Source of the DNA: Lachnospiraceae bacterium
GTDB taxonomy: Bacteria > Bacillota > Clostridia > Lachnospirales > Lachnospiraceae
Length of the DNA stretch: 51,707 bases
Assembly: GCA_017558205.1 (NCBI GenBank)
Contig: JAFYWD010000240.1
Span: 1-51,707 of the forward strand
Reading direction: 5' to 3'
In this document: positions 1 through 51,707 of the stretch, piece by piece
Position numbering within the stretch: position 1 is the stretch's first letter
Layout of the letters: each line of letters begins with the position of its first letter
The notes under the pieces: model-generated
Database searches by the model: none
The model's input: only the letters and a program-made list of their open reading frames with translations
Told to the model about the DNA's origin: nothing
Position numbers and translations under genes: made by a program

Positions 1-1
1 A

Positions 2-166
2 AATAAGAAAAGTAGGGGATTGCAGGACAAGAAGAAGTCTTCCCCTCTGTCGGAAGTCCTGGGAGGGCGTAGGCCTAAAAAAGTGGAAATTCCCACAGAT
101 CCCGGACGGAAAGAAGGCTTGGACATATTTTCGGACAAGAGCGAAGATAGTAATGAACAGCAATAA
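2..166 (+). CDS. 3' end of an unrecognised protein gene (5' end outside window)
   Basis: An open frame runs from the left edge to a TAA at 164-166, giving the last 54 residues of a protein. The tail is rich in lysine, aspartate and glutamate, contains EVLGGRRPKKVEIP and ends SEDSNEQQ. It has no membrane segment or motif I can name. The following yvcK-like fragment overlaps its last bases in another frame. The end of this gene may therefore have been made by the deletion that damaged yvcK, or it may be the natural C-terminus. It is not the C-terminus of RapZ, the usual yvcK neighbour, as far as I can tell. No function is assigned. Confidence 0.4.
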   Translation, partial: NKKSRGLQDKKKSSPLSEVLGGRRPKKVEIPTDPGRKEGLDIFSDKSEDSNEQQ

Positions 167-397
167 TACAGGAAATCTCTCCGATGGTATAGAAGCCTTA
201 AGTAAGGTTTTTAATTTAAAAGGAAAGGTTATCCCTTTAACTGAGGATAATGTGGTTCTGATGGGAGAAATGCAGGATGGGTGTATGATAGGCAGGCAAT
301 CTACGGAGATTATGTAGTAGTAAAAAACAATCTTTTACGTCACAACGTAATGAAGCTTAGGATGCATATTTTTGGATATTTAATTGAAGAATATTAA
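153..397 (+). pseudogene. yvcK: Remnant of yvcK (gluconeogenesis factor / CofD-like protein)
   Basis: Two pieces of one protein family lie in different frames. Frame 153-286 encodes a stretch around ALSKVFNLKGKVIPL and NVVLMGEMQDG, which matches the middle of YvcK (compare MSKVLNVKGKVLP in Bacillus). From about 287 the frame shifts, and DRQAIYGDYVVVK, LLRHNVMKL and FGYLIEEY match the C-terminus of YvcK, ending at TAA 395-397. The nucleotide-binding N-terminus and most of the second half, which holds the phosphate-site residues, are missing. YvcK is normally about 320 residues and helps control central carbon flux and cell-wall precursors. The remnant is read from the sequence; loss of function is inferred. 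An intact copy could exist elsewhere. Confidence 0.72.
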
Positions 398-417
398 TAA
401 AAAAATATAGGTAACAA

Positions 418-458
418 AAGGATTTAAACAGAAACCCGGTTTAAATCCTTCTTTTTCT
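418..458 (+). terminator. Rho-independent terminator after the yvcK remnant
   Basis: AAGGATTTAAAC and GTTTAAATCCTT form a 12-bp stem around a short loop and are followed by CTTTTTCTC. It isolates the leftmost genes from the symporter gene. Its survival directly after the broken yvcK tail fits a former operon end. Confidence 0.8.
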
Positions 459-527
459 CAAAAAAACTGTGATATCTTTAACACAGTAAATTATTAAAGA
501 AAATTTATAAATATTTATGAGTTTTTA

Positions 528-556
528 TTTTCATGCAGGGATTTCTATGATATAAT
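528..556 (+). promoter_or_regulatory. Promoter of the SSS symporter gene, extended -10
   Basis: A perfect TATAAT at 551-556 is preceded by TGA, giving a TGn extended -10. A weak -35 (TTTTCA, 528-533) lies 17 bp upstream. The start codon follows 53 bp downstream. Confidence 0.55.
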
Positions 557-571
557 AACATTCACTGAATA

Positions 572-583
572 ATTGTATACAAT
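572..583. promoter_or_regulatory. Palindromic operator candidate ATTGTATACAAT
   Basis: A perfect 12-bp palindrome lies 15 bp after the -10 box, where a bound repressor would block early transcription. TTGTATACAA-type palindromes are typical of GntR-family operators. The regulator is not in this window, so the family assignment is inference. Confidence 0.45.
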
Positions 584-608
584 AATACATATAACTTAGG
601 AGGAAAAA

Positions 609-2171
609 ATGGAAAGTAGTACTATTCAAATCTTACTGGCAATGATAATTTACATGACCATTGTTGTGGTAATCGGTCTTATTTTTACCAAAAGAGCCAA
701 TACTAATTCAGAGGAATACTTTTTAGGAGGAAGATCCTTAGGTCCCTGGGTAACAGCCATGAGTGCAGAGGCATCTGATATGAGCGGATGGCTTCTGATG
801 GGACTTCCCGGAGTTGCTTACTGGTGTGGTTTGGCTGATGCCAGCTGGACGGCTATTGGATTGGCAATCGGAACCTATGTTAACTGGCTGGTAGTTTCCA
901 CAAGACTTCGTCGCTATAGCGTAGTGGCAGGAAATGCCATTACCTTACCGGAATTCTTCTCCAATCGTTTCCGTGAAGAGAAGAAGGTAATTATGACAAT
1001 CTCAGCTTTGTTTATTTTAATATTCTTTACGGTTTACGCAGCCAGCTGCTTTGTAACCTGCGGAAAGCTGTTTTCTACCTTATTTGGACTTCCCTATCTG
1101 TCTATGATGCTGTTAGGGGCTGTATTCGTTTTGATCTATACTCTTTTAGGTGGTTTCCTGGCAGAAAGTGCTTCAGACTTTATGCAGGGGGTGGTAATGA
1201 TTGTTGCTCTTGGTATTATCGTGTGTGTCAGTACCGTACAGGCAGGAGGCCTTCAGGCAGTTATGGAAAATGCAAAATCCATTCCGGGATTTTTTGAATT
1301 TTTTGGACTGGCAACACCGGTAGTAGATGAGGCGGGAGTTCAGCTGATTGAAAACGGACTTCCTGTTTTTGGAGAGGCTACTGATTACGGCATCTTAAAA
1401 ATTGCCTCTATGCTGGCTTGGGGCCTGGGATACTTTGGTATGCCTCAGGTATTGCTTCGTTTTATGGCCATCAGAAAAGAAGAGGAATTAAAGCTTTCCA
1501 GAAGAATTGCCATGATCTGGGTAGTAATTTCTTTGGCTATTGCCGTATTTATTGGAATCGTTGGAAGATTTTTATTCCCTACCGTACATATGACTGCTAC
1601 TTCAGCAGAAAATATTTTTATTACCTTATCCACCAGCTTTTTACCTCCCTTATTTGCCGGCTTTGTTATGGCAGGAATTTTGGCAGCTACCATCAGCTCT
1701 TCAGATTCCTATTTATTAATAGCAGCCAGTGCCTGTGCTAAGAATTTATATCAGGGAATTGTAAAGAAAGATGCTGATGATAAAAGTGTAATGAAGGTAA
1801 CAAGAATTACCCTGCTTGTAATTGCACTGATAGCTATTGTAATTGCCTTAGACGAACAAAGTGTTATTTTCAAAGTAGTATCCTTTGCCTGGGCAGGCTT
1901 TGGTGCAACCTTTGGTCCTTTAATGCTGTTCTCACTGTTCTGGAAAAGAATCAACCGTCAGGGTGCGGTAGCCGGTATGATCACCGGAGGAGTAATGGTC
2001 TTTGTATGGAAGCTTGCAATCAGTAAATTAGGCGGTGTATTTGCTATCTATGAATTATTACCTGCCTTTTTAATTTCTTCGGCATGCATCATTGTGGTAT
2101 CCTTACTGACAGCACCTCCTTCAGAAGCCTTAAATCGTGATTTTGAAAATGCAAAGAACGGAAAGTATTAA
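609..2171 (+). CDS. putP: Sodium:solute symporter, PutP-like (sodium/proline)
   Basis: This 520-residue polytopic membrane protein belongs to the sodium:solute symporter (SSS) family. It opens with a hydrophobic helix and then GGRSLGPWVTAMSAEASDMSGW, the signature region of PutP-type carriers. About 12-13 hydrophobic segments follow, with LGGFLAESASDF and ATISSSDSYLLIAASA in the positions used for sodium and substrate binding in PutP. It probably brings in proline, or a related solute, with sodium. Substrate is inferred from family resemblance. AGGAGG lies 4 bases before the ATG. It appears monocistronic, with its own promoter and palindrome upstream and a long hairpin downstream. Length is normal for the family. 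Confidence 0.85.
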   Translation: MESSTIQILLAMIIYMTIVVVIGLIFTKRANTNSEEYFLGGRSLGPWVTAMSAEASDMSGWLLMGLPGVAYWCGLADASWTAIGLAIGTYVNWLVVSTRLRRYSVVAGNAITLPEFFSNRFREEKKVIMTISALFILIFFTVYAASCFVTCGKLFSTLFGLPYLSMMLLGAVFVLIYTLLGGFLAESASDFMQGVVMIVALGIIVCVSTVQAGGLQAVMENAKSIPGFFEFFGLATPVVDEAGVQLIENGLPVFGEATDYGILKIASMLAWGLGYFGMPQVLLRFMAIRKEEELKLSRRIAMIWVVISLAIAVFIGIVGRFLFPTVHMTATSAENIFITLSTSFLPPLFAGFVMAGILAATISSSDSYLLIAASACAKNLYQGIVKKDADDKSVMKVTRITLLVIALIAIVIALDEQSVIFKVVSFAWAGFGATFGPLMLFSLFWKRINRQGAVAGMITGGVMVFVWKLAISKLGGVFAIYELLPAFLISSACIIVVSLLTAPPSEALNRDFENAKNGKY

Positions 2172-2231
2172 AAAGAAATACTGGTTTTTCTTAGAGTAAG
2201 AAAGAATAATAAGAAAAAAGATACAGAAAAT

Positions 2232-2268
2232 AATAGACGGAGGATGTTAACACCATCCTCCGTCTATT
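2232..2268. terminator. Bidirectional terminator between putP and the SDR gene
   Basis: A perfect 15-bp stem (2232-2246 with 2254-2268) surrounds the loop TTAACAC. The stop codon of the minus-strand SDR gene (complement of TTA, 2247-2249) lies in the loop, so the right arm is the last codons of that gene. On the minus strand the stem is followed by a T-rich stretch. Confidence 0.8.
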
Positions 2269-2966
2269 GTTATAATCTGGCCTGTAAGATAGGAAGGGGA
2301 ATCTGCCAGCATAAGACAAAGCTCCGCCACCTCCTTTGTGCTTCCCATACGATCACAGGGAATATCGGAAATAATACTATCTAACTCCTCACGGGTAAAA
2401 TCCTGATTCATATCAGTATCTATCAAGCCACAGGAAATGGCATTTACTGTGATATTACTGGGTCCCAGTTCTTTTGCTAAGGCCTTGGTAAAAGCATTGA
2501 CACCTCCCTTAGAGGCTGAATAGGCAACCTCCATAGAAGAACCGTGCTCGCCCCAGACAGAGGAAATATTAATGATCCGTCCCTGTTTTGCAGAAACCAT
2601 GGAAGGAACAGCTAATTTACAGGTATAAAAAAGAGAATTGAGATTTGTATTTATTACCTGCTGCCAGTCCTCCGGCTCCATATCTGTTAACAATCCGATA
2701 TAAGAGATTCCGGCATTGTTAATCAGAACAGTAAGAGGAGGAAGCAGGGTAAACAGTTGACGAACCTGAGAATAATCACCACAGTCACATTGATAAACTT
2801 TACAGGAAATCCTGTAAGTATCCTCCAGTTCTTTTTTTAATTTCTCTAAAAGAGAAATATTACTTTTACAAGTCAGATACAGGTCATATCCCCGGGTGGC
2901 AAAGGAAAATGCTATGGCTCGCCCTATACCACGTGAGGCACCTGTGATTAATACATTTTTTTTCAT
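2247..2966 (-). CDS. SDR-family oxidoreductase, FabG-like 3-oxoacyl-[ACP] reductase
   Basis: This 239-residue classical short-chain dehydrogenase has the cofactor loop TGASRGIG (residues 8-15) and NNAG (83-86). The catalytic residues are Ser135/136 in NISSVWG and the YxxxK pair Tyr149/Lys153 in YSASK. It ends with a typical TGQIITIDGGWC tail. Enzymes of this shape reduce 3-oxoacyl-ACP or other ketones with NAD(P)H. The gene stands alone, away from fatty-acid synthesis genes, so the exact substrate is uncertain. AAGGAG precedes the ATG. It converges on the symporter gene and shares a terminator whose arm lies inside its coding end. Confidence 0.8.
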   Translation of the reverse strand: MKKNVLITGASRGIGRAIAFSFATRGYDLYLTCKSNISLLEKLKKELEDTYRISCKVYQCDCGDYSQVRQLFTLLPPLTVLINNAGISYIGLLTDMEPEDWQQVINTNLNSLFYTCKLAVPSMVSAKQGRIINISSVWGEHGSSMEVAYSASKGGVNAFTKALAKELGPSNITVNAISCGLIDTDMNQDFTREELDSIISDIPCDRMGSTKEVAELCLMLADSPSYLTGQIITIDGGWC

Positions 2967-3186
2967 ATCCTTCTCCTTGTGTTATAATATCTTTATAGAA
3001 GATATTCTTTTTCAGTGAATTTTTAGAAGCAACCTATCACTTAAGTAAGTCAGTGATAGAAAAGAAATGTGCTTTAGTCACAGAAAAAGATTTTCAACAG
3101 AGTATAATCAACTATCATAATAAGTGTAGTATAGGGGAAGAGAATAAGGAAATCAAGCAATGGAATTCAGAAAGGATGAGAATAAA

Positions 3187-4101
3187 ATGAAGGATGTAAT
3201 TATTGTAGGAAGCGGACCGGCAGGCATGGGGGCTGCCTTATATGGAAGAAGGGCTGGTTTAGATACATTAATATTAGATGCTACCGGTATGCCGGGAGGA
3301 CAGATCACTACAACCTACGAGGTAGATAATTATTTAGGTCTGCCCGGTATTAACGGCTTTGATATGGCAATGGCTTTTCAGGAACATGTAAAAAAATTTG
3401 GTGCCCAGTGGGAGCCGGGAAAAGTTTCTGAGATAGAAAAACAGGATAATTACTTTGTAGTAAAGACAGGAGAGAAGGAATATCAGGGAAAAACAGTAAT
3501 TCTGGCAGCCGGAGCTTCTCATAATAAATTAGGAGTACCGGGAGAAGAGGAGTTAACCGGGATGGGAGTATCTTATTGTGCTACCTGTGACGGTGCCTTT
3601 TATCGGGGGAAAACTACCGTAGTGGTAGGAGGAGGAGATGTGGCCATTGAGGATGCCATATTTTTAGCAAGATTTTGTGAAAAGGTTTATCTTGTTCACA
3701 GAAGAGACAGTTTGAGAGGAGCTAAAATTTTACAGGACAGGCTATTTGAGCTTCCTAATGTAGAAGTAATCTGGGACAGTGTCGTGGAACGGATTGAGGG
3801 AACAGAGGCAGTAGAACAGATTCATTTATTAAATAAGAAGAGTGGTGAAAAACGTGTGCTTTCTGCCCAGGGGATTTTTATTGCTGTAGGAATTCATCCA
3901 AATACGGAAAATTTCCAAAATCTGGTAGAAATGGATGAGGCCGGATATATAATAGCAGGCGAAATGGGAGAGACAAGTGTTCCCGGAGTTTATGTAGCGG
4001 GAGATACCAGAACAAAGGAGCTTCGTCAGGTAATTACGGCAGTGGCAGACGGTGCTAACGCCATTACCAGCGTTCAAAAATATTTGCTGGAAAATAAATA
4101 A
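3187..4101 (+). CDS. trxB: Thioredoxin-disulfide reductase-like flavoprotein
   Basis: This two-domain FAD/NAD(P)H oxidoreductase of 304 residues has the FAD loop GSGPAG at residues 8-13 and the redox pair Cys131-Ala-Thr-Cys134 in the usual CATCDG context. A second dinucleotide loop, GGGDVAIEDA, lies near 148, and VYVAGD near the C-terminus contacts FAD. It should reduce thioredoxin or a similar small dithiol protein. I chose ATG 3187, which gives the family start MKDVIIVG and has AAAGGA 10 bases upstream. An in-frame ATG at 3160 adds nine charged residues. No thioredoxin gene lies nearby, so the partner is unknown. Confidence 0.82.
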   Translation: MKDVIIVGSGPAGMGAALYGRRAGLDTLILDATGMPGGQITTTYEVDNYLGLPGINGFDMAMAFQEHVKKFGAQWEPGKVSEIEKQDNYFVVKTGEKEYQGKTVILAAGASHNKLGVPGEEELTGMGVSYCATCDGAFYRGKTTVVVGGGDVAIEDAIFLARFCEKVYLVHRRDSLRGAKILQDRLFELPNVEVIWDSVVERIEGTEAVEQIHLLNKKSGEKRVLSAQGIFIAVGIHPNTENFQNLVEMDEAGYIIAGEMGETSVPGVYVAGDTRTKELRQVITAVADGANAITSVQKYLLENK

Positions 4102-4139
4102 GAAAAGTTTTTTCAATTAGGAGAAATGGGAGAAAAATA

Positions 4140-4168
4140 TTGACAGATACTATCATAAATGTTACGAT
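4140..4168 (+). promoter_or_regulatory. Sigma-70/A-type promoter of the NlpC/P60 gene
   Basis: TTGACA (4140-4145), a 17-bp spacer and TACGAT (4163-4168) lie 60 bp before the coding start. Confidence 0.6.
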
Positions 4169-4227
4169 AAGGGAGCAGTTGTTACAAAAGTATTACAACT
4201 TTTAAAAAAAGTTTAAGAGGATAGTAT

Positions 4228-5415
4228 ATGTTAAAAAGAAAAGCAAAAATTGCTGCCGGTGTCCTTAGTACCTTAATACTGATAACCGGAGTGGAGCTTC
4301 CCGCTTATGCAGTGGAGCTGGACAGTATTTTACCGGCTGCCGGCTTAAGTCTTTCCTTAGAGGAAGGTGTCTATGTAAAAAAGGTAGCAGAGGATAAGGG
4401 ATTAGATGTACAGGGAGTAGGAATGGAGTTCGTAGATCCCGTTGAGACCTCAGAGCTGGTAAAAGAGCAGATTCTGAAGGAAATGAAAAAAGACTATTCC
4501 AATCTGGTAATTGCCCAGGTAAGTGATTATGTAAATGTTCGCAGTCTTCCCGGTGAAGAGGGACAGATTGTAGGTAAGCTTTACAATAATTCCGTAGGGG
4601 AATTTCTGGAAGAAGAGAATGGCTGGTATAAGATCAGATCCGGAGAGTGTACAGGATATGTTAAGGGTGAGTACTGTGTAACCGGAGAGGAAGCTAATCA
4701 GGTAGCAGAGGAAATCGGAAGACGAATTGCTATTGTCAATACAGAAACCTTAAATGTACGTAAAGAAGCAACTACAAAGTCAGCTATTATCGGTCAGGTA
4801 CCTAAGGAAGAAGTATTAACTGTTACAGATACTTCTGAAGGATGGGTACAGGTAAAGGTAGAAGAAGGCACCGGATATGTTTCAGAAGAATATGTGGAGC
4901 TGAGTATCGAATTTACAGAGGCTGAATCTATTGAACAGGAAAGAGCGCGTTTAGCCAGGGAAGAAGAGGAAAGAAGAAAAGCAAGAGAAGCTTCAAGGAA
5001 AGCCAGAGAGGCAGAGGAAGCAGCTAATGCAGGGACAGAACAAAAGGCTGTAGTAACAGAGGACAGTGCCCGATTAGGACAGCAGGTAGCAGATTTTGCC
5101 CTTCAGTTTGTAGGAAACCCATATGTTTATGGAGGAACCAGTTTGACAAACGGTGCAGACTGCTCAGGCTTTGTTATGAGTGTATATGCTAACTTTGGAG
5201 TATCTCTGCCACATTCAGCCAATGCAGACCGTAAAAGGGGAACAGGTGTAGCTTCTATTGAAGAAGCCATCCCGGGAGATATCGTTTGCTATTCCGGTCA
5301 TGTGGGTATTTATATTGGAAACGGTCAGATTGTTCATGCCAGTAACTCCAGAACAGGAATTATTATTTCCAATGCTCATTATGACAGAATATTGGCAGTA
5401 AGAAGAATTTTCTAA
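4228..5415 (+). CDS. Secreted NlpC/P60 peptidoglycan endopeptidase with two SH3b domains
   Basis: This 395-residue exported cell-wall hydrolase begins with a Lys-rich signal peptide and hydrophobic core, probably cleaved after AYA near residue 28. Two bacterial SH3 repeats follow (about 92-152 and 163-227, each with the NVR signature). Next comes a charged helical linker (about 228-270), then an NlpC/P60 domain from about 283 to the end. The catalytic set is visible: Cys312 in DCSGF, His358 in GHVGIYIG and His370 in VHAS. It should cut the peptide stems of peptidoglycan, for example during cell separation. It has its own promoter, AGAGGA before the ATG and a strong terminator after the stop. 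Confidence 0.88.
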   Translation: MLKRKAKIAAGVLSTLILITGVELPAYAVELDSILPAAGLSLSLEEGVYVKKVAEDKGLDVQGVGMEFVDPVETSELVKEQILKEMKKDYSNLVIAQVSDYVNVRSLPGEEGQIVGKLYNNSVGEFLEEENGWYKIRSGECTGYVKGEYCVTGEEANQVAEEIGRRIAIVNTETLNVRKEATTKSAIIGQVPKEEVLTVTDTSEGWVQVKVEEGTGYVSEEYVELSIEFTEAESIEQERARLAREEEERRKAREASRKAREAEEAANAGTEQKAVVTEDSARLGQQVADFALQFVGNPYVYGGTSLTNGADCSGFVMSVYANFGVSLPHSANADRKRGTGVASIEEAIPGDIVCYSGHVGIYIGNGQIVHASNSRTGIIISNAHYDRILAVRRIF

Positions 5416-5452
5416 TACAGGAGATATTATTATAAGTATAAATAAAAAGTAC

Positions 5453-5482
5453 AGGGAAATCCGTTAAGGATTTCCCTTTTTT
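5453..5482 (+). terminator. Rho-independent terminator after the NlpC/P60 gene
   Basis: AGGGAAATCC and GGATTTCCCT form a perfect 10-bp stem with loop GTTAA, followed by six T residues. Confidence 0.9.
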
Positions 5483-5616
5483 ACACATAGGGTAAAAGGA
5501 GTTTTAAAAAGTCTGAATATATTTTTTTTAAAAACATGTCTTGACTAAAAACACCTTATTCATAATGCACAAAACTTTAAAATATCAAATGTGAATATAA
5601 TAAATGAAAAGAAAAG

Positions 5617-5687
5617 TTATCCACATCGAAAAATGCAGAGTTTTAGGAAAAAACCACTTATACACTAAGTTATACACATTATCCACA
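5617..5687 (+). promoter_or_regulatory. Cluster of four DnaA-box-like 9-mers
   Basis: All four are in the same orientation: TTATCCACA (5617-5625), TTATACACT (5658-5666), TTATACACA (5670-5678) and TTATCCACA (5679-5687). The last two abut without a gap. The first and last match the DnaA box consensus TTATNCACA exactly, and the next-to-last also fits it. The cluster sits in the 515-bp gap between the NlpC/P60 gene and hpf and is followed by about 150 bp of A-rich DNA. It could be a DnaA regulatory or titration site, or part of an origin. Neither dnaA nor dnaN is in the window. Confidence 0.6.
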
Positions 5688-5699
5688 GGATAATCAGTG

Positions 5700-5910
5700 T
5701 TTTTTTAATACGAAAAAAATAAAAAAAGAAAACAGATGTTTTGTTACATATTTCTAAAACAGAAAAAAACAAGAAAAAAAACAAAAATAATCACAAGAAA
5801 AAAATAAGCAATAATTATTAAAAAAAACTGAAAATTGATAGTTGTAATGGACAAATGATAGATAAAATGGTAGAATAAGTTATGGCAAAATTCTGTTTGT
5901 CATAATCTAG
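5700..5910. other. A-rich intergenic stretch upstream of hpf
   Basis: This part of the 5416-5930 gap is almost only A and T, with many short A-tracts and no credible coding frame. The hpf promoter must lie here. TAGAAT near 5872 is a possible -10 without a convincing -35. The stretch could also act as an easily melted region beside the DnaA-box cluster, which is inference. Confidence 0.35.
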
Positions 5911-5930
5911 GAACAGAAGGGATGATAAGT

Positions 5931-6458
5931 ATGAAATTTATTATCAGTGGAAAAAATATTGACATTACCCCCGGACTTAAAACAGCTGTAGAGGATAAGC
6001 TGGGAAAGCTGGAAAAGTATTTTTCAGCAGAGACAGAAGTGCATGTAACTCTGGGAGTAGAAAAAGAGCGTCAGAAGATTGAAGTTACCATTCCTGTAAA
6101 AGGAAACATTATCCGTTCAGAGCAGGTAAGTAACGATATGTATGTTTCCATCGATCTGGTAGAAGAGATTATTGAAAGACAATTGAAGAAATATAAGAAT
6201 AAGATTATCGATAAGAAGCAGGCTTCTCCTCATTTTAAACCGGAATTTATAGAGAAGGACTATATGGATGATGAAGAGGTTGAGATTGTAAGAACTAAGC
6301 GCTTTGATATTAAGCCCATGTATCCGGAAGATGCCTGTGTGCAGATGGAGCTGTTAGGACATGATTTCTTTGTGTTTGTGAATGCAGAGACAGATCAGGT
6401 AAATGTGGTTTACAAGAGAAAAGGCAATACTTACGGAATTATGGAGCCTGATGTATAA
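5931..6458 (+). CDS. hpf: Ribosome hibernation promoting factor, long form
   Basis: The encoded protein (175 residues) has an N-terminal HPF/RaiA domain from about residue 1 to 95 (MKFIISGKNIDITPGLK, then KLEKYF). After a linker, a C-terminal dimerisation domain (about 118-172) contains KRFDIKPMYPEDACVQMELLGHDFFVF. The long form joins two ribosomes into inactive 100S dimers when growth slows. I chose ATG 5931 because AGAAGG ends 10 bases upstream. The in-frame ATG at 5922 directly abuts that site and is unlikely. The gene is monocistronic, with a terminator after the stop. Confidence 0.9.
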   Translation: MKFIISGKNIDITPGLKTAVEDKLGKLEKYFSAETEVHVTLGVEKERQKIEVTIPVKGNIIRSEQVSNDMYVSIDLVEEIIERQLKKYKNKIIDKKQASPHFKPEFIEKDYMDDEEVEIVRTKRFDIKPMYPEDACVQMELLGHDFFVFVNAETDQVNVVYKRKGNTYGIMEPDV

Positions 6459-6490
6459 AAGTGTAAAGGTAATCGGTATTGACTAAGATG

Positions 6491-6527
6491 AAAAAGGAGT
6501 CCCAGGGATGACAGGGGCTCCTTTTTT
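6491..6527 (+). terminator. Rho-independent terminator after hpf
   Basis: AGGAGTCCC pairs with GGGGCTCCT (one G-U pair) across a 10-base loop, followed by seven T residues. Confidence 0.88.
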
Positions 6528-6806
6528 TAACTTTCAACTATCCCATTATCTTATCTCAAAAAAATATTCAAAGAAAAATATTCAGAGAAAATTATAAGAA
6601 GCGGCATAACGGTTCAATATTTGTTGGAAAATAGAAAGCGGCAGAATATCGGATAAAATATGTCAAATATACACAAATTTCATGGAAAATAAAGAAAAAA
6701 TATATAAATAGGAATACAAATATGGTATAAATAAAGTATCATCAAAAAAAAGATGAAAAGCAGCAGAATTTTTTAGGAAAGAAGGCTTAGAGAGTGAAGA
6801 AAACCA
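6528..6806. other. Intergenic stretch before the butyrate operon
   Basis: This is AT-rich DNA without a supported gene. It contains several TATAAA/TATAAAT-like strings near 6703-6735 that could be additional promoters. I see no riboswitch fold or strong palindrome in it. A 67-codon open frame on the minus strand here has no ribosome binding site and looks fortuitous. Confidence 0.4.
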
Positions 6807-6835
6807 TTGCAAAAAGAAAATCACTATGATAGAAT
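6807..6835 (+). promoter_or_regulatory. Promoter of the butyrate synthesis operon
   Basis: TTGCAA (6807-6812), a 17-bp spacer and TAGAAT (6830-6835). The expected transcript starts near 6842 and has a leader of about 105 bases before thl. Confidence 0.65.
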
Positions 6836-6946
6836 AATGAAAGCGGTAATGACAAAAAAATAACAATCTTAAAAATCTTTTCTACAGTCTGCTGGAGAAA
6901 ACGGAAAGTAATAAATTAAGGTTAAATTAAGAAAGGAGTCATTAAA

Positions 6947-8128
6947 ATGGCAAAAAAAGTAGTATTAGCAGGTGCATGTCGTACAGCAATCGGATCTATG
7001 GGTGGTTCTTTATCCACAACACCGGCAGCTGACCTGGGTGCAGTAGTTATTAAAGAAGCATTAAACAGAGCAGGAGTAGCTCCTGAACAGGTTGATCAGG
7101 TATATATGGGATGTGTAATCCAGGCAGGTCTTGGACAGAACGTGGCACGTCAGGCATCCATCAAAGCAGGACTTCCTATTGAAGTTCCCGCTGTAACAAT
7201 TAACGTAGTATGTGGTTCCGGTCTTAACTGTGTAAATATGGCAGCTCAGATGATTCAGGCAGGAGATGCTGATATCGTTGTTGCCGGTGGTATGGAAAAC
7301 ATGTCTATGGCTCCTTACGCAATGAAACAGGGTCGTTACGGATACAGAATGGGAAATGGCCAGTTAGTAGATACCATGGTTAATGATGCATTATGGGATG
7401 CATTCAATAATTACCACATGATCCAGACCGCTGATAATATTGCTGAGCAGTGGGGATTAACAAGAGAAGAATTAGATGAGTTTGCAGCAAAGAGCCAGCA
7501 GAAGGCAGAAGCAGCTCAGGCAAGAGGTGCGTTTGAAGATGAAATCGTACCTGTAATGATTAAGAAGAAAAAAGAAATGGTTGAATTCAAGGTAGATGAA
7601 GGTCCTCGTGCCGGAACTACAGCAGAAAGCCTTGGAAAGCTTCGTGCTATCAATCCTAACGGTGTTGTTACAGCAGGAAATGCTTCCAGCATCAATGACG
7701 GTGCAGCTGCTATCGTAGTTATGAGCGAAGAAAAAGCAAAAGAATTAGGTGTGAAGCCTATGGCTACTTTCGTGGCAGGAGCTTTAGGCGGAGTAGATCC
7801 TACCATTATGGGAATCGGACCTGTTGCTTCTACTAAGAAGGTTATGGATAAAGCAGGATATAAGATTGAAGACTTTGATATTATTGAAGCTAATGAGGCT
7901 TTTGCAGCACAGTCTGTAGCAGTAGGAAAAGATTTAGGAATCGATGTAGACAGACAGCTGAATCCTAACGGGGGAGCAATTGCTTTAGGACATCCTGTAG
8001 GAGCATCAGGCTGTCGTATCTTAGTTACCCTTCTTCATGAAATGGAAAAAGCTGATGCAAAGAAAGGTCTTGCTACCCTTTGTATCGGTGGAGGAATGGG
8101 TTGCTCTACTATCGTAGAAAGAGATTAA
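6947..8128 (+). CDS. thl: Acetyl-CoA acetyltransferase (thiolase)
   Basis: This is a 393-residue biosynthetic thiolase joining two acetyl-CoA to acetoacetyl-CoA, the first step of butyrate synthesis. The acyl-accepting Cys89 lies in NVVCGSGLN, His349 in GHPVGASG and the base Cys379 in CIGGGMGCS. Together these are the complete thiolase active site. AAAGGAG sits before the ATG. It is the first gene of a six-gene operon, followed after 154 bp, an unusually long gap for this operon, by crt. A stem-loop in that gap could set its expression apart from the genes downstream. Confidence 0.95.
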
Positions 8129-8156
8129 GGAATATAATTTGATTCGTGAAGTGATA

Positions 8157-8224
8157 TAAAAAGGGAATTGCTATGTTCAATAAGGAAAATCAGGATTTTC
8201 AAAGGAATATGGCAATCCCCTTTG
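8157..8224 (+). other. Stem-loop between thl and crt
   Basis: AAAGGGAATTGC near 8159 can pair, with one mismatch, with GCAATCCCCTTT near 8212. An inner hairpin (GAAAAT/ATTTTC) lies within the loop. No long T-run follows, so it is more likely a processing or stability element, or a leaky terminator, than a full stop. Confidence 0.45.
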
Positions 8225-8282
8225 TTAACGTAATGAAGCGAAGCAAAAATATAGAAGTAAAAAATATAAAAGGAGAAAGATC

Positions 8283-9068
8283 ATGGAATTTGTTTTATAT
8301 GAAGTAAAAGGTGCCACGGGTATCATCACAATTAACCGTGAAAGAGCATTAAATGCTTTAAACTCCACAGTACTGGAAGAATTAGACCAGACTCTGGATG
8401 CTGTAAATTTAGAGGAAGTAAGATGTCTTATTTTAACCGGTGCAGGACAAAAATCCTTTGTAGCAGGAGCTGATATCGGGGAAATGAGCAACTTAACAAA
8501 AGCAGAAGGAGAAGCTTTCGGTAAAAAAGGAAATGATGTATTCCGTAAATTAGAAACCTTCCCTATTCCTGTAATTGCAGCAATTAACGGTTTTGCATTA
8601 GGTGGTGGATGCGAAATTGCCATGAGCTGTGACATCAGAATCTGTTCTGATAATGCAGTCTTCGGCCAGCCTGAGGTAGGTCTTGGAATTACTCCCGGTT
8701 TTGGAGGAACACAGAGACTTGCACGTCTTGTAGGTGCAGGAATGGCAAAACAGATGATCTATACTGCAAGAAATATTAAGGCTGATGAAGCGTACAGAAT
8801 CGGACTTGTAAATGCAGTTTATACTCAGGAGGAATTAATGCCTGCAGCAGAAAAAATGGCAGCCGGAATTGCAAAAAATGCACCTATTGCAGTTCGTAAC
8901 TGTAAAAAAGCAATCAACGATGGCTTAGACGTAACTATGGACGAAGCAATCGTGATTGAAGAAAAATTATTCGGAGACTGCTTTGAAACAGAAGACCAGA
9001 AATACGGTATGGCATTCTTCTTAGACAAGAATAAAGAAAAAGTAAAAGAGCCTTTTAAAAATTGCTAA
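8283..9068 (+). CDS. crt: 3-hydroxybutyryl-CoA dehydratase (crotonase)
   Basis: This 261-residue enoyl-CoA hydratase/isomerase-family enzyme converts 3-hydroxybutyryl-CoA to crotonyl-CoA. The oxyanion hole is visible in AGADI (61-65) and GGG (107-109). The two catalytic glutamates are Glu111 (GGGCEIAMSCD) and Glu131 (QPEVGLGITPG). AGGAG lies before the ATG. It is the second gene of the operon, 83 bp before hbd. Its length is normal, and the gene context makes crotonase far more likely than another hydratase of the family. Confidence 0.94.
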   Translation: MEFVLYEVKGATGIITINRERALNALNSTVLEELDQTLDAVNLEEVRCLILTGAGQKSFVAGADIGEMSNLTKAEGEAFGKKGNDVFRKLETFPIPVIAAINGFALGGGCEIAMSCDIRICSDNAVFGQPEVGLGITPGFGGTQRLARLVGAGMAKQMIYTARNIKADEAYRIGLVNAVYTQEELMPAAEKMAAGIAKNAPIAVRNCKKAINDGLDVTMDEAIVIEEKLFGDCFETEDQKYGMAFFLDKNKEKVKEPFKNC

Positions 9069-9151
9069 GCTATAACCAGATCCGGTCATTATAAATAAGC
9101 AGCCGGAGCAGTTATCAACATATTAAATTTTAAAATCAGGAGGATTAAACC

Positions 9152-9991
9152 ATGAAAGTAGGTATTATCGGAGCCGGTACTATGGGTGCCGGAATTGCAC
9201 AGGCATTTGCTGAAACAGAAGGATATGAAGTATATCTTTGTGATATCAACGACGAGTTTGCTGCCAACGGAAAAGCAAGAATTGCAAAAGGATACAGCAA
9301 ATTAGTAGCAAAAGAAAAAATTACTCAGGAATATGCTGATGGTATTTTAGCTAAAATTACAACCGGAACAAAAGATATCTGTACAGATGCTGATTTAGTA
9401 GTAGAGGCAGCCTTGGAAGTAATGTCTGTTAAACAGCAGACCTTTAAAGAATTACAGGATATCGTTCCTGCTAACTGTATTTTTGCTACCAATACTTCTT
9501 CTTTATCTATTACAGAAATTGGAGCAGGCTTAGACAGACCCGTAATCGGTATGCACTTCTTTAACCCTGCTAACAGAATGAAATTAGTAGAAGTTATTGC
9601 AGGCTTAAATACTCCTGCTGAAACTGTTGATAAGATTAAAGAAATTTCTGTAGAAATCGGAAAAGATCCCGTACAGGTAGAAGAAGCTCCGGGATTCGTA
9701 GTAAACAGAATTCTTATTCCTATGATTAACGAAGCTATCGGTATTTATGCTGAAGGTATTGCTTCCGTAGAAGGTATTGATAAAGCTATGAAATTAGGTG
9801 CAAATCATCCTATGGGACCTTTAGCTTTAGGTGACCTGGTAGGTCTTGATATTGTATTAGCAATTATGAATGTAATGTATGATGAAACAGGAGATCCTAA
9901 ATATCGTCCTCATACACTTCTTAAGAAAATGGTTCGTGGAAAACAGCTTGGTATCAAAACAGGTAAAGGATTTTACGATTACAGCAAATAA
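9152..9991 (+). CDS. hbd: 3-hydroxybutyryl-CoA dehydrogenase
   Basis: This 279-residue NAD(P)H enzyme reduces acetoacetyl-CoA to 3-hydroxybutyryl-CoA. The N-terminal Rossmann loop GAGTMGAG spans residues 7-14. The active site contains Ser116/117 in NTSSLSIT and His135 in GMHFFNPA. The C-terminal helical domain ends in GKGFYDYSK, a characteristic ending for the family. AGGAGG lies 8 bases before the ATG. It sits between crt and bcd in the order known from Roseburia-type butyrate producers. Confidence 0.95.
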
Positions 9992-10022
9992 TCATATATA
10001 AAAACATGGAGGATAATTAATC

Positions 10023-11189
10023 ATGGATTTTACTTTAAGCAAAGAACATGAAATGGCGAGACAGTTATTCAAAGATTTCGCTGAAAACGAAGTAAAACCT
10101 CTGGCACAAGAGGTAGATGAAACAGAAACTTTCCCGAAGGAAACAGTGGAAAAAATGGCAAGATATGGATTCCTTGGTATTCCCGTACCAAAGGAATTTG
10201 GCGGACAGGGATGTGATGCCTTAACATATGCTATGTGTGTAGAAGAATTATCAAAGGTTTGTGCTACCACAGGAGTTATTGTTTCTGCACATACTTCTCT
10301 TTGTGTAGACCCTATTCAGACATATGGTACACCGGAACAGAAGGCAAAATATTTACCTGATTTAGCATCCGGTAGAAAGCTTGGAGCTTTCGGTCTGACA
10401 GAGCCCGGAGCAGGTACTGATGCACAGGGACAGCAGACAAAGGCTGTATTAGATGGAGATGAATGGGTACTGAACGGATCTAAATGCTTCATCACTAACG
10501 GAAAAGAAGCAGATATTTATATTGTCATTGCTGTAACAGGTAAAATTGAAAAACGCGGAAGAGTTCAGAAAGAAATCTCTGCCTTTATCGTAGAAAAAGG
10601 AACACCCGGATTTACCTTTGGAACAAAGGAAAAGAAGATGGGTATCAAAGGTTCTTCAACTTATGAATTAATTTTCACTGATTGCCGTATTCCTAAGGAA
10701 AATTTACTTGGTGCAAAGGGTAAAGGCTTCGGAATTGCAATGCATACTCTGGATGGTGGACGTATCGGAATTGCTGCACAGGCACTTGGTATTGCAGAAG
10801 GTGCTTTAGAAACAACCATTAACTACGTAAAGGAAAGAAAACAGTTTGGTCGTTCTATCAGTGCATTCCAGAATACACAGTTTATGTTAGCTGATATGGC
10901 AACTAAAGTAGAAGCTGCTAAATTATTAGTGTACAAAGCTGCTATGAAGAAAAACGAATATGCTCAGGGTAAGAAAGTTTCCTACTCCATGGAAGCTGCC
11001 ATGGCTAAGTTATATGCAGCAGAGGTTGCTATGGAAGTAACTACAAAGGCAGTTCAGTTACACGGTGGATACGGATATATCAGAGAATATGATGTAGAAC
11101 GTATGATGCGTGATGCTAAGATCACAGAGATCTACGAAGGAACAAGTGAAGTTCAGCGTATGGTTATCTCTGCAAATATTTTAAACTAG
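10023..11189 (+). CDS. bcd: Butyryl-CoA dehydrogenase
   Basis: This 388-residue FAD acyl-CoA dehydrogenase of the short-chain type reduces crotonyl-CoA to butyryl-CoA. Signatures are [14 protein letters not shown] near 126 for FAD binding, [10 protein letters not shown] in the helical domain and the catalytic glutamate in EIYEGTSE, about residue 372. With EtfBA next door it should form the bifurcating complex, which also reduces ferredoxin using NADH. That function is known for clostridial homologues and inferred here. The stop codon TAG overlaps the AGGAGG site of etfB, so the two are tightly coupled. Confidence 0.95.
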
Positions 11190-11202
11190 GAGGTAACAAA
11201 AA

Positions 11203-11988
11203 GTGAAGATTATCGTTTGTATTAAACAGGTTCCGGATACTAAAGGCGGAGTTAAATTTAATCCTGATGGAACATTAGACAGAGGAGCCATGCTTGCTAT
11301 CATGAATCCTGATGATAAAGCAGGATTAGAAGCGGCTCTTAGAATTAAAGATACAATGGGCGCAGAAGTAACAGCTATTACCATGGGTCTTCCTAAGGCA
11401 ACAGATGTTCTTCGTGAAGCTCTTGCTATGGGTGCAGATAAAGCAATCCTTGTAACTGACAGAGTACTGGGAGGAGCTGATACCTGGGCAACCTCTACAA
11501 CTCTTGCAGGTGCCATCAGAAATCTTGAATATGATTTAATTATCACAGGACGTCAGGCGATTGACGGTGATACAGCTCAGGTTGGACCTCAGATTGCTGA
11601 GCATTTAGGTCTTCCCGTTATTTCCTATGCTGAAGCAATTGAAGTAAAAGGAGATAAGGTTTGTGTAAAACGTATGTATGATGACAGACATCATATGTTA
11701 GAAGTAAAAATGCCTTGTCTTGTAACAGCTCTTGCAGAATTAAATGATCCTCGTTATATGACTCCCGGTGGAATTTTCGATGCATGTGCAGCAGAAATTA
11801 CAACATGGGGCAGAGCTGATCTGATCGATGTTAAAGATTCTGACCTTGGTTTAAAAGGTTCACCTACAAAGATCGCAAAAGCATCTGATAAAGTACGTAA
11901 GGGTGCCGGCGAAAAGGTTACTCCTGATTCAGCAGAAGATGCAGTGGCATACATTGTAGGTAAGTTAACAGAGAAACACGTGATCTAA
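11203..11988 (+). CDS. etfB: Electron transfer flavoprotein beta subunit
   Basis: The 261-residue small subunit of the electron transfer flavoprotein partners with butyryl-CoA dehydrogenase. It starts KIIVCIKQVPDT, as the family does, and carries the loop TGRQAIDGDTAQVG, which in bifurcating Etf holds the second flavin. The start codon is GTG at 11203, with AGGAGG 9 bases before it inside the end of bcd. In bifurcating systems this subunit receives electrons from NADH. The bifurcating assignment rests on context and the flavin loop. The gene lies 13 bp after bcd and 24 bp before etfA. Confidence 0.94.
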   Translation: MKIIVCIKQVPDTKGGVKFNPDGTLDRGAMLAIMNPDDKAGLEAALRIKDTMGAEVTAITMGLPKATDVLREALAMGADKAILVTDRVLGGADTWATSTTLAGAIRNLEYDLIITGRQAIDGDTAQVGPQIAEHLGLPVISYAEAIEVKGDKVCVKRMYDDRHHMLEVKMPCLVTALAELNDPRYMTPGGIFDACAAEITTWGRADLIDVKDSDLGLKGSPTKIAKASDKVRKGAGEKVTPDSAEDAVAYIVGKLTEKHVI

Positions 11989-12012
11989 TATATAAATGAG
12001 AGGTAAACAAGA

Positions 12013-13062
12013 ATGAATTTAGCAGAATATAAAGGCGTATATGTCTATGCAGAGCAGGTTGATAATGTAATCAGCGGTATTGCATATGAATTACTTGGAA
12101 AAGGTAAAGAGCTTGCTGCAAAGCTGAACGAAGAAGTAACAGCTGTTCTTGTAGGAGCTGATGTAAAGGGTCTTGCTGACAGCTTAGCAGAGTACGGTGC
12201 AGATAAAGTTATCGTAGTAGAAGATCCTGAATTAAAAGAATACAGAACAGAGCCCTATGCACATGCATTAGCAAGTGTAATTAACGAATACAAGCCTGAT
12301 ATCTTCCTTGTTGGAGCAACAGCAATCGGTAGAGATCTTGCTCCTACTGTATCCGCAAGAGTAGCTACAGGTCTTACAGCAGACTGTACAGTACTTGAAA
12401 TCGGTGATTTCCCTATCGTAGCTCTTCCCGGAAAAGAAGACGAACAGAAGCATAACCAGTTATTAATGACACGTCCTGCTTTTGGTGGAAATACAATTGC
12501 AACAATTGCATGTCCTGATCATCGTCCTCAGATGGCAACCGTTCGTCCCGGTGTAATGCAGAAAATTGAGCCTATCGCAGGTGCAAAAGCTAACATTATT
12601 GAAATGAAATTAGAATTTGTACCTAATAACAGATATGTTGAAATTAAAGAAATTGTGAAAGCAGTTTCTGATACAGTAGATATTATGGATGCTAAAATTT
12701 TAGTTTCCGGTGGTCGTGGAGTAGGAAGTCCTGAAAACTTTAAGATTTTAGAGGATCTGGCAGAAGCCTTAGGCGGAACAGTATCCTGTTCTCGTGCAGT
12801 AGTAGATTCCGGATGGAAGCCCAGAGATCTTCAGGTAGGTCAGACAGGAAAAACAGTTCGTCCTAACCTTTACATCGCTTGTGGTATTTCCGGTGCTATC
12901 CAGCATACTGCAGGTATGGAAGAAGCTGATATTATCGTTGCTATCAACAAAGATGAAGATGCTCCTATCTTTGATGTGGCTGACTTCGGTGTAGTTGGGG
13001 ATTTAAATAAAATTGTTCCTCAGTTAACAGAAGCCATCAAAGCTGCAAAAGCAAATAAATAA
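12013..13062 (+). CDS. etfA: Electron transfer flavoprotein alpha subunit
   Basis: This 349-residue large Etf subunit completes the butyrate operon. The C-terminal FAD domain is unmistakable: GGRGVGSPENF, SRAVVDSGW, QVGQTGKTVRPNLYIACGISGAIQH and INKDEDAPIF. There is no N-terminal ferredoxin-like iron-sulfur extension, so it is the short type. With EtfB it moves electrons to Bcd and probably to ferredoxin. A terminator follows directly, so the operon ends here without the terminal step: no butyryl-CoA:acetate transferase or butyrate kinase genes are present. Confidence 0.95.
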   Translation: MNLAEYKGVYVYAEQVDNVISGIAYELLGKGKELAAKLNEEVTAVLVGADVKGLADSLAEYGADKVIVVEDPELKEYRTEPYAHALASVINEYKPDIFLVGATAIGRDLAPTVSARVATGLTADCTVLEIGDFPIVALPGKEDEQKHNQLLMTRPAFGGNTIATIACPDHRPQMATVRPGVMQKIEPIAGAKANIIEMKLEFVPNNRYVEIKEIVKAVSDTVDIMDAKILVSGGRGVGSPENFKILEDLAEALGGTVSCSRAVVDSGWKPRDLQVGQTGKTVRPNLYIACGISGAIQHTAGMEEADIIVAINKDEDAPIFDVADFGVVGDLNKIVPQLTEAIKAAKANK

Positions 13063-13082
13063 TTATCCAAAATGTAAATAAT

Positions 13083-13115
13083 AAAAAAGCCGTCTTGATA
13101 AAAGGCGGCTTTTTT
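13083..13115. terminator. Terminator of the butyrate operon, shared with the convergent gene
   Basis: AAGCCGTC pairs with GGCGGCTT (one G-U), flanked by A-runs on the left and T-runs on the right, so it can work in both directions. Confidence 0.88.
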
Positions 13116-13130
13116 GTATCCAAGGAATAT

Positions 13131-13856
13131 TTAATTACTGTCAGTATGATTATTTTGTACCAAATCCAGATAAAACAGAGTATAAGTCATGGATTGGTAG
13201 GGAAGAACAAATAAAAGGCCTATTCCAAAGGAAAGAAGTCCTAAAAGCAACATAGGTAAAAAACTTAGCTCTAATAAGAAAAGACGAAGCTTCTGTCCTT
13301 TCATTAATGCAGCACTTTTTTTCAAAAGCTCCAATGCTGTACTTTGGGGAAAATCCAACAGAATAAAATAGCTTTGAGAAAAAACTAAGCTAATCCACAG
13401 ATAAAAGGGAATTCCGGAAAGTAGAAGCAGCAGGCCGTAAATAAGACTATTATTATTATCCTGAAAATAACCTGTCATCAGGGTAAGCAGGCCGGGAAGA
13501 AAACAGCAAAAAGAAAGAAGCCTGATGAAAAATTGGCTAAGTACTGTTTTTTCCGGAAAAAGAGTAAAGCCTGTAAATAAATCCTTAAAGTTTATTTTCT
13601 GTTTGCATGCCAGGTTTAGATAAAAGCTATATAAGCCCACCTGAAAAAGACATCCGATTAAGGTAATAAGAAAAGAAATCAGATAATCGATAATCAGTCC
13701 GGGCGCTGACAGGGGAGCAGATTGTCCTAAAACTAAGGTGAGAGTAGTAATTGCTAAATTGGTAAAGACAATAAGAGAAATAGCTTTGCTGTAATTACCA
13801 AGCAAAATACCTCTGGCATATTGCTTCAGTTGAGAAGCTGATCTGTTTACCCCCAT
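13131..13856 (-). CDS. DUF975-like polytopic membrane protein
   Basis: The product has 241 residues and five or six hydrophobic segments. The N-terminus, with QLKQYARGILLGNYSKAI before the first helix, matches the DUF975 pattern of firmicute integral membrane proteins, whose role is unknown. The start ATG overlaps the stop of the preceding metallopeptidase-like gene by ten bases, so the two are translationally coupled. No catalytic motif is visible. The family call rests on the N-terminus and topology only. Confidence 0.65.
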   Translation of the reverse strand: MGVNRSASQLKQYARGILLGNYSKAISLIVFTNLAITTLTLVLGQSAPLSAPGLIIDYLISFLITLIGCLFQVGLYSFYLNLACKQKINFKDLFTGFTLFPEKTVLSQFFIRLLSFCCFLPGLLTLMTGYFQDNNNSLIYGLLLLLSGIPFYLWISLVFSQSYFILLDFPQSTALELLKKSAALMKGQKLRLFLLELSFLPMLLLGLLSFGIGLLFVLPYQSMTYTLFYLDLVQNNHTDSN

Positions 13857-14344
13857 AAATCAACATTTCTTCCTTTGTACTTTATAGAATCAGATAATTT
13901 TAAATCCTTTTGATAGGGATTTTGCTCATTATAGTATTTTATCTGGGTATTGGTAGTTCCCCCGGCAATATAAGAGCGTCCGCATTCAGGGCAGATAGCA
14001 GACTGCAGGGAAACGGTGGCAGAAACAACCTGTCCGTTCTTTTGAGCTGCCTTGGAATAGGCATTGCTTACATGCTCCTGTTCATGAGAGCGTACTACAG
14101 CTGCAGAAGCCTCCGGGCTGATATGGGCAGCAGCCTTGAAGGAAACATTTTCATCAGAACCATCCTGATATTTACGATTGCTGCAGGTTTCACATTCTGC
14201 CGGCGAGGATTTTCTCCCCGGCGATTTTACACGGCTGGCAGCAGGGTTTCTCACAACAGCAGAAGTATCGTTGTTACCGGCGGTAGCGGAGACAGGAAAA
14301 TAACTGTTGTAGCCAATGCTTCCTGAAAAAGAAATAGGTGTCAT
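13847..14344 (-). CDS. Small SprA-like putative metallopeptidase with HExEH and CxxC pairs
   Basis: This 165-residue protein has the core SHEQEHVSNAYSKA, a His-Glu-x-Glu-His arrangement like the zinc site of metallopeptidases. Two CxxC pairs (ECETC and CPEC) could bind another zinc. Upstream of the core is NRKYQDGSDENVSFK, seen in the SprA-related family to my knowledge. The N-terminal 45 residues are of low complexity, and no signal peptide is clear. Substrate and proteolytic activity are unproven. AGGAGG lies 7 bases before the ATG. It is the middle gene of a three-gene minus-strand group and overlaps the DUF975-like gene by ten bases. Confidence 0.6.
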   Translation of the reverse strand: MTPISFSGSIGYNSYFPVSATAGNNDTSAVVRNPAASRVKSPGRKSSPAECETCSNRKYQDGSDENVSFKAAAHISPEASAAVVRSHEQEHVSNAYSKAAQKNGQVVSATVSLQSAICPECGRSYIAGGTTNTQIKYYNEQNPYQKDLKLSDSIKYKGRNVDLWG

Positions 14345-14359
14345 AGAAGATCCTCCTTT

Positions 14360-14722
14360 CTAGAGAGAAATTCCTAATTGGTTTAAAAGCTCCGGATAGG
14401 ATTGCTCAAAAGGAATTCCATACATTTGTTCATAAATTTTATAAAAAGTTGTAATAAATTCTTGTCTGAATTCGGGAACATAAATAATACTGTACACAGT
14501 AAAGGCTATCATGCAGGTCTGAAGCACAATCGCAGAAGTTCCTGTAATAAATCCAATTTTAGCAGATCTGCACATTCGCCTTTCCCGTCCCATGGATAAA
14601 ACAGCCAGAATAATAGCTAAGGCTCCAAATAAAAAGGTAAACCAAAATAAGCTGAGAAAGGCACAAAACATACCGATAATACCTAAGGTCGCAGCTGCTG
14701 CAGAAAACGAATTCTGATACAT
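14360..14722 (-). CDS. Small membrane protein, DUF4190-like
   Basis: A product of about 120 residues has two long hydrophobic segments at the N-terminus (SAAAATLGIIGMFCAF and the following helices), a basic loop (GRERRMCRSAKIG), another hydrophobic helix and a soluble tail. This resembles DUF4190-type membrane proteins of unknown role. I chose the ATG at 14722, which has GGTGA about 8 bases upstream. In-frame ATGs at 14752 and 14797 would lengthen it. It is the first gene of the minus-strand trio, 15 bp before the SprA-like gene. Confidence 0.55.
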   Translation of the reverse strand: MYQNSFSAAAATLGIIGMFCAFLSLFWFTFLFGALAIILAVLSMGRERRMCRSAKIGFITGTSAIVLQTCMIAFTVYSIIYVPEFRQEFITTFYKIYEQMYGIPFEQSYPELLNQLGISL

Positions 14723-14830
14723 AAAAATCACCATTTTCTTATAAGATGCCATAAGTATATCATTTTCTTTTTTAATATACAAATGAAATCTTTCCATTAC
14801 ATCTTTCTAAAAATTGAAAGAAGGGGAAAC

Positions 14831-14859
14831 TTGCAAAAAAAGAATAAAATGAGTAAAAT
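14831..14859 (+). promoter_or_regulatory. Promoter of tex
   Basis: TTGCAA (14831-14836), a 17-bp spacer and TAAAAT (14854-14859) lie in the gap between the divergent small membrane gene and tex. Confidence 0.6.
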
Positions 14860-14906
14860 GTATAGGATAAAAAAGTAAGACAACCCGTAAGGAGATTAGT
14901 GAAAAA

Positions 14907-17240
14907 ATGGACATATTAGTAAAATTGGCACAAGAGCTGCAGGTGGAAAAATGGCAGGTAGAGGCAGCGGTAGCATTGATTGATGAAGGAAATACCATTC
15001 CTTTTATTTCCCGTTACCGTAAGGAAGCTACCGGCTCCTTAAATGATGAGCAATTAAGAAATCTGGCAGAACGATTAAATTATTTAAGAAACCTGGAAGA
15101 AAAGAAAGCCCAGGTATTGTCCTCCATTGAAGAGCAGGGAAAGCTGACAGAGGAGCTGAAGGAGAAAATCCTACAGGCAGAGACAATGGTAACGGTGGAA
15201 GACTTATATCGCCCCTATCGTCCCAAAAGAAAGACAAGAGCCAGTGTGGCAAAGGAAAAGGGACTGGAGCCTTTGGCACAGACAATTTTAGCTCAGGAAA
15301 TCACAGGTGCTTTGGAGGAGGAAGCAAGTAAATTTGTTTCAGAGGAAAAAGAGGTGCTTACCCCCAAGGACGCTATTCAGGGGGCTATGGATATTATCGC
15401 AGAAGCCATTTCAGATGAAGCAGATTATAGAACCTATATCCGTCAGATTACCATAGAGGAAGGGAAGCTGATTAGTAGTGCCAAGGATGAAAAGGCAGAG
15501 TCTGTCTATGAAATGTATTATGATTACGAAGAGGCTGTCAAACAGGTGGCAGGTCACAGGACACTGGCTATTAACAGAGGAGAAAATGAGAAGTTTCTTA
15601 CCGTTAAAGTAGAGGCACCGGTGGAACGTATCCTCAGATATCTGGAAACGAAGACATTGGTAAATGATAATCCTGTTACCACCCCTGTTTTAAAGGAAAC
15701 CATAGAAGACAGCTATCAAAGACTGATCGCACCTGCCATAGAAAGAGAAATCAGGAATGAACTGACAGAAAAGGCAGAGGATGGAGCCATTACCGTATTT
15801 GGAAAAAATTTGGAACAGCTGCTGCTTCAGCCACCCATTGTAGGAAAGGTGGTTCTGGGCTGGGATCCGGCTTTTCGTACCGGCTGTAAGCTGGCAGTAG
15901 TAGATGAAACAGGAAAGGTATTGGAGACCAAGGTAATCTATCCTACGGCACCTCAGAACAAGGTAGAAGAAGCGAAGGCAGAGCTGAAACGATTAATAAA
16001 AAAACATGGAATACAGCTGATTTCAGTCGGAAACGGTACTGCCTCAAGGGAATCAGAGCAGGTAATTGTAGAGCTAATTAAGGAATTAGATACTCCGGTA
16101 CAGTATGTAATTGTAAATGAGGCAGGAGCCAGTGTATATTCAGCAAGTAAGCTGGCAACAGAGGAATTTCCTAATTTTGATGTGGGCCAAAGAAGTGCAG
16201 CCTCCATTGCCAGAAGGTTACAGGACCCTTTGGCAGAGCTGGTAAAAATAGACCCCAAATCTATCGGGGTTGGTCAGTACCAGCATGATATGAACCAGAA
16301 AAAGCTCAGTGAGGCCTTAACAGGGGTAGTAGAGGATAGTGTAAATAAGGTGGGAGTAGATTTAAATACTGCCAGCGCCCCATTGATGGAATATATCTCG
16401 GGAATTAATAAAACCATTGCAAAAAATATTGTGGAATACAGGGAACAAAACGGAAGGTTCACAGAGAGAAAGCAGCTGCTGAAGGTACCTAAGCTGGGTC
16501 CCAAGGCTTATCAGCAGTGTGCCGGTTTTATGAGGATTTTAGAGGGAAACAATCCTTTGGATGCTACCAGTGTTCATCCGGAATCCTATGAAGCCACCAT
16601 GATGTTATTGGAAAAGCTGGGACTTACCCTGGAGGATATAAAAAAGTTACAGAAGCAAAACCGGGGGAAGAAACCTGCTGTTAAAAAGGAAAAGAATAAA
16701 AAGCAGCAAAAAAAGCAAATCCTGATTAAAAATACGGGTACTGCCATGGGAATGGCTCTGGCACAGGCTTTTGAAAACGGTGTAGTGGAAGAGCCGGTAA
16801 CAGAAGCTTATGAAAAAGAGCTCCCTCAGGGCTTGGAAAGAAAGGTAAGGGATAAGAAGAAAATGGCAGAAGAGCTGGGAATCGGTGAGCTTACCTTGAC
16901 CGATATTTTAAAGGAGCTGGAAAAGCCTGCCAGAGACCCCAGAGAGGATATGCCAAAGCCTATTTTACGAAGTGATATTTTGGAAATGAAGGATCTGCAG
17001 CCCGGGATGGTACTAAAGGGTACCGTAAGAAATGTAATTGATTTCGGTGTCTTTGTGGACATCGGAGTTCATCAGGACGGACTTGTGCATATCTCACAAA
17101 TTACTGAAAGATTTATTAAGCATCCCTTAGAAGCTGTCAGTGTGGGGGATATTGTAGATGTTCAGGTTTTAAGCGTTGATGTGGGAAAAAAGAGAATATC
17201 TCTTACTATGAAGCTGGATAAGAATACAGGTAAAAATTAA
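14907..17240 (+). CDS. tex: Tex-family RNA-binding transcription accessory protein
   Basis: This 777-residue cytoplasmic nucleic-acid-binding protein has the family domain order. An N-terminal helical region contains IPFISRYRKEATGSLNDEQLR. It is followed by a YqgF/RNase H-like core (GWDPAFRTGCKLAVVD, near 320), helix-hairpin-helix repeats (LNTASAPLMEYISGI, then FTERKQLLKVPKLGPKAYQQ) and a C-terminal S1 domain (about 693-770, GTVRNVIDFGVFVDIGVHQDGLVHIS). Residues about 580-610 form a lysine-rich insert. Tex binds RNA and affects transcription and toxin expression in several bacteria; its role here is not known. AAGGAG precedes the ATG. It is monocistronic. Confidence 0.93.
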   Translation: MDILVKLAQELQVEKWQVEAAVALIDEGNTIPFISRYRKEATGSLNDEQLRNLAERLNYLRNLEEKKAQVLSSIEEQGKLTEELKEKILQAETMVTVEDLYRPYRPKRKTRASVAKEKGLEPLAQTILAQEITGALEEEASKFVSEEKEVLTPKDAIQGAMDIIAEAISDEADYRTYIRQITIEEGKLISSAKDEKAESVYEMYYDYEEAVKQVAGHRTLAINRGENEKFLTVKVEAPVERILRYLETKTLVNDNPVTTPVLKETIEDSYQRLIAPAIEREIRNELTEKAEDGAITVFGKNLEQLLLQPPIVGKVVLGWDPAFRTGCKLAVVDETGKVLETKVIYPTAPQNKVEEAKAELKRLIKKHGIQLISVGNGTASRESEQVIVELIKELDTPVQYVIVNEAGASVYSASKLATEEFPNFDVGQRSAASIARRLQDPLAELVKIDPKSIGVGQYQHDMNQKKLSEALTGVVEDSVNKVGVDLNTASAPLMEYISGINKTIAKNIVEYREQNGRFTERKQLLKVPKLGPKAYQQCAGFMRILEGNNPLDATSVHPESYEATMMLLEKLGLTLEDIKKLQKQNRGKKPAVKKEKNKKQQKKQILIKNTGTAMGMALAQAFENGVVEEPVTEAYEKELPQGLERKVRDKKKMAEELGIGELTLTDILKELEKPARDPREDMPKPILRSDILEMKDLQPGMVLKGTVRNVIDFGVFVDIGVHQDGLVHISQITERFIKHPLEAVSVGDIVDVQVLSVDVGKKRISLTMKLDKNTGKN

Positions 17241-17278
17241 CAAACAAGATAAAAATACTCCAAATTAAAAGAAAAGGA

Positions 17279-17307
17279 TTGATTTCTATTTCTATCTGGG
17301 TTATAAT
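17279..17307 (+). promoter_or_regulatory. Promoter of the FMN riboswitch-ribU unit
   Basis: TTGATT (17279-17284), a 17-bp spacer and a perfect TATAAT (17302-17307), about 20 bp before the aptamer. Confidence 0.75.
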
Positions 17308-17327
17308 TCAACTGTAAAAAAAATATA

Positions 17328-17440
17328 GTTCTTCGGGGCAGGGTGAAAATCCCGACCGGCGGTATAGTCCGCGACCTGTGAAAGCAGCTGATTTGGTGCA
17401 ATTCCAAAACCGACAGTATAGTCTGGATGTGAGAAGAAAG
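17328..17440 (+). ncRNA. FMN riboswitch (RFN element) aptamer
   Basis: The conserved blocks are in order: TTCTTCGGGGCAGGGTG, ATCCCGACCGGCGGTATAG, TCCGCGACC, a variable hairpin, GATTTGGTGCAATTCCAAA, CCGACAGTATAGTCTGGATG and the closing GAGAAG, which pairs with CTTC. FMN binding is expected to favour the terminator at 17507-17538 and so reduce riboflavin import when flavin is plentiful. The gene behind it, ribU, fits exactly. Confidence 0.95.
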
Positions 17441-17506
17441 CTAGAAAAATACAAACGATATTGCAAAAATGCAATCCGACTTTCTATTTGTATTATCATG
17501 CATTGT

Positions 17507-17538
17507 GCCCTGAATCTAAGGATTCAGGGCATTTTTTT
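17507..17538 (+). terminator. FMN riboswitch-controlled terminator
   Basis: GCCCTGAATC and GATTCAGGGC form a perfect 10-bp stem with loop TAAG, then A and seven T residues. Between aptamer and terminator, AATACAAA and TTTGTATT can pair in a competing fold, so an antiterminator is plausible. Confidence 0.85.
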
Positions 17539-17571
17539 ACAGCAGCCTCGAATCAATAAGGAGGAAGAAGA

Positions 17572-18333
17572 ATGAGTAACTTAATGAATGAAATTGTAAC
17601 TAACGGGATTTTTGTTTTGGAGTGTCTTGCACTGATTGCAGGTATTTTTATCGTGGCAAGATTCATCGAAAAATGGGAAATGAAGCGTAATGGTGTGGTG
17701 GAGCCAATCTTTACCACGAAAAAGATTACCATGATCGGTATTTTTTCCGCAATTGCAGCTATTTTAATGATTTTTGAATTTCCCCTTCCCTTTGCACCAG
17801 GCTTTTATAAGCTGGACTTTAGTGAAGTGCCTGTTATGATTGCAGCCTTTGCTTTCGGACCGGTAGCCGGAGTTATGGTGGAGTTTTGTAAAATTGTTTT
17901 AAATCTGTTAATGGACTCTACTACTACAGCCTTTGTAGGTGAACTGGCTAACTTCTGTGTAGGTTGTTCCTACGTATTGCCGGCTTCCATCATTTATCTT
18001 TATCGTAAAAACAGAAAATCTGCCATTGTTGCAAGTGTGGCAGGAACTTTAATCTTAACAATCTTTGGGAGTGCCTTTAATGCCATCTACCTGCTTCCTA
18101 AATTTGCTGAATTATACGGAATGCCCATGGAGGCCTTAGTAGGTATGGGAACAGCGGTAAATCCGGCAATTACTGATGTTACAACATTAGTATTATTTGC
18201 AGTGGCACCTCTAAATATTATTAAGGGAACTTCCGTATCCGTAATTACTATGGTAGTATATAAAAAGCTGAGTAAGCTGATTAAAGCTTCCCAGGAAGAA
18301 AGAGGAAGCATCGGCAATAAAAAACTTGTATAG
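17572..18333 (+). CDS. ribU: Riboflavin ECF transporter S component RibU
   Basis: This 253-residue membrane protein is the substrate-binding subunit that works with a shared EcfAA'T module. After an extra N-terminal helix (about 10-32) comes the RibU body with KKITMIGIFSAIAAILMIFEFPLPFAPGF, LDFSEVPVMIAAFAFGP and VEFCKIVLNLLMDSTTTAFVGELANF, all typical of riboflavin-binding S components. The riboswitch upstream supports riboflavin as substrate. Ordinary RibU has about 190-210 residues and six helices, so the N-terminal helix and linker are additional here. AGGAGG precedes the ATG. The energy-coupling genes are not in the window. Confidence 0.92.
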   Translation: MSNLMNEIVTNGIFVLECLALIAGIFIVARFIEKWEMKRNGVVEPIFTTKKITMIGIFSAIAAILMIFEFPLPFAPGFYKLDFSEVPVMIAAFAFGPVAGVMVEFCKIVLNLLMDSTTTAFVGELANFCVGCSYVLPASIIYLYRKNRKSAIVASVAGTLILTIFGSAFNAIYLLPKFAELYGMPMEALVGMGTAVNPAITDVTTLVLFAVAPLNIIKGTSVSVITMVVYKKLSKLIKASQEERGSIGNKKLV

Positions 18334-18343
18334 AGAGGTAACT

Positions 18344-19183
18344 ATGAAATTTACTAAAATGCATGGCTGTGGAAATGACTATGTGTATATCAATGGTTTT
18401 CAGGAAAAAATAGAGGACTGTAATAAGGCTGAATGGGTAAGAAGGGTTAGTGACAGACATTTTGGAATAGGAAGTGACGGGGCTATTTTTATTAACCCTT
18501 CGTTTAAGGCTGATTTTGAGATGGAGATGTATAATGCTGACGGCAGCCGTTCAGAGATGTGCGGTAATGGAATCCGTTGTGTAGGAAAATATGTTTATGA
18601 TTACGGACTGACAACAAAGGAAGAAATTACTGTAGAAAGCGGAGGCCGGATTAAATACCTGAAGCTTTTCATAGAAGAAGGTAAAGTGGCAGAGGTACAG
18701 GTAAATATGGGAGCCCCTATCCTGGAGCCATCTCAGATCCCTGTAGTCAGTAACAATGAGCGTATGATTAAGGAGCCGGTCTATATCCCTGAGTTGGATC
18801 AGACCTACGAGCTTACCTGTGTATCCATGGGAAATCCTCATGCCGTTGTTTTTATGGATAAGGTTTCTGAGCTGGAGCTGGAAAAAATTGGGCCTTATTT
18901 TGAAAACCATAAAATTTTTCCCAACCGTACCAATACAGAGTTTGTAAAAATCTTAGACAGAAAGAATGTTGAAATGAGAGTCTGGGAGAGAGGAACAGGA
19001 GAAACTTTGGCCTGTGGTACCGGCTGTTGTGCTACGGTAGTAGCCTGCATTTTAAACGGATTGACAGAAGATGAGGTTACGGTACATGTTTTGGGAGGAA
19101 AGATTAAAATTTTCTGGGACAGAAGAGAGAATCTGGTTATGATGACAGGACCTGCCTGTACCGTATTTGACGGAGAAATCTAA
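18344..19183 (+). CDS. dapF: Diaminopimelate epimerase
   Basis: This 279-residue enzyme interconverts LL- and meso-diaminopimelate, the last step before lysine or before the peptidoglycan crosslink residue. Both catalytic cysteines are in place: Cys73 in EMCGNGIRC and Cys224 in ACGTGCCAT. MHGCGNDYVY near the start and SMGNPHAVVF near 161 are further signatures. I chose ATG 18344, preceded by AGAGGT. An in-frame ATG at 18326 lies inside the end of ribU and before that ribosome site. It lies 10 bp after ribU and probably shares its transcript, which would place a lysine/wall gene partly under FMN control. Confidence 0.93.
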   Translation: MKFTKMHGCGNDYVYINGFQEKIEDCNKAEWVRRVSDRHFGIGSDGAIFINPSFKADFEMEMYNADGSRSEMCGNGIRCVGKYVYDYGLTTKEEITVESGGRIKYLKLFIEEGKVAEVQVNMGAPILEPSQIPVVSNNERMIKEPVYIPELDQTYELTCVSMGNPHAVVFMDKVSELELEKIGPYFENHKIFPNRTNTEFVKILDRKNVEMRVWERGTGETLACGTGCCATVVACILNGLTEDEVTVHVLGGKIKIFWDRRENLVMMTGPACTVFDGEI

Positions 19184-19203
19184 AGAGCTAAAATAAGAAA
19201 ATT

Positions 19204-19250
19204 AAAAGAAGCGAAAATACCTCATCAGTGTTTCGCTTCTTTTCTTTTAT
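19204..19250. terminator. Terminator shared by dapF and the convergent gene
   Basis: AAAAGAAGCGAAA and TTTCGCTTCTTTT form a perfect 13-bp stem around 14 bases, with T-rich DNA on the right and A-rich DNA on the left, so it should serve both directions. Confidence 0.88.
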
Positions 19251-19264
19251 TTTTACATGGTATG

Positions 19265-19951
19265 CTATTGTTCTTCCAAAAAAGTAAGGAAGCTGATTGC
19301 CTTCTCCCGGTTGGTACTACCGGCTATAATTCCCAAATAAGCATTGGAAGAAGGATAGCTGGCAGTAGCAGTTACCTTAGGGAAGTCAGTTACATTGATC
19401 CCTACAGGAACAGAGCCTAAATTCTCGGGAGCCTTTACTTCCACATATAGTAAATTATCTTTGTAATACTCTAATTGTTGTGGAGAAAGGATTTGGCGAA
19501 GATCAGTGAAGAACCCTTGTTTTCCATAGGAAATAAAATTTGTCTCATCAGCTACCACCACATCTAAAAGACCTGCCATACAGCGGGTAGACAGCTTCTG
19601 GTGATAGGTAGCAGCCTGAGGTGAGGTGGCATCATTGCTGATGTAATAGCCGGAATCCAAAAGAACCTCCTGTTTTTTTAAATTAAGATTTAGATATTTT
19701 TCAAAGTCTTCAATAAAAATATCATCTTTGATATTAGGAAATGCATTGATATAGGCGATGGATAATACGGTTTCCCTGCGGGTGAGAATACCGTGCAAAA
19801 CATTGCCGAAAAGCAGGGCTAACAAAAGAATAATGATAAAATGATATTTATAATAGCCCCAATAATATTCCAAGCGCTTGGACCAAGGAAGGTTTTTTAC
19901 CTGCTTTTGACTGACACGGATTTCATCCTGTAATGAATTAGTATCTTGCAT
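19265..19951 (-). CDS. Membrane-anchored extracytoplasmic protein of unknown function
   Basis: A 228-residue product has a soluble N-terminal region of about 40 residues, one hydrophobic helix (IIILLLALLFGNVLHGIL), and then a long outer domain. That domain contains LLDVVVADETNFISYGKQGFFTDL and ends in REKAISFLTFLEEQ, which recall the hinge and C-terminal pieces of extracellular solute-binding proteins. It may be a degenerate or minimal binding domain tethered to the membrane; the function is not known. I chose ATG 19951, which has AGGGAG 8 bases upstream. An upstream ATG at 20023 would add 24 residues without a comparable site. Confidence 0.55.
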   Translation of the reverse strand: MQDTNSLQDEIRVSQKQVKNLPWSKRLEYYWGYYKYHFIIILLLALLFGNVLHGILTRRETVLSIAYINAFPNIKDDIFIEDFEKYLNLNLKKQEVLLDSGYYISNDATSPQAATYHQKLSTRCMAGLLDVVVADETNFISYGKQGFFTDLRQILSPQQLEYYKDNLLYVEVKAPENLGSVPVGINVTDFPKVTATASYPSSNAYLGIIAGSTNREKAISFLTFLEEQ

Positions 19952-20185
19952 TATGGTTCTCCCTATTCTTATTTTGATTGAATATTCCCTAACCATGATA
20001 AAGGGGGAAGCAAGGAGTGTCAATTAAAGTAAAATTAAGTTTATAAAAAAAATATAAATAAAAAATCAGAAAGTATCCGGAATAATGTTATAAAAGGATA
20101 GAAAAGAGGGGAAAGAGGATGGGAATTTGTATTGAAACTTTCCACGGAATGCTTTACACTAAAAAAAACAGAAAGGATGAGAAGG

Positions 20186-20680
20186 ATGAATGAAGCATAT
20201 TTTGAGATTATGGTAAAAAAACAGAGTTCTCCTTTTAGGAAGATTTTAACACCGGTCTCATTAATTTTAGCAGTTTTTTTTACAGTCCTGGGTATTATGG
20301 GGATTTTTCCTGCATTATTCTTAGGTCTGGCCTGTATAGTTGCCTGGTATTTTTTAAATCTTTACAGGACAATAGAATATGAGTATTTATATGTGGATAA
20401 GGAGCTCCAAATTGACCGTATTTTAGGAAAGACAAAAAGAAAAAGAATGGAAATACTGGACATCAGTCAGTTGGAGATTTTAGCACCGGAAAAATCACAT
20501 CAGTGGGATTCCTATCGAGCAAAGAAGCTTACGAAAAAGGATTATACTTCGGGAAGTCAGGAATACAGTAAAAATGTTTATGTACTGGTAATTTCCGGAA
20601 ATGTCATATATTTTGAGCCGACATTGGAATTAGTAAAGGCAATTCAAATGATTGCACCAAGAAAAGTTTTTACTTATTGA
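20186..20680 (+). CDS. Small membrane protein of unknown function (DUF6106-like)
   Basis: A 164-residue product has a short cytoplasmic start, two adjacent membrane helices (about 23-58, TPVSLILAVFFTVLGIMGIFPAL and the next) and then a soluble domain beginning TIEYEYLYVDKELQIDRILGKTKRKR. The layout resembles a clostridial family of membrane proteins with a PH-like beta domain after two helices. No catalytic motif is present. I chose ATG 20186, preceded by AAAGGA; an ATG at 20132 has no site. The promoter of guaB overlaps its stop codon. Confidence 0.6.
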   Translation: MNEAYFEIMVKKQSSPFRKILTPVSLILAVFFTVLGIMGIFPALFLGLACIVAWYFLNLYRTIEYEYLYVDKELQIDRILGKTKRKRMEILDISQLEILAPEKSHQWDSYRAKKLTKKDYTSGSQEYSKNVYVLVISGNVIYFEPTLELVKAIQMIAPRKVFTY

Positions 20681-20705
20681 CAGAAGTCGCTTCCTTTGGT
20701 AGAAT
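20677..20705 (+). promoter_or_regulatory. Promoter of guaB
   Basis: A perfect TTGACA (20677-20682), a 17-bp spacer and TAGAAT (20700-20705). The -35 box includes the stop codon of the preceding gene. Confidence 0.82.
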
Positions 20706-20754
20706 CTATTAAATTTCAAAATAAATTTTTAGTAAATATATATAATACTTTTAA

Positions 20755-22245
<1,491 letters not shown>

Positions 22246-22303
22246 GATACGTTATCTTACCGGGATGAAAAGCTTTTGTGTAAAATAGAAATCAGTGAAA
22301 AAG

Positions 22304-22345
22304 AAAGAGAGAGGGATTCGAAGTTTTCGAGTCTCTCTTTTTTTC
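22304..22345 (+). terminator. Terminator after guaB
   Basis: AGAGAG pairs with CTCTCT around an inner TCGA/TCGA hairpin, followed by a run of eight T residues. Confidence 0.75.
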
Positions 22346-22388
22346 CCTGGTTCCCCTACTTTTAATACAGCTTTTCATGGAAAAAATC

Positions 22389-22417
22389 TTGTGAAGAAAA
22401 AAACCTTATGATAGAAT
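22389..22417 (+). promoter_or_regulatory. Promoter of glnS
   Basis: TTGTGA (22389-22394), a 17-bp spacer and TAGAAT (22412-22417). The upstream in-frame ATG at 22416 lies inside the -10 box, which rules it out as the start. Confidence 0.65.
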
Positions 22418-22445
22418 GAAAATTAGAAACAAGAGGAGAAAGATT

Positions 22446-24140
22446 ATGAGCCTAGAGAAAAATGAGAACTTGAAAGAAACCAGGGAAGTGGTTTCAAAAA
22501 ACTTTATTGAACAAATTATTGATAAGGATCTGGCAGAAGGAGTTTATGATACTGTACACACAAGATTTCCTCCTGAGCCTAATGGTTATCTTCACATTGG
22601 TCATGCAAAGAGTATTTTATTAAATTATGGTCTTGCAAAAAAATATAATGGTAAATTCAACATGCGTTTTGATGATACCAATCCCACCAAAGAAAGAATT
22701 GAGTTTGTGGAATCCATTAAGGAAGATATTAAATGGTTAGGAGCAGACTGGGAGGACCGTTTATTTTTTGCTTCTGATTATTTTCAGGAAATGTATGAGG
22801 GTGCCATTAAACTGATTAAGAAGGGAAAGGCCTATGTTTCTGACTTAACAGCAGAACAGATTAGGGAGTACAGAGGAACCCTGACAGAGCCCGGCAAGGA
22901 AGATCCGGGAAGCAACAGAAGTATTGAAGAGAATCTTCAATTATTTGAAGATATGAAAAATGATAAATTTGCAGATGGGGAGAAGGTATTAAGAGCGAGA
23001 ATTGATATGACTTCTCCGAATATGAATATGAGAGATCCGGTGATCTACAGGGTAGCCCATATTCCTCATCATAATACCAAGGATCAGTGGGTAATTTATC
23101 CTATGTATGACTATGCCCATCCCATTGAGGATGCCATTGAAGGAATTACCCATTCTATCTGTACCCTGGAGTTTGAAGATCACAGACCCTTATATGACTG
23201 GGTAGTAAGAGAGCTGGAATATCCCAATCCGCCCAAACAGATTGAATTTGCTAAAATGTACCTTACCAATGTGGTAACAGGAAAAAGATATATTAAGAAA
23301 CTGGTAGAAGACGGTATTGTAGACGGCTGGGATGATCCCAGACTGGTTTCCATTGCGGCTTTAAGAAGAAGAGGATTTACACCGGAGTCCTTAAAGATGT
23401 TTGTAGAGCTTTGTGGTGTAAGCAAAGGAAATTCTTCCGTAGATTATGCCATGCTTGAATACTGTATCAGAGAAGACTTGAAATTAAAGAAATCAAGAGT
23501 AATGGCAGTATTGGATCCTGTTAAGCTGATTATTGATAATTATCCGGAAGGACAGGTAGAGCTTCTTGACGTACCTAATAATCTGGAAAACGAAGAGCTG
23601 GGTAACCGTCAGGTACCCTTTGGCAGGGAGCTTTATATTAATAGAGATGATTTTATGGAAGAACCACCTAAGAAATATTTCCGTTTATTCCCCGGCAATG
23701 AGGTTCGTTTAATGTACGGATATTTTGTTACCTGTACCGGCTGTGTAAAGGATGAAAATGGTAATGTAACAGAGGTGCATTGTACCTATGATCCGGAAAC
23801 TAAGAGTGGAAGTGGCTTTACAGGAAGAAAAGTAAAGGGAACCATTCACTGGGTACCGGTAGAACAGGCAGTGAAAGCAGAAGTAAGACTTTATGAAAAT
23901 ATTATTGAAGAAGAAAAGGGTGTTTATAATGAAGACGGCAGTCTGAATTTAAATCCTAATTCTTTACAGGTACTGAAGGAATGTTATATTGAGCCTGTGG
24001 TAAAGGGAGCTAATGCATATGATACCTTCCAGTTTGTAAGACAGGGATATTTCTGTGTGGACAGCAAGGATTCAACACCTGATAATCTGGTATTTAACAG
24101 AATTGTATCTCTAAAGAGTTCCTTTAATTTACCAAAATAG
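22446..24140 (+). CDS. glnS: Glutaminyl-tRNA synthetase with an altered KMSKS-type loop
   Basis: This 564-residue class I synthetase charges tRNA-Gln. It has the ATP motif [15 protein letters not shown] (HIGH at 50-53), RFDDTNP, the GlnRS stretch [29 protein letters not shown]-type sequence and the C-terminal anticodon-binding barrels ([15 protein letters not shown] onward). In the usual place of VMSKRKL before DGWDDPR the sequence reads [11 protein letters not shown], so the second ATP motif is clearly divergent. I chose ATG 22446, which has AGGAGA before it and lies downstream of the promoter. It is probably co-transcribed with the DUF2225 gene. Confidence 0.93.
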
Positions 24141-24163
24141 GAGAGAAAGAACGAAGGAGTAGG

Positions 24164-24916
24164 ATGAAGATGGCAGGAAATGATGCAGAAAAGCTATTTG
24201 ATAAAAAGTATACTTGTCCCATATGTGAGAATGAATTTACTGCAAAGACCGTAAAATCCGGAAAAGCAAGATTGTTAAAGACAGAAATGGATTTAAGAAA
24301 TATCTATGAAGGAATAGAGCCTTTAAAATATGATGTTATTCTTTGTCCTAAATGTGGTTATGCAGCCTTATCGAGATTTTTCCCTACGGTAACCTCTGTC
24401 CAGGAAAAGTATATTTCTGAGAAAATAACACCCAATTTTAAAGCGCCTGAGGATGAAGGTCCGGAGTATACTTTTGAACAGGCCATTAACCGCTATAAAA
24501 TTGCTTTTGCTAATGCAGTGGTTAAGGTGGCAAAGGCCAGTGAAGGAGCTTATTTATCCTTAAAAACGGGCTGGCTGTGCAGAAGTTATAAAGAGAGTCT
24601 TGATGCGGAAGCGGAAGGATACCGGGAAAAATATGATCATATAGAAAAAATGGAGAAGGATTATCTGAAGAGAGCCTATGAATTATTTATTAAGGCAGTA
24701 CAGACAGAAGACTTTCCTATGTGTGGTATGGATGAAAATACAGTGGATTATCTGCTGGCAGCTTTGGCCATGGAATTTGAGGATTATTATGATGCCTCCA
24801 AGCTGTTATCCAAGCTGATTACTTCCCAGACTGTTGGTCACCGTCTAAAAGATAAAGCAAGAGATGCAAAAGAAGTTCTGGCAGCCAGGATGAAAGCAGC
24901 AGGAATTGAAAATTGA
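24164..24916 (+). CDS. DUF2225 family protein with two zinc CxxC knuckles
   Basis: A 250-residue cytoplasmic protein starts with CPICENEFTAK and, about 40 residues later, CPKCGYAAL, forming a likely four-cysteine zinc site. Behind it is an all-helical part (about 95-250) with tetratricopeptide-like helix pairs such as AINRYKIAFANAVVKVAK and YYDASKLLSKLI. This matches the DUF2225 pattern, whose role is unknown. AAGGAG lies 4 bases before ATG 24164 and 10 before an alternative ATG at 24170. It follows glnS by 23 bp. Confidence 0.75.
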   Translation: MKMAGNDAEKLFDKKYTCPICENEFTAKTVKSGKARLLKTEMDLRNIYEGIEPLKYDVILCPKCGYAALSRFFPTVTSVQEKYISEKITPNFKAPEDEGPEYTFEQAINRYKIAFANAVVKVAKASEGAYLSLKTGWLCRSYKESLDAEAEGYREKYDHIEKMEKDYLKRAYELFIKAVQTEDFPMCGMDENTVDYLLAALAMEFEDYYDASKLLSKLITSQTVGHRLKDKARDAKEVLAARMKAAGIEN

Positions 24917-24933
24917 TAACAAAAAATTGATAA

Positions 24934-24963
24934 TAAAAAAGTGCCTCTACAGGCACTTTTTTT
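24934..24963. terminator. Bidirectional terminator
   Basis: AAAAAAGTGCC and GGCACTTTTTTT form a symmetric stem with loop TCTACA, usable by the DUF2225 gene and by the convergent small membrane gene. Confidence 0.88.
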
Positions 24964-25162
24964 ATCGTAAATCAACATAATGGCGGCTAAATTTTAGGTT
25001 GGAAAGATCGAAGAAATCAGTTGTTTCCAAATCCTCCTCCTCTGCCAAAAGTTCTTTTTCAAGGTTATTTTTATTTTTTTTACTGAAGAAATAATAAATG
25101 CCTGCTATTACGGTCCCCAAACCTATCAGACATAAAATAAGCTTAAATACTTTTTTTACCAT
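24962..25162 (-). CDS. 66-residue single-pass membrane protein of unknown function
   Basis: A short protein has a Lys start, one hydrophobic helix (about 5-26, LILCLIGLGTVIAGIYYFF), a basic patch (KKNKNN) and an acidic tail (EEEDLETTDFF). AAAGGGG lies 7 bases before the ATG, and a terminator sits at its end, both signs of a real gene. It is divergent from the TetR gene. The function is unknown. Confidence 0.6.
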   Translation of the reverse strand: MVKKVFKLILCLIGLGTVIAGIYYFFSKKNKNNLEKELLAEEEDLETTDFFDLSNLKFSRHYVDLR

Positions 25163-25255
25163 AGGAATCCCCTTTCTCTTTTATACATCCCATAACAGGA
25201 AAAAAGTGTTATGTATATTTTAATATAAAACGGGAAAAAAGTAAATCTAAGAGTG

Positions 25256-25284
25256 TTGAAGGAAAATAATAATTATGTTATGCT
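25256..25284 (+). promoter_or_regulatory. Promoter of the TetR-type regulator, with a nearby imperfect palindrome
   Basis: TTGAAG (25256-25261), a 17-bp spacer and TATGCT (25279-25284). Directly after it, near 25290, GACTAAATAAGTC is an imperfect dyad that could be an autoregulatory operator. Confidence 0.42.
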
Positions 25285-25321
25285 ATATAGACTAAATAAG
25301 TCAATTATAAGAGGATATGTT

Positions 25322-25927
25322 ATGAATGATAAATTTTTTGATTTAAAACGAGAGAAGCAGGACAGGATGATTAATGCCGGCTTAAAGGTATTTGCCAAAT
25401 ACGGATATCGTCATGCAACTACCGATGATATTGTAAGGGAGGCAGGAATCAGCAAAGGTCTGCTCTTTCATTATTTTACCAATAAAGTTGGATTATATGT
25501 ATTTTTAATGGATTACAGCGTAAGATTTCTTTTACTGGAACTGTCCCGCAGTATCAGAGAGGAAGCTAAGGACTTTTTTGAAATCCGTTATCAGATGGAA
25601 GCAGGAAAGCTTCAGGTATTAAAAAACTATCCTTATATGCAGGCTTTTCTGGATAAGGCCTTTGAGGAATTATGTCTGGAAGCCTTGGAGGAATGTGAAG
25701 AGCAAAAAGAGGTTTATGGAAGAAAAATAGAGTCCTACTATGAGCAATGCCTGGGACAAAATTTTCAACATAACGCAGACCTCTTGCAAATCAGACAGCT
25801 GACAGACTATGTAAGTAAATCCATTACGGCAGAAAATATGGCCTTGGATACCATGCAGCCGGAAATGATGCACAGACAGTTTTGTCAGTACCTGGAGCTT
25901 TTGAAAACTGCCTTTTCTGATAAATAA
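25322..25927 (+). CDS. TetR/AcrR-family transcriptional regulator
   Basis: The product is 201 residues long. The N-terminal helix-turn-helix domain (about 10-60) reads DRMINAGLKVFAKYGYRHATTDDI, then REAGISKGLLFHYFTNKVGLYVFL, the standard TetR signature. The C-terminal ligand domain is helical and has no recognisable specificity. I chose ATG 25322, preceded by GAGGA. The longer frame from 25253 would begin on top of the promoter. Its stop codon abuts the stop codon of the convergent DUF6062 gene with no gap. Its target is not evident; the small membrane gene upstream is divergent and is one candidate. Confidence 0.82.
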   Translation: MNDKFFDLKREKQDRMINAGLKVFAKYGYRHATTDDIVREAGISKGLLFHYFTNKVGLYVFLMDYSVRFLLLELSRSIREEAKDFFEIRYQMEAGKLQVLKNYPYMQAFLDKAFEELCLEALEECEEQKEVYGRKIESYYEQCLGQNFQHNADLLQIRQLTDYVSKSITAENMALDTMQPEMMHRQFCQYLELLKTAFSDK

Positions 25928-26689
25928 CTATTTGTGTTGCTGATATACGGGATCAGAGGGATAGCCTCCCTTTAACTTTTGCATTCCTCTGGGAACTGCA
26001 TCCCGGGAGGTTTTCCAGTCCGCATCCTGATTACGGTAATCAAATTTTTCTATGAGCCAGCTTACATCTTCATAAATCCGTTTCATATTTTTTGTCATCA
26101 GCTGAAACATGGGTGGGAAAAACTCCTTTTGCTTTTGCGGTGAAAGAACCCTGGTGCCATGCTCGCACAAATTTCCGAAGTGAGGCAGACAAAAGCCTTT
26201 GGAGGCCAATATTTTTTCACGGAATGCCGGATCCTTTTCATACAGATAAAAAAAGGTATCAAGATAACGGGGGAATTCTTCCTCAAATTTATTACAGATA
26301 TAGCAGGAGTCTTCCTCCTGTATTGTCCATCTGCCAATAGCGGTCTGTCTTTCTAAAGAGGTCTTTCTTTTATCAAAAAAACCCATCTTAACAGCTTCTG
26401 TAGAAGTCATAGCTTTTTCCAAGTCCTTCAGAACCCTTTGATAATGAGTTTTTAATATCCAACCGTTTCCCAAAGTATTTCCGTAATCATACATTTTTTT
26501 AAAATGAGTTCGGCAGAAGCCCTGTCTGTCAGTGAGAGCTCTGGTATCACTTTCCATATAGGAGGAACAGCTTCCTAATACAAAATCCAATAAATCCTGT
26601 TCCAAGGCCCTTTCAATATAACAGAAGGGACATTCCTCATTGGCATTGACAGCGTCATTTAAGGGAATGGTATATAGTTTTTCTTTCAT
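25928..26689 (-). CDS. DUF6062-like cysteine-rich protein
   Basis: This product of about 253 residues has two copies of a Cys/His layout. CPFC followed by GFCRTHF lies in the first half, and CYICNKF followed by GFCLPHFGNL in the second. Each pair could bind a zinc ion. The rest is helical and rich in aromatic and charged residues. The pattern fits DUF6062, of unknown function. I chose ATG 26689, which has AAGGAG 6 bases upstream; the ATG at 26695 abuts that site. It ends exactly where the TetR gene ends. Confidence 0.68.
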   Translation of the reverse strand: MKEKLYTIPLNDAVNANEECPFCYIERALEQDLLDFVLGSCSSYMESDTRALTDRQGFCRTHFKKMYDYGNTLGNGWILKTHYQRVLKDLEKAMTSTEAVKMGFFDKRKTSLERQTAIGRWTIQEEDSCYICNKFEEEFPRYLDTFFYLYEKDPAFREKILASKGFCLPHFGNLCEHGTRVLSPQKQKEFFPPMFQLMTKNMKRIYEDVSWLIEKFDYRNQDADWKTSRDAVPRGMQKLKGGYPSDPVYQQHK

Positions 26690-26759
26690 GGGCATCTCCT
26701 TATAAAAATTTTGTTGTTTTGGATACTTTTAGTATACCATAAAAGAAAGGAAAATTATC

Positions 26760-26788
26760 TTGACTAGGGAGAAGTTTCCCTATATTCT
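26760..26788 (+). promoter_or_regulatory. uraA promoter with a palindrome between -35 and -10
   Basis: TTGACT (26760-26765), a 17-bp spacer and TATTCT (26783-26788). The spacer contains AGGGA, six bases, then TCCCT, an inverted repeat exactly where a repressor would compete with RNA polymerase. Confidence 0.6.
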
Positions 26789-26867
26789 ATTGAAGATAAG
26801 TGATACGTCATAATTGTAATATGGTTAAGCTTATAAAGGAATAAAGCGATAAAACAGGAGGAAAATT

Positions 26868-28211
26868 ATGAATAACGAAAAGATTAAAATTGGTTCTGAA
26901 GCAGTTTATGATGCCTCAAAGCTTGGTAAAGGCAAGATGCTGGTTTTAGGCTTACAGCATATGTTTGCCATGTTTGGTGCCACTGTTTTAGTACCTGTAT
27001 TAACAGGCTTAAGTGTTTCTACTACTCTCTTATGTGCAGGTCTGGGAACTTTGTTATTTCACTTTATAACAAAGAGAAAAATACCTGCTTTTTTAGGGTC
27101 TTCTTTTGCCTTTTTAGCCGGATATTGGGCCATAGCACCTAACGGGGAAGCAGAGCTTTTACCCTATGCCTGCTTTGCGGTAGCCTGCTCCGGAATTCTT
27201 TATTTTGTTTTGGCAGCCTTAATTAAAATTTTTGGTTCTAAGCAGGTAATGAGATTTTTCCCGCCAATTGTTACAGGACCTATTATTATTGCCATTGGAT
27301 TAAATCTTTCCCAGTCTGCCATTGATAACTGTGCCAATAACTGGTTCATTGCTATTGTAGCAATTGCGATTATTGTAGTTTGTAATATATGGGGAAAGGG
27401 AATGATCAGAATTGTGCCTATTCTTTTAGGAGTAATCGGTTCTTATGTGGTGGCAGCAGCTATGGGACAGGTAGATTTTACACCGGTAGCAGAAGCAGCC
27501 TGGATTGGATCTCCCATTGAATGGAACAGAACCGTATTTTCTCTCTTTCCGGGAGCAGATGCTTCCTTATTGATCACAGCAGTGGTAACCATTGTGCCCA
27601 TAGCTCTGGCAACCATGGTAGAGCATATTGGTGATATTTCAGCCATTTCTTCTACGGTAGGTATTAACTATATGAAAGCACCGGGACTTCACAGAACCTT
27701 GGTAGGAGATGGTCTGGCTACCAGTCTGGCAGCCCTTTTTGGCGGACCTGCGAATACTACCTACGGAGAAAATACAGGAGTTCTTACCTTAACCAAGGTG
27801 TATGATCCTAAGGTAATTCAGATCGCAGCAGTGGTAGCTACTTTATTTTCCTTCTGTCCTAAGATTTCAGCTCTTATCAGCTGTATGCCGGCAGCAACCA
27901 TGGGTGGTGTTTCCCTGGTGCTTTACGGTATGATCTCAGCAGTAGGTGTTCGTAATATTGTGGAAACAAAGATTGATTTTACAGAAAACAGAAATGTATT
28001 GATTGCAGCCTTAATTCTTGTATTATCCATCGGAATTAATTATTCTTCTTTGGGTGCTATCAGCTTTACCATAGCAGGAATTACCATCAGCTTATCCGGA
28101 TTGGCAGTAGGTTCCTTAGTAGGAATTATTTTAAATGCAATTCTTCCCGGACATCCTTATGAATATAATGAGGATAAGCCGGATCATACCGGAGTAAATT
28201 TTGAAGTTTAA
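26868..28211 (+). CDS. uraA: Uracil permease (NCS2 family)
   Basis: This 447-residue polytopic transporter probably takes up uracil with protons. The N-terminus has LGLQHMFAMFGATVLVP, the NCS2 hallmark. AMVEHIGDISAI-like sequence (ALATMVEHIGDISAIS, near 242-257) carries the first substrate glutamate. GGPANTTYGENTGVL (near 290) carries the second and is the UraA-type signature rather than that of purine permeases. About 14 membrane segments are visible. AGGAGG precedes the ATG. It appears monocistronic, with its own promoter and a hairpin after the stop. Confidence 0.9.
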   Translation: MNNEKIKIGSEAVYDASKLGKGKMLVLGLQHMFAMFGATVLVPVLTGLSVSTTLLCAGLGTLLFHFITKRKIPAFLGSSFAFLAGYWAIAPNGEAELLPYACFAVACSGILYFVLAALIKIFGSKQVMRFFPPIVTGPIIIAIGLNLSQSAIDNCANNWFIAIVAIAIIVVCNIWGKGMIRIVPILLGVIGSYVVAAAMGQVDFTPVAEAAWIGSPIEWNRTVFSLFPGADASLLITAVVTIVPIALATMVEHIGDISAISSTVGINYMKAPGLHRTLVGDGLATSLAALFGGPANTTYGENTGVLTLTKVYDPKVIQIAAVVATLFSFCPKISALISCMPAATMGGVSLVLYGMISAVGVRNIVETKIDFTENRNVLIAALILVLSIGINYSSLGAISFTIAGITISLSGLAVGSLVGIILNAILPGHPYEYNEDKPDHTGVNFEV

Positions 28212-28224
28212 TAATGATTAAGAA

Positions 28225-28267
28225 CAGGCAAGAATCCTATTACTTAAGGTAATAAGATTTTTGCCTG
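28225..28267 (+). other. Long imperfect stem-loop after uraA
   Basis: CAGGCAAGAATCCTATTAC pairs with GTAATAAGATTTTTGCCTG, with one mismatch and one G-U pair, around a short loop. There is no T-run after it, so it may stabilise the uraA transcript or slow polymerase rather than terminate fully. Confidence 0.55.
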
Positions 28268-28295
28268 ATAATTATTAGGAACATGGGAGGGGAAA

Positions 28296-31200
28296 ATGTC
28301 ATTACAATTTATATTGGGAGGCTCCGGCAGCGGAAAAAGTACCTATTTGTTTCAAAAAATTATAGAAAGAAGTGAGAAAGAGAAAAACAGAAATTTCTTT
28401 CTCATTGTTCCGGATCAATTTACCATGCAGACCCAGCTGGATATTGTGAACAGACATCCCAAGGGTGGAATTATGAATATTGATGTATTGTCCTTTTCCC
28501 GTCTGTCCTACCGTATCTTGGAGGAAACAGGAGGCGGTGGGAAGCCGGTACTGGATGATACAGGAAAAAGCCTGGTTTTACGCAGGGTGGCAGGAGAACT
28601 GGAGGGAGAGCTTCCGGTTCTTGGCAGCAACCTGAAAAAGCTGGGCTATATTCATGAGGTAAAATCTGCAATTTCTGAATTTATGCAATATGGTATCGGA
28701 GAAAAGGAGCTGGAGGGAATTTTGTCCTTTTCACAAAAAAGAGGAGGACTTTACGGAAAATTAAAAGATTTAAGTGTTCTATATGGAGGCTTTAAGGAAT
28801 ATTTAAGGGATCGCTATCTGACGACTGAGGAAACCTATGACAGATTGGCACTTCAGCTTCAAAAGTCCAAGCTTATCAGGGACAGTGTGGTGATTTTAGA
28901 TGGCTTTACCGGCTTTACGCCTGTTCAGAATAAGGTAATACGTCAATTACTCCTTCTTTCTTCGGAAACTTATATTACTCTTACCTTAGATTATGGAGAC
29001 AGTCAGCAGAAGGTGGTATCGGATAACCATCTTTTTTCATTTACAGCGAAAACCTTACATTCCCTGAAAAAAATAGCAGAGGAATCAGGAGTGGAGATCA
29101 AAGAGGATTTTGTGATTCCTACACGGGGAGTTCGATTTGGAGAACAAAAAGAGCTGGTTCATTTGGAGAAGCAGCTGTTTCGTTATCCTCAAAAAAGCTT
29201 TAGTGAGCCTGTAAAAAATATTTCTTTTTATGTGGCAGAAAATATGGAAGAGGAAGTAAGGCACACCTGTCGTAGGATCAGAAAGCTTTTAGAGGAAGGC
29301 TACAGCTACCGTGACATTGCAGTAATCACAGGAGACCTGGGGGAATATGCCAGTATGGTGGAGGAGCTGTTTGAACAATATAATATTCCTTTCTTTTTGG
29401 ACGAAACAAAGGGAATTACCTTAAATCCCTTTATTGAATATATTAGGGCCGCCATTGCAGTAGTGGTTAAAAATTATTCCTATGATGCTATTTTTCATTA
29501 TTTGAGAAGCGGTATGGCAGCTATGGACAGAGAGCAGATTGATCAATTGGAAAATTACTGCCTGGCCTATGGAATCAAGGGGAAAAAAGCCTGGTCAACG
29601 GTGTTTTTACAAAAGGATCTTAAGGAAGAGGAAATTCAGATGCTGAATCAGCTAAGGGAACAGCTGGCAGAGGAATTTCAGGTATTAAAACCGGGCAAAC
29701 AAAAAGTAGAGAAACAAATTCATCAGCTGTATACTTTTCTGACCAATAATCAATCTCAGGAAAAGCTAAGAGAATTTGAAAAATATTTTGGAGAGCAGAA
29801 AGAGAAGAGTAAGGAGAAGGAATATCAACAGATTTATTCTCTTGTAATGGATTTGCTGGAACAGATTTTGGAGCTGTTGGGAGAGGAAGTATTATCCTGG
29901 GAAGAGCTGGGACAGATTCTGGATGCCGGCTTTGGTGAAATTCAGGTGGGAATTATTCCCCAGGCCGTGGATCAGGTAGTAGTAGGAAATATGGAAAGAA
30001 CCCGTCTAAAGCAGGTAAAGGCATTGTTCTTCCTTGGAATGAATGAGGGGAAGGTGCCAAGAAACACTTCCAAGGGAGGAATTCTTTCAGATTTAGACCG
30101 GGAATTTTTGGCAGAATCCGAATGGGAGCTGGCTCCGACACCAAGACAGCAGTTATTTATTCAAAAGTTCTATTTTTATCTGATGGTCACAAAACCCTCA
30201 CATCGTCTTTTTTTATCTTACGCAGTTTTAAATTCTGAAGGAAAAAGTATGAAGCCCTCTTATTTTCTTGAGCAGGTAAAAGCTTTATTCCCAAAGTGCG
30301 AGGAAGAAAAAGGAGAAAACAGCAAGCAGCCGGTTACCTTTGGGGAGGCCAGGATGGCAGCAGCCGGCTTAATGGCAAAATTAAGTAATGAAAAGGTTGA
30401 GGAGAGAGAAAAGTTGTTTTTAAGTGCGTTGCTTCCATTGATAAAAGAGGAGAATCAGGAGTGGTGGGAGAACCTATGGGAGGCAGCCTATTATCATTAT
30501 CAGCCTGTAAAAATCAGCAAGGAAGCTGCTAAAGCCTTATATGGAGCAGTGATTTATTCCAGTGTAAGTCGGTTAGAAAAAATGGCAGCCTGTGCCTTTG
30601 CCCATTATCTTCAATATGGGATTCAGTTAAAGGAACGGGAGGAATATAGCTTTGAAGCGGTAGATACGGGAAATATTTTTCATGGTGTACTGGAAGAATT
30701 TGCAGGAAATCTTGCGCAGTATAATTATACCTGGCTGGACTTTCCCTTGGAAGAGGGAAGGCGAATTCTACGGGAAACCTTAGAGGCATACGCAATTACC
30801 TACGGAAATACAATAATGTTTTCCAGTGCCAGAAATGTTTACGGCATGAAAAAAATAGAGAGAATTTTGTGGAGAACTGTCAGAACTTTGCAATATCAGT
30901 TGCAAAAAGGAAAATTTTTGCCTGAAAGCTTTGAAATATCCTTTTCAGCCATGGAGGATTTGGATAGTATAAGTCTTACTCTTTCTGAGGAAGAAAAAAT
31001 ACGGCTGGGGGGCAGAATTGACAGGATAGATACCTATCGGGAAAAGGAAAATCTATATGTAAAGGTAGTAGACTATAAATCCGGGAATCAAAGCTTTCAG
31101 CTGGCGGCTCTGTATCACGGACTGCAGCTTCAGCTGGTAATCTATCTAAATGCAGCTATGGAGCTGATGCAAAAGAAAAATCCCGGGATGAGTGTTCACC

Positions 31201-31730
31201 CGGGGGCATTTCTATATTATCATGTAACAGACCCTATGATTGAAGCAAAGGAAGAGTTATCGGAAGAGGAAATTGAGGCAGCCATCAGAAGAGAATTACG
31301 GGGAAGCGGAATTATTAATGCCCGACAAGAGGTAATAGACGGAATGGATAAAACCCATGCTGCAAAATCAGAGGTGGCTCATATTGAATATAAAAAGGAT
31401 GGGGAGCTTTCTGCCAGATCTCAGGTAATGTCAGAGGAAGAGATAGGCTTATTACAAAAATTTGCTTCGAAAAAGGCAGAGGAGCTGGGACAGCGGATCA
31501 TGGCAGGAGAAATAGGAAAACAGCCTGTGGTCATGAAAAACCGTGATGCCTGTACCTTCTGCAGCTTCCGACAAATTTGCGGCTTTGATCAGAGACTGCC
31601 GGGCTTTGAAAAAAGAATACTTGAGGAGCCGGAGAATGAGGAAATATTACTTATGATGGATAAGATGGTAGAGGAGGAAAAGGGTGAATTTTACAGAAAG
31701 CCAGAAGCAGGTCATCGATCTGAGGAATAA
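28296..31730 (+). CDS. addB: AddB subunit of the AddAB helicase-nuclease
   Basis: This 1144-residue subunit of the double-strand-break resection enzyme has an N-terminal Walker A GGSGSGKST at about residues 8-16. The C-terminal RecB-type nuclease domain contains GGRIDRIDTY and VKVVDYKSG, with the catalytic Asp and Lys. Four cysteines for the iron-sulfur cluster can be seen: one in MAACAFAHYLQYG and three in CTFCSFRQIC. AddAB degrades broken ends to a Chi site and loads RecA. The 3' end overlaps addA by 47 bases, so the two are coupled. GGGAGG precedes the ATG. Confidence 0.94.
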   Translation: MSLQFILGGSGSGKSTYLFQKIIERSEKEKNRNFFLIVPDQFTMQTQLDIVNRHPKGGIMNIDVLSFSRLSYRILEETGGGGKPVLDDTGKSLVLRRVAGELEGELPVLGSNLKKLGYIHEVKSAISEFMQYGIGEKELEGILSFSQKRGGLYGKLKDLSVLYGGFKEYLRDRYLTTEETYDRLALQLQKSKLIRDSVVILDGFTGFTPVQNKVIRQLLLLSSETYITLTLDYGDSQQKVVSDNHLFSFTAKTLHSLKKIAEESGVEIKEDFVIPTRGVRFGEQKELVHLEKQLFRYPQKSFSEPVKNISFYVAENMEEEVRHTCRRIRKLLEEGYSYRDIAVITGDLGEYASMVEELFEQYNIPFFLDETKGITLNPFIEYIRAAIAVVVKNYSYDAIFHYLRSGMAAMDREQIDQLENYCLAYGIKGKKAWSTVFLQKDLKEEEIQMLNQLREQLAEEFQVLKPGKQKVEKQIHQLYTFLTNNQSQEKLREFEKYFGEQKEKSKEKEYQQIYSLVMDLLEQILELLGEEVLSWEELGQILDAGFGEIQVGIIPQAVDQVVVGNMERTRLKQVKALFFLGMNEGKVPRNTSKGGILSDLDREFLAESEWELAPTPRQQLFIQKFYFYLMVTKPSHRLFLSYAVLNSEGKSMKPSYFLEQVKALFPKCEEEKGENSKQPVTFGEARMAAAGLMAKLSNEKVEEREKLFLSALLPLIKEENQEWWENLWEAAYYHYQPVKISKEAAKALYGAVIYSSVSRLEKMAACAFAHYLQYGIQLKEREEYSFEAVDTGNIFHGVLEEFAGNLAQYNYTWLDFPLEEGRRILRETLEAYAITYGNTIMFSSARNVYGMKKIERILWRTVRTLQYQLQKGKFLPESFEISFSAMEDLDSISLTLSEEEKIRLGGRIDRIDTYREKENLYVKVVDYKSGNQSFQLAALYHGLQLQLVIYLNAAMELMQKKNPGMSVHPGAFLYYHVTDPMIEAKEELSEEEIEAAIRRELRGSGIINARQEVIDGMDKTHAAKSEVAHIEYKKDGELSARSQVMSEEEIGLLQKFASKKAEELGQRIMAGEIGKQPVVMKNRDACTFCSFRQICGFDQRLPGFEKRILEEPENEEILLMMDKMVEEEKGEFYRKPEAGHRSEE

Positions 31731-34700
31731 AAATATATTAGTATCGGCAGCGGCCGGAAGTGGTAAAACAGCAGTGTTGGTAGAAAGAATTCTTGGTCTG
31801 ATTACAGACCCTGTAGCACCTGTAGATATTGATCGTTTATTAATTGTGACCTTTACCAATGCAGCAGCTACGGAAATGCGGGAAAGAATCGGAAGTGCTA
31901 TAGAAAAGCGACTGCAGCAGGATCCTGAAAATGATAATTTATTAAGACAGATAACCTTACTTCATCATGCTCAGATTACGACCATTGACAGCTTTTGTTT
32001 ATTTCTGGTTAAAAATCATTTTCATGAAATCGGATTGGATCCGGGCTTTCGTGTGGCAGATCCCGGAGAAATTCAATTACTGAAGCAGGATTGTCTGAAG
32101 GAGATTATAGAAGAAAGTCTGGAGGAAGAAGAAGGAGCAGAAGCCTTCAGGCATATGATGGATGCTGTGGCCTACGGAACAAGAGAAAAGAATTTGGAGG
32201 AGGCTGTTCTAAAGCTGCATCTGTTTTCTGAAAGCTTTCCCTGGCCGGAGGAATGGCTGAAAAACAGACTGACGGATTATGATATTGAGACAGATATCCG
32301 AGACACTGCCTGGGGAAAGGAACTGGAGGAAATCTTTCAGCAACGGTTAGGACAGATTTTGGAAACTATAGCAACGGCTATTAAAATCTGCACCGGTCCG
32401 GGGGGGCCTTATATGCATCTGCCTATGCTTCAGGAGGATGAGGAGCTGGCAGAAAGATTGAAAAAATCAGGCTGGAGAAACAGTTTTTCACAGGTAGAAG
32501 AAATCAGCTTTAAGGCATTGTCCAGAAAAAAAGATGAGGCTGTTTCGGAGGAACTGAGAGAATCCGTAAAAATTTTAAGGGAACAGGCAAAAAATGATTT
32601 AAAAAAATTAAAGGAAGAATTATTTCCTGCCCCCTATGAGAAAATTTTACAGCAGATGAAAGAAATTGCTGCAGTAGAAAAGGTTCTGGTAGAAACGGTA
32701 ATAAAATTCAGAAAAAGATTTTTGGAGAAAAAGCGGGAAAAAAATCTTTTGGATTTTTCTGATATGGAGCATTTGGCTTTAGAAATTCTGCTTCAGAAAC
32801 CGGAGGGGGAAGAGGAGCTAATGCCTACGAAAACGGCACTGGAGTATCAAAGTTACTATAAGGAAATTATGGTAGATGAATACCAGGATTCCAATCTGGT
32901 GCAGGAATTACTGCTTCAAAGCATAGCCTCAGACCATCCTAACAGATTTATGGTAGGTGATTTGAAGCAAAGTATTTACAAATTCCGTTTAGCAAGGCCG
33001 GAAATTTTTTTGGAAAAATATAATACTTACGGGAAGGAAGCAGATAACCCCAATCAGAGAGTGGATTTACATCAAAATTTCCGAAGCCGTAGGGAAGTCC
33101 TTGATAGTGTGAATGATGTCTTTTATCAAATTATGGGAAAAGACCTGGGAAAGGTGGACTATACAAGGAAAGAAGCCCTGTTTGTGGGTGCTTCCTATCC
33201 TGATACGGGAGAAAATTATAAAACAACTCTTCTGCTGATGGAGGAAGGAGAGGAAGATAAAAAAGAAGCGGAAGCAGCTATGGTGGCGGGACAGATTCAG
33301 AGAATGGTTGGAAAATTTTTGGTGACTGATAAGGAAACCGGCTTACCAAGACCGCTAAAATATTCTGACATTGTAGTTCTTCTTCGAACCAATACCGGCT
33401 GGGATGAAGTTTTTTACCGGATATTTATGGAGCAGGGAATTCCGGCAGCAGTTACCAATAAAGCAGGTTATTTCAGTGCCATAGAGGTGCAGACACTTTT
33501 AGGATTTTTGCGTACTCTGGATAATCCATTTCAGGATATTCCCCTGTACGGAACCTTAAGATCCTTTTTTGGCAGGTTTTCGGAGGAAGAAATAGTTGCT
33601 TTAAAAGCAGAAGGGAAAAAAAGTCTGTATGAAAATCTGAAAAAAGTGGCAGAGGTCATTGGGGAAGAAGCTGAGGAGGGCGAGAAAGAGAGACATAGCC
33701 TGTCCTTAAAGGCAGCGGATTTTTTGAGAAGGCTGAATAAATATCGGGATCAGGTATATATTTTGCCCATACATAAGCTTTTGAGAAAATATCTGGAGGA
33801 TACCGGTTATCTTTATTATTGCAGGGCATTGCCGGGAGGGGAACAACGGGTCGCCAATATTAAGATGCTTTTGGAAAAGGCAGAGGTTTATGAAAAAACA
33901 AGTTATTTTGGCCTTTTTCATTTTTTACGTTACATGGAACAGCTGCAAAAATATGAGATTGATGCGCCGGAAGCAGGAATTATGGATGAAGGCTCTGAGG
34001 TTGTCCGGATTATGAGTATTCATAAAAGTAAAGGACTGGAATTTCCGGTTTGTTTTCTTAGTGGACTTTCCAAGCAGATAAATCAACAGGATAGCAGGGA
34101 AAGTATTCTATGCGATATGGATTTGGGAATTGGTATGGATTACAGGGATACCAACCGCCGTATCAGAAAAAAAGATTTGAGAAAAAATATTCTGGCAGAG
34201 AAAATCCGAAGGGAAAATCTGGGAGAAGAATTAAGAGTTTTATATGTTGCCATGACAAGAGCCAGGGAAAAGCTGATTATGACAGGTGTTATCAAGGATT
34301 ATGAAAAACAACTGGCGACCCTGGCAAGCCTGAAAGATCACAGTGAAGAAAAATTACCACTGCCTGTGTTAAATCATGCAACTAATTATCTTGATTTAAT
34401 TTTAGCAGCTTCCATACGAAGAGCTCAGAATTTGGAAATCAGACTGGAAAATCCGTTTTTACTGACAGAAGAGCAGCTGGCAGAGCCCATAGAAAAGCTG
34501 TTAAAGAAAGAAGAAGCACAGGATGTGATGGATAGGCTGTCATCGGAAGGGAAACAAAAAGAATTAGGTGAGGCTCTGCGAAAAAGCTTTTGTTTTAATT
34601 ATGCCTATGAAAATCTGAAGGGATTATTTGTTAAGACAACGGTATCTGAGCTGAAAATGAAGGCTATGGAAGAAAAAGATGAAGCAGCCTATCAATTATT

Positions 34701-35277
34701 TGAAGAAGCACCTGTCAGGAACTATCTTCCAGGCTTTGTGGAAGAAAAAAAGGAGAATGAAGGAGCAAAACGGGGAAATGCATACCATCGTGTTATGGAG
34801 CTGATGGACTTTTCCAAGCTGCCCTCTATCAAAGCGTTATGGGAGCAGCTGGAGAAATTATCCAAGGAGGAAATTTTAAAGCCGGAATATCTTTCTTTAC
34901 TGCAAAAGAAAAAGCTGGAAGCCTTTTTAAAGTCCGCCCTGGCAAAAAGAATGGAAAAGGCAGCAAACAAAGAGCTTCTGTGGAAGGAACAGCCCTTTGT
35001 TCTTGGCGTACCGGCCAATGTATTGGATAAAAAATTTCCTGAGGAAGAGAAGGTTTTAATTCAGGGAATTATTGATGCCTACTTTGAAGAAGAGGAAGAG
35101 CTGGTAGTACTGGATTATAAAACAGATAGGGTTTCTACAGAGGAAGAGCTGGTAAATCGTTACGAGGAGCAGCTGAATCATTATGCAAGAGCATTAACCC
35201 GGCTTACGGGAAAACGGGTAAAGGAAAAACTGCTGTACTCCTTTTCTCTGGACCGGATAATTGAAATTAAAGGATAG
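31684..35277 (+). CDS. addA: AddA subunit of the AddAB helicase-nuclease
   Basis: This 1197-residue UvrD/Rep-type helicase with a C-terminal nuclease starts at GTG 31684 inside addB, with GGAGG about 8 bases before. Early motifs are VIDLRNKNILVSAAAGSGKTAVLVERI (Walker A) and MVDEYQDSN (Walker B). Later come VGDLKQSIYKFRLARPEIF, MSIHKSKGLEFPVCFL and VLYVAMTRAREKL, all helicase motifs. The nuclease part has GNAYHRVMELMD and LVVLDYKTDRV near the C-terminus. Both subunits have intact nuclease motifs, so the complex should be active. Length is typical for the family. Confidence 0.95.
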   Translation: MNFTESQKQVIDLRNKNILVSAAAGSGKTAVLVERILGLITDPVAPVDIDRLLIVTFTNAAATEMRERIGSAIEKRLQQDPENDNLLRQITLLHHAQITTIDSFCLFLVKNHFHEIGLDPGFRVADPGEIQLLKQDCLKEIIEESLEEEEGAEAFRHMMDAVAYGTREKNLEEAVLKLHLFSESFPWPEEWLKNRLTDYDIETDIRDTAWGKELEEIFQQRLGQILETIATAIKICTGPGGPYMHLPMLQEDEELAERLKKSGWRNSFSQVEEISFKALSRKKDEAVSEELRESVKILREQAKNDLKKLKEELFPAPYEKILQQMKEIAAVEKVLVETVIKFRKRFLEKKREKNLLDFSDMEHLALEILLQKPEGEEELMPTKTALEYQSYYKEIMVDEYQDSNLVQELLLQSIASDHPNRFMVGDLKQSIYKFRLARPEIFLEKYNTYGKEADNPNQRVDLHQNFRSRREVLDSVNDVFYQIMGKDLGKVDYTRKEALFVGASYPDTGENYKTTLLLMEEGEEDKKEAEAAMVAGQIQRMVGKFLVTDKETGLPRPLKYSDIVVLLRTNTGWDEVFYRIFMEQGIPAAVTNKAGYFSAIEVQTLLGFLRTLDNPFQDIPLYGTLRSFFGRFSEEEIVALKAEGKKSLYENLKKVAEVIGEEAEEGEKERHSLSLKAADFLRRLNKYRDQVYILPIHKLLRKYLEDTGYLYYCRALPGGEQRVANIKMLLEKAEVYEKTSYFGLFHFLRYMEQLQKYEIDAPEAGIMDEGSEVVRIMSIHKSKGLEFPVCFLSGLSKQINQQDSRESILCDMDLGIGMDYRDTNRRIRKKDLRKNILAEKIRRENLGEELRVLYVAMTRAREKLIMTGVIKDYEKQLATLASLKDHSEEKLPLPVLNHATNYLDLILAASIRRAQNLEIRLENPFLLTEEQLAEPIEKLLKKEEAQDVMDRLSSEGKQKELGEALRKSFCFNYAYENLKGLFVKTTVSELKMKAMEEKDEAAYQLFEEAPVRNYLPGFVEEKKENEGAKRGNAYHRVMELMDFSKLPSIKALWEQLEKLSKEEILKPEYLSLLQKKKLEAFLKSALAKRMEKAANKELLWKEQPFVLGVPANVLDKKFPEEEKVLIQGIIDAYFEEEEELVVLDYKTDRVSTEEELVNRYEEQLNHYARALTRLTGKRVKEKLLYSFSLDRIIEIKG

Positions 35278-35336
35278 GCTTATTTCTCTTTTCGGACAGT
35301 TATTTATAAGCTGACTATTAGAAGTGAAGAAAAGTG

Positions 35337-35364
35337 TAACAGGAAGCCAAAGGCTGAACTGTTA
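35337..35364 (+). other. Stem-loop after addA
   Basis: TAACAG and CTGTTA enclose AGCC-AAA-GGCT, making a two-part hairpin without a following T-run. It may mark the 3' end of the addBA message. Confidence 0.4.
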
Positions 35365-35376
35365 TAGAAAAGTTAC

Positions 35377-35405
35377 TTGACAAAGGGAAAAAAAAGAAAT
35401 ATAAA
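35377..35405 (+). promoter_or_regulatory. Promoter of the TPP riboswitch-thiT unit
   Basis: TTGACA (35377-35382), a 17-bp spacer and TATAAA (35400-35405), about 30 bp before the aptamer. Confidence 0.82.
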
Positions 35406-35432
35406 GGAATTGTAAAAATAAATAGAAAGATA

Positions 35433-35520
35433 TGTGCTAGGGGAGCTTAGGCTGAGAATGATGGCAACATCAAGACCCTCAATACTTGAACCGGACAATA
35501 CCGGCGTAAGGAAGCCAGTC
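35433..35520 (+). ncRNA. TPP riboswitch (THI element) aptamer
   Basis: The conserved blocks are present: GGGGAGC, GGCTGAGA, GACCCT, the ACTTGAACCGGA segment and CAATACCGGCGTAAGGAAG. They form the two arms that hold thiamine pyrophosphate. The downstream gene is the thiamine importer subunit thiT, as expected. Confidence 0.92.
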
Positions 35521-35522
35521 AG

Positions 35523-35606
35523 CAAAAATTAATGGAGCATAAGATTTTTTATGTGATTAATTTTTGTATCACAGCTTCCTCCCACTGGCAAAAGGGAGGT
35601 TTTTTT
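35523..35606 (+). promoter_or_regulatory. TPP riboswitch expression platform; terminator covers the thiT ribosome site
   Basis: CAAAAATTAAT (35523-35533) pairs perfectly with ATTAATTTTTG (35556-35566). A second hairpin, CCTCCC with GGGAGG, is followed by seven T residues directly before the ATG at 35607. GGGAGG is also the thiT ribosome binding site, so the same hairpin could end transcription or hide the start. Confidence 0.75.
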
Positions 35607-36161
35607 ATGAAAACAAACAAGAAAATTACAACGAAACAACTGGTTTTTTCAGCAATGGCAATTGCACTGGCAGTGGTAATTTCCGTAGCAATTAAACTAC
35701 CCAGTCTTCCCAACGGAGGCAGTGTTACTTTGTTTAGTATGCTGATAGTAACTCTGGTTGGATACTGGTACGGTCCTGCACTGGGAATTATGGCAGCTGT
35801 AGGCTATGGTATTCTTCAGTTTATTACAGGGCCTTATGTGGTTCATCCTATACAGGTAGTGATAGATTATCCGTTGGCCTTTGGAGCACTGGGACTATCC
35901 GGCTTTTTTTCAAAAAGTAAAAACGGACTGATAAAGGGTTATCTTGCAGGAGTACTGGGAAGATTCTTTTTTGCCTGCTTGTCAGGAGTGATTTTTTATA
36001 CTGTTTACGTAGGAAGCTGGGGAGAAAATCTTATAGCAATTTGGGGTTCCATTGTTTATAATATGACCTATATTGTTCCCGAAGCAGTAATTACATTGGT
36101 ACTGCTTGCGGTACCGGGAGTAAAGAATAGTCTGGTAAAAATTAAAGAGATGGCTTTATAG
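35607..36161 (+). CDS. thiT: Thiamine ECF transporter S component ThiT
   Basis: This 184-residue membrane protein, the thiamine-binding subunit of an ECF importer, has six hydrophobic segments. These include KQLVFSAMAIALAVVISV at the start, LPNGGSVTLFSMLIVTLVGYWYGP (the loop and helix that shape the binding site in ThiT) and GYGILQFITGP. PLAFGALGLSGFF follows. I chose ATG 35607. The longer frame from 35532 starts within the riboswitch platform. The TPP riboswitch supports the substrate. It depends on an EcfAA'T module encoded elsewhere. Confidence 0.92.
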   Translation: MKTNKKITTKQLVFSAMAIALAVVISVAIKLPSLPNGGSVTLFSMLIVTLVGYWYGPALGIMAAVGYGILQFITGPYVVHPIQVVIDYPLAFGALGLSGFFSKSKNGLIKGYLAGVLGRFFFACLSGVIFYTVYVGSWGENLIAIWGSIVYNMTYIVPEAVITLVLLAVPGVKNSLVKIKEMAL

Positions 36162-36182
36162 GATTTATTGAAGGAGAAACAT

Positions 36183-36893
36183 ATGTCACAAATAACAGCA
36201 GCAGGAAAAAGAATCAGTGAAGTTCTTCTTCCCTTTTGTATTTATTATCTGGTAAATTCCATAATTATTACCTTGGGTTTTACCTTTCTGGAAAGCAGGA
36301 AGCAGGTACTGCAGCTGACAGTGGCAGGTAGTTCGGCAGAAATATTATTGCAGGCTTTGGTAAGAATGGTTGCCTTTTTGGCTGCTGCCCTGGCAATATT
36401 GTCAGAATACCGGAAGGAAAAATACCTCGCAGGCACTTATGAGATGAGACAACTATCTTTTAAATCAATTATCATATTATTTGTAACAGGTGCAATTTTA
36501 GCACTACTTCTAAATCTGATTTGGTCCCAAATTCCTTTTTTGGCTGAAAATGAAGCCTATCAGAGGGTGGCAGCTAATCAGCACAGCTATCCTCTTTGGC
36601 TGGCACTTCCTCTTTATGGAATATTCTCGCCCCTGGCAGAGGAGCTTCTTTTTCGGGGGATTATATTTTCAAGAATCAGACGATGCCTGTCAGTATTCCC
36701 GGCGATTCTGATTTCTTCCTTTTTATTCGGAATTTTCCACGGAAATCCTGTACAGGCTGCTTATGGTATGGTGATGGGAGTTGTTCTGGCTTATATATAC
36801 CATAAATTTAATACCATGAACTCTGTCTTTTTGTTCCACAGCGGAGCCAATATAGCAGTTTGCTTGTTTACGGTGATATCATCATATTCCTAA
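36183..36893 (+). CDS. CPBP (CAAX/Abi) family intramembrane metalloprotease
   Basis: This 236-residue membrane protein has about seven hydrophobic segments. The protease motifs are LAEELLFRGIIFSRIRR (Glu153, Glu154, Arg158), FGIFHGNPVQAAYG (His186) and SVFLFHSGAN (a further His and Asn). Such proteins cleave prenylated or other substrates in the membrane, and some protect against self-made bacteriocins. The substrate here is unknown. I chose ATG 36183, with AAGGAG 7 bases before it. It lies 21 bp after thiT and may share its transcript. Confidence 0.82.
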   Translation: MSQITAAGKRISEVLLPFCIYYLVNSIIITLGFTFLESRKQVLQLTVAGSSAEILLQALVRMVAFLAAALAILSEYRKEKYLAGTYEMRQLSFKSIIILFVTGAILALLLNLIWSQIPFLAENEAYQRVAANQHSYPLWLALPLYGIFSPLAEELLFRGIIFSRIRRCLSVFPAILISSFLFGIFHGNPVQAAYGMVMGVVLAYIYHKFNTMNSVFLFHSGANIAVCLFTVISSYS

Positions 36894-36964
36894 CCCCTTT
36901 ATTTTGTGGTATACTGTATAGAAATCATAGGAGAAATAAATTCGTATCATTGGGAGTGGAAGAG

Positions 36965-38080
36965 ATGAAATATGATTATTTAGTGGTAGGTAGCGGCCTT
37001 TTTGGAGCCGTATTTGCTAATTGTGCGAAGGAAGCAGGAAAAAAAGTTCTTGTTATTGACAAAAGAAATCATCCGGCAGGAAATATTTATACAGAGGAAA
37101 TAGAGGGAATCCAGGTACATCGTTACGGAGCACATATTTTTCATACTTCTAACAAGGAAGTATGGGATTACATGAATCGTTTTGCAACATTTAACCGTTA
37201 TACCAATGCGCCCATTGCCAAATATAAGGATGAAATTTATAATCTTCCCTTCAATATGAATACCTTTCAGAAAATGTGGGGAGTAGTGACACCGAAAGAG
37301 GCGAGAGAAAAGATTGAAGAACAAATCAGGGAAGCAGGGATTGTCACTCCGGGGAATTTGGAGGAGCAGGCCATTTCCATGGTGGGAAGGGATATTTATG
37401 AGAAATTAGTCAAGGGGTATACCGGGAAGCAATGGGGAAAGCCGGCCACGGAGCTACCCTCCTTTATTATTAAAAGACTGCCTGTAAGATTTGTTTATGA
37501 TAACAATTATTTTAATGATATTTACCAGGGAATTCCCATAGGAGGCTATACGGCAATTGTAGAGAAGCTTCTTCAGGGCATAGAGGTAAGGCTGAATACA
37601 GATTTTCTGAATAATAGAAAAGAGTTTGAGGAACTGGCAGAAAGAATAATTTATACCGGAATGATTGATCAGTATTATGACTATTGTTTTGGAGAATTAG
37701 AGTATCGAAGCTTAAGGTTTGAAACAGAGATTTTGGAAGAAGAAAATTATCAGGGGAATGCGGTAGTAAACTACACGGAATATGAGATTCCCTATACAAG
37801 AATTATAGAGCATAAGCATTTTGAGTTTTTATGTGAGTCCGAAAGACCAGTTCCCAAAACCATTATTACCAGGGAATATCCTTCTTCATGGGAGAGAGGA
37901 GAGGAGCCTTATTATCCCATGAATGATGACAAAAATAATAGAATTTATGAAAGGTATAGGGAAAAAGCCAAAAAGGAAGAAAAGGTTGTTTTTGGAGGCA
38001 GACTGGGAATGTACAGATATTTTGATATGCATCAGGTTGTGGAAGAGGCCCTAAATATGGCAAAGCTTTTACTTGGGTAA
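36965..38080 (+). CDS. glf: UDP-galactopyranose mutase
   Basis: This 371-residue FAD enzyme contracts UDP-galactopyranose to UDP-galactofuranose. It has the FAD loop VVGSGLFGAVFA (about 7-18), VIDKRNHPAGNIYTE, RYGAHIFHTSN and the C-terminal GRLGMYRYFDMHQV, all signatures of Glf. I chose ATG 36965, giving MKYDYLVVG. The longer frame from 36860 reads through the end of the CPBP gene. With the next two genes it suggests a surface polysaccharide with galactofuranose. Whether it has its own promoter is unclear; TATACT at 36910 is a possible -10. Confidence 0.93.
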   Translation: MKYDYLVVGSGLFGAVFANCAKEAGKKVLVIDKRNHPAGNIYTEEIEGIQVHRYGAHIFHTSNKEVWDYMNRFATFNRYTNAPIAKYKDEIYNLPFNMNTFQKMWGVVTPKEAREKIEEQIREAGIVTPGNLEEQAISMVGRDIYEKLVKGYTGKQWGKPATELPSFIIKRLPVRFVYDNNYFNDIYQGIPIGGYTAIVEKLLQGIEVRLNTDFLNNRKEFEELAERIIYTGMIDQYYDYCFGELEYRSLRFETEILEEENYQGNAVVNYTEYEIPYTRIIEHKHFEFLCESERPVPKTIITREYPSSWERGEEPYYPMNDDKNNRIYERYREKAKKEEKVVFGGRLGMYRYFDMHQVVEEALNMAKLLLG

Positions 38081-38128
38081 AGCCATAGGCAAAACAAAAA
38101 GATCGTAGGAGAAGTTGGGGATAAAAAT

Positions 38129-39544
38129 ATGTATCAACGAAAATCGAATCTGGCCAATATATTAATTATGCTGCTGGATGGATTGTGTATTACTGTAAGT
38201 TTAATGCTTGCGAACTATATAAGAAACGGTAAGGTATTTACCAGTGATAATGAGCAGATGGATTTTACCCTTATGCTGGGTGGCTGTCTGGTTGCTTTTG
38301 TATTGTGGAATATGTTCCGTAATCTTTATGGAGAAATGTTTGTACGGGGACCCTTTAGTGAATTGCTTCATATTATAGGGAATAATGCAGTAATTTTTTC
38401 GGGAGCTGCCGCCTTTTTGTTTTTTATGGGTAGATTGGAAGCTTATTCACGATTGGCCTTTATATATTTTTTACTTTTAAATTGCGGTATTATGTTTGTG
38501 ATCCATTCCGGCTGGAAAAGAGTACTTCCCTCCCTCTATTGGAGAATGGGGCTGGCCAAGAAGGTTTTATTGATTGCAGATAAAGAATCGGCTTCTTCTC
38601 TTTTAAAGGAAGTAAGATCAGTGGCAGGCTTTGGCTATGATTTGATGGGAATGATTCTGATTGATGAAAATAACTGCGACAGCTTTGAACAATGTAAAAT
38701 TGTGGGGAGAGCAAAGGAGTTAATTTCCTATTGCCAAAAGGCTTCCCTGGATGAAGTATTTATAGCTGTCAATGAAGAAAAATATCCCAAGCTTCTGGAG
38801 GATATGAATACGCTGTCGGAAATGGGAGTAATTATTCATTACAAAATACCGGTGCCGGAGCTGACCGGGGCCAGACAGAAGGTATTATCCCAAACAGGAA
38901 GTTTTTATAATGTTACCTATGCCAGCCGTATGGTTCCGGTGGGACAGCTGATATTAAAACGGGGAATGGATATTTTAGGTGGTTTGGCTGGCTGTATTAT
39001 TCTGGCTGTGATTACTATTATTTTCGGTCCTTTAATTAAGTTGGAATCTCCCGGTCCCATATTCTTTTCCCAGAAAAGAATGGGACAAAACGGCAGGGTA
39101 TTTAAAATGTATAAGTTTCGTTCCATGTATGCAGATGCAGAAGAGAGAAAAAAAGAGCTGATGGCTCAAAATGAAATGCAGGGTCTGATGTTTAAAATGG
39201 AAAATGATCCCCGTATTACCAAAATAGGGAAATTTATGCGAAAAACAAGCTTGGATGAATTTCCGCAGTTTGTCAATATTTTAAGAGGAGATATGTCCTT
39301 GGTGGGAACAAGACCTCCTACAGTGGATGAATTTTCCAAGTATAGTCATTATCATAAAAAGCGCTTAAGCTTCCGCCCGGGACTTACAGGTATGTGGCAG
39401 GTAAGCGGAAGAAGTGATATTACGGATTTTGAAGAAATTGTACGTCTTGACGTGGAATACATTGAGAATTGGTCCATTGGTCTGGATATAAAAATTCTTA
39501 TAAAAACTGTATTTACCGTTTTTGCGGGCAGTGGAGCAAGATAG
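38129..39544 (+). CDS. Polyprenyl-phosphate sugar-1-phosphate transferase (WcaJ/CpsE type)
   Basis: This 471-residue membrane enzyme starts glycan synthesis by moving a sugar-1-phosphate onto undecaprenyl phosphate. Four N-terminal helices (about 10-120) are followed by a nucleotide-binding-like cytoplasmic domain. The catalytic domain runs from about 275 to the end: KRGMDILGG, a membrane re-entrant helix, SPGPIFFSQKRMGQNGRVFKMYKFRSM, TSLDEFPQFVNILRGDMSLVGTRPP and RPGLTGMWQVSGRS. These are the classic signatures. The sugar is not predictable. It lies 49 bp after glf and 37 bp before fkp, so one operon is likely. Confidence 0.9.
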   Translation: MYQRKSNLANILIMLLDGLCITVSLMLANYIRNGKVFTSDNEQMDFTLMLGGCLVAFVLWNMFRNLYGEMFVRGPFSELLHIIGNNAVIFSGAAAFLFFMGRLEAYSRLAFIYFLLLNCGIMFVIHSGWKRVLPSLYWRMGLAKKVLLIADKESASSLLKEVRSVAGFGYDLMGMILIDENNCDSFEQCKIVGRAKELISYCQKASLDEVFIAVNEEKYPKLLEDMNTLSEMGVIIHYKIPVPELTGARQKVLSQTGSFYNVTYASRMVPVGQLILKRGMDILGGLAGCIILAVITIIFGPLIKLESPGPIFFSQKRMGQNGRVFKMYKFRSMYADAEERKKELMAQNEMQGLMFKMENDPRITKIGKFMRKTSLDEFPQFVNILRGDMSLVGTRPPTVDEFSKYSHYHKKRLSFRPGLTGMWQVSGRSDITDFEEIVRLDVEYIENWSIGLDIKILIKTVFTVFAGSGAR

Positions 39545-39580
39545 TTTAAATATAAAAAAGTGATAACAGGGAGGAAGCAA

Positions 39581-42500
39581 ATGTCAAGCTATACCAGTAA
39601 CCAGTTACAGCATCTATTTTTACAGCAGTCCTGTGAGGATGCCTGGAGTGAATATGAAAGACAGAGAAAAAATTCCAGGGCTATTATCTGGGATTATGTG
39701 ATATTGACCGCTTCTAATGAAGAACAGGCAGGAATCTATGAAAGTGAGATTGCCTACCGGCTACGCCTAAAACAGCTTCCGGCCAGAACAAAGTACCTGG
39801 TATTGCCGGATCCGGAGGGAAAAAGAGTAGGCTCCGGAGGAGCTACCTTAAATGTATTGAAGGCTGTTTCTGAAAGAGAACAAAAGGATGACAGTAATTT
39901 TTTTAAGAATTTAAGGATATTAGTCATCCATTCCGGTGGTGACAGTAAGAGAATTCCGCAGTATTCTACCTGTGGAAAGCTATTTTCTCCGGTACCAAGA
40001 GTTTTGCCGAACGGACAGGCTTCTACCCTGTTTGATGAGTTTATGATTACCACCTCCATGATTCCGGGAAGGATGCAGGAAGGGATGCTGGTAATGTCGG
40101 GGGATGTACTGTTGCTCTTTAATGCTCTTCAGATAGATACCCAGTTTAACGGGGCAGCAGCCATTTCTATTAAAGAAAATGTGGAAACAGGAAAAAATCA
40201 CGGAGTATTTTTAGGGGATGAAAAGGATAATGTAAAAAAATTTCTTCATAAGCAGACAGTGGATACTCTGCAGGCGCTGGGCGCAGTAAATAAACAGCGG
40301 CAGGTGGATCTTGATACCGGAGCAATTTTGATAGATCGTCATATGTTAAAGTCCTTATATTCCCTTATTAGTACAGATAATAAAATTGATGATAAAAAAT
40401 TTAATGAGTTTGTAAATGAGAAGTCAAGAATTAGTTTTTACGGAGATTTTTTATATCCTTTGGCAGAGGATTCTACCTATGAGGATTATAAGAAGGAAGC
40501 ACCGGAGGGAGAGTTTTGTGAAGAGCTTTTAGCCTGCAGAGAAAAAATTTGGCAGGTATTGCATCAGTACCAATTAAAGCTGATTTGCCTTTCACCGGCA
40601 GAGTTTATTCATTTTGGGACTACCAGAGAGTTAAGGCAGCTGGTAACCCGGGTGGTGGATGATTATACCTTTTTAGGCTGGGAGCATATCGTATGTGCCA
40701 ACAGGAAGGAGCAAAATGTTTCCTATGCACTCCATAATACCTTTGTGGACAGAGGAGCTAAGATATCTCCGGGTGCTTATATTGAAAATGCTTATCTGGA
40801 AAAAAATGTTGTGGTAGAAGAGAATGCCATAGTATCAGGTATTCAGGTGCCTGAAGGAAGTGTTCTAAAGGCCAATACGGTTTATCATGGATTAAAGCTG
40901 AAAAACGGTAAATTCGTGGTACGTATCTATTCTGTAGAGGATAATCCCAAGGGGAGCCTTAAGGCTCAGGGAAAATTCCTGTCAGTAAGCTTAGCTGATT
41001 TTCTAAAATGCCATGACTTAAAACCGGAGGATTTATGGAAGGGAAAAGATCGCTCCCTATGGTCAGCAGCCTTGTATCCTGCCTGCGATACCATAGAAGA
41101 ATGTCTGCGTTACACCCGCCTTTTGTGGACAATGAGCCTGGTGGCAGCAGGGGAGCTTGCGAAGGATCAGCCTTCTAAAGAAGAGATAGAGGATTGGAAG
41201 AAGACTGAACGATATAGTCTGGCTTCCGGCTTTAGTGAAGCAGATGGTACAGCAATTATTCCCTGGAGAGAAAATCTGGAGGATCAGATTCGTGTATCTA
41301 ACTTTGTACAGTCCATGATGGCCGGAGAACCGGTACAACAGGCCTTAGAGGTCTTTGGCGGTAATATGCGAAAAACAGAGCAGAGACTGCTTTTGGAGAG
41401 AATGGAAACGGCAGAGTTTTCTGAAAGAATTCGAAGCTACTACGGAATGGCAGTAGCAGCCAGAGGAATGGCAGGAGAGTTTGAAGAAAATGAGGAAGAA
41501 AACTTTATGCAGTCCTGTTTTTCTCAAATTCAACAGGAAATTTCACAGCTGGTAACAAAAAAGCTATCAGGAAGAAAGCAGCTTGAAATCAATAAGGAAG
41601 AGGTTAATATTGCCCTTCCCGTAAGAGTGAACTGGGGAGGAGGCTGGACAGATACTCCGCCTTATTGTCAGGAAAGAGGAGGCGTTGTACTGAATGCTGC
41701 CATTACTCTGAATGGAAATCTTCCTATCCGGGTTTGTGTAAAAAAACTGAAGGATTATATCATTGAACTGGAAAGTCAGGATATAGGAGCCCATGGTATC
41801 TTTCATGAAATGGAAGAGGTAAATGACTGCTCCAATCCCTACGATAAATTTGCCCTGCATAAGGCGGCGTTAATAGCTTGCGGTGTTATAATGCCAAAAG
41901 ATGACAGAAATCTTGCAGAAATACTGAAGAAGTTGGGTGGCGGTATTTATTTATCTACTCAGGTTATTAATGTTCCCAAAGGCTCCGGCCTTGGTACCAG
42001 CAGCATTCTGGCAGGGGCCTGTGTGAAGGGCTTGTTTGAATTCTTTGGAATTGAAGCAGAGGATTCCATGCTGTACGATGTGGTGTTATCCATGGAACAG
42101 CTGATGAGCACGGGAGGCGGCTGGCAGGATCAGGTAGGGGGGCTGACACCGGGAATTAAGATGATTACTACCCTGCCGGGACTGGAACAAAAAATCAAGG
42201 TTAGCCATGTTGTATTAAAGACAGAAATCTTGCAGGAATTACAGGAAAGATTTGCCCTTATTTATACGGGACAGAGAAGACTGGCAAGAAATCTTCTGCG
42301 TGAAGTAGTGGGAGGATATATCGGCAACCGATCGGAATCCATTGATGCCTTGCATAAAATGAAACGTGTAGCATCCCTGATGCAGTTTGAATTGGAGCAG
42401 GGAAATATTGATGGCTTTGCAGAGCTGTTAAATCTACACTGGAAGTTGTCCATACAGCTGGATCAGGGCTCCACCAATACCTGTATAGAACAGATTTTCC

Positions 42501-42667
42501 TTGCCTGCGAGGATTTGATTGATGGAAGGTTTATCTCCGGAGCCGGAGGAGGAGGCTTTCTTCAGGTAATTCTAAAACGTGGAATTACAAAACAGGACTT
42601 AAGAGAACGGTTATATTCTATTTTCCAGGACAGCGGAGTAGATGTGTGGGAATGTGAATTACTATAA
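39581..42667 (+). CDS. fkp: Bifunctional fucokinase / fucose-1-phosphate guanylyltransferase
   Basis: This fused salvage enzyme of 1028 residues turns free L-fucose into GDP-fucose. The N-terminal half has a nucleotidyltransferase region (VGSGGATLNVLKA, HSGGDSKRIPQYSTCGKLF) and a left-handed beta-helix stretch (GAKISPGAYIENAYLEKNVVVEENA). The C-terminal third is a GHMP kinase: RVNWGGGWTDTPPYCQERGGVVLNAAI, PKGSGLGTSSILAG and GAGGGGFLQV. I chose ATG 39581 with GGGAGG before it. Such enzymes let gut bacteria decorate their surface with host-derived fucose. That role is known for Bacteroides Fkp and inferred here from the neighbours glf and the sugar transferase. Confidence 0.9.
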   Translation: MSSYTSNQLQHLFLQQSCEDAWSEYERQRKNSRAIIWDYVILTASNEEQAGIYESEIAYRLRLKQLPARTKYLVLPDPEGKRVGSGGATLNVLKAVSEREQKDDSNFFKNLRILVIHSGGDSKRIPQYSTCGKLFSPVPRVLPNGQASTLFDEFMITTSMIPGRMQEGMLVMSGDVLLLFNALQIDTQFNGAAAISIKENVETGKNHGVFLGDEKDNVKKFLHKQTVDTLQALGAVNKQRQVDLDTGAILIDRHMLKSLYSLISTDNKIDDKKFNEFVNEKSRISFYGDFLYPLAEDSTYEDYKKEAPEGEFCEELLACREKIWQVLHQYQLKLICLSPAEFIHFGTTRELRQLVTRVVDDYTFLGWEHIVCANRKEQNVSYALHNTFVDRGAKISPGAYIENAYLEKNVVVEENAIVSGIQVPEGSVLKANTVYHGLKLKNGKFVVRIYSVEDNPKGSLKAQGKFLSVSLADFLKCHDLKPEDLWKGKDRSLWSAALYPACDTIEECLRYTRLLWTMSLVAAGELAKDQPSKEEIEDWKKTERYSLASGFSEADGTAIIPWRENLEDQIRVSNFVQSMMAGEPVQQALEVFGGNMRKTEQRLLLERMETAEFSERIRSYYGMAVAARGMAGEFEENEEENFMQSCFSQIQQEISQLVTKKLSGRKQLEINKEEVNIALPVRVNWGGGWTDTPPYCQERGGVVLNAAITLNGNLPIRVCVKKLKDYIIELESQDIGAHGIFHEMEEVNDCSNPYDKFALHKAALIACGVIMPKDDRNLAEILKKLGGGIYLSTQVINVPKGSGLGTSSILAGACVKGLFEFFGIEAEDSMLYDVVLSMEQLMSTGGGWQDQVGGLTPGIKMITTLPGLEQKIKVSHVVLKTEILQELQERFALIYTGQRRLARNLLREVVGGYIGNRSESIDALHKMKRVASLMQFELEQGNIDGFAELLNLHWKLSIQLDQGSTNTCIEQIFLACEDLIDGRFISGAGGGGFLQVILKRGITKQDLRERLYSIFQDSGVDVWECELL

Positions 42668-42710
42668 ATGAAAAGGTAACTGTGAAGATAGGGAAGAGTT
42701 AAAGTAAAAT

Positions 42711-42751
42711 AGGAGAAATACCTTGTATTTAGGGTATTTCTCCTGTTTTTT
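42711..42751. terminator. Terminator shared by fkp and the convergent yfhO-like gene
   Basis: AGGAGAAATACC and GGTATTTCTCCT form a perfect 12-bp stem, followed by G and six T residues on the plus strand. Confidence 0.88.
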
Positions 42752-42758
42752 ATTTGTT

Positions 42759-45425
42759 TTATCTGTGCTGATTATCGTTTGATTCGTAAAGGCGATAAAG
42801 AAAAAATTTTTTTCTGTTTCGCCATACAAGAAGAAGGAAAAGAGTAAAACTGCAGAGACTGACTGTAATACCTGCTTTTAAGCCTTTAGGAAAGAAGCTT
42901 AGCTGAATCAGGTGCTCTCCTTTGGAAAGGGGAGTTGAAATAAAAAGACCTTCTAACATTTGAGGCTGTGTTTCCTTCCCATCCACCAGTAGTGTCCAAC
43001 CGGGATCATAAGCCATGGACAGAATCAGATAACCATCCTCCTCCAAAGTAATAGAGCCCTCTATTTGGGTAGAGGTAAAGGTATGCAGTGTCAGAGCCTG
43101 TTGATTAAGCTTTTCTATTAAAGAAAGAAAAACATCCTCCTGTAAACGGTAAAGAGCCAGATCTAAAGCCTTACCGCTGTTTTCCTTTAATATGACAGTA
43201 TCCCCTTTCCTTAGATAACCTAAATCAAGAATGGAACGATCCTTCATCTTTTTAAATTCCAGGGAAGAAGTTTCCTTGGAAGAGGTAATTGTGGCACTGC
43301 AGGAAACTGCTTTATCATTTAGGGAATAAGCATAGTAGTAACCATCCGCAGGGATACTGATGAGGGAATGGGAATCTCCATTTTCTACATTTTGAGGAAG
43401 AAAGAGGAAGGAATCTGCCCCCAGTTTCTTTGCCAACTGGTTTTGATTTTCCAAAGGGATATTTTTAAAACGGATTTGGGATAAATCGTCATCTAATACT
43501 ACCTCCTGGGCATAGTCGCTATCTACAAATAGTTCTGTTAAATCATAAAGAGAAGGTTCATCTTCCTCCTTCTTTATCATCTCTTCTTTTTCAGCAGTCT
43601 GATTTTTTCCGACTACGCCGGAGGTAAAAGCCGGATCCGTAACAGAAACTCCATATCCAAAGGGAAGAGTCTGTTTACTTGTATAAAAACCGAAAGAAGT
43701 ATTTTCATTATTTAAATGAGAAAAATAGTTAGAAAGGGAGCCGGAATCCTTAAATTGTCCTGTCACATTCAGCAAAGCAGCGGTAAAAGGGGTCGCTCCG
43801 TCAAAGCTGTAATATACCTTACTGCTTTTCATTCCAAATTCTTCATAGAAGGAGGTTATGAGTCCGTTCATGGTGGAAGAAAATAAGGAGGCGGAGGGAT
43901 AGTCATACAGCATTCCGTCATTGCTGGTAACACGATTTAAACGTTCAAAACGTCGGAAGCTGCCTGATTTCTGCGCCACATCAGCCATATCAGTGTACTC
44001 CCTGTAGTTTTTCAGGTAATTGGTTCTGGATACGGTAGGGCAGCTGGTAAGAAAGGTATTCAGCCCGGCCTCCAAAGTAAACAGTAAAAGGAAGGAAAAT
44101 ACCAGCAATGAAGTATTACCAGGCCTATTTCGATACAGATGGAGTAAATAGCCATAAGCAAGAAGAAAACAGGCGGAAAGCAGATAGGTCCGGTTTGTAA
44201 AGGCATCATCAGTAATCAGCTTTTGACAAAGTACCAAAAATACCATAACACCGAAAAATACCCGGGAAAGCTCCTCCTTGGAAAATTCCTTCAGCCGGAA
44301 AAAGCATTCTGCACAGACAGTCAGCAATAATAAGATATATAAGTAGGACTGCCTTGAGGGTAAGGAATTGGGATAATTAAATCCGTGCCATAAAAATGTT
44401 AGGGCATTAGAGGAAAAGCTGATCAGAAAAAAAGAAAGAAGAATCAGTTTTCCCATTTTTTTAACAGTGGGGATGGATTTACAAATAATATAAAGCGGAA
44501 TCAATATAAAAACGGATACTCCGGCATAAACATTTGGCCAGTGATCCAGGCCGATTTCTACGGCAACATCCATATTATGTCGTGCAAATACATCTAACAG
44601 GGCAAAATAAGAATTAGCATCCTTGGGAAAGGAGGAGCCGCTGAATTCGGACAGACTAAGAGCTGACAGCTCCGGAAGGAGCAGCAGAGCTGCCATTCCT
44701 GCAGATAAAAGGGAAAAAAGAGCAAAATCCCGGCAGGAAACCAGCTTTTTTTCAGAATCCGGCAGTAAAACTAAAAGAAAATAAAGAGCCAGATAAATAC
44801 AAAGCATAATACTGATATAAAAATTCGATAAAATACAGATGGTTAAACAGATGGTATAGAGCTTAAAGTTTCGTTTGTCCACAAGGCTTTCCAGACCAAG
44901 AACTACCAGGGGGGTTAAAAATATCACATCCAACCACATTACATTCCAATTATAAGCGGCCAGAAAGCCGGATAAGGCATAAAAAGTGGAAAACAATAAT
45001 AGGCCGGGATGTTTTTTGTGGAAATGGTGGCTGAAATAATAACTGCAGGTGAAGCCGCAAAGTCCAATTTTAAAGATTACAAGATAGGATTGGAATTCTA
45101 TCAGGAATTTTTCGGGTACAAAAATACAGAGCCAGTTAAAGGGACTGGCAAGATAGTAAGTGTATAGAGCAAGAAAATTGGAGCCAAGTCCGGTATTCCA
45201 GGAAAATAACAGGGAATCCCCACTTTTCAGCTTGTGATAAAATTCTGTTAAAAAGGGGAAATACTGATGATACATATCTATATGCAAAAAGGAGCGGTCT
45301 CCAAAGGGGTAAATCTGCCGTAAAACAAAAATAGACAGCATTACCAAAAAAGGAAGCAAAAAGGCCGCTATATAGAAGGAATGTCTTTCTAAAAAGGATT
45401 TTATGGATATTTTGTCTTTTAACAT
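42759..45425 (-). CDS. yfhO: YfhO-type polytopic membrane protein, putative lipid-linked glycosyltransferase
   Basis: An 888-residue protein has a GT-C-like layout: a first helix, an outer loop with FLHIDMYHQYFPFLTEFYHKL, and about a dozen helices to near residue 450. A large extracytoplasmic domain follows (about 450-850), with a last helix before the basic tail. The DMYHQY motif carries the acidic residue expected in GT-C enzymes. YfhO proteins glycosylate lipoteichoic acid or similar polymers in Bacillus and Listeria. Here the upstream sulfatase-type polymer synthase, 28 bp away in the same direction, supports that role. Donor and acceptor are unknown. Confidence 0.82.
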   Translation of the reverse strand: MLKDKISIKSFLERHSFYIAAFLLPFLVMLSIFVLRQIYPFGDRSFLHIDMYHQYFPFLTEFYHKLKSGDSLLFSWNTGLGSNFLALYTYYLASPFNWLCIFVPEKFLIEFQSYLVIFKIGLCGFTCSYYFSHHFHKKHPGLLLFSTFYALSGFLAAYNWNVMWLDVIFLTPLVVLGLESLVDKRNFKLYTICLTICILSNFYISIMLCIYLALYFLLVLLPDSEKKLVSCRDFALFSLLSAGMAALLLLPELSALSLSEFSGSSFPKDANSYFALLDVFARHNMDVAVEIGLDHWPNVYAGVSVFILIPLYIICKSIPTVKKMGKLILLSFFLISFSSNALTFLWHGFNYPNSLPSRQSYLYILLLLTVCAECFFRLKEFSKEELSRVFFGVMVFLVLCQKLITDDAFTNRTYLLSACFLLAYGYLLHLYRNRPGNTSLLVFSFLLLFTLEAGLNTFLTSCPTVSRTNYLKNYREYTDMADVAQKSGSFRRFERLNRVTSNDGMLYDYPSASLFSSTMNGLITSFYEEFGMKSSKVYYSFDGATPFTAALLNVTGQFKDSGSLSNYFSHLNNENTSFGFYTSKQTLPFGYGVSVTDPAFTSGVVGKNQTAEKEEMIKKEEDEPSLYDLTELFVDSDYAQEVVLDDDLSQIRFKNIPLENQNQLAKKLGADSFLFLPQNVENGDSHSLISIPADGYYYAYSLNDKAVSCSATITSSKETSSLEFKKMKDRSILDLGYLRKGDTVILKENSGKALDLALYRLQEDVFLSLIEKLNQQALTLHTFTSTQIEGSITLEEDGYLILSMAYDPGWTLLVDGKETQPQMLEGLFISTPLSKGEHLIQLSFFPKGLKAGITVSLCSFTLFLLLVWRNRKKFFLYRLYESNDNQHR

Positions 45426-45453
45426 GTGATAGAGTCTCCCGGTTTAAGCAGTT

Positions 45454-47241
45454 TTAACGATCGAATAAATAGTAGTATTGAAGGATAGCATAATCTGCCA
45501 GTTTTTCCTTGATTTCTGTAATTTCATAGGAGTTTTGCTGGCTATCTTTAGCCTGAATGGCTGAAATTACAGGAAAGCTTTCTTCCTGAGTGCTTAAAAA
45601 GCTATAGTACTCACTTAAGGGAAGGTTGGCAGCTCTCAGTACTCTCAATGCCAGATAATTCAGGCTGGTCTCCTGTAAGAAGGCTTCCTCAATATCATAG
45701 TTGGCCCAGAGGAAAAAAGGGACCTGGTAGCGCAGTCTTTGGTCCTGGTGGGAAAGCTCAGCAGGATTTTTGTTATTTTGCAGCCAGATATCCCGGACAA
45801 CGGAATCAGTAGGCTGATGATCTCCGAAAAATAGAAGAAGCACCTTTTCTTCCTGATTTTTAAAGTAGGAGATCAGCTTTTTGATTTCCTCATCAGATAT
45901 TTTCAGTAAAGACAAATACTGGGAAAGAGATTTGTCTTCACTTCCTGTTACCTGAATAGAAGGAGTAAAATTTTCAAATTCTTCCGAGTAGGAGGAATGA
46001 TTCTGCATGGTAACATTGAAAAGAAAAAGAGGCCGGTTGTTATCCTTTTTTTCATAGAATTCAATAATCTTTTCATAATTATGCTTATCACTGATATATT
46101 TTCGTATTTTCTCCGGATTTTTAAAATCCTCCAGGGAGTAAAAGGTATCAAAGCCCAAGCGTGGATAAACGAAATCTCTTTGCCAGCCGGATGCTCCGTA
46201 AGGATGAATAGCAACGGTTTCGTAGCCCAGATCCTTTAGATAGGATGCCAGGGAAAAGCTTTGCTTTTTTAGATATTGCTGGTAGGGAATAGAACCCTGG
46301 GGTAAAAAAGCCATGGACTGTGAAGTAAGAAATTCAAATTCAGAATTAGCAGTATTGCCTCCTAAAACAGAAACATTGGCAATTCCGCTTTGGGTATTGT
46401 CTACTCCTTTAAGAAGGGAATGGACAAAGGGCAGATAATCTGTATTTGTAGTAAAATCCCCTAAAATATTCAAGTCGGAAAAGGCTTCGTTCATTATAAC
46501 AATAATGGAGGGAAGTTCTTCCTTTATTGATACGGTACTCCCCGGAGTGAGCGTATTTAAGGATGCTCCCTTGTTTTTATAGGAAGCTAAAATCTCATCG
46601 GCTTTTTCTAAGGAATAGCCGGCGGGTTTTTCCACAGATAAATATTTCGATTGAAGAATTAAGGTAACCAGGGTTCCATTACGGAAGGTCATGGTAGTAG
46701 GTGTAAATAATTTATCATAGAATCGGAAGATACGCTGTGCCTGTTGACTTTGTACATAGAAGAATAGTGTAAACAATAAAATTAGGGAAATAAGGCCTAC
46801 TGACAGACGCAATTTCTTCTTAGTGACGATAATGTCACATAGTCCTGACAACCAAAAGAGTACTATGAACATCAGAATAACCAATAAAGCTTTTATGTCA
46901 ACGGTATAATTATAGTTGTCAGCAACACTGGCTGCCGTCTTTAAGGAAAACAGATCCCAGGGCATAAAAGGAGTACCGCGAAATGCCAGAATAAAGTAAT
47001 TGACTAATCCTGTCAAACAAAAAATGACACATTCTGCCCGTAGAATATATTTGGCTTTTTTCAAAAAAAACAAGCCTATTAAGGTAAATAATTGAAAGAA
47101 GAGGATATTTAATAATTGAATGGAAAGGTTTTGTTTTTCAAAGGGATTACACAGAAAAGCTTCCATACAGTAAAAGATTGCGGTAGGTATGAAAAGGAAG
47201 AGAAATAAAGAAAATTTCGTAGAATTTGTAATATGTTTCAT
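45454..47241 (-). CDS. LTA synthase-family membrane sulfatase / phosphoglycerol transferase
   Basis: A product of about 595 residues has five N-terminal membrane helices, then an extracytoplasmic sulfatase-fold domain from about 230 on. The metal and nucleophile sites are visible. A Glu lies in IIVIMNEAFSDL, a Thr in GGNTANSEFEFLTS matches the LtaS nucleophile, and FFGDHQPTD supplies the late Asp-His. It should polymerise or transfer glycerol phosphate, or a similar group, on the outer membrane face. I chose ATG 47241. The open frame continues to 47454 but then overlaps the tRNA gene and passes the promoter. AGGAG lies 16 bases upstream, unusually far. Confidence 0.82.
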   Translation of the reverse strand: MKHITNSTKFSLFLFLFIPTAIFYCMEAFLCNPFEKQNLSIQLLNILFFQLFTLIGLFFLKKAKYILRAECVIFCLTGLVNYFILAFRGTPFMPWDLFSLKTAASVADNYNYTVDIKALLVILMFIVLFWLSGLCDIIVTKKKLRLSVGLISLILLFTLFFYVQSQQAQRIFRFYDKLFTPTTMTFRNGTLVTLILQSKYLSVEKPAGYSLEKADEILASYKNKGASLNTLTPGSTVSIKEELPSIIVIMNEAFSDLNILGDFTTNTDYLPFVHSLLKGVDNTQSGIANVSVLGGNTANSEFEFLTSQSMAFLPQGSIPYQQYLKKQSFSLASYLKDLGYETVAIHPYGASGWQRDFVYPRLGFDTFYSLEDFKNPEKIRKYISDKHNYEKIIEFYEKKDNNRPLFLFNVTMQNHSSYSEEFENFTPSIQVTGSEDKSLSQYLSLLKISDEEIKKLISYFKNQEEKVLLLFFGDHQPTDSVVRDIWLQNNKNPAELSHQDQRLRYQVPFFLWANYDIEEAFLQETSLNYLALRVLRAANLPLSEYYSFLSTQEESFPVISAIQAKDSQQNSYEITEIKEKLADYAILQYYYLFDR

Positions 47242-47280
47242 AATCTGATAAAAGATACTCCTAAAATTTTTCCTACACAT

Positions 47281-47308
47281 TTTATACCATATAATAATTA
47301 GGATGCAA
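47281..47308 (-). promoter_or_regulatory. Promoter of the LTA-synthase-like operon
   Basis: On the minus strand, TTGCAT (47308-47303), a 16-bp spacer and TATAAA (47286-47281) point toward the sulfatase gene. A start at 47280 would lie on the transcription start, which supports ATG 47241. Confidence 0.55.
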
Positions 47309-47359
47309 TAGAGAAAAAATTTATAGGAACAAAAATTGTAGCAAAAAATTAAAAAGGTA

Positions 47360-47388
47360 TTGACAAGAAGTTGTTTAAAGAGTAGAAT
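47360..47388 (+). promoter_or_regulatory. Promoter of the tRNA-Arg gene
   Basis: A perfect TTGACA (47360-47365), a 17-bp spacer and TAGAAT (47383-47388) lie 24 bp before the tRNA. Confidence 0.82.
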
Positions 47389-47411
47389 AGCTTTGTTGTC
47401 AAGAACAATAT

Positions 47412-47485
47412 GTACGCTTAGCTCAGCTGGATAGAGCGTTTGGCTACGGACCAAAAGGTCGGGGGTTCGAATCCTCTAGCGTACA
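47412..47485 (+). tRNA. tRNA-Arg (anticodon ACG)
   Basis: A 74-base cloverleaf. The acceptor arm is GTACGCT/AGCGTAC with discriminator A, and the D arm contains AGCTCAGCTGGATAGAGC. The anticodon stem TTTGG/CCAAA surrounds CTACGGA (anticodon ACG, normally modified to ICG). The T arm contains GGTTCGAATCC. CCA is not encoded. It has its own promoter and terminator, and its 3' end borders the AT-rich island. Confidence 0.95.
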
Positions 47486-47491
47486 GTAATA

Positions 47492-47527
47492 AAAACCTCG
47501 TAAACTCAATGGTTTACGAGGTTTTTT
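47492..47527 (+). terminator. Terminator of the tRNA-Arg transcript
   Basis: AACCTCGTAAAC and GTTTACGAGGTT form a perfect 12-bp stem with A-run before and T-run after. Confidence 0.9.
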
Positions 47528-47558
47528 GTTGTTCTAAAACAAATTGAATAGTGGATTC

Positions 47559-47597
47559 AACCAAGAATTAACCAAGAAATAAATTTTCGACCAAGAA
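47559..47597 (+). repeat. Three short direct repeats ACCAAGAA
   Basis: The 8-mer ACCAAGAA occurs three times, at about 47560, 47571 and 47590, spaced 11 and 19-20 bases, directly after the tRNA terminator. Such repeats could be arm-type recombinase sites or iterons at an element end, but this is inference. Confidence 0.4.
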
Positions 47598-47690
47598 AAG
47601 GGGAAGAAATTAGTATTTGAAAATGATATAGGCTTATGATATTTTAAAGAAAATATAATATGCTTACCGGGGTAGCCGGGGGACGTGTTT

Positions 47691-47753
47691 CCACCTGTTC
47701 CGAGCCTGTTCGGAAAGGGGTGGCAAAAAGGAAAGGGAAGAAACTTCCCTTCC
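47691..47753. other. Two GC-rich hairpins in AT-rich DNA; candidate replication origin structure
   Basis: In the first hairpin CCACC/GGTGG encloses TTCCGA-GCCTGT-TCGGAA, a nested stem (47691-47723). In the second AAGGGAAG-AAA-CTTCCCTT forms a tight 8-bp stem (47733-47751). They are preceded by GC-rich DNA from 47665. The island also encodes an HUH replication initiator. A double-strand origin or a packaging/termination structure is possible; no known nick sequence is recognised. Confidence 0.45.
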
Positions 47754-47772
47754 CTCCCTGTGCGTTTATATT

Positions 47773-48051
47773 TTTATAAAAATTTGCATTTTAACCATAT
47801 CTAAAAATCAACCAACCTTCAAAATTTTTATATTCTTCTTTATTAACGTGTTTTTCATAGATGTTTTTTAAGTCTGATTTTGTAAAAATCTCGTTTTTAA
47901 AAGGTTCTTCGTAAGTTATATATTTTTGCATTTTTTTAAATTCTTTCTTTTAAAATTTAGTTTTTATGTGTTTTGAAAATTTGAAAAAAATAAAGAAATC
48001 AAGGAATTTGTTTCAAATAATGAATAAATTTTTATTTATAAAAATTTGCAT
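47773..48051 (+). repeat. 17-bp direct repeats flanking the 46-codon gene
   Basis: TTTATAAAAATTTGCAT occurs at 47773-47789 and again at 48035-48051 in the same orientation. The 245 bases between hold one small minus-strand gene, so this could be a duplicated segment end or a recombination footprint. Confidence 0.5.
47791..47931 (-). CDS. 46-residue protein of phage/plasmid type, unknown function
   Basis: The ATG at 47931 opens a frame of 46 codons ending in TAA at 47791. The sequence has a charged N-terminus (YITYEEPFKNEIFT), then KSDLKNIYEKHVNKEEYKNFEGWLIFRYG. The pattern of an acidic-aromatic YxxxV(D/N)xxEYxxFxxW resembles short proteins seen in phages and integrative elements of Firmicutes, to my recollection. 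No strong ribosome site is visible. Amino-acid composition and codon use look coding rather than random, unlike the shadow frames around it. Confidence 0.42.
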   Translation of the reverse strand: MQKYITYEEPFKNEIFTKSDLKNIYEKHVNKEEYKNFEGWLIFRYG

Positions 48052-48545
48052 GGTACTTTAATTTTGATTTTTTTAAATAAAAACCATTCTTAAAAATAAA
48101 TTTTTAAAAAAACATAATAAATAAGAAAAATACAAAATATAGAAGAAAAAAACATAAAAAAATGTTAAAAATCAGACTTAAATTCTTGAGATTTTATTAA
48201 GAAATGAAGATTTTGATATTTTAGATACAATTTTTTAAAAATAAAATACAAAAATATAAAATTACTTTATATATAAAGCGTAAATAAAAAAGAAGCCTGT
48301 TAATAGCTGTAACTATCAACAAGCTATCCACAATGTAAGTACAATTTACAAAAGGATTTTTCTTTTTCTATACATTATATGTAAAAGAAAAAATGATAAA
48401 ATAAAAGATTTTTTGATATTTTTAGCTTTTTTTCTTTGTTTTTATATAAATTTTACCTTTGTAGAAGTTCTTACATTGCAAAAAATGTAGGGACTTTTAC
48501 TTTTTGTTTAAATATAACACCTAGAAATATAGAAAGGAGGGGAAC
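47932..48545. other. Extremely AT-rich leader of the rep gene with small stem-loops
   Basis: No gene is supported here. Visible elements are GTTAATAG-CTGTAA-CTATCAAC (an imperfect hairpin near 48299), a DnaA-box-like CTATCCACA near 48325 directly after it, and TGTAA/TTACA near 48335. The terminator-like hairpin at 48465 is listed separately. The stretch probably holds the rep promoter and possibly a replication or copy-control signal. Confidence 0.4.
48465..48508 (+). terminator. Terminator-like attenuator hairpin before rep
   Basis: AAGTTCTTACAT and ATGTAGGGACTT pair over 12 bp (two G-U pairs) around TGCAAAAA, followed by T-rich DNA. It lies about 40 bp before the rep start, so it could attenuate rep or end a short upstream RNA. 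Confidence 0.6.
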
Positions 48546-49250
48546 ATGGCTAAAGTTAAAGGGTTAGTTCACACAACTACATACGGCAATGGGATGCAAA
48601 AACAAAGCGTTTATGTGCATAATCCCAATTATAAAGGCTATGTTGCCCCTGCTACCGAAGAAGAAAGGCAGGTGGAAAACAAGCGACTTAGGGGTGTTAA
48701 AAGCAAATCCAATCTATTGCAACGGGTGTTAAGTTGTGACACATATAGATTTTTTGTAACCCTTACTACTGACGACTTAGCACTTGCGTTGGATGGGAAA
48801 AAATTGCTAGATTGTGGGGCTAAATTCCTGCGGGCTAATGGTATGGAGTATGCTAGGGGCGACTTTTTCGTAGTTTTGGAAACTTTCGACAACCATGTAA
48901 AAGGCTACCATTTACACGCATTAACAAGCTTTCCAGTTAATTTGGTAAACTGGTGTGCTTGCTATGGGGCTGATGCAACAAAAGATAGCATTTGGGAAAA
49001 TTTAGGCGAAAATTGGGACATTCCAGAGGATTTGTATAATGTTTGGGGTACTGACTGGGATGCAATGGGTAATTTGTATTGCGAAAAATTACGTTATTTA
49101 AATTGTGGTATTAATGTTGGGATTTTGCGAGGTTTATTATATATAACCAAAAAAATAGATGAAACCAAAGAGAGAATGGAAAAGGAAAACAAAAAAGGTA
49201 TCCATATCTATAGGGCAAACGTAAAAAAAATCAAAAAAATACAGATGTAG
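48546..49250 (+). CDS. HUH-endonuclease replication initiator (Rep), ssDNA-phage / rolling-circle type
   Basis: This 234-residue protein carries the three ordered motifs of HUH initiators: RFFVTLTT (motif 1, about residue 68), GYHLHALTS (motif 2, metal-binding His-x-His, about 119-127) and LLYITKKI (motif 3, Tyr-x-x-Lys, near 206-213). The Tyr would nick and hold the DNA 5' end during rolling-circle replication. The YITK style recalls replication proteins of small ssDNA phages. AGGAGG lies 5 bases before the ATG. The protein ends KKIKKIQM in an A-rich stretch, where another frame continues with acidic coding-like sequence, so it may be truncated by a frameshift. Base composition differs sharply from the chromosome. 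Confidence 0.68.
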   Translation: MAKVKGLVHTTTYGNGMQKQSVYVHNPNYKGYVAPATEEERQVENKRLRGVKSKSNLLQRVLSCDTYRFFVTLTTDDLALALDGKKLLDCGAKFLRANGMEYARGDFFVVLETFDNHVKGYHLHALTSFPVNLVNWCACYGADATKDSIWENLGENWDIPEDLYNVWGTDWDAMGNLYCEKLRYLNCGINVGILRGLLYITKKIDETKERMEKENKKGIHIYRANVKKIKKIQM

Positions 49251-49763
49251 ATTTTTTGAAGTTTTTGAAGAAGATTTTGAAGATTTTCTTAAAAAAACTT
49301 CCCAAAAAGTAAAAAAACATAATGAAAAATTTAATGAAAAAGCTGAAAAAAATTGAAGAAAAAATAGAAAATGATTTCATTTCATTAAAAAAAATAATTC
49401 GTAATTTTGAAGAAGGTAATTTAAAAAAAGTTAACAATATATTTAGAAGAAAGAAATACTTCTACAATAAAAAATAATGAAATCAATGAAAATTACGAAA
49501 TTTTTGAAGAAGTATTTTATATTGAAAGTGTTTCTGAAGAAAAAACTAATGATTTAGAAGAATTTTCTTCTTCTAAAGGGTTTTCTAAAGAAGAAAACAA
49601 TGAAAAAATTCAAAAATTAAATGATGAAATCAGCTATTATAATTCTAGAATTAAAGAAATTGAAAATTTAATAGACATAACCGACCGTAAAAATAGGGAG
49701 GGAAAAAGGAAGATTTTCCTTTTTTCCTTTTTGGTAGGATTAAAATGTATGAAGGTTTATTAA
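49225..49763 (+). pseudogene. Frame-shifted coiled-coil region after rep
   Basis: Three coding-like pieces follow in three frames. Frame A (49225-49356) reads RFFEVFEEDFEDFLKK. Frame B (49322-49477), with an ATG, reads KKLKKIEEKIENDFISLKK in a 51-residue product. Frame C (49425-49763) reads NENYEIFEEVFYIESVSEE and then NNEKIQKLNDEISYYNSRIKEIENL. All are acidic, Lys-rich and heptad-like, and the frame changes fall at long A-runs. This may be the broken C-terminal part of Rep or a broken second gene, or sequencing indels. Frames A and C have no start codon. Confidence 0.5.
49700..49735 (+). terminator. Terminator after the frame-shifted region
   Basis: GGAAAAAGGAA pairs with TTCCTTTTTTCC with one bulge, then CTTTTT. 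Confidence 0.6.
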
Positions 49764-49972
49764 AGTATGTCTGAATAGATGAAAAATTAGTCAATTTGTA
49801 AATAATTGAAAATATATTGCAAGTAGTAGCCTTTTATGATAGTATCACACCAGATAAAGAAAAGTCAGAATTGGATATGTGTAGCGGTATAAACTTTAAA
49901 TATGAATTATCAAGAATATTTATGATGATGAGAGGTTTATTCCGTTATTTTAAAACCTTTTTTGATAATTAA
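49745..49972 (+). pseudogene. Remnant gene with two in-frame stops
   Basis: From ATG 49745 one frame reads MYEGLLKYV, stop (TGA), IDEKLVNL, stop (TAA), then 56 residues including VVAFYDSITPDKEKSEL and FKYELSRIFMMMRGLFRY, ending at TAA 49972. The continuous coding look across both stops suggests a decayed gene. The family is not recognised. It abuts the metalloprotease gene. Confidence 0.42.
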
Positions 49973-50001
49973 TATTCTTGTTTGTACATAGGAGGTAGAA
50001 T

Positions 50002-50865
50002 ATGTATTTTATTGATTTTATCAAGAGTTTGGGAAAAAAGCACAGAATACCTGTTATTATTTATTTGGTATTTAATGTAGTGATTATCACTTGCATTGTT
50101 GGTAATATACTTGTTGCAATGGGTATATATGCTTTATCTATTATTCTTGCATTGTCGCCAGTAGGTGAATGGATATTAAGAACTCAAATGGGGTGTAAAA
50201 AGATTAATCGAATAGATTATGCTGAACGTCTTACTCCTATTTTTAAAGAAGTTTATGCTCGTGCCAAGCAGGAAAACCCTTTATTGCCAGATGATATTGA
50301 ACTTTGTATGAATGATGATAAAGCTCCAAATGCATTTGCAACAGGGAGAAAGACAATCTGTCTTACTAAGGGGATGTATGAAAATGCTACTGCAGAGGAA
50401 TTAAAGGGAGTATTCGCACATGAATTTGCACATATAGCAAATCACGACACAGATCTAATTCTTGTTGTAACAGTAGGAAATATAATTATAACAACAATGA
50501 TTATTGTGATTAGATTCGTATTTAGAATTATGTCATTTTTTGGAAGTATTTCAAATGTTTTTGGTTCTGGACAAGGAAACGCTCCAATTTTAATTGGAAT
50601 TGTGGGTGATGTTGTGGTCGCAGCACTTATGTGGGTATGGACAAAACTTGGTCAATATCTTGTACTGGCAACAGGAAGAGCTGAGGAATATTTGGCAGAT
50701 GATTTTTCATTAAAGCTTGGATACTCAGAGGGACTTTGCCGGTTTCTTGATAGGTTTGTAGGTGAACGTAGAAAGGGTGTTTTCGCAGTTCTTTCAAGTA
50801 GTCATCCGGCAAAAGATGATAGAATTGCCAAATTACAACAGAACGGATGTACATATAGAGCATAG
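50002..50865 (+). CDS. M48-family (HtpX-like) membrane zinc metalloprotease
   Basis: In this 287-residue protein two N-terminal membrane helices (about 17-55) are followed by a catalytic domain with KAPNAFATGRKTICLT, then the zinc motif HEFAHIANHD (His140, Glu141, His144). After two further helices comes RAEEYLADDFS, whose glutamate near 229 is the third zinc ligand. The C-terminus SSHPAKDDRIAKL is typical of M48. All catalytic residues are intact. HtpX-type enzymes degrade misfolded membrane proteins. AGGAGG lies 7 bases before the ATG. It sits at the end of the AT-rich island and may be cargo or chromosomal. Confidence 0.85.
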   Translation: MYFIDFIKSLGKKHRIPVIIYLVFNVVIITCIVGNILVAMGIYALSIILALSPVGEWILRTQMGCKKINRIDYAERLTPIFKEVYARAKQENPLLPDDIELCMNDDKAPNAFATGRKTICLTKGMYENATAEELKGVFAHEFAHIANHDTDLILVVTVGNIIITTMIIVIRFVFRIMSFFGSISNVFGSGQGNAPILIGIVGDVVVAALMWVWTKLGQYLVLATGRAEEYLADDFSLKLGYSEGLCRFLDRFVGERRKGVFAVLSSSHPAKDDRIAKLQQNGCTYRA

Positions 50866-50882
50866 TTTTGTGATAAATAAAG

Positions 50883-50911
50883 AGGGCTAAGGTATATTCC
50901 TTGGCCTTTTT
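50883..50911 (+). terminator. Terminator after the M48 protease gene
   Basis: AGGGCTAAGG and CCTTGGCCTT pair over 10 bp with two G-U pairs around TATATT, followed by T residues. Confidence 0.75.
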
Positions 50912-50930
50912 AGTATATATGAGGTTTAAA

Positions 50931-51707
50931 ATGACATTAGAAGAGAAGATTGCAAAAATAGATAAAACATATGTAGATTTACAGAAATTTGTGCATGAGA
51001 GTGAGTATGAATATGGGGCAATGTTGATAAGAATTATTGTTGAAATGATTGTTAATTCTTATACTGATTATTATGTTCCAGAAATAAAAAATAAAGGACA
51101 GATTCCAGCGATTATGGAACAAATTACGGCATTAGAGAAATGTAGTAATTTTCCCAAAAGTCATATTTATAATCTTCATGAAATGAGAAAAATAGGAAAC
51201 ATGGGATCTCATCAGGGAGAAGGAAAAGAAGTTAAAGGAATCTATATACAAGCTATTATGCCTAATGTTCTAGATGAAATTAATGTGTGGAAATCCTTTG
51301 AAAAAGAGGGAGAGCAAAAACTTATTCAAATGAATACAGAACGGCAAAATATATTGCTAAATGGTAAAGTTGAAAAAGATCCTACTAAAATAAAAGTTGC
51401 ATTAGTATTATCGGTAATTGCATTTGTAGTAATTTTATGTTGTACCATGAATAAAACGATTCAGTTTTTTACTATGGGATTATACTATGACGAATCTGGA
51501 TTACTTTTATATTGGGGATGTGTAATAGCATACTTTATTTTATCAGCATATTGTAGACCTTATGGGAAAATACATAAATCCTTATTTAACATATTAACTA
51601 TATATTTCATTTTACCTCGGATATATCAGGTAATACTTTGTATTATGGGAGAAGGATTGTTAATGTTAGCTATTGTTTATACTTTAATTATATTCTTTTT
51701 TGTAGGT
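50931..51707 (+). CDS. DUF4145-like domain membrane protein (3' end outside window)
   Basis: An open frame of 259 codons runs from ATG 50931 (GAGG 6 bases upstream) to the right edge without a stop. Residues about 20-105 contain AMLIRIIVEMIVNSY, PAIMEQITAL and LHEMRKIGNMGSHQG, the layout of DUF4145/HEPN-like helical domains. After a charged linker (about 125-155) there are at least four hydrophobic segments from about 157 on. DUF4145 domains often occur in restriction and other defence proteins, but also elsewhere, so no function is claimed. It starts 65 bp after the protease gene, behind a terminator. Confidence 0.55.
   Translation, partial: MTLEEKIAKIDKTYVDLQKFVHESEYEYGAMLIRIIVEMIVNSYTDYYVPEIKNKGQIPAIMEQITALEKCSNFPKSHIYNLHEMRKIGNMGSHQGEGKEVKGIYIQAIMPNVLDEINVWKSFEKEGEQKLIQMNTERQNILLNGKVEKDPTKIKVALVLSVIAFVVILCCTMNKTIQFFTMGLYYDESGLLLYWGCVIAYFILSAYCRPYGKIHKSLFNILTIYFILPRIYQVILCIMGEGLLMLAIVYTLIIFFFVG

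Follow-up and report, generated by a model that had tools for sequence, protein, structure and literature searches.

In the window, as we call the whole 51,707-nucleotide stretch of DNA analysed, a tRNA-Arg(acg) gene near the right end is followed by a gene for a Rep-like protein, several hairpins and short open frames, and two further protein genes (Table 1). Among five same-genus loci fetched with this tRNA gene, one (L037) stops 269 bp past the tRNA and is uninformative; mscL lies roughly 0.2-0.6 kb behind the tRNA in three of the four informative loci, lgt lies on that side of the tRNA in all four, and in L032, L033 and L034 the BLAST similarity reaches 47530-47535. In the present genome, a draft (89% complete, 295 contigs), mscL-lgt sits on another contig (C212) that does not carry tRNA-Arg(acg). 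Since relatives have mscL and lgt behind the tRNA and here these genes are on a different contig, everything from about 47535 up to the end of the contig (51707) is an insertion beside tRNA-Arg. An insertion adjoining this tRNA and carrying a Rep-like gene had been proposed from the letters alone (hereafter, the sequence-only reading), together with the comparison with relatives, which indeed revealed the empty site. The right end proposed at 49990 has to be moved, as the inserted DNA runs on to 51707 and the repeat-bounded segment described below stops at 49733.

Table 1. Features from the tRNA-Arg gene to the contig end.
Feature	Position	Strand	Basis or remark
tRNA-Arg(acg), left boundary of inserted DNA	47411-47486	+	ARAGORN, Rfam RF00005, relatives
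tRNA terminator	47487-47531	+	Terminator scan; partly kept in 3 same-genus relatives
Hol_Tox-type toxin gene: promoter and structured leader, without its coding part	47634-47723	+	Leader matches
Left inverted repeat, hairpin-forming	47724-47759	+	Terminator-like on minus strand
46-aa ORF, doubtful gene	47791-47931	-	ORF list; no credible match
Hairpin with T-run upstream of rep	48294-48325	-	Terminator scan; weak fold, z -1.24
Terminator-like hairpin in rep leader	48461-48500	+	Terminator scan, fold
Orphan protein, HUH Rep-like by its motifs, 234 aa	48546-49250	+	Three motifs; without credible database relative
Three overlapping K/E-rich open frames	49225-49763	+	49225-49356, 49313-49477, 49425-49763, read apart
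Right inverted repeat, hairpin then TTTTTGG	49695-49733	+	Absent from terminator-scan list
M48 (HtpX-like) peptidase	50002-50865	+	PF01435, E 6.5e-23; best relative 52%
DUF4145 protein, cut by contig end	50901-51707	+	PF13643, E 2e-5

The absence of an integrase, already remarked on in the sequence-only reading, was borne out across the window with a three-sequence profile, and the search for the tRNA 3' end that it had suggested returned a single match in the assembled genome, the tRNA itself. Neither the integrase nor the repeated tRNA end of a tRNA-targeted element was found in this draft. Moreover, no coat or capsid gene and no Zot-type ATPase was recognised in the six ORFs between the tRNA and the contig end, where the island is still open at 51707. 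The sharp change of base composition after the tRNA was also confirmed, with an upstream G+C of 0.393 dropping to 0.263 across 47724-49733. Amid surroundings of 19-21% G+C, the codon-position G+C of rep is host-like (0.44/0.33/0.36), and therefore rep has been maintained as a gene.

As had been noted, rep alone among the larger ORFs from the tRNA to position 50002 is intact. Its product carries the HUH-Rep motifs I, II and III in order (FVTLT-70, HLH-122 and YITK-199), with one tyrosine, and the TLT motif stands 50 residues ahead of HUH, an arrangement of the Rep-protein type. The three-motif expression was matched by none of 200,000 shuffles and by 6 of the 358 ORFs that reach 150 aa, namely the Rep-like protein and five proteins from PF23343 loci; the expression was composed knowing the Rep-like protein and is specific but insensitive, because of the panel's 19 PF23343 proteins it recovers only 4. 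The claim of a three-motif HUH Rep holds for the motifs and was not confirmed for the fold by prediction. Because no relatives were found to align and AlphaFold gave no usable model from the single sequence (pLDDT 35), the putative HUH fold is proposed from the motifs.

The further claim that this Rep resembles those of ssDNA phages was not supported. The profile search of 48546-49250 against Rep families gave no credible match, and neither did Pfam (no family at E up to 10, the PF23343 gathering cut-off not being reached), PHROGs (one match at chance level, of unknown function, E 0.21), NCBIfam, PDB sequences (only match, E 1.2) or phage and plasmid tblastn up to E 10, which returned five short weak pieces in tail or hypothetical proteins. 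Alignment by hhalign to two PF23343 alignments yielded probabilities of 0.2% and 0.1%, compared with 0.2% for an unrelated control protein. With a profile of PF23343 relatives, which returned scores for 85 of 121 ORFs and 1849 of 2000 shuffles, the Rep-like protein obtained 5.6 bits, reached by 6 of the 1849 scored shuffles, and an unrelated ORF of the window (AddA-like on reading) scored above it with 7.5 bits. In a 20-sequence comparison, a Zot-linked Rep (L068) matched at 25% over 113 residues, not significant by hhalign; the supposed ssDNA-phage relationship comes down to this match and generic HUH motifs. Peptide patterns found no relatives in IMG/VR, where the sole match (L109) to a degenerate KGYHLHAL pattern was discarded as having no Rep-type frame, or in contigs of 84,980 species. 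None that was credible appeared in 98 related, 392 order and 391 class genomes (overlapping sets, own genome included); the sole remaining matches, G006, G488 and G536 (E 0.004-0.01), were inspected as ORFs and judged chance. The term "undescribed" fits this lack of relatives in the libraries and the phage, plasmid and genome sets searched.

Two features overlooked in the sequence-only reading are new here, the identity of a toxin-gene leader and a pair of inverted hairpin repeats bracketing rep. The GC-rich hairpins that had been reported are real, and one part of them (47649-47723) turns out to be promoter and leader sequence from a common toxin gene of Hol_Tox type. Seventeen other places match the leader as delimited in Table 1 at 74-90% identity, and none of them continues beyond 47723; the toxin gene is interrupted at 47723/47724, exactly where the left inverted repeat begins. 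The peptide following one such leader (L028) matches Hol_Tox (PF16935), and that following another (L030) does not. The likeness to Hol_Tox lies in the promoter and leader, whereas the coding sequence is absent here: no toxin body was found in the window, and the right flank was rejected as the remainder of the gene by alignment and by this same search. A search of the own genome for the toxin peptide carries no weight, since it failed to recover even the copy on contig C207, which encodes another variant of the peptide.

The inverted pair brackets a 2.0-kb segment of 26% GC around rep, and the two hairpins share bases outside their stems (AGGGAGGGAA and CCTTTTTG). In a whole-flank search with composition-weighted scoring, the pair reached 34.8 against 19.8 +/- 2.2 for shuffles, none of 300 being as good. 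Plain match scoring (83 against 81.7 +/- 6.7, with 134 of 300 shuffles as good) is useless because the DNA is so AT-rich, and only composition weighting singles out the pair. Its z of 8.2 compares with values of at most 0.4 at three genes of the window and at most 2.3 at 12 of 21 PF23343 Rep places, those fetched with longer flanks, none of which had a comparable inverted pair. A repeat pattern was built on this very pair and tested by how rare it is elsewhere: the assembled own genome has it at two places, which are the two inverted copies described here, and 347 other genomes have it at three places, none of them paired (backwards control pattern, one place). The terminator scan rates the left repeat as an ordinary terminator facing outward, and the right one also allows a terminator reading. 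No target duplication was seen at the segment ends. Because the toxin gene is not resumed in the right flank, the 2.0-kb segment has no clean empty site, and because no protein relative was found, its ends are known from one copy.

Hairpins are in fact enriched, with six terminator-like sites against 1.0 +/- 0.9 expected; these amount to four distinct places, including the tRNA's own terminator, and in Rfam only the tRNA exceeds a family threshold. Speculatively, the hairpin upstream of rep could terminate a counter-transcript or serve as an origin hairpin (as a double-strand origin it was rejected for its weak fold), and that in the rep leader could be an attenuator. The 46-aa ORF had been called a small phage-like gene, for which the searches gave no credible match. 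The three K/E-rich frames to the right of rep, the last of which passes through the right inverted repeat, look like a decayed gene, in agreement with the decay previously suggested.

We interpret the locus, at about an even chance, as a small decaying mobile replicon of rolling-circle type, approximately 2.0 kb long (47724-49733) and nested in a larger foreign tRNA-Arg island, which would lie between tRNA-Arg(acg) and mscL. Judging from its motifs, the one-tyrosine HUH Rep would nick the DNA at an origin within or close to the element, priming synthesis of the rolling-circle type, the replication presumably being autonomous. The inverted hairpin repeats would close the element and may act both as sites for Rep (for recognition or as ends) and as terminators of outward transcription. 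The element probably landed directly behind the ribosome-binding site of the toxin gene, the coding part of which would since have been lost. The element may be a minimal satellite, and its integration may have been driven by Rep.

Somewhat unlikely, in our judgement, is that a larger prophage or integrative element used a tyrosine integrase to enter at tRNA-Arg and left rep behind as a remnant replication gene; its integrase would since have been lost or would lie on a missing contig, and the hairpins would simply terminate the element's outermost transcription units. PF23343 Rep genes are common in this group, with 21 places in 17 of the 98 related genomes (own included); one (L084) lies within an apparent tailed prophage, as read from its ORFs alone, and L068 has a Zot-domain protein and an integrase as neighbours. 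Integrases were also present in the fetched flank of Hol_Tox-type leaders at 3 of 18 distinct places, and both the terminator score of the left hairpin and the TTTTTGG behind the right one suit this origin. Nevertheless, neither an integrase in the window nor a further tRNA end among the assembled contigs was found, and the two hairpins have bases in common outside their stems, in a pattern that the assembled genome shows at no other place and with no such pair at the 12 other Rep places tested. A non-autonomous inverted-repeat element, moved by a DDE transposase encoded elsewhere with rep as cargo, would account for the inverted ends and for a segment in which no transposase was recognised; we hold it to be very improbable, given that no target duplication was seen and that the assembled, 89% complete genome has the end pattern at no other place.

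It is also quite improbable that the Rep-like protein is a transposase acting on inverted hairpin ends, as in TIRYT or IS200/IS605-type elements. Inverted hairpins around one HUH gene, an exact left junction and no visible target duplication would all agree with this, but no transposase family was matched in Pfam, NCBIfam or PHROGs, the TLT motif lying 50 residues ahead of HUH is of Rep type, and the segment is a single copy with neither relative nor empty site. Inverted or hairpin ends flanking the gene, as in IS200/IS605, TnpA-REP and TIRYT elements, were present, and the several copies or empty site of such elements were not found, the assembled genome holding one copy. As described in PMC6006769, TIRYT and TnpA-REP proteins are HUH transposases of the Y1 type that go with terminal inverted repeats or REP hairpins, and TIRYT, with its single HUH gene between inverted hairpin-type repeats, is the published layout nearest to the Rep locus. 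Unlike these, the present protein matches no Y1 transposase family (it has no Pfam or NCBIfam match) and carries Rep-type motifs, and its repeat, with only two copies in this genome, differs from the TIRYT consensus GGGG[AT][CG]A[CG] given there.

In this context, the locus could represent a hairpin-bounded bacterial element driven by a replication-type one-tyrosine HUH Rep and not by a Y1 transposase, inserting in a rolling-hairpin-like or Rep-catalysed manner and without known relatives, a prospect that we consider distinctly unlikely. The rolling-hairpin replicon of AAV, a parvovirus, likewise has a HUH Rep gene between palindromic inverted ends (PMC5714925); here, in contrast, the setting is a bacterial chromosome, capsid genes and helicase domain matches are lacking, the ends are short simple hairpins and a linear form is without support. 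If the hairpins are Rep's own ends, replication-type Rep proteins would be linked to insertion-type mobility in bacteria, through a Rep lineage undetected by the libraries searched; if they are only terminators, the locus would be a minor curiosity, the decayed remains of an orphan Rep inside a tRNA island. Either way, the toxin-leader reading corrects part of what had been taken for a GC-rich hairpin.

Among known families, PF23343 (REP_ORF2-G2P), from microviruses, inovirus-like elements and prophages, resembles the Rep-like protein in the order of motifs I-II-III, the one tyrosine and a similar size. The protein differs in falling below the Pfam cut-off, with hhalign not significant, and its surroundings differ in having no recognised capsid, Zot or integrase gene nearby and in the inverted hairpins flanking Rep, unlike the 12 of 21 PF23343 places tested. 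One control Rep locus (L095) showed a strong repeat that was direct, not inverted (33.9).

The source draft genome (2.68 Mb, 295 contigs, 89% complete) contributes the window as one entire contig, C171, in which G+C content is about 39% as far as tRNA-Arg(acg) and 26% in 47724-49733. Judging by its genes, the host is probably a gut bacterium of the Clostridia. Six same-genus genomes were compared at this site and five yielded a locus with tRNA-Arg(acg); one of these (L037) was uninformative, its sequence stopping 269 bp behind the tRNA. In three of the four informative loci (L032, L033, and L034) mscL lies about 0.2-0.6 kb behind the tRNA, in the fourth (L031) a 1961-aa ORF and then lgt follow, and lgt was on the downstream side of the tRNA in all four. 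In the genome studied here, mscL-lgt is located on contig C212; this contig breaks off 461 bp ahead of mscL, and none of its six tRNA genes is tRNA-Arg(acg). Therefore, relative to the genus, everything from about 47535 up to the contig end is inserted DNA, with its right side open. This comparison with relatives lacking the island supports inserted DNA next to tRNA-Arg, as a sequence-only reading had proposed; the insertion runs on past the end given there, 49990, to 51707. The same reading had seen no integrase, and a three-sequence profile detected none in the window either; a search of the assembled genome for the tRNA-Arg 3' end found only the tRNA itself. Beyond the tRNA terminator there are three ACCAAGAA direct repeats, perhaps old integrase arm sites.

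Features from tRNA-Arg(acg) to the contig end
Feature	Position	Strand	Remark
tRNA-Arg(acg)	47411-47486		
ACCAAGAA direct repeats	47560-47597		three copies
Hol_Tox-type promoter and leader	47634-47723		cut
Left hairpin repeat	47724-47759		
Terminator-like hairpin	48294-48325	minus	
Terminator-like hairpin	48461-48500		upstream of rep
rep	48546-49250	plus	234 aa
K/E-rich open frame	49225-49356		right of rep, overlapping
K/E-rich open frame	49313-49477		right of rep, overlapping
K/E-rich open frame	49425-49763		right of rep, overlapping
Right hairpin repeat	49695-49733		
M48 peptidase	50002-50865		remaining inserted DNA
DUF4145 protein	50901-51707		remaining inserted DNA; C-terminal part hydrophobic

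The Rep-like gene (rep) lies between inverted hairpin repeats. The left one, CAAAAAGGAAAGGGAAGAAACTTCCCTTCCCTCCCT, starts at the first base after the cut leader, and its imperfect reverse complement ends at 49733. Under plain scoring, no inverted alignment of the rep flanks did better than shuffles; with composition-weighted scoring the 47724/49733 pair ranked best (34.8 versus 19.8 ± 2.2 for shuffles, 0/300 reaching it). In this test z reached 8.2 for the pair, compared with no more than 2.3 at 12 of the 21 places with a Rep of family PF23343 and no more than 0.4 at three window genes. A screen for the pattern GGGAGGGAAN{0,5}GGAAGN{2,8}TTCC gave two hits in the window's own genome, the two repeats in inverted orientation, and three hits among 347 other genomes (one for a backwards control pattern), all three within coding frames and unpaired in the fetched 3 kb. 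Weighted score, z against controls, and pattern rarity together mark the pair as real and special. Either copy can form a single-strand hairpin, and the pair may act as ends, as Rep sites, as terminators, or in more than one of these roles.

When 47634-47760 was searched against 200 family genomes, 17 other places were found in 15 genomes (own included), and all matches stop at or before 47723. With one further place from another search there are 18 distinct leaders, 15 of which continue within a few bases into a short hydrophobic peptide (e.g., MSTYEEFMVILT...); of two such peptides compared with Pfam, one matches Hol_Tox (PF16935) and one nothing. For these reasons 47634-47723 is assigned as promoter plus leader of a Hol_Tox-type gene that is cut off after an apparent ribosome-binding site, and the coding part is absent from the window. 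An integrase gene was present in the fetched flank (mostly about 1.5 kb) at 3/18 leader places, so leaders of this kind can be part of integrative elements. Across the 15 genomes, with L030:226-387 and L028:9388-9562 as further examples, the conserved sequence CCGGGGGACGTG...GGGGTGG of promoter and leader mostly stands ahead of Hol_Tox-type peptides; the window stretch had no Rfam match, and this structured leader could be amenable to modelling as an RNA family.

The protein had been read as an HUH Rep, and its three motifs do stand in order (FVTLT at 70, HLH at 122, YITK at 199), with a glutamate 10 residues ahead of HLH-122, but a profile search of 48546-49250 against Rep families gave no significant match. 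An expression of motifs and spacing matched 0/200,000 shuffles and 6/358 ORFs of at least 150 aa, namely the Rep-like ORF and five proteins from PF23343 loci; since it was composed with the protein already known and recovers only 4/19 panel PF23343 proteins, this is evidence of specificity only. Codon-position G+C of rep (0.44/0.33/0.36) resembles the values for a host gene (0.44/0.34/0.40), in contrast to 19-21% G+C in the flanking DNA, which suggests that rep was retained as a gene.

Sequence statistics leave the 234-aa protein an orphan. It matched no family in Pfam, NCBIfam, or PADLOC, PHROGs gave one chance-level match (E 0.21), and nothing credible emerged from tblastn of 50,697 phage and 72,556 plasmid records or from sets of 98, 392, and 391 genomes; peptide patterns, sensitive to close relatives only, found none in IMG/VR or 84,980 species. 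Against a profile from 19 PF23343 proteins it scored 5.6 bits, reached by 6/1849 scored shuffles and surpassed by an unrelated window ORF (7.5 bits), hhalign against PF23343 alignments was not significant and did no better than with an unrelated control protein, and AlphaFold, run without relatives in the input, gave pLDDT 35. The putative HUH identity is thus based on the motifs. The nearest blastp pair in a 20-sequence set was L068 (25%, residues 45-157, E 0.006), from an inovirus-like element in a member of the same order (G072:C25) in which Zot-domain protein, PF23343 Rep, and tyrosine integrase are adjacent. Another PF23343 Rep gene lies in a tandem duplication of about 1.4 kb (L084:6794-9870; G041:C1), with a shorter Rep frame in the second copy, read as sitting inside a prophage of a one-contig genome.

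We favor, with about an even chance of being right, a small rolling-circle-type replicon that inverted hairpins would close at both ends, by now probably decaying and nested within a larger tRNA-Arg island. The main rival, that rep is what remains of a prophage or integrative element since lost and the two hairpins are terminators, appears rather unlikely. The terminator scan rated the left repeat as outward-reading but passed over the right one, though its hairpin is followed by TTTTTGG. The last K/E-rich frame passes through the right repeat, which argues against either that frame or a terminator at this position; together, the three frames look like one decayed gene.

HUH genes with inverted ends are described for the TIRYT group of Y1 transposases, which have terminal inverted repeats (PMC6006769), for TnpA-REP genes between REP hairpins (PMC6006769), and for the parvovirus AAV, with rep between palindromic inverted terminal repeats (PMC5714925); titles and abstract openings in a partial literature coverage gave no replication-type bacterial Rep in this arrangement. 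Membership in a known system is not claimable, because the protein falls short of the Pfam score for PF23343 and lacks a detectable Y1 domain, unlike Y1 transposases, while no capsid gene, as in an ssDNA-phage provirus, was found among the ORFs from the tRNA to the contig end, no integrase, as in a tRNA-targeted integrative element, in the window, and no empty site, as for a transposon-type element, for the hairpin-bounded segment.

A supposed small phage-like gene found no support, being a 46-aa minus-strand ORF for which family and relative searches gave no credible relative. The minus-strand hairpin left of rep could end a counter-transcript and, speculatively, both hairpins there are compatible with plasmid-type copy-number control. 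Farther right, the DUF4145 protein has a weak PADLOC likeness to PD-Lambda-5_A (E 0.002), and the best relative of the M48 peptidase (52%) is a tandem pair adjoining a TIR_2-domain gene (L097; G844:C416), possibly a defence setting.
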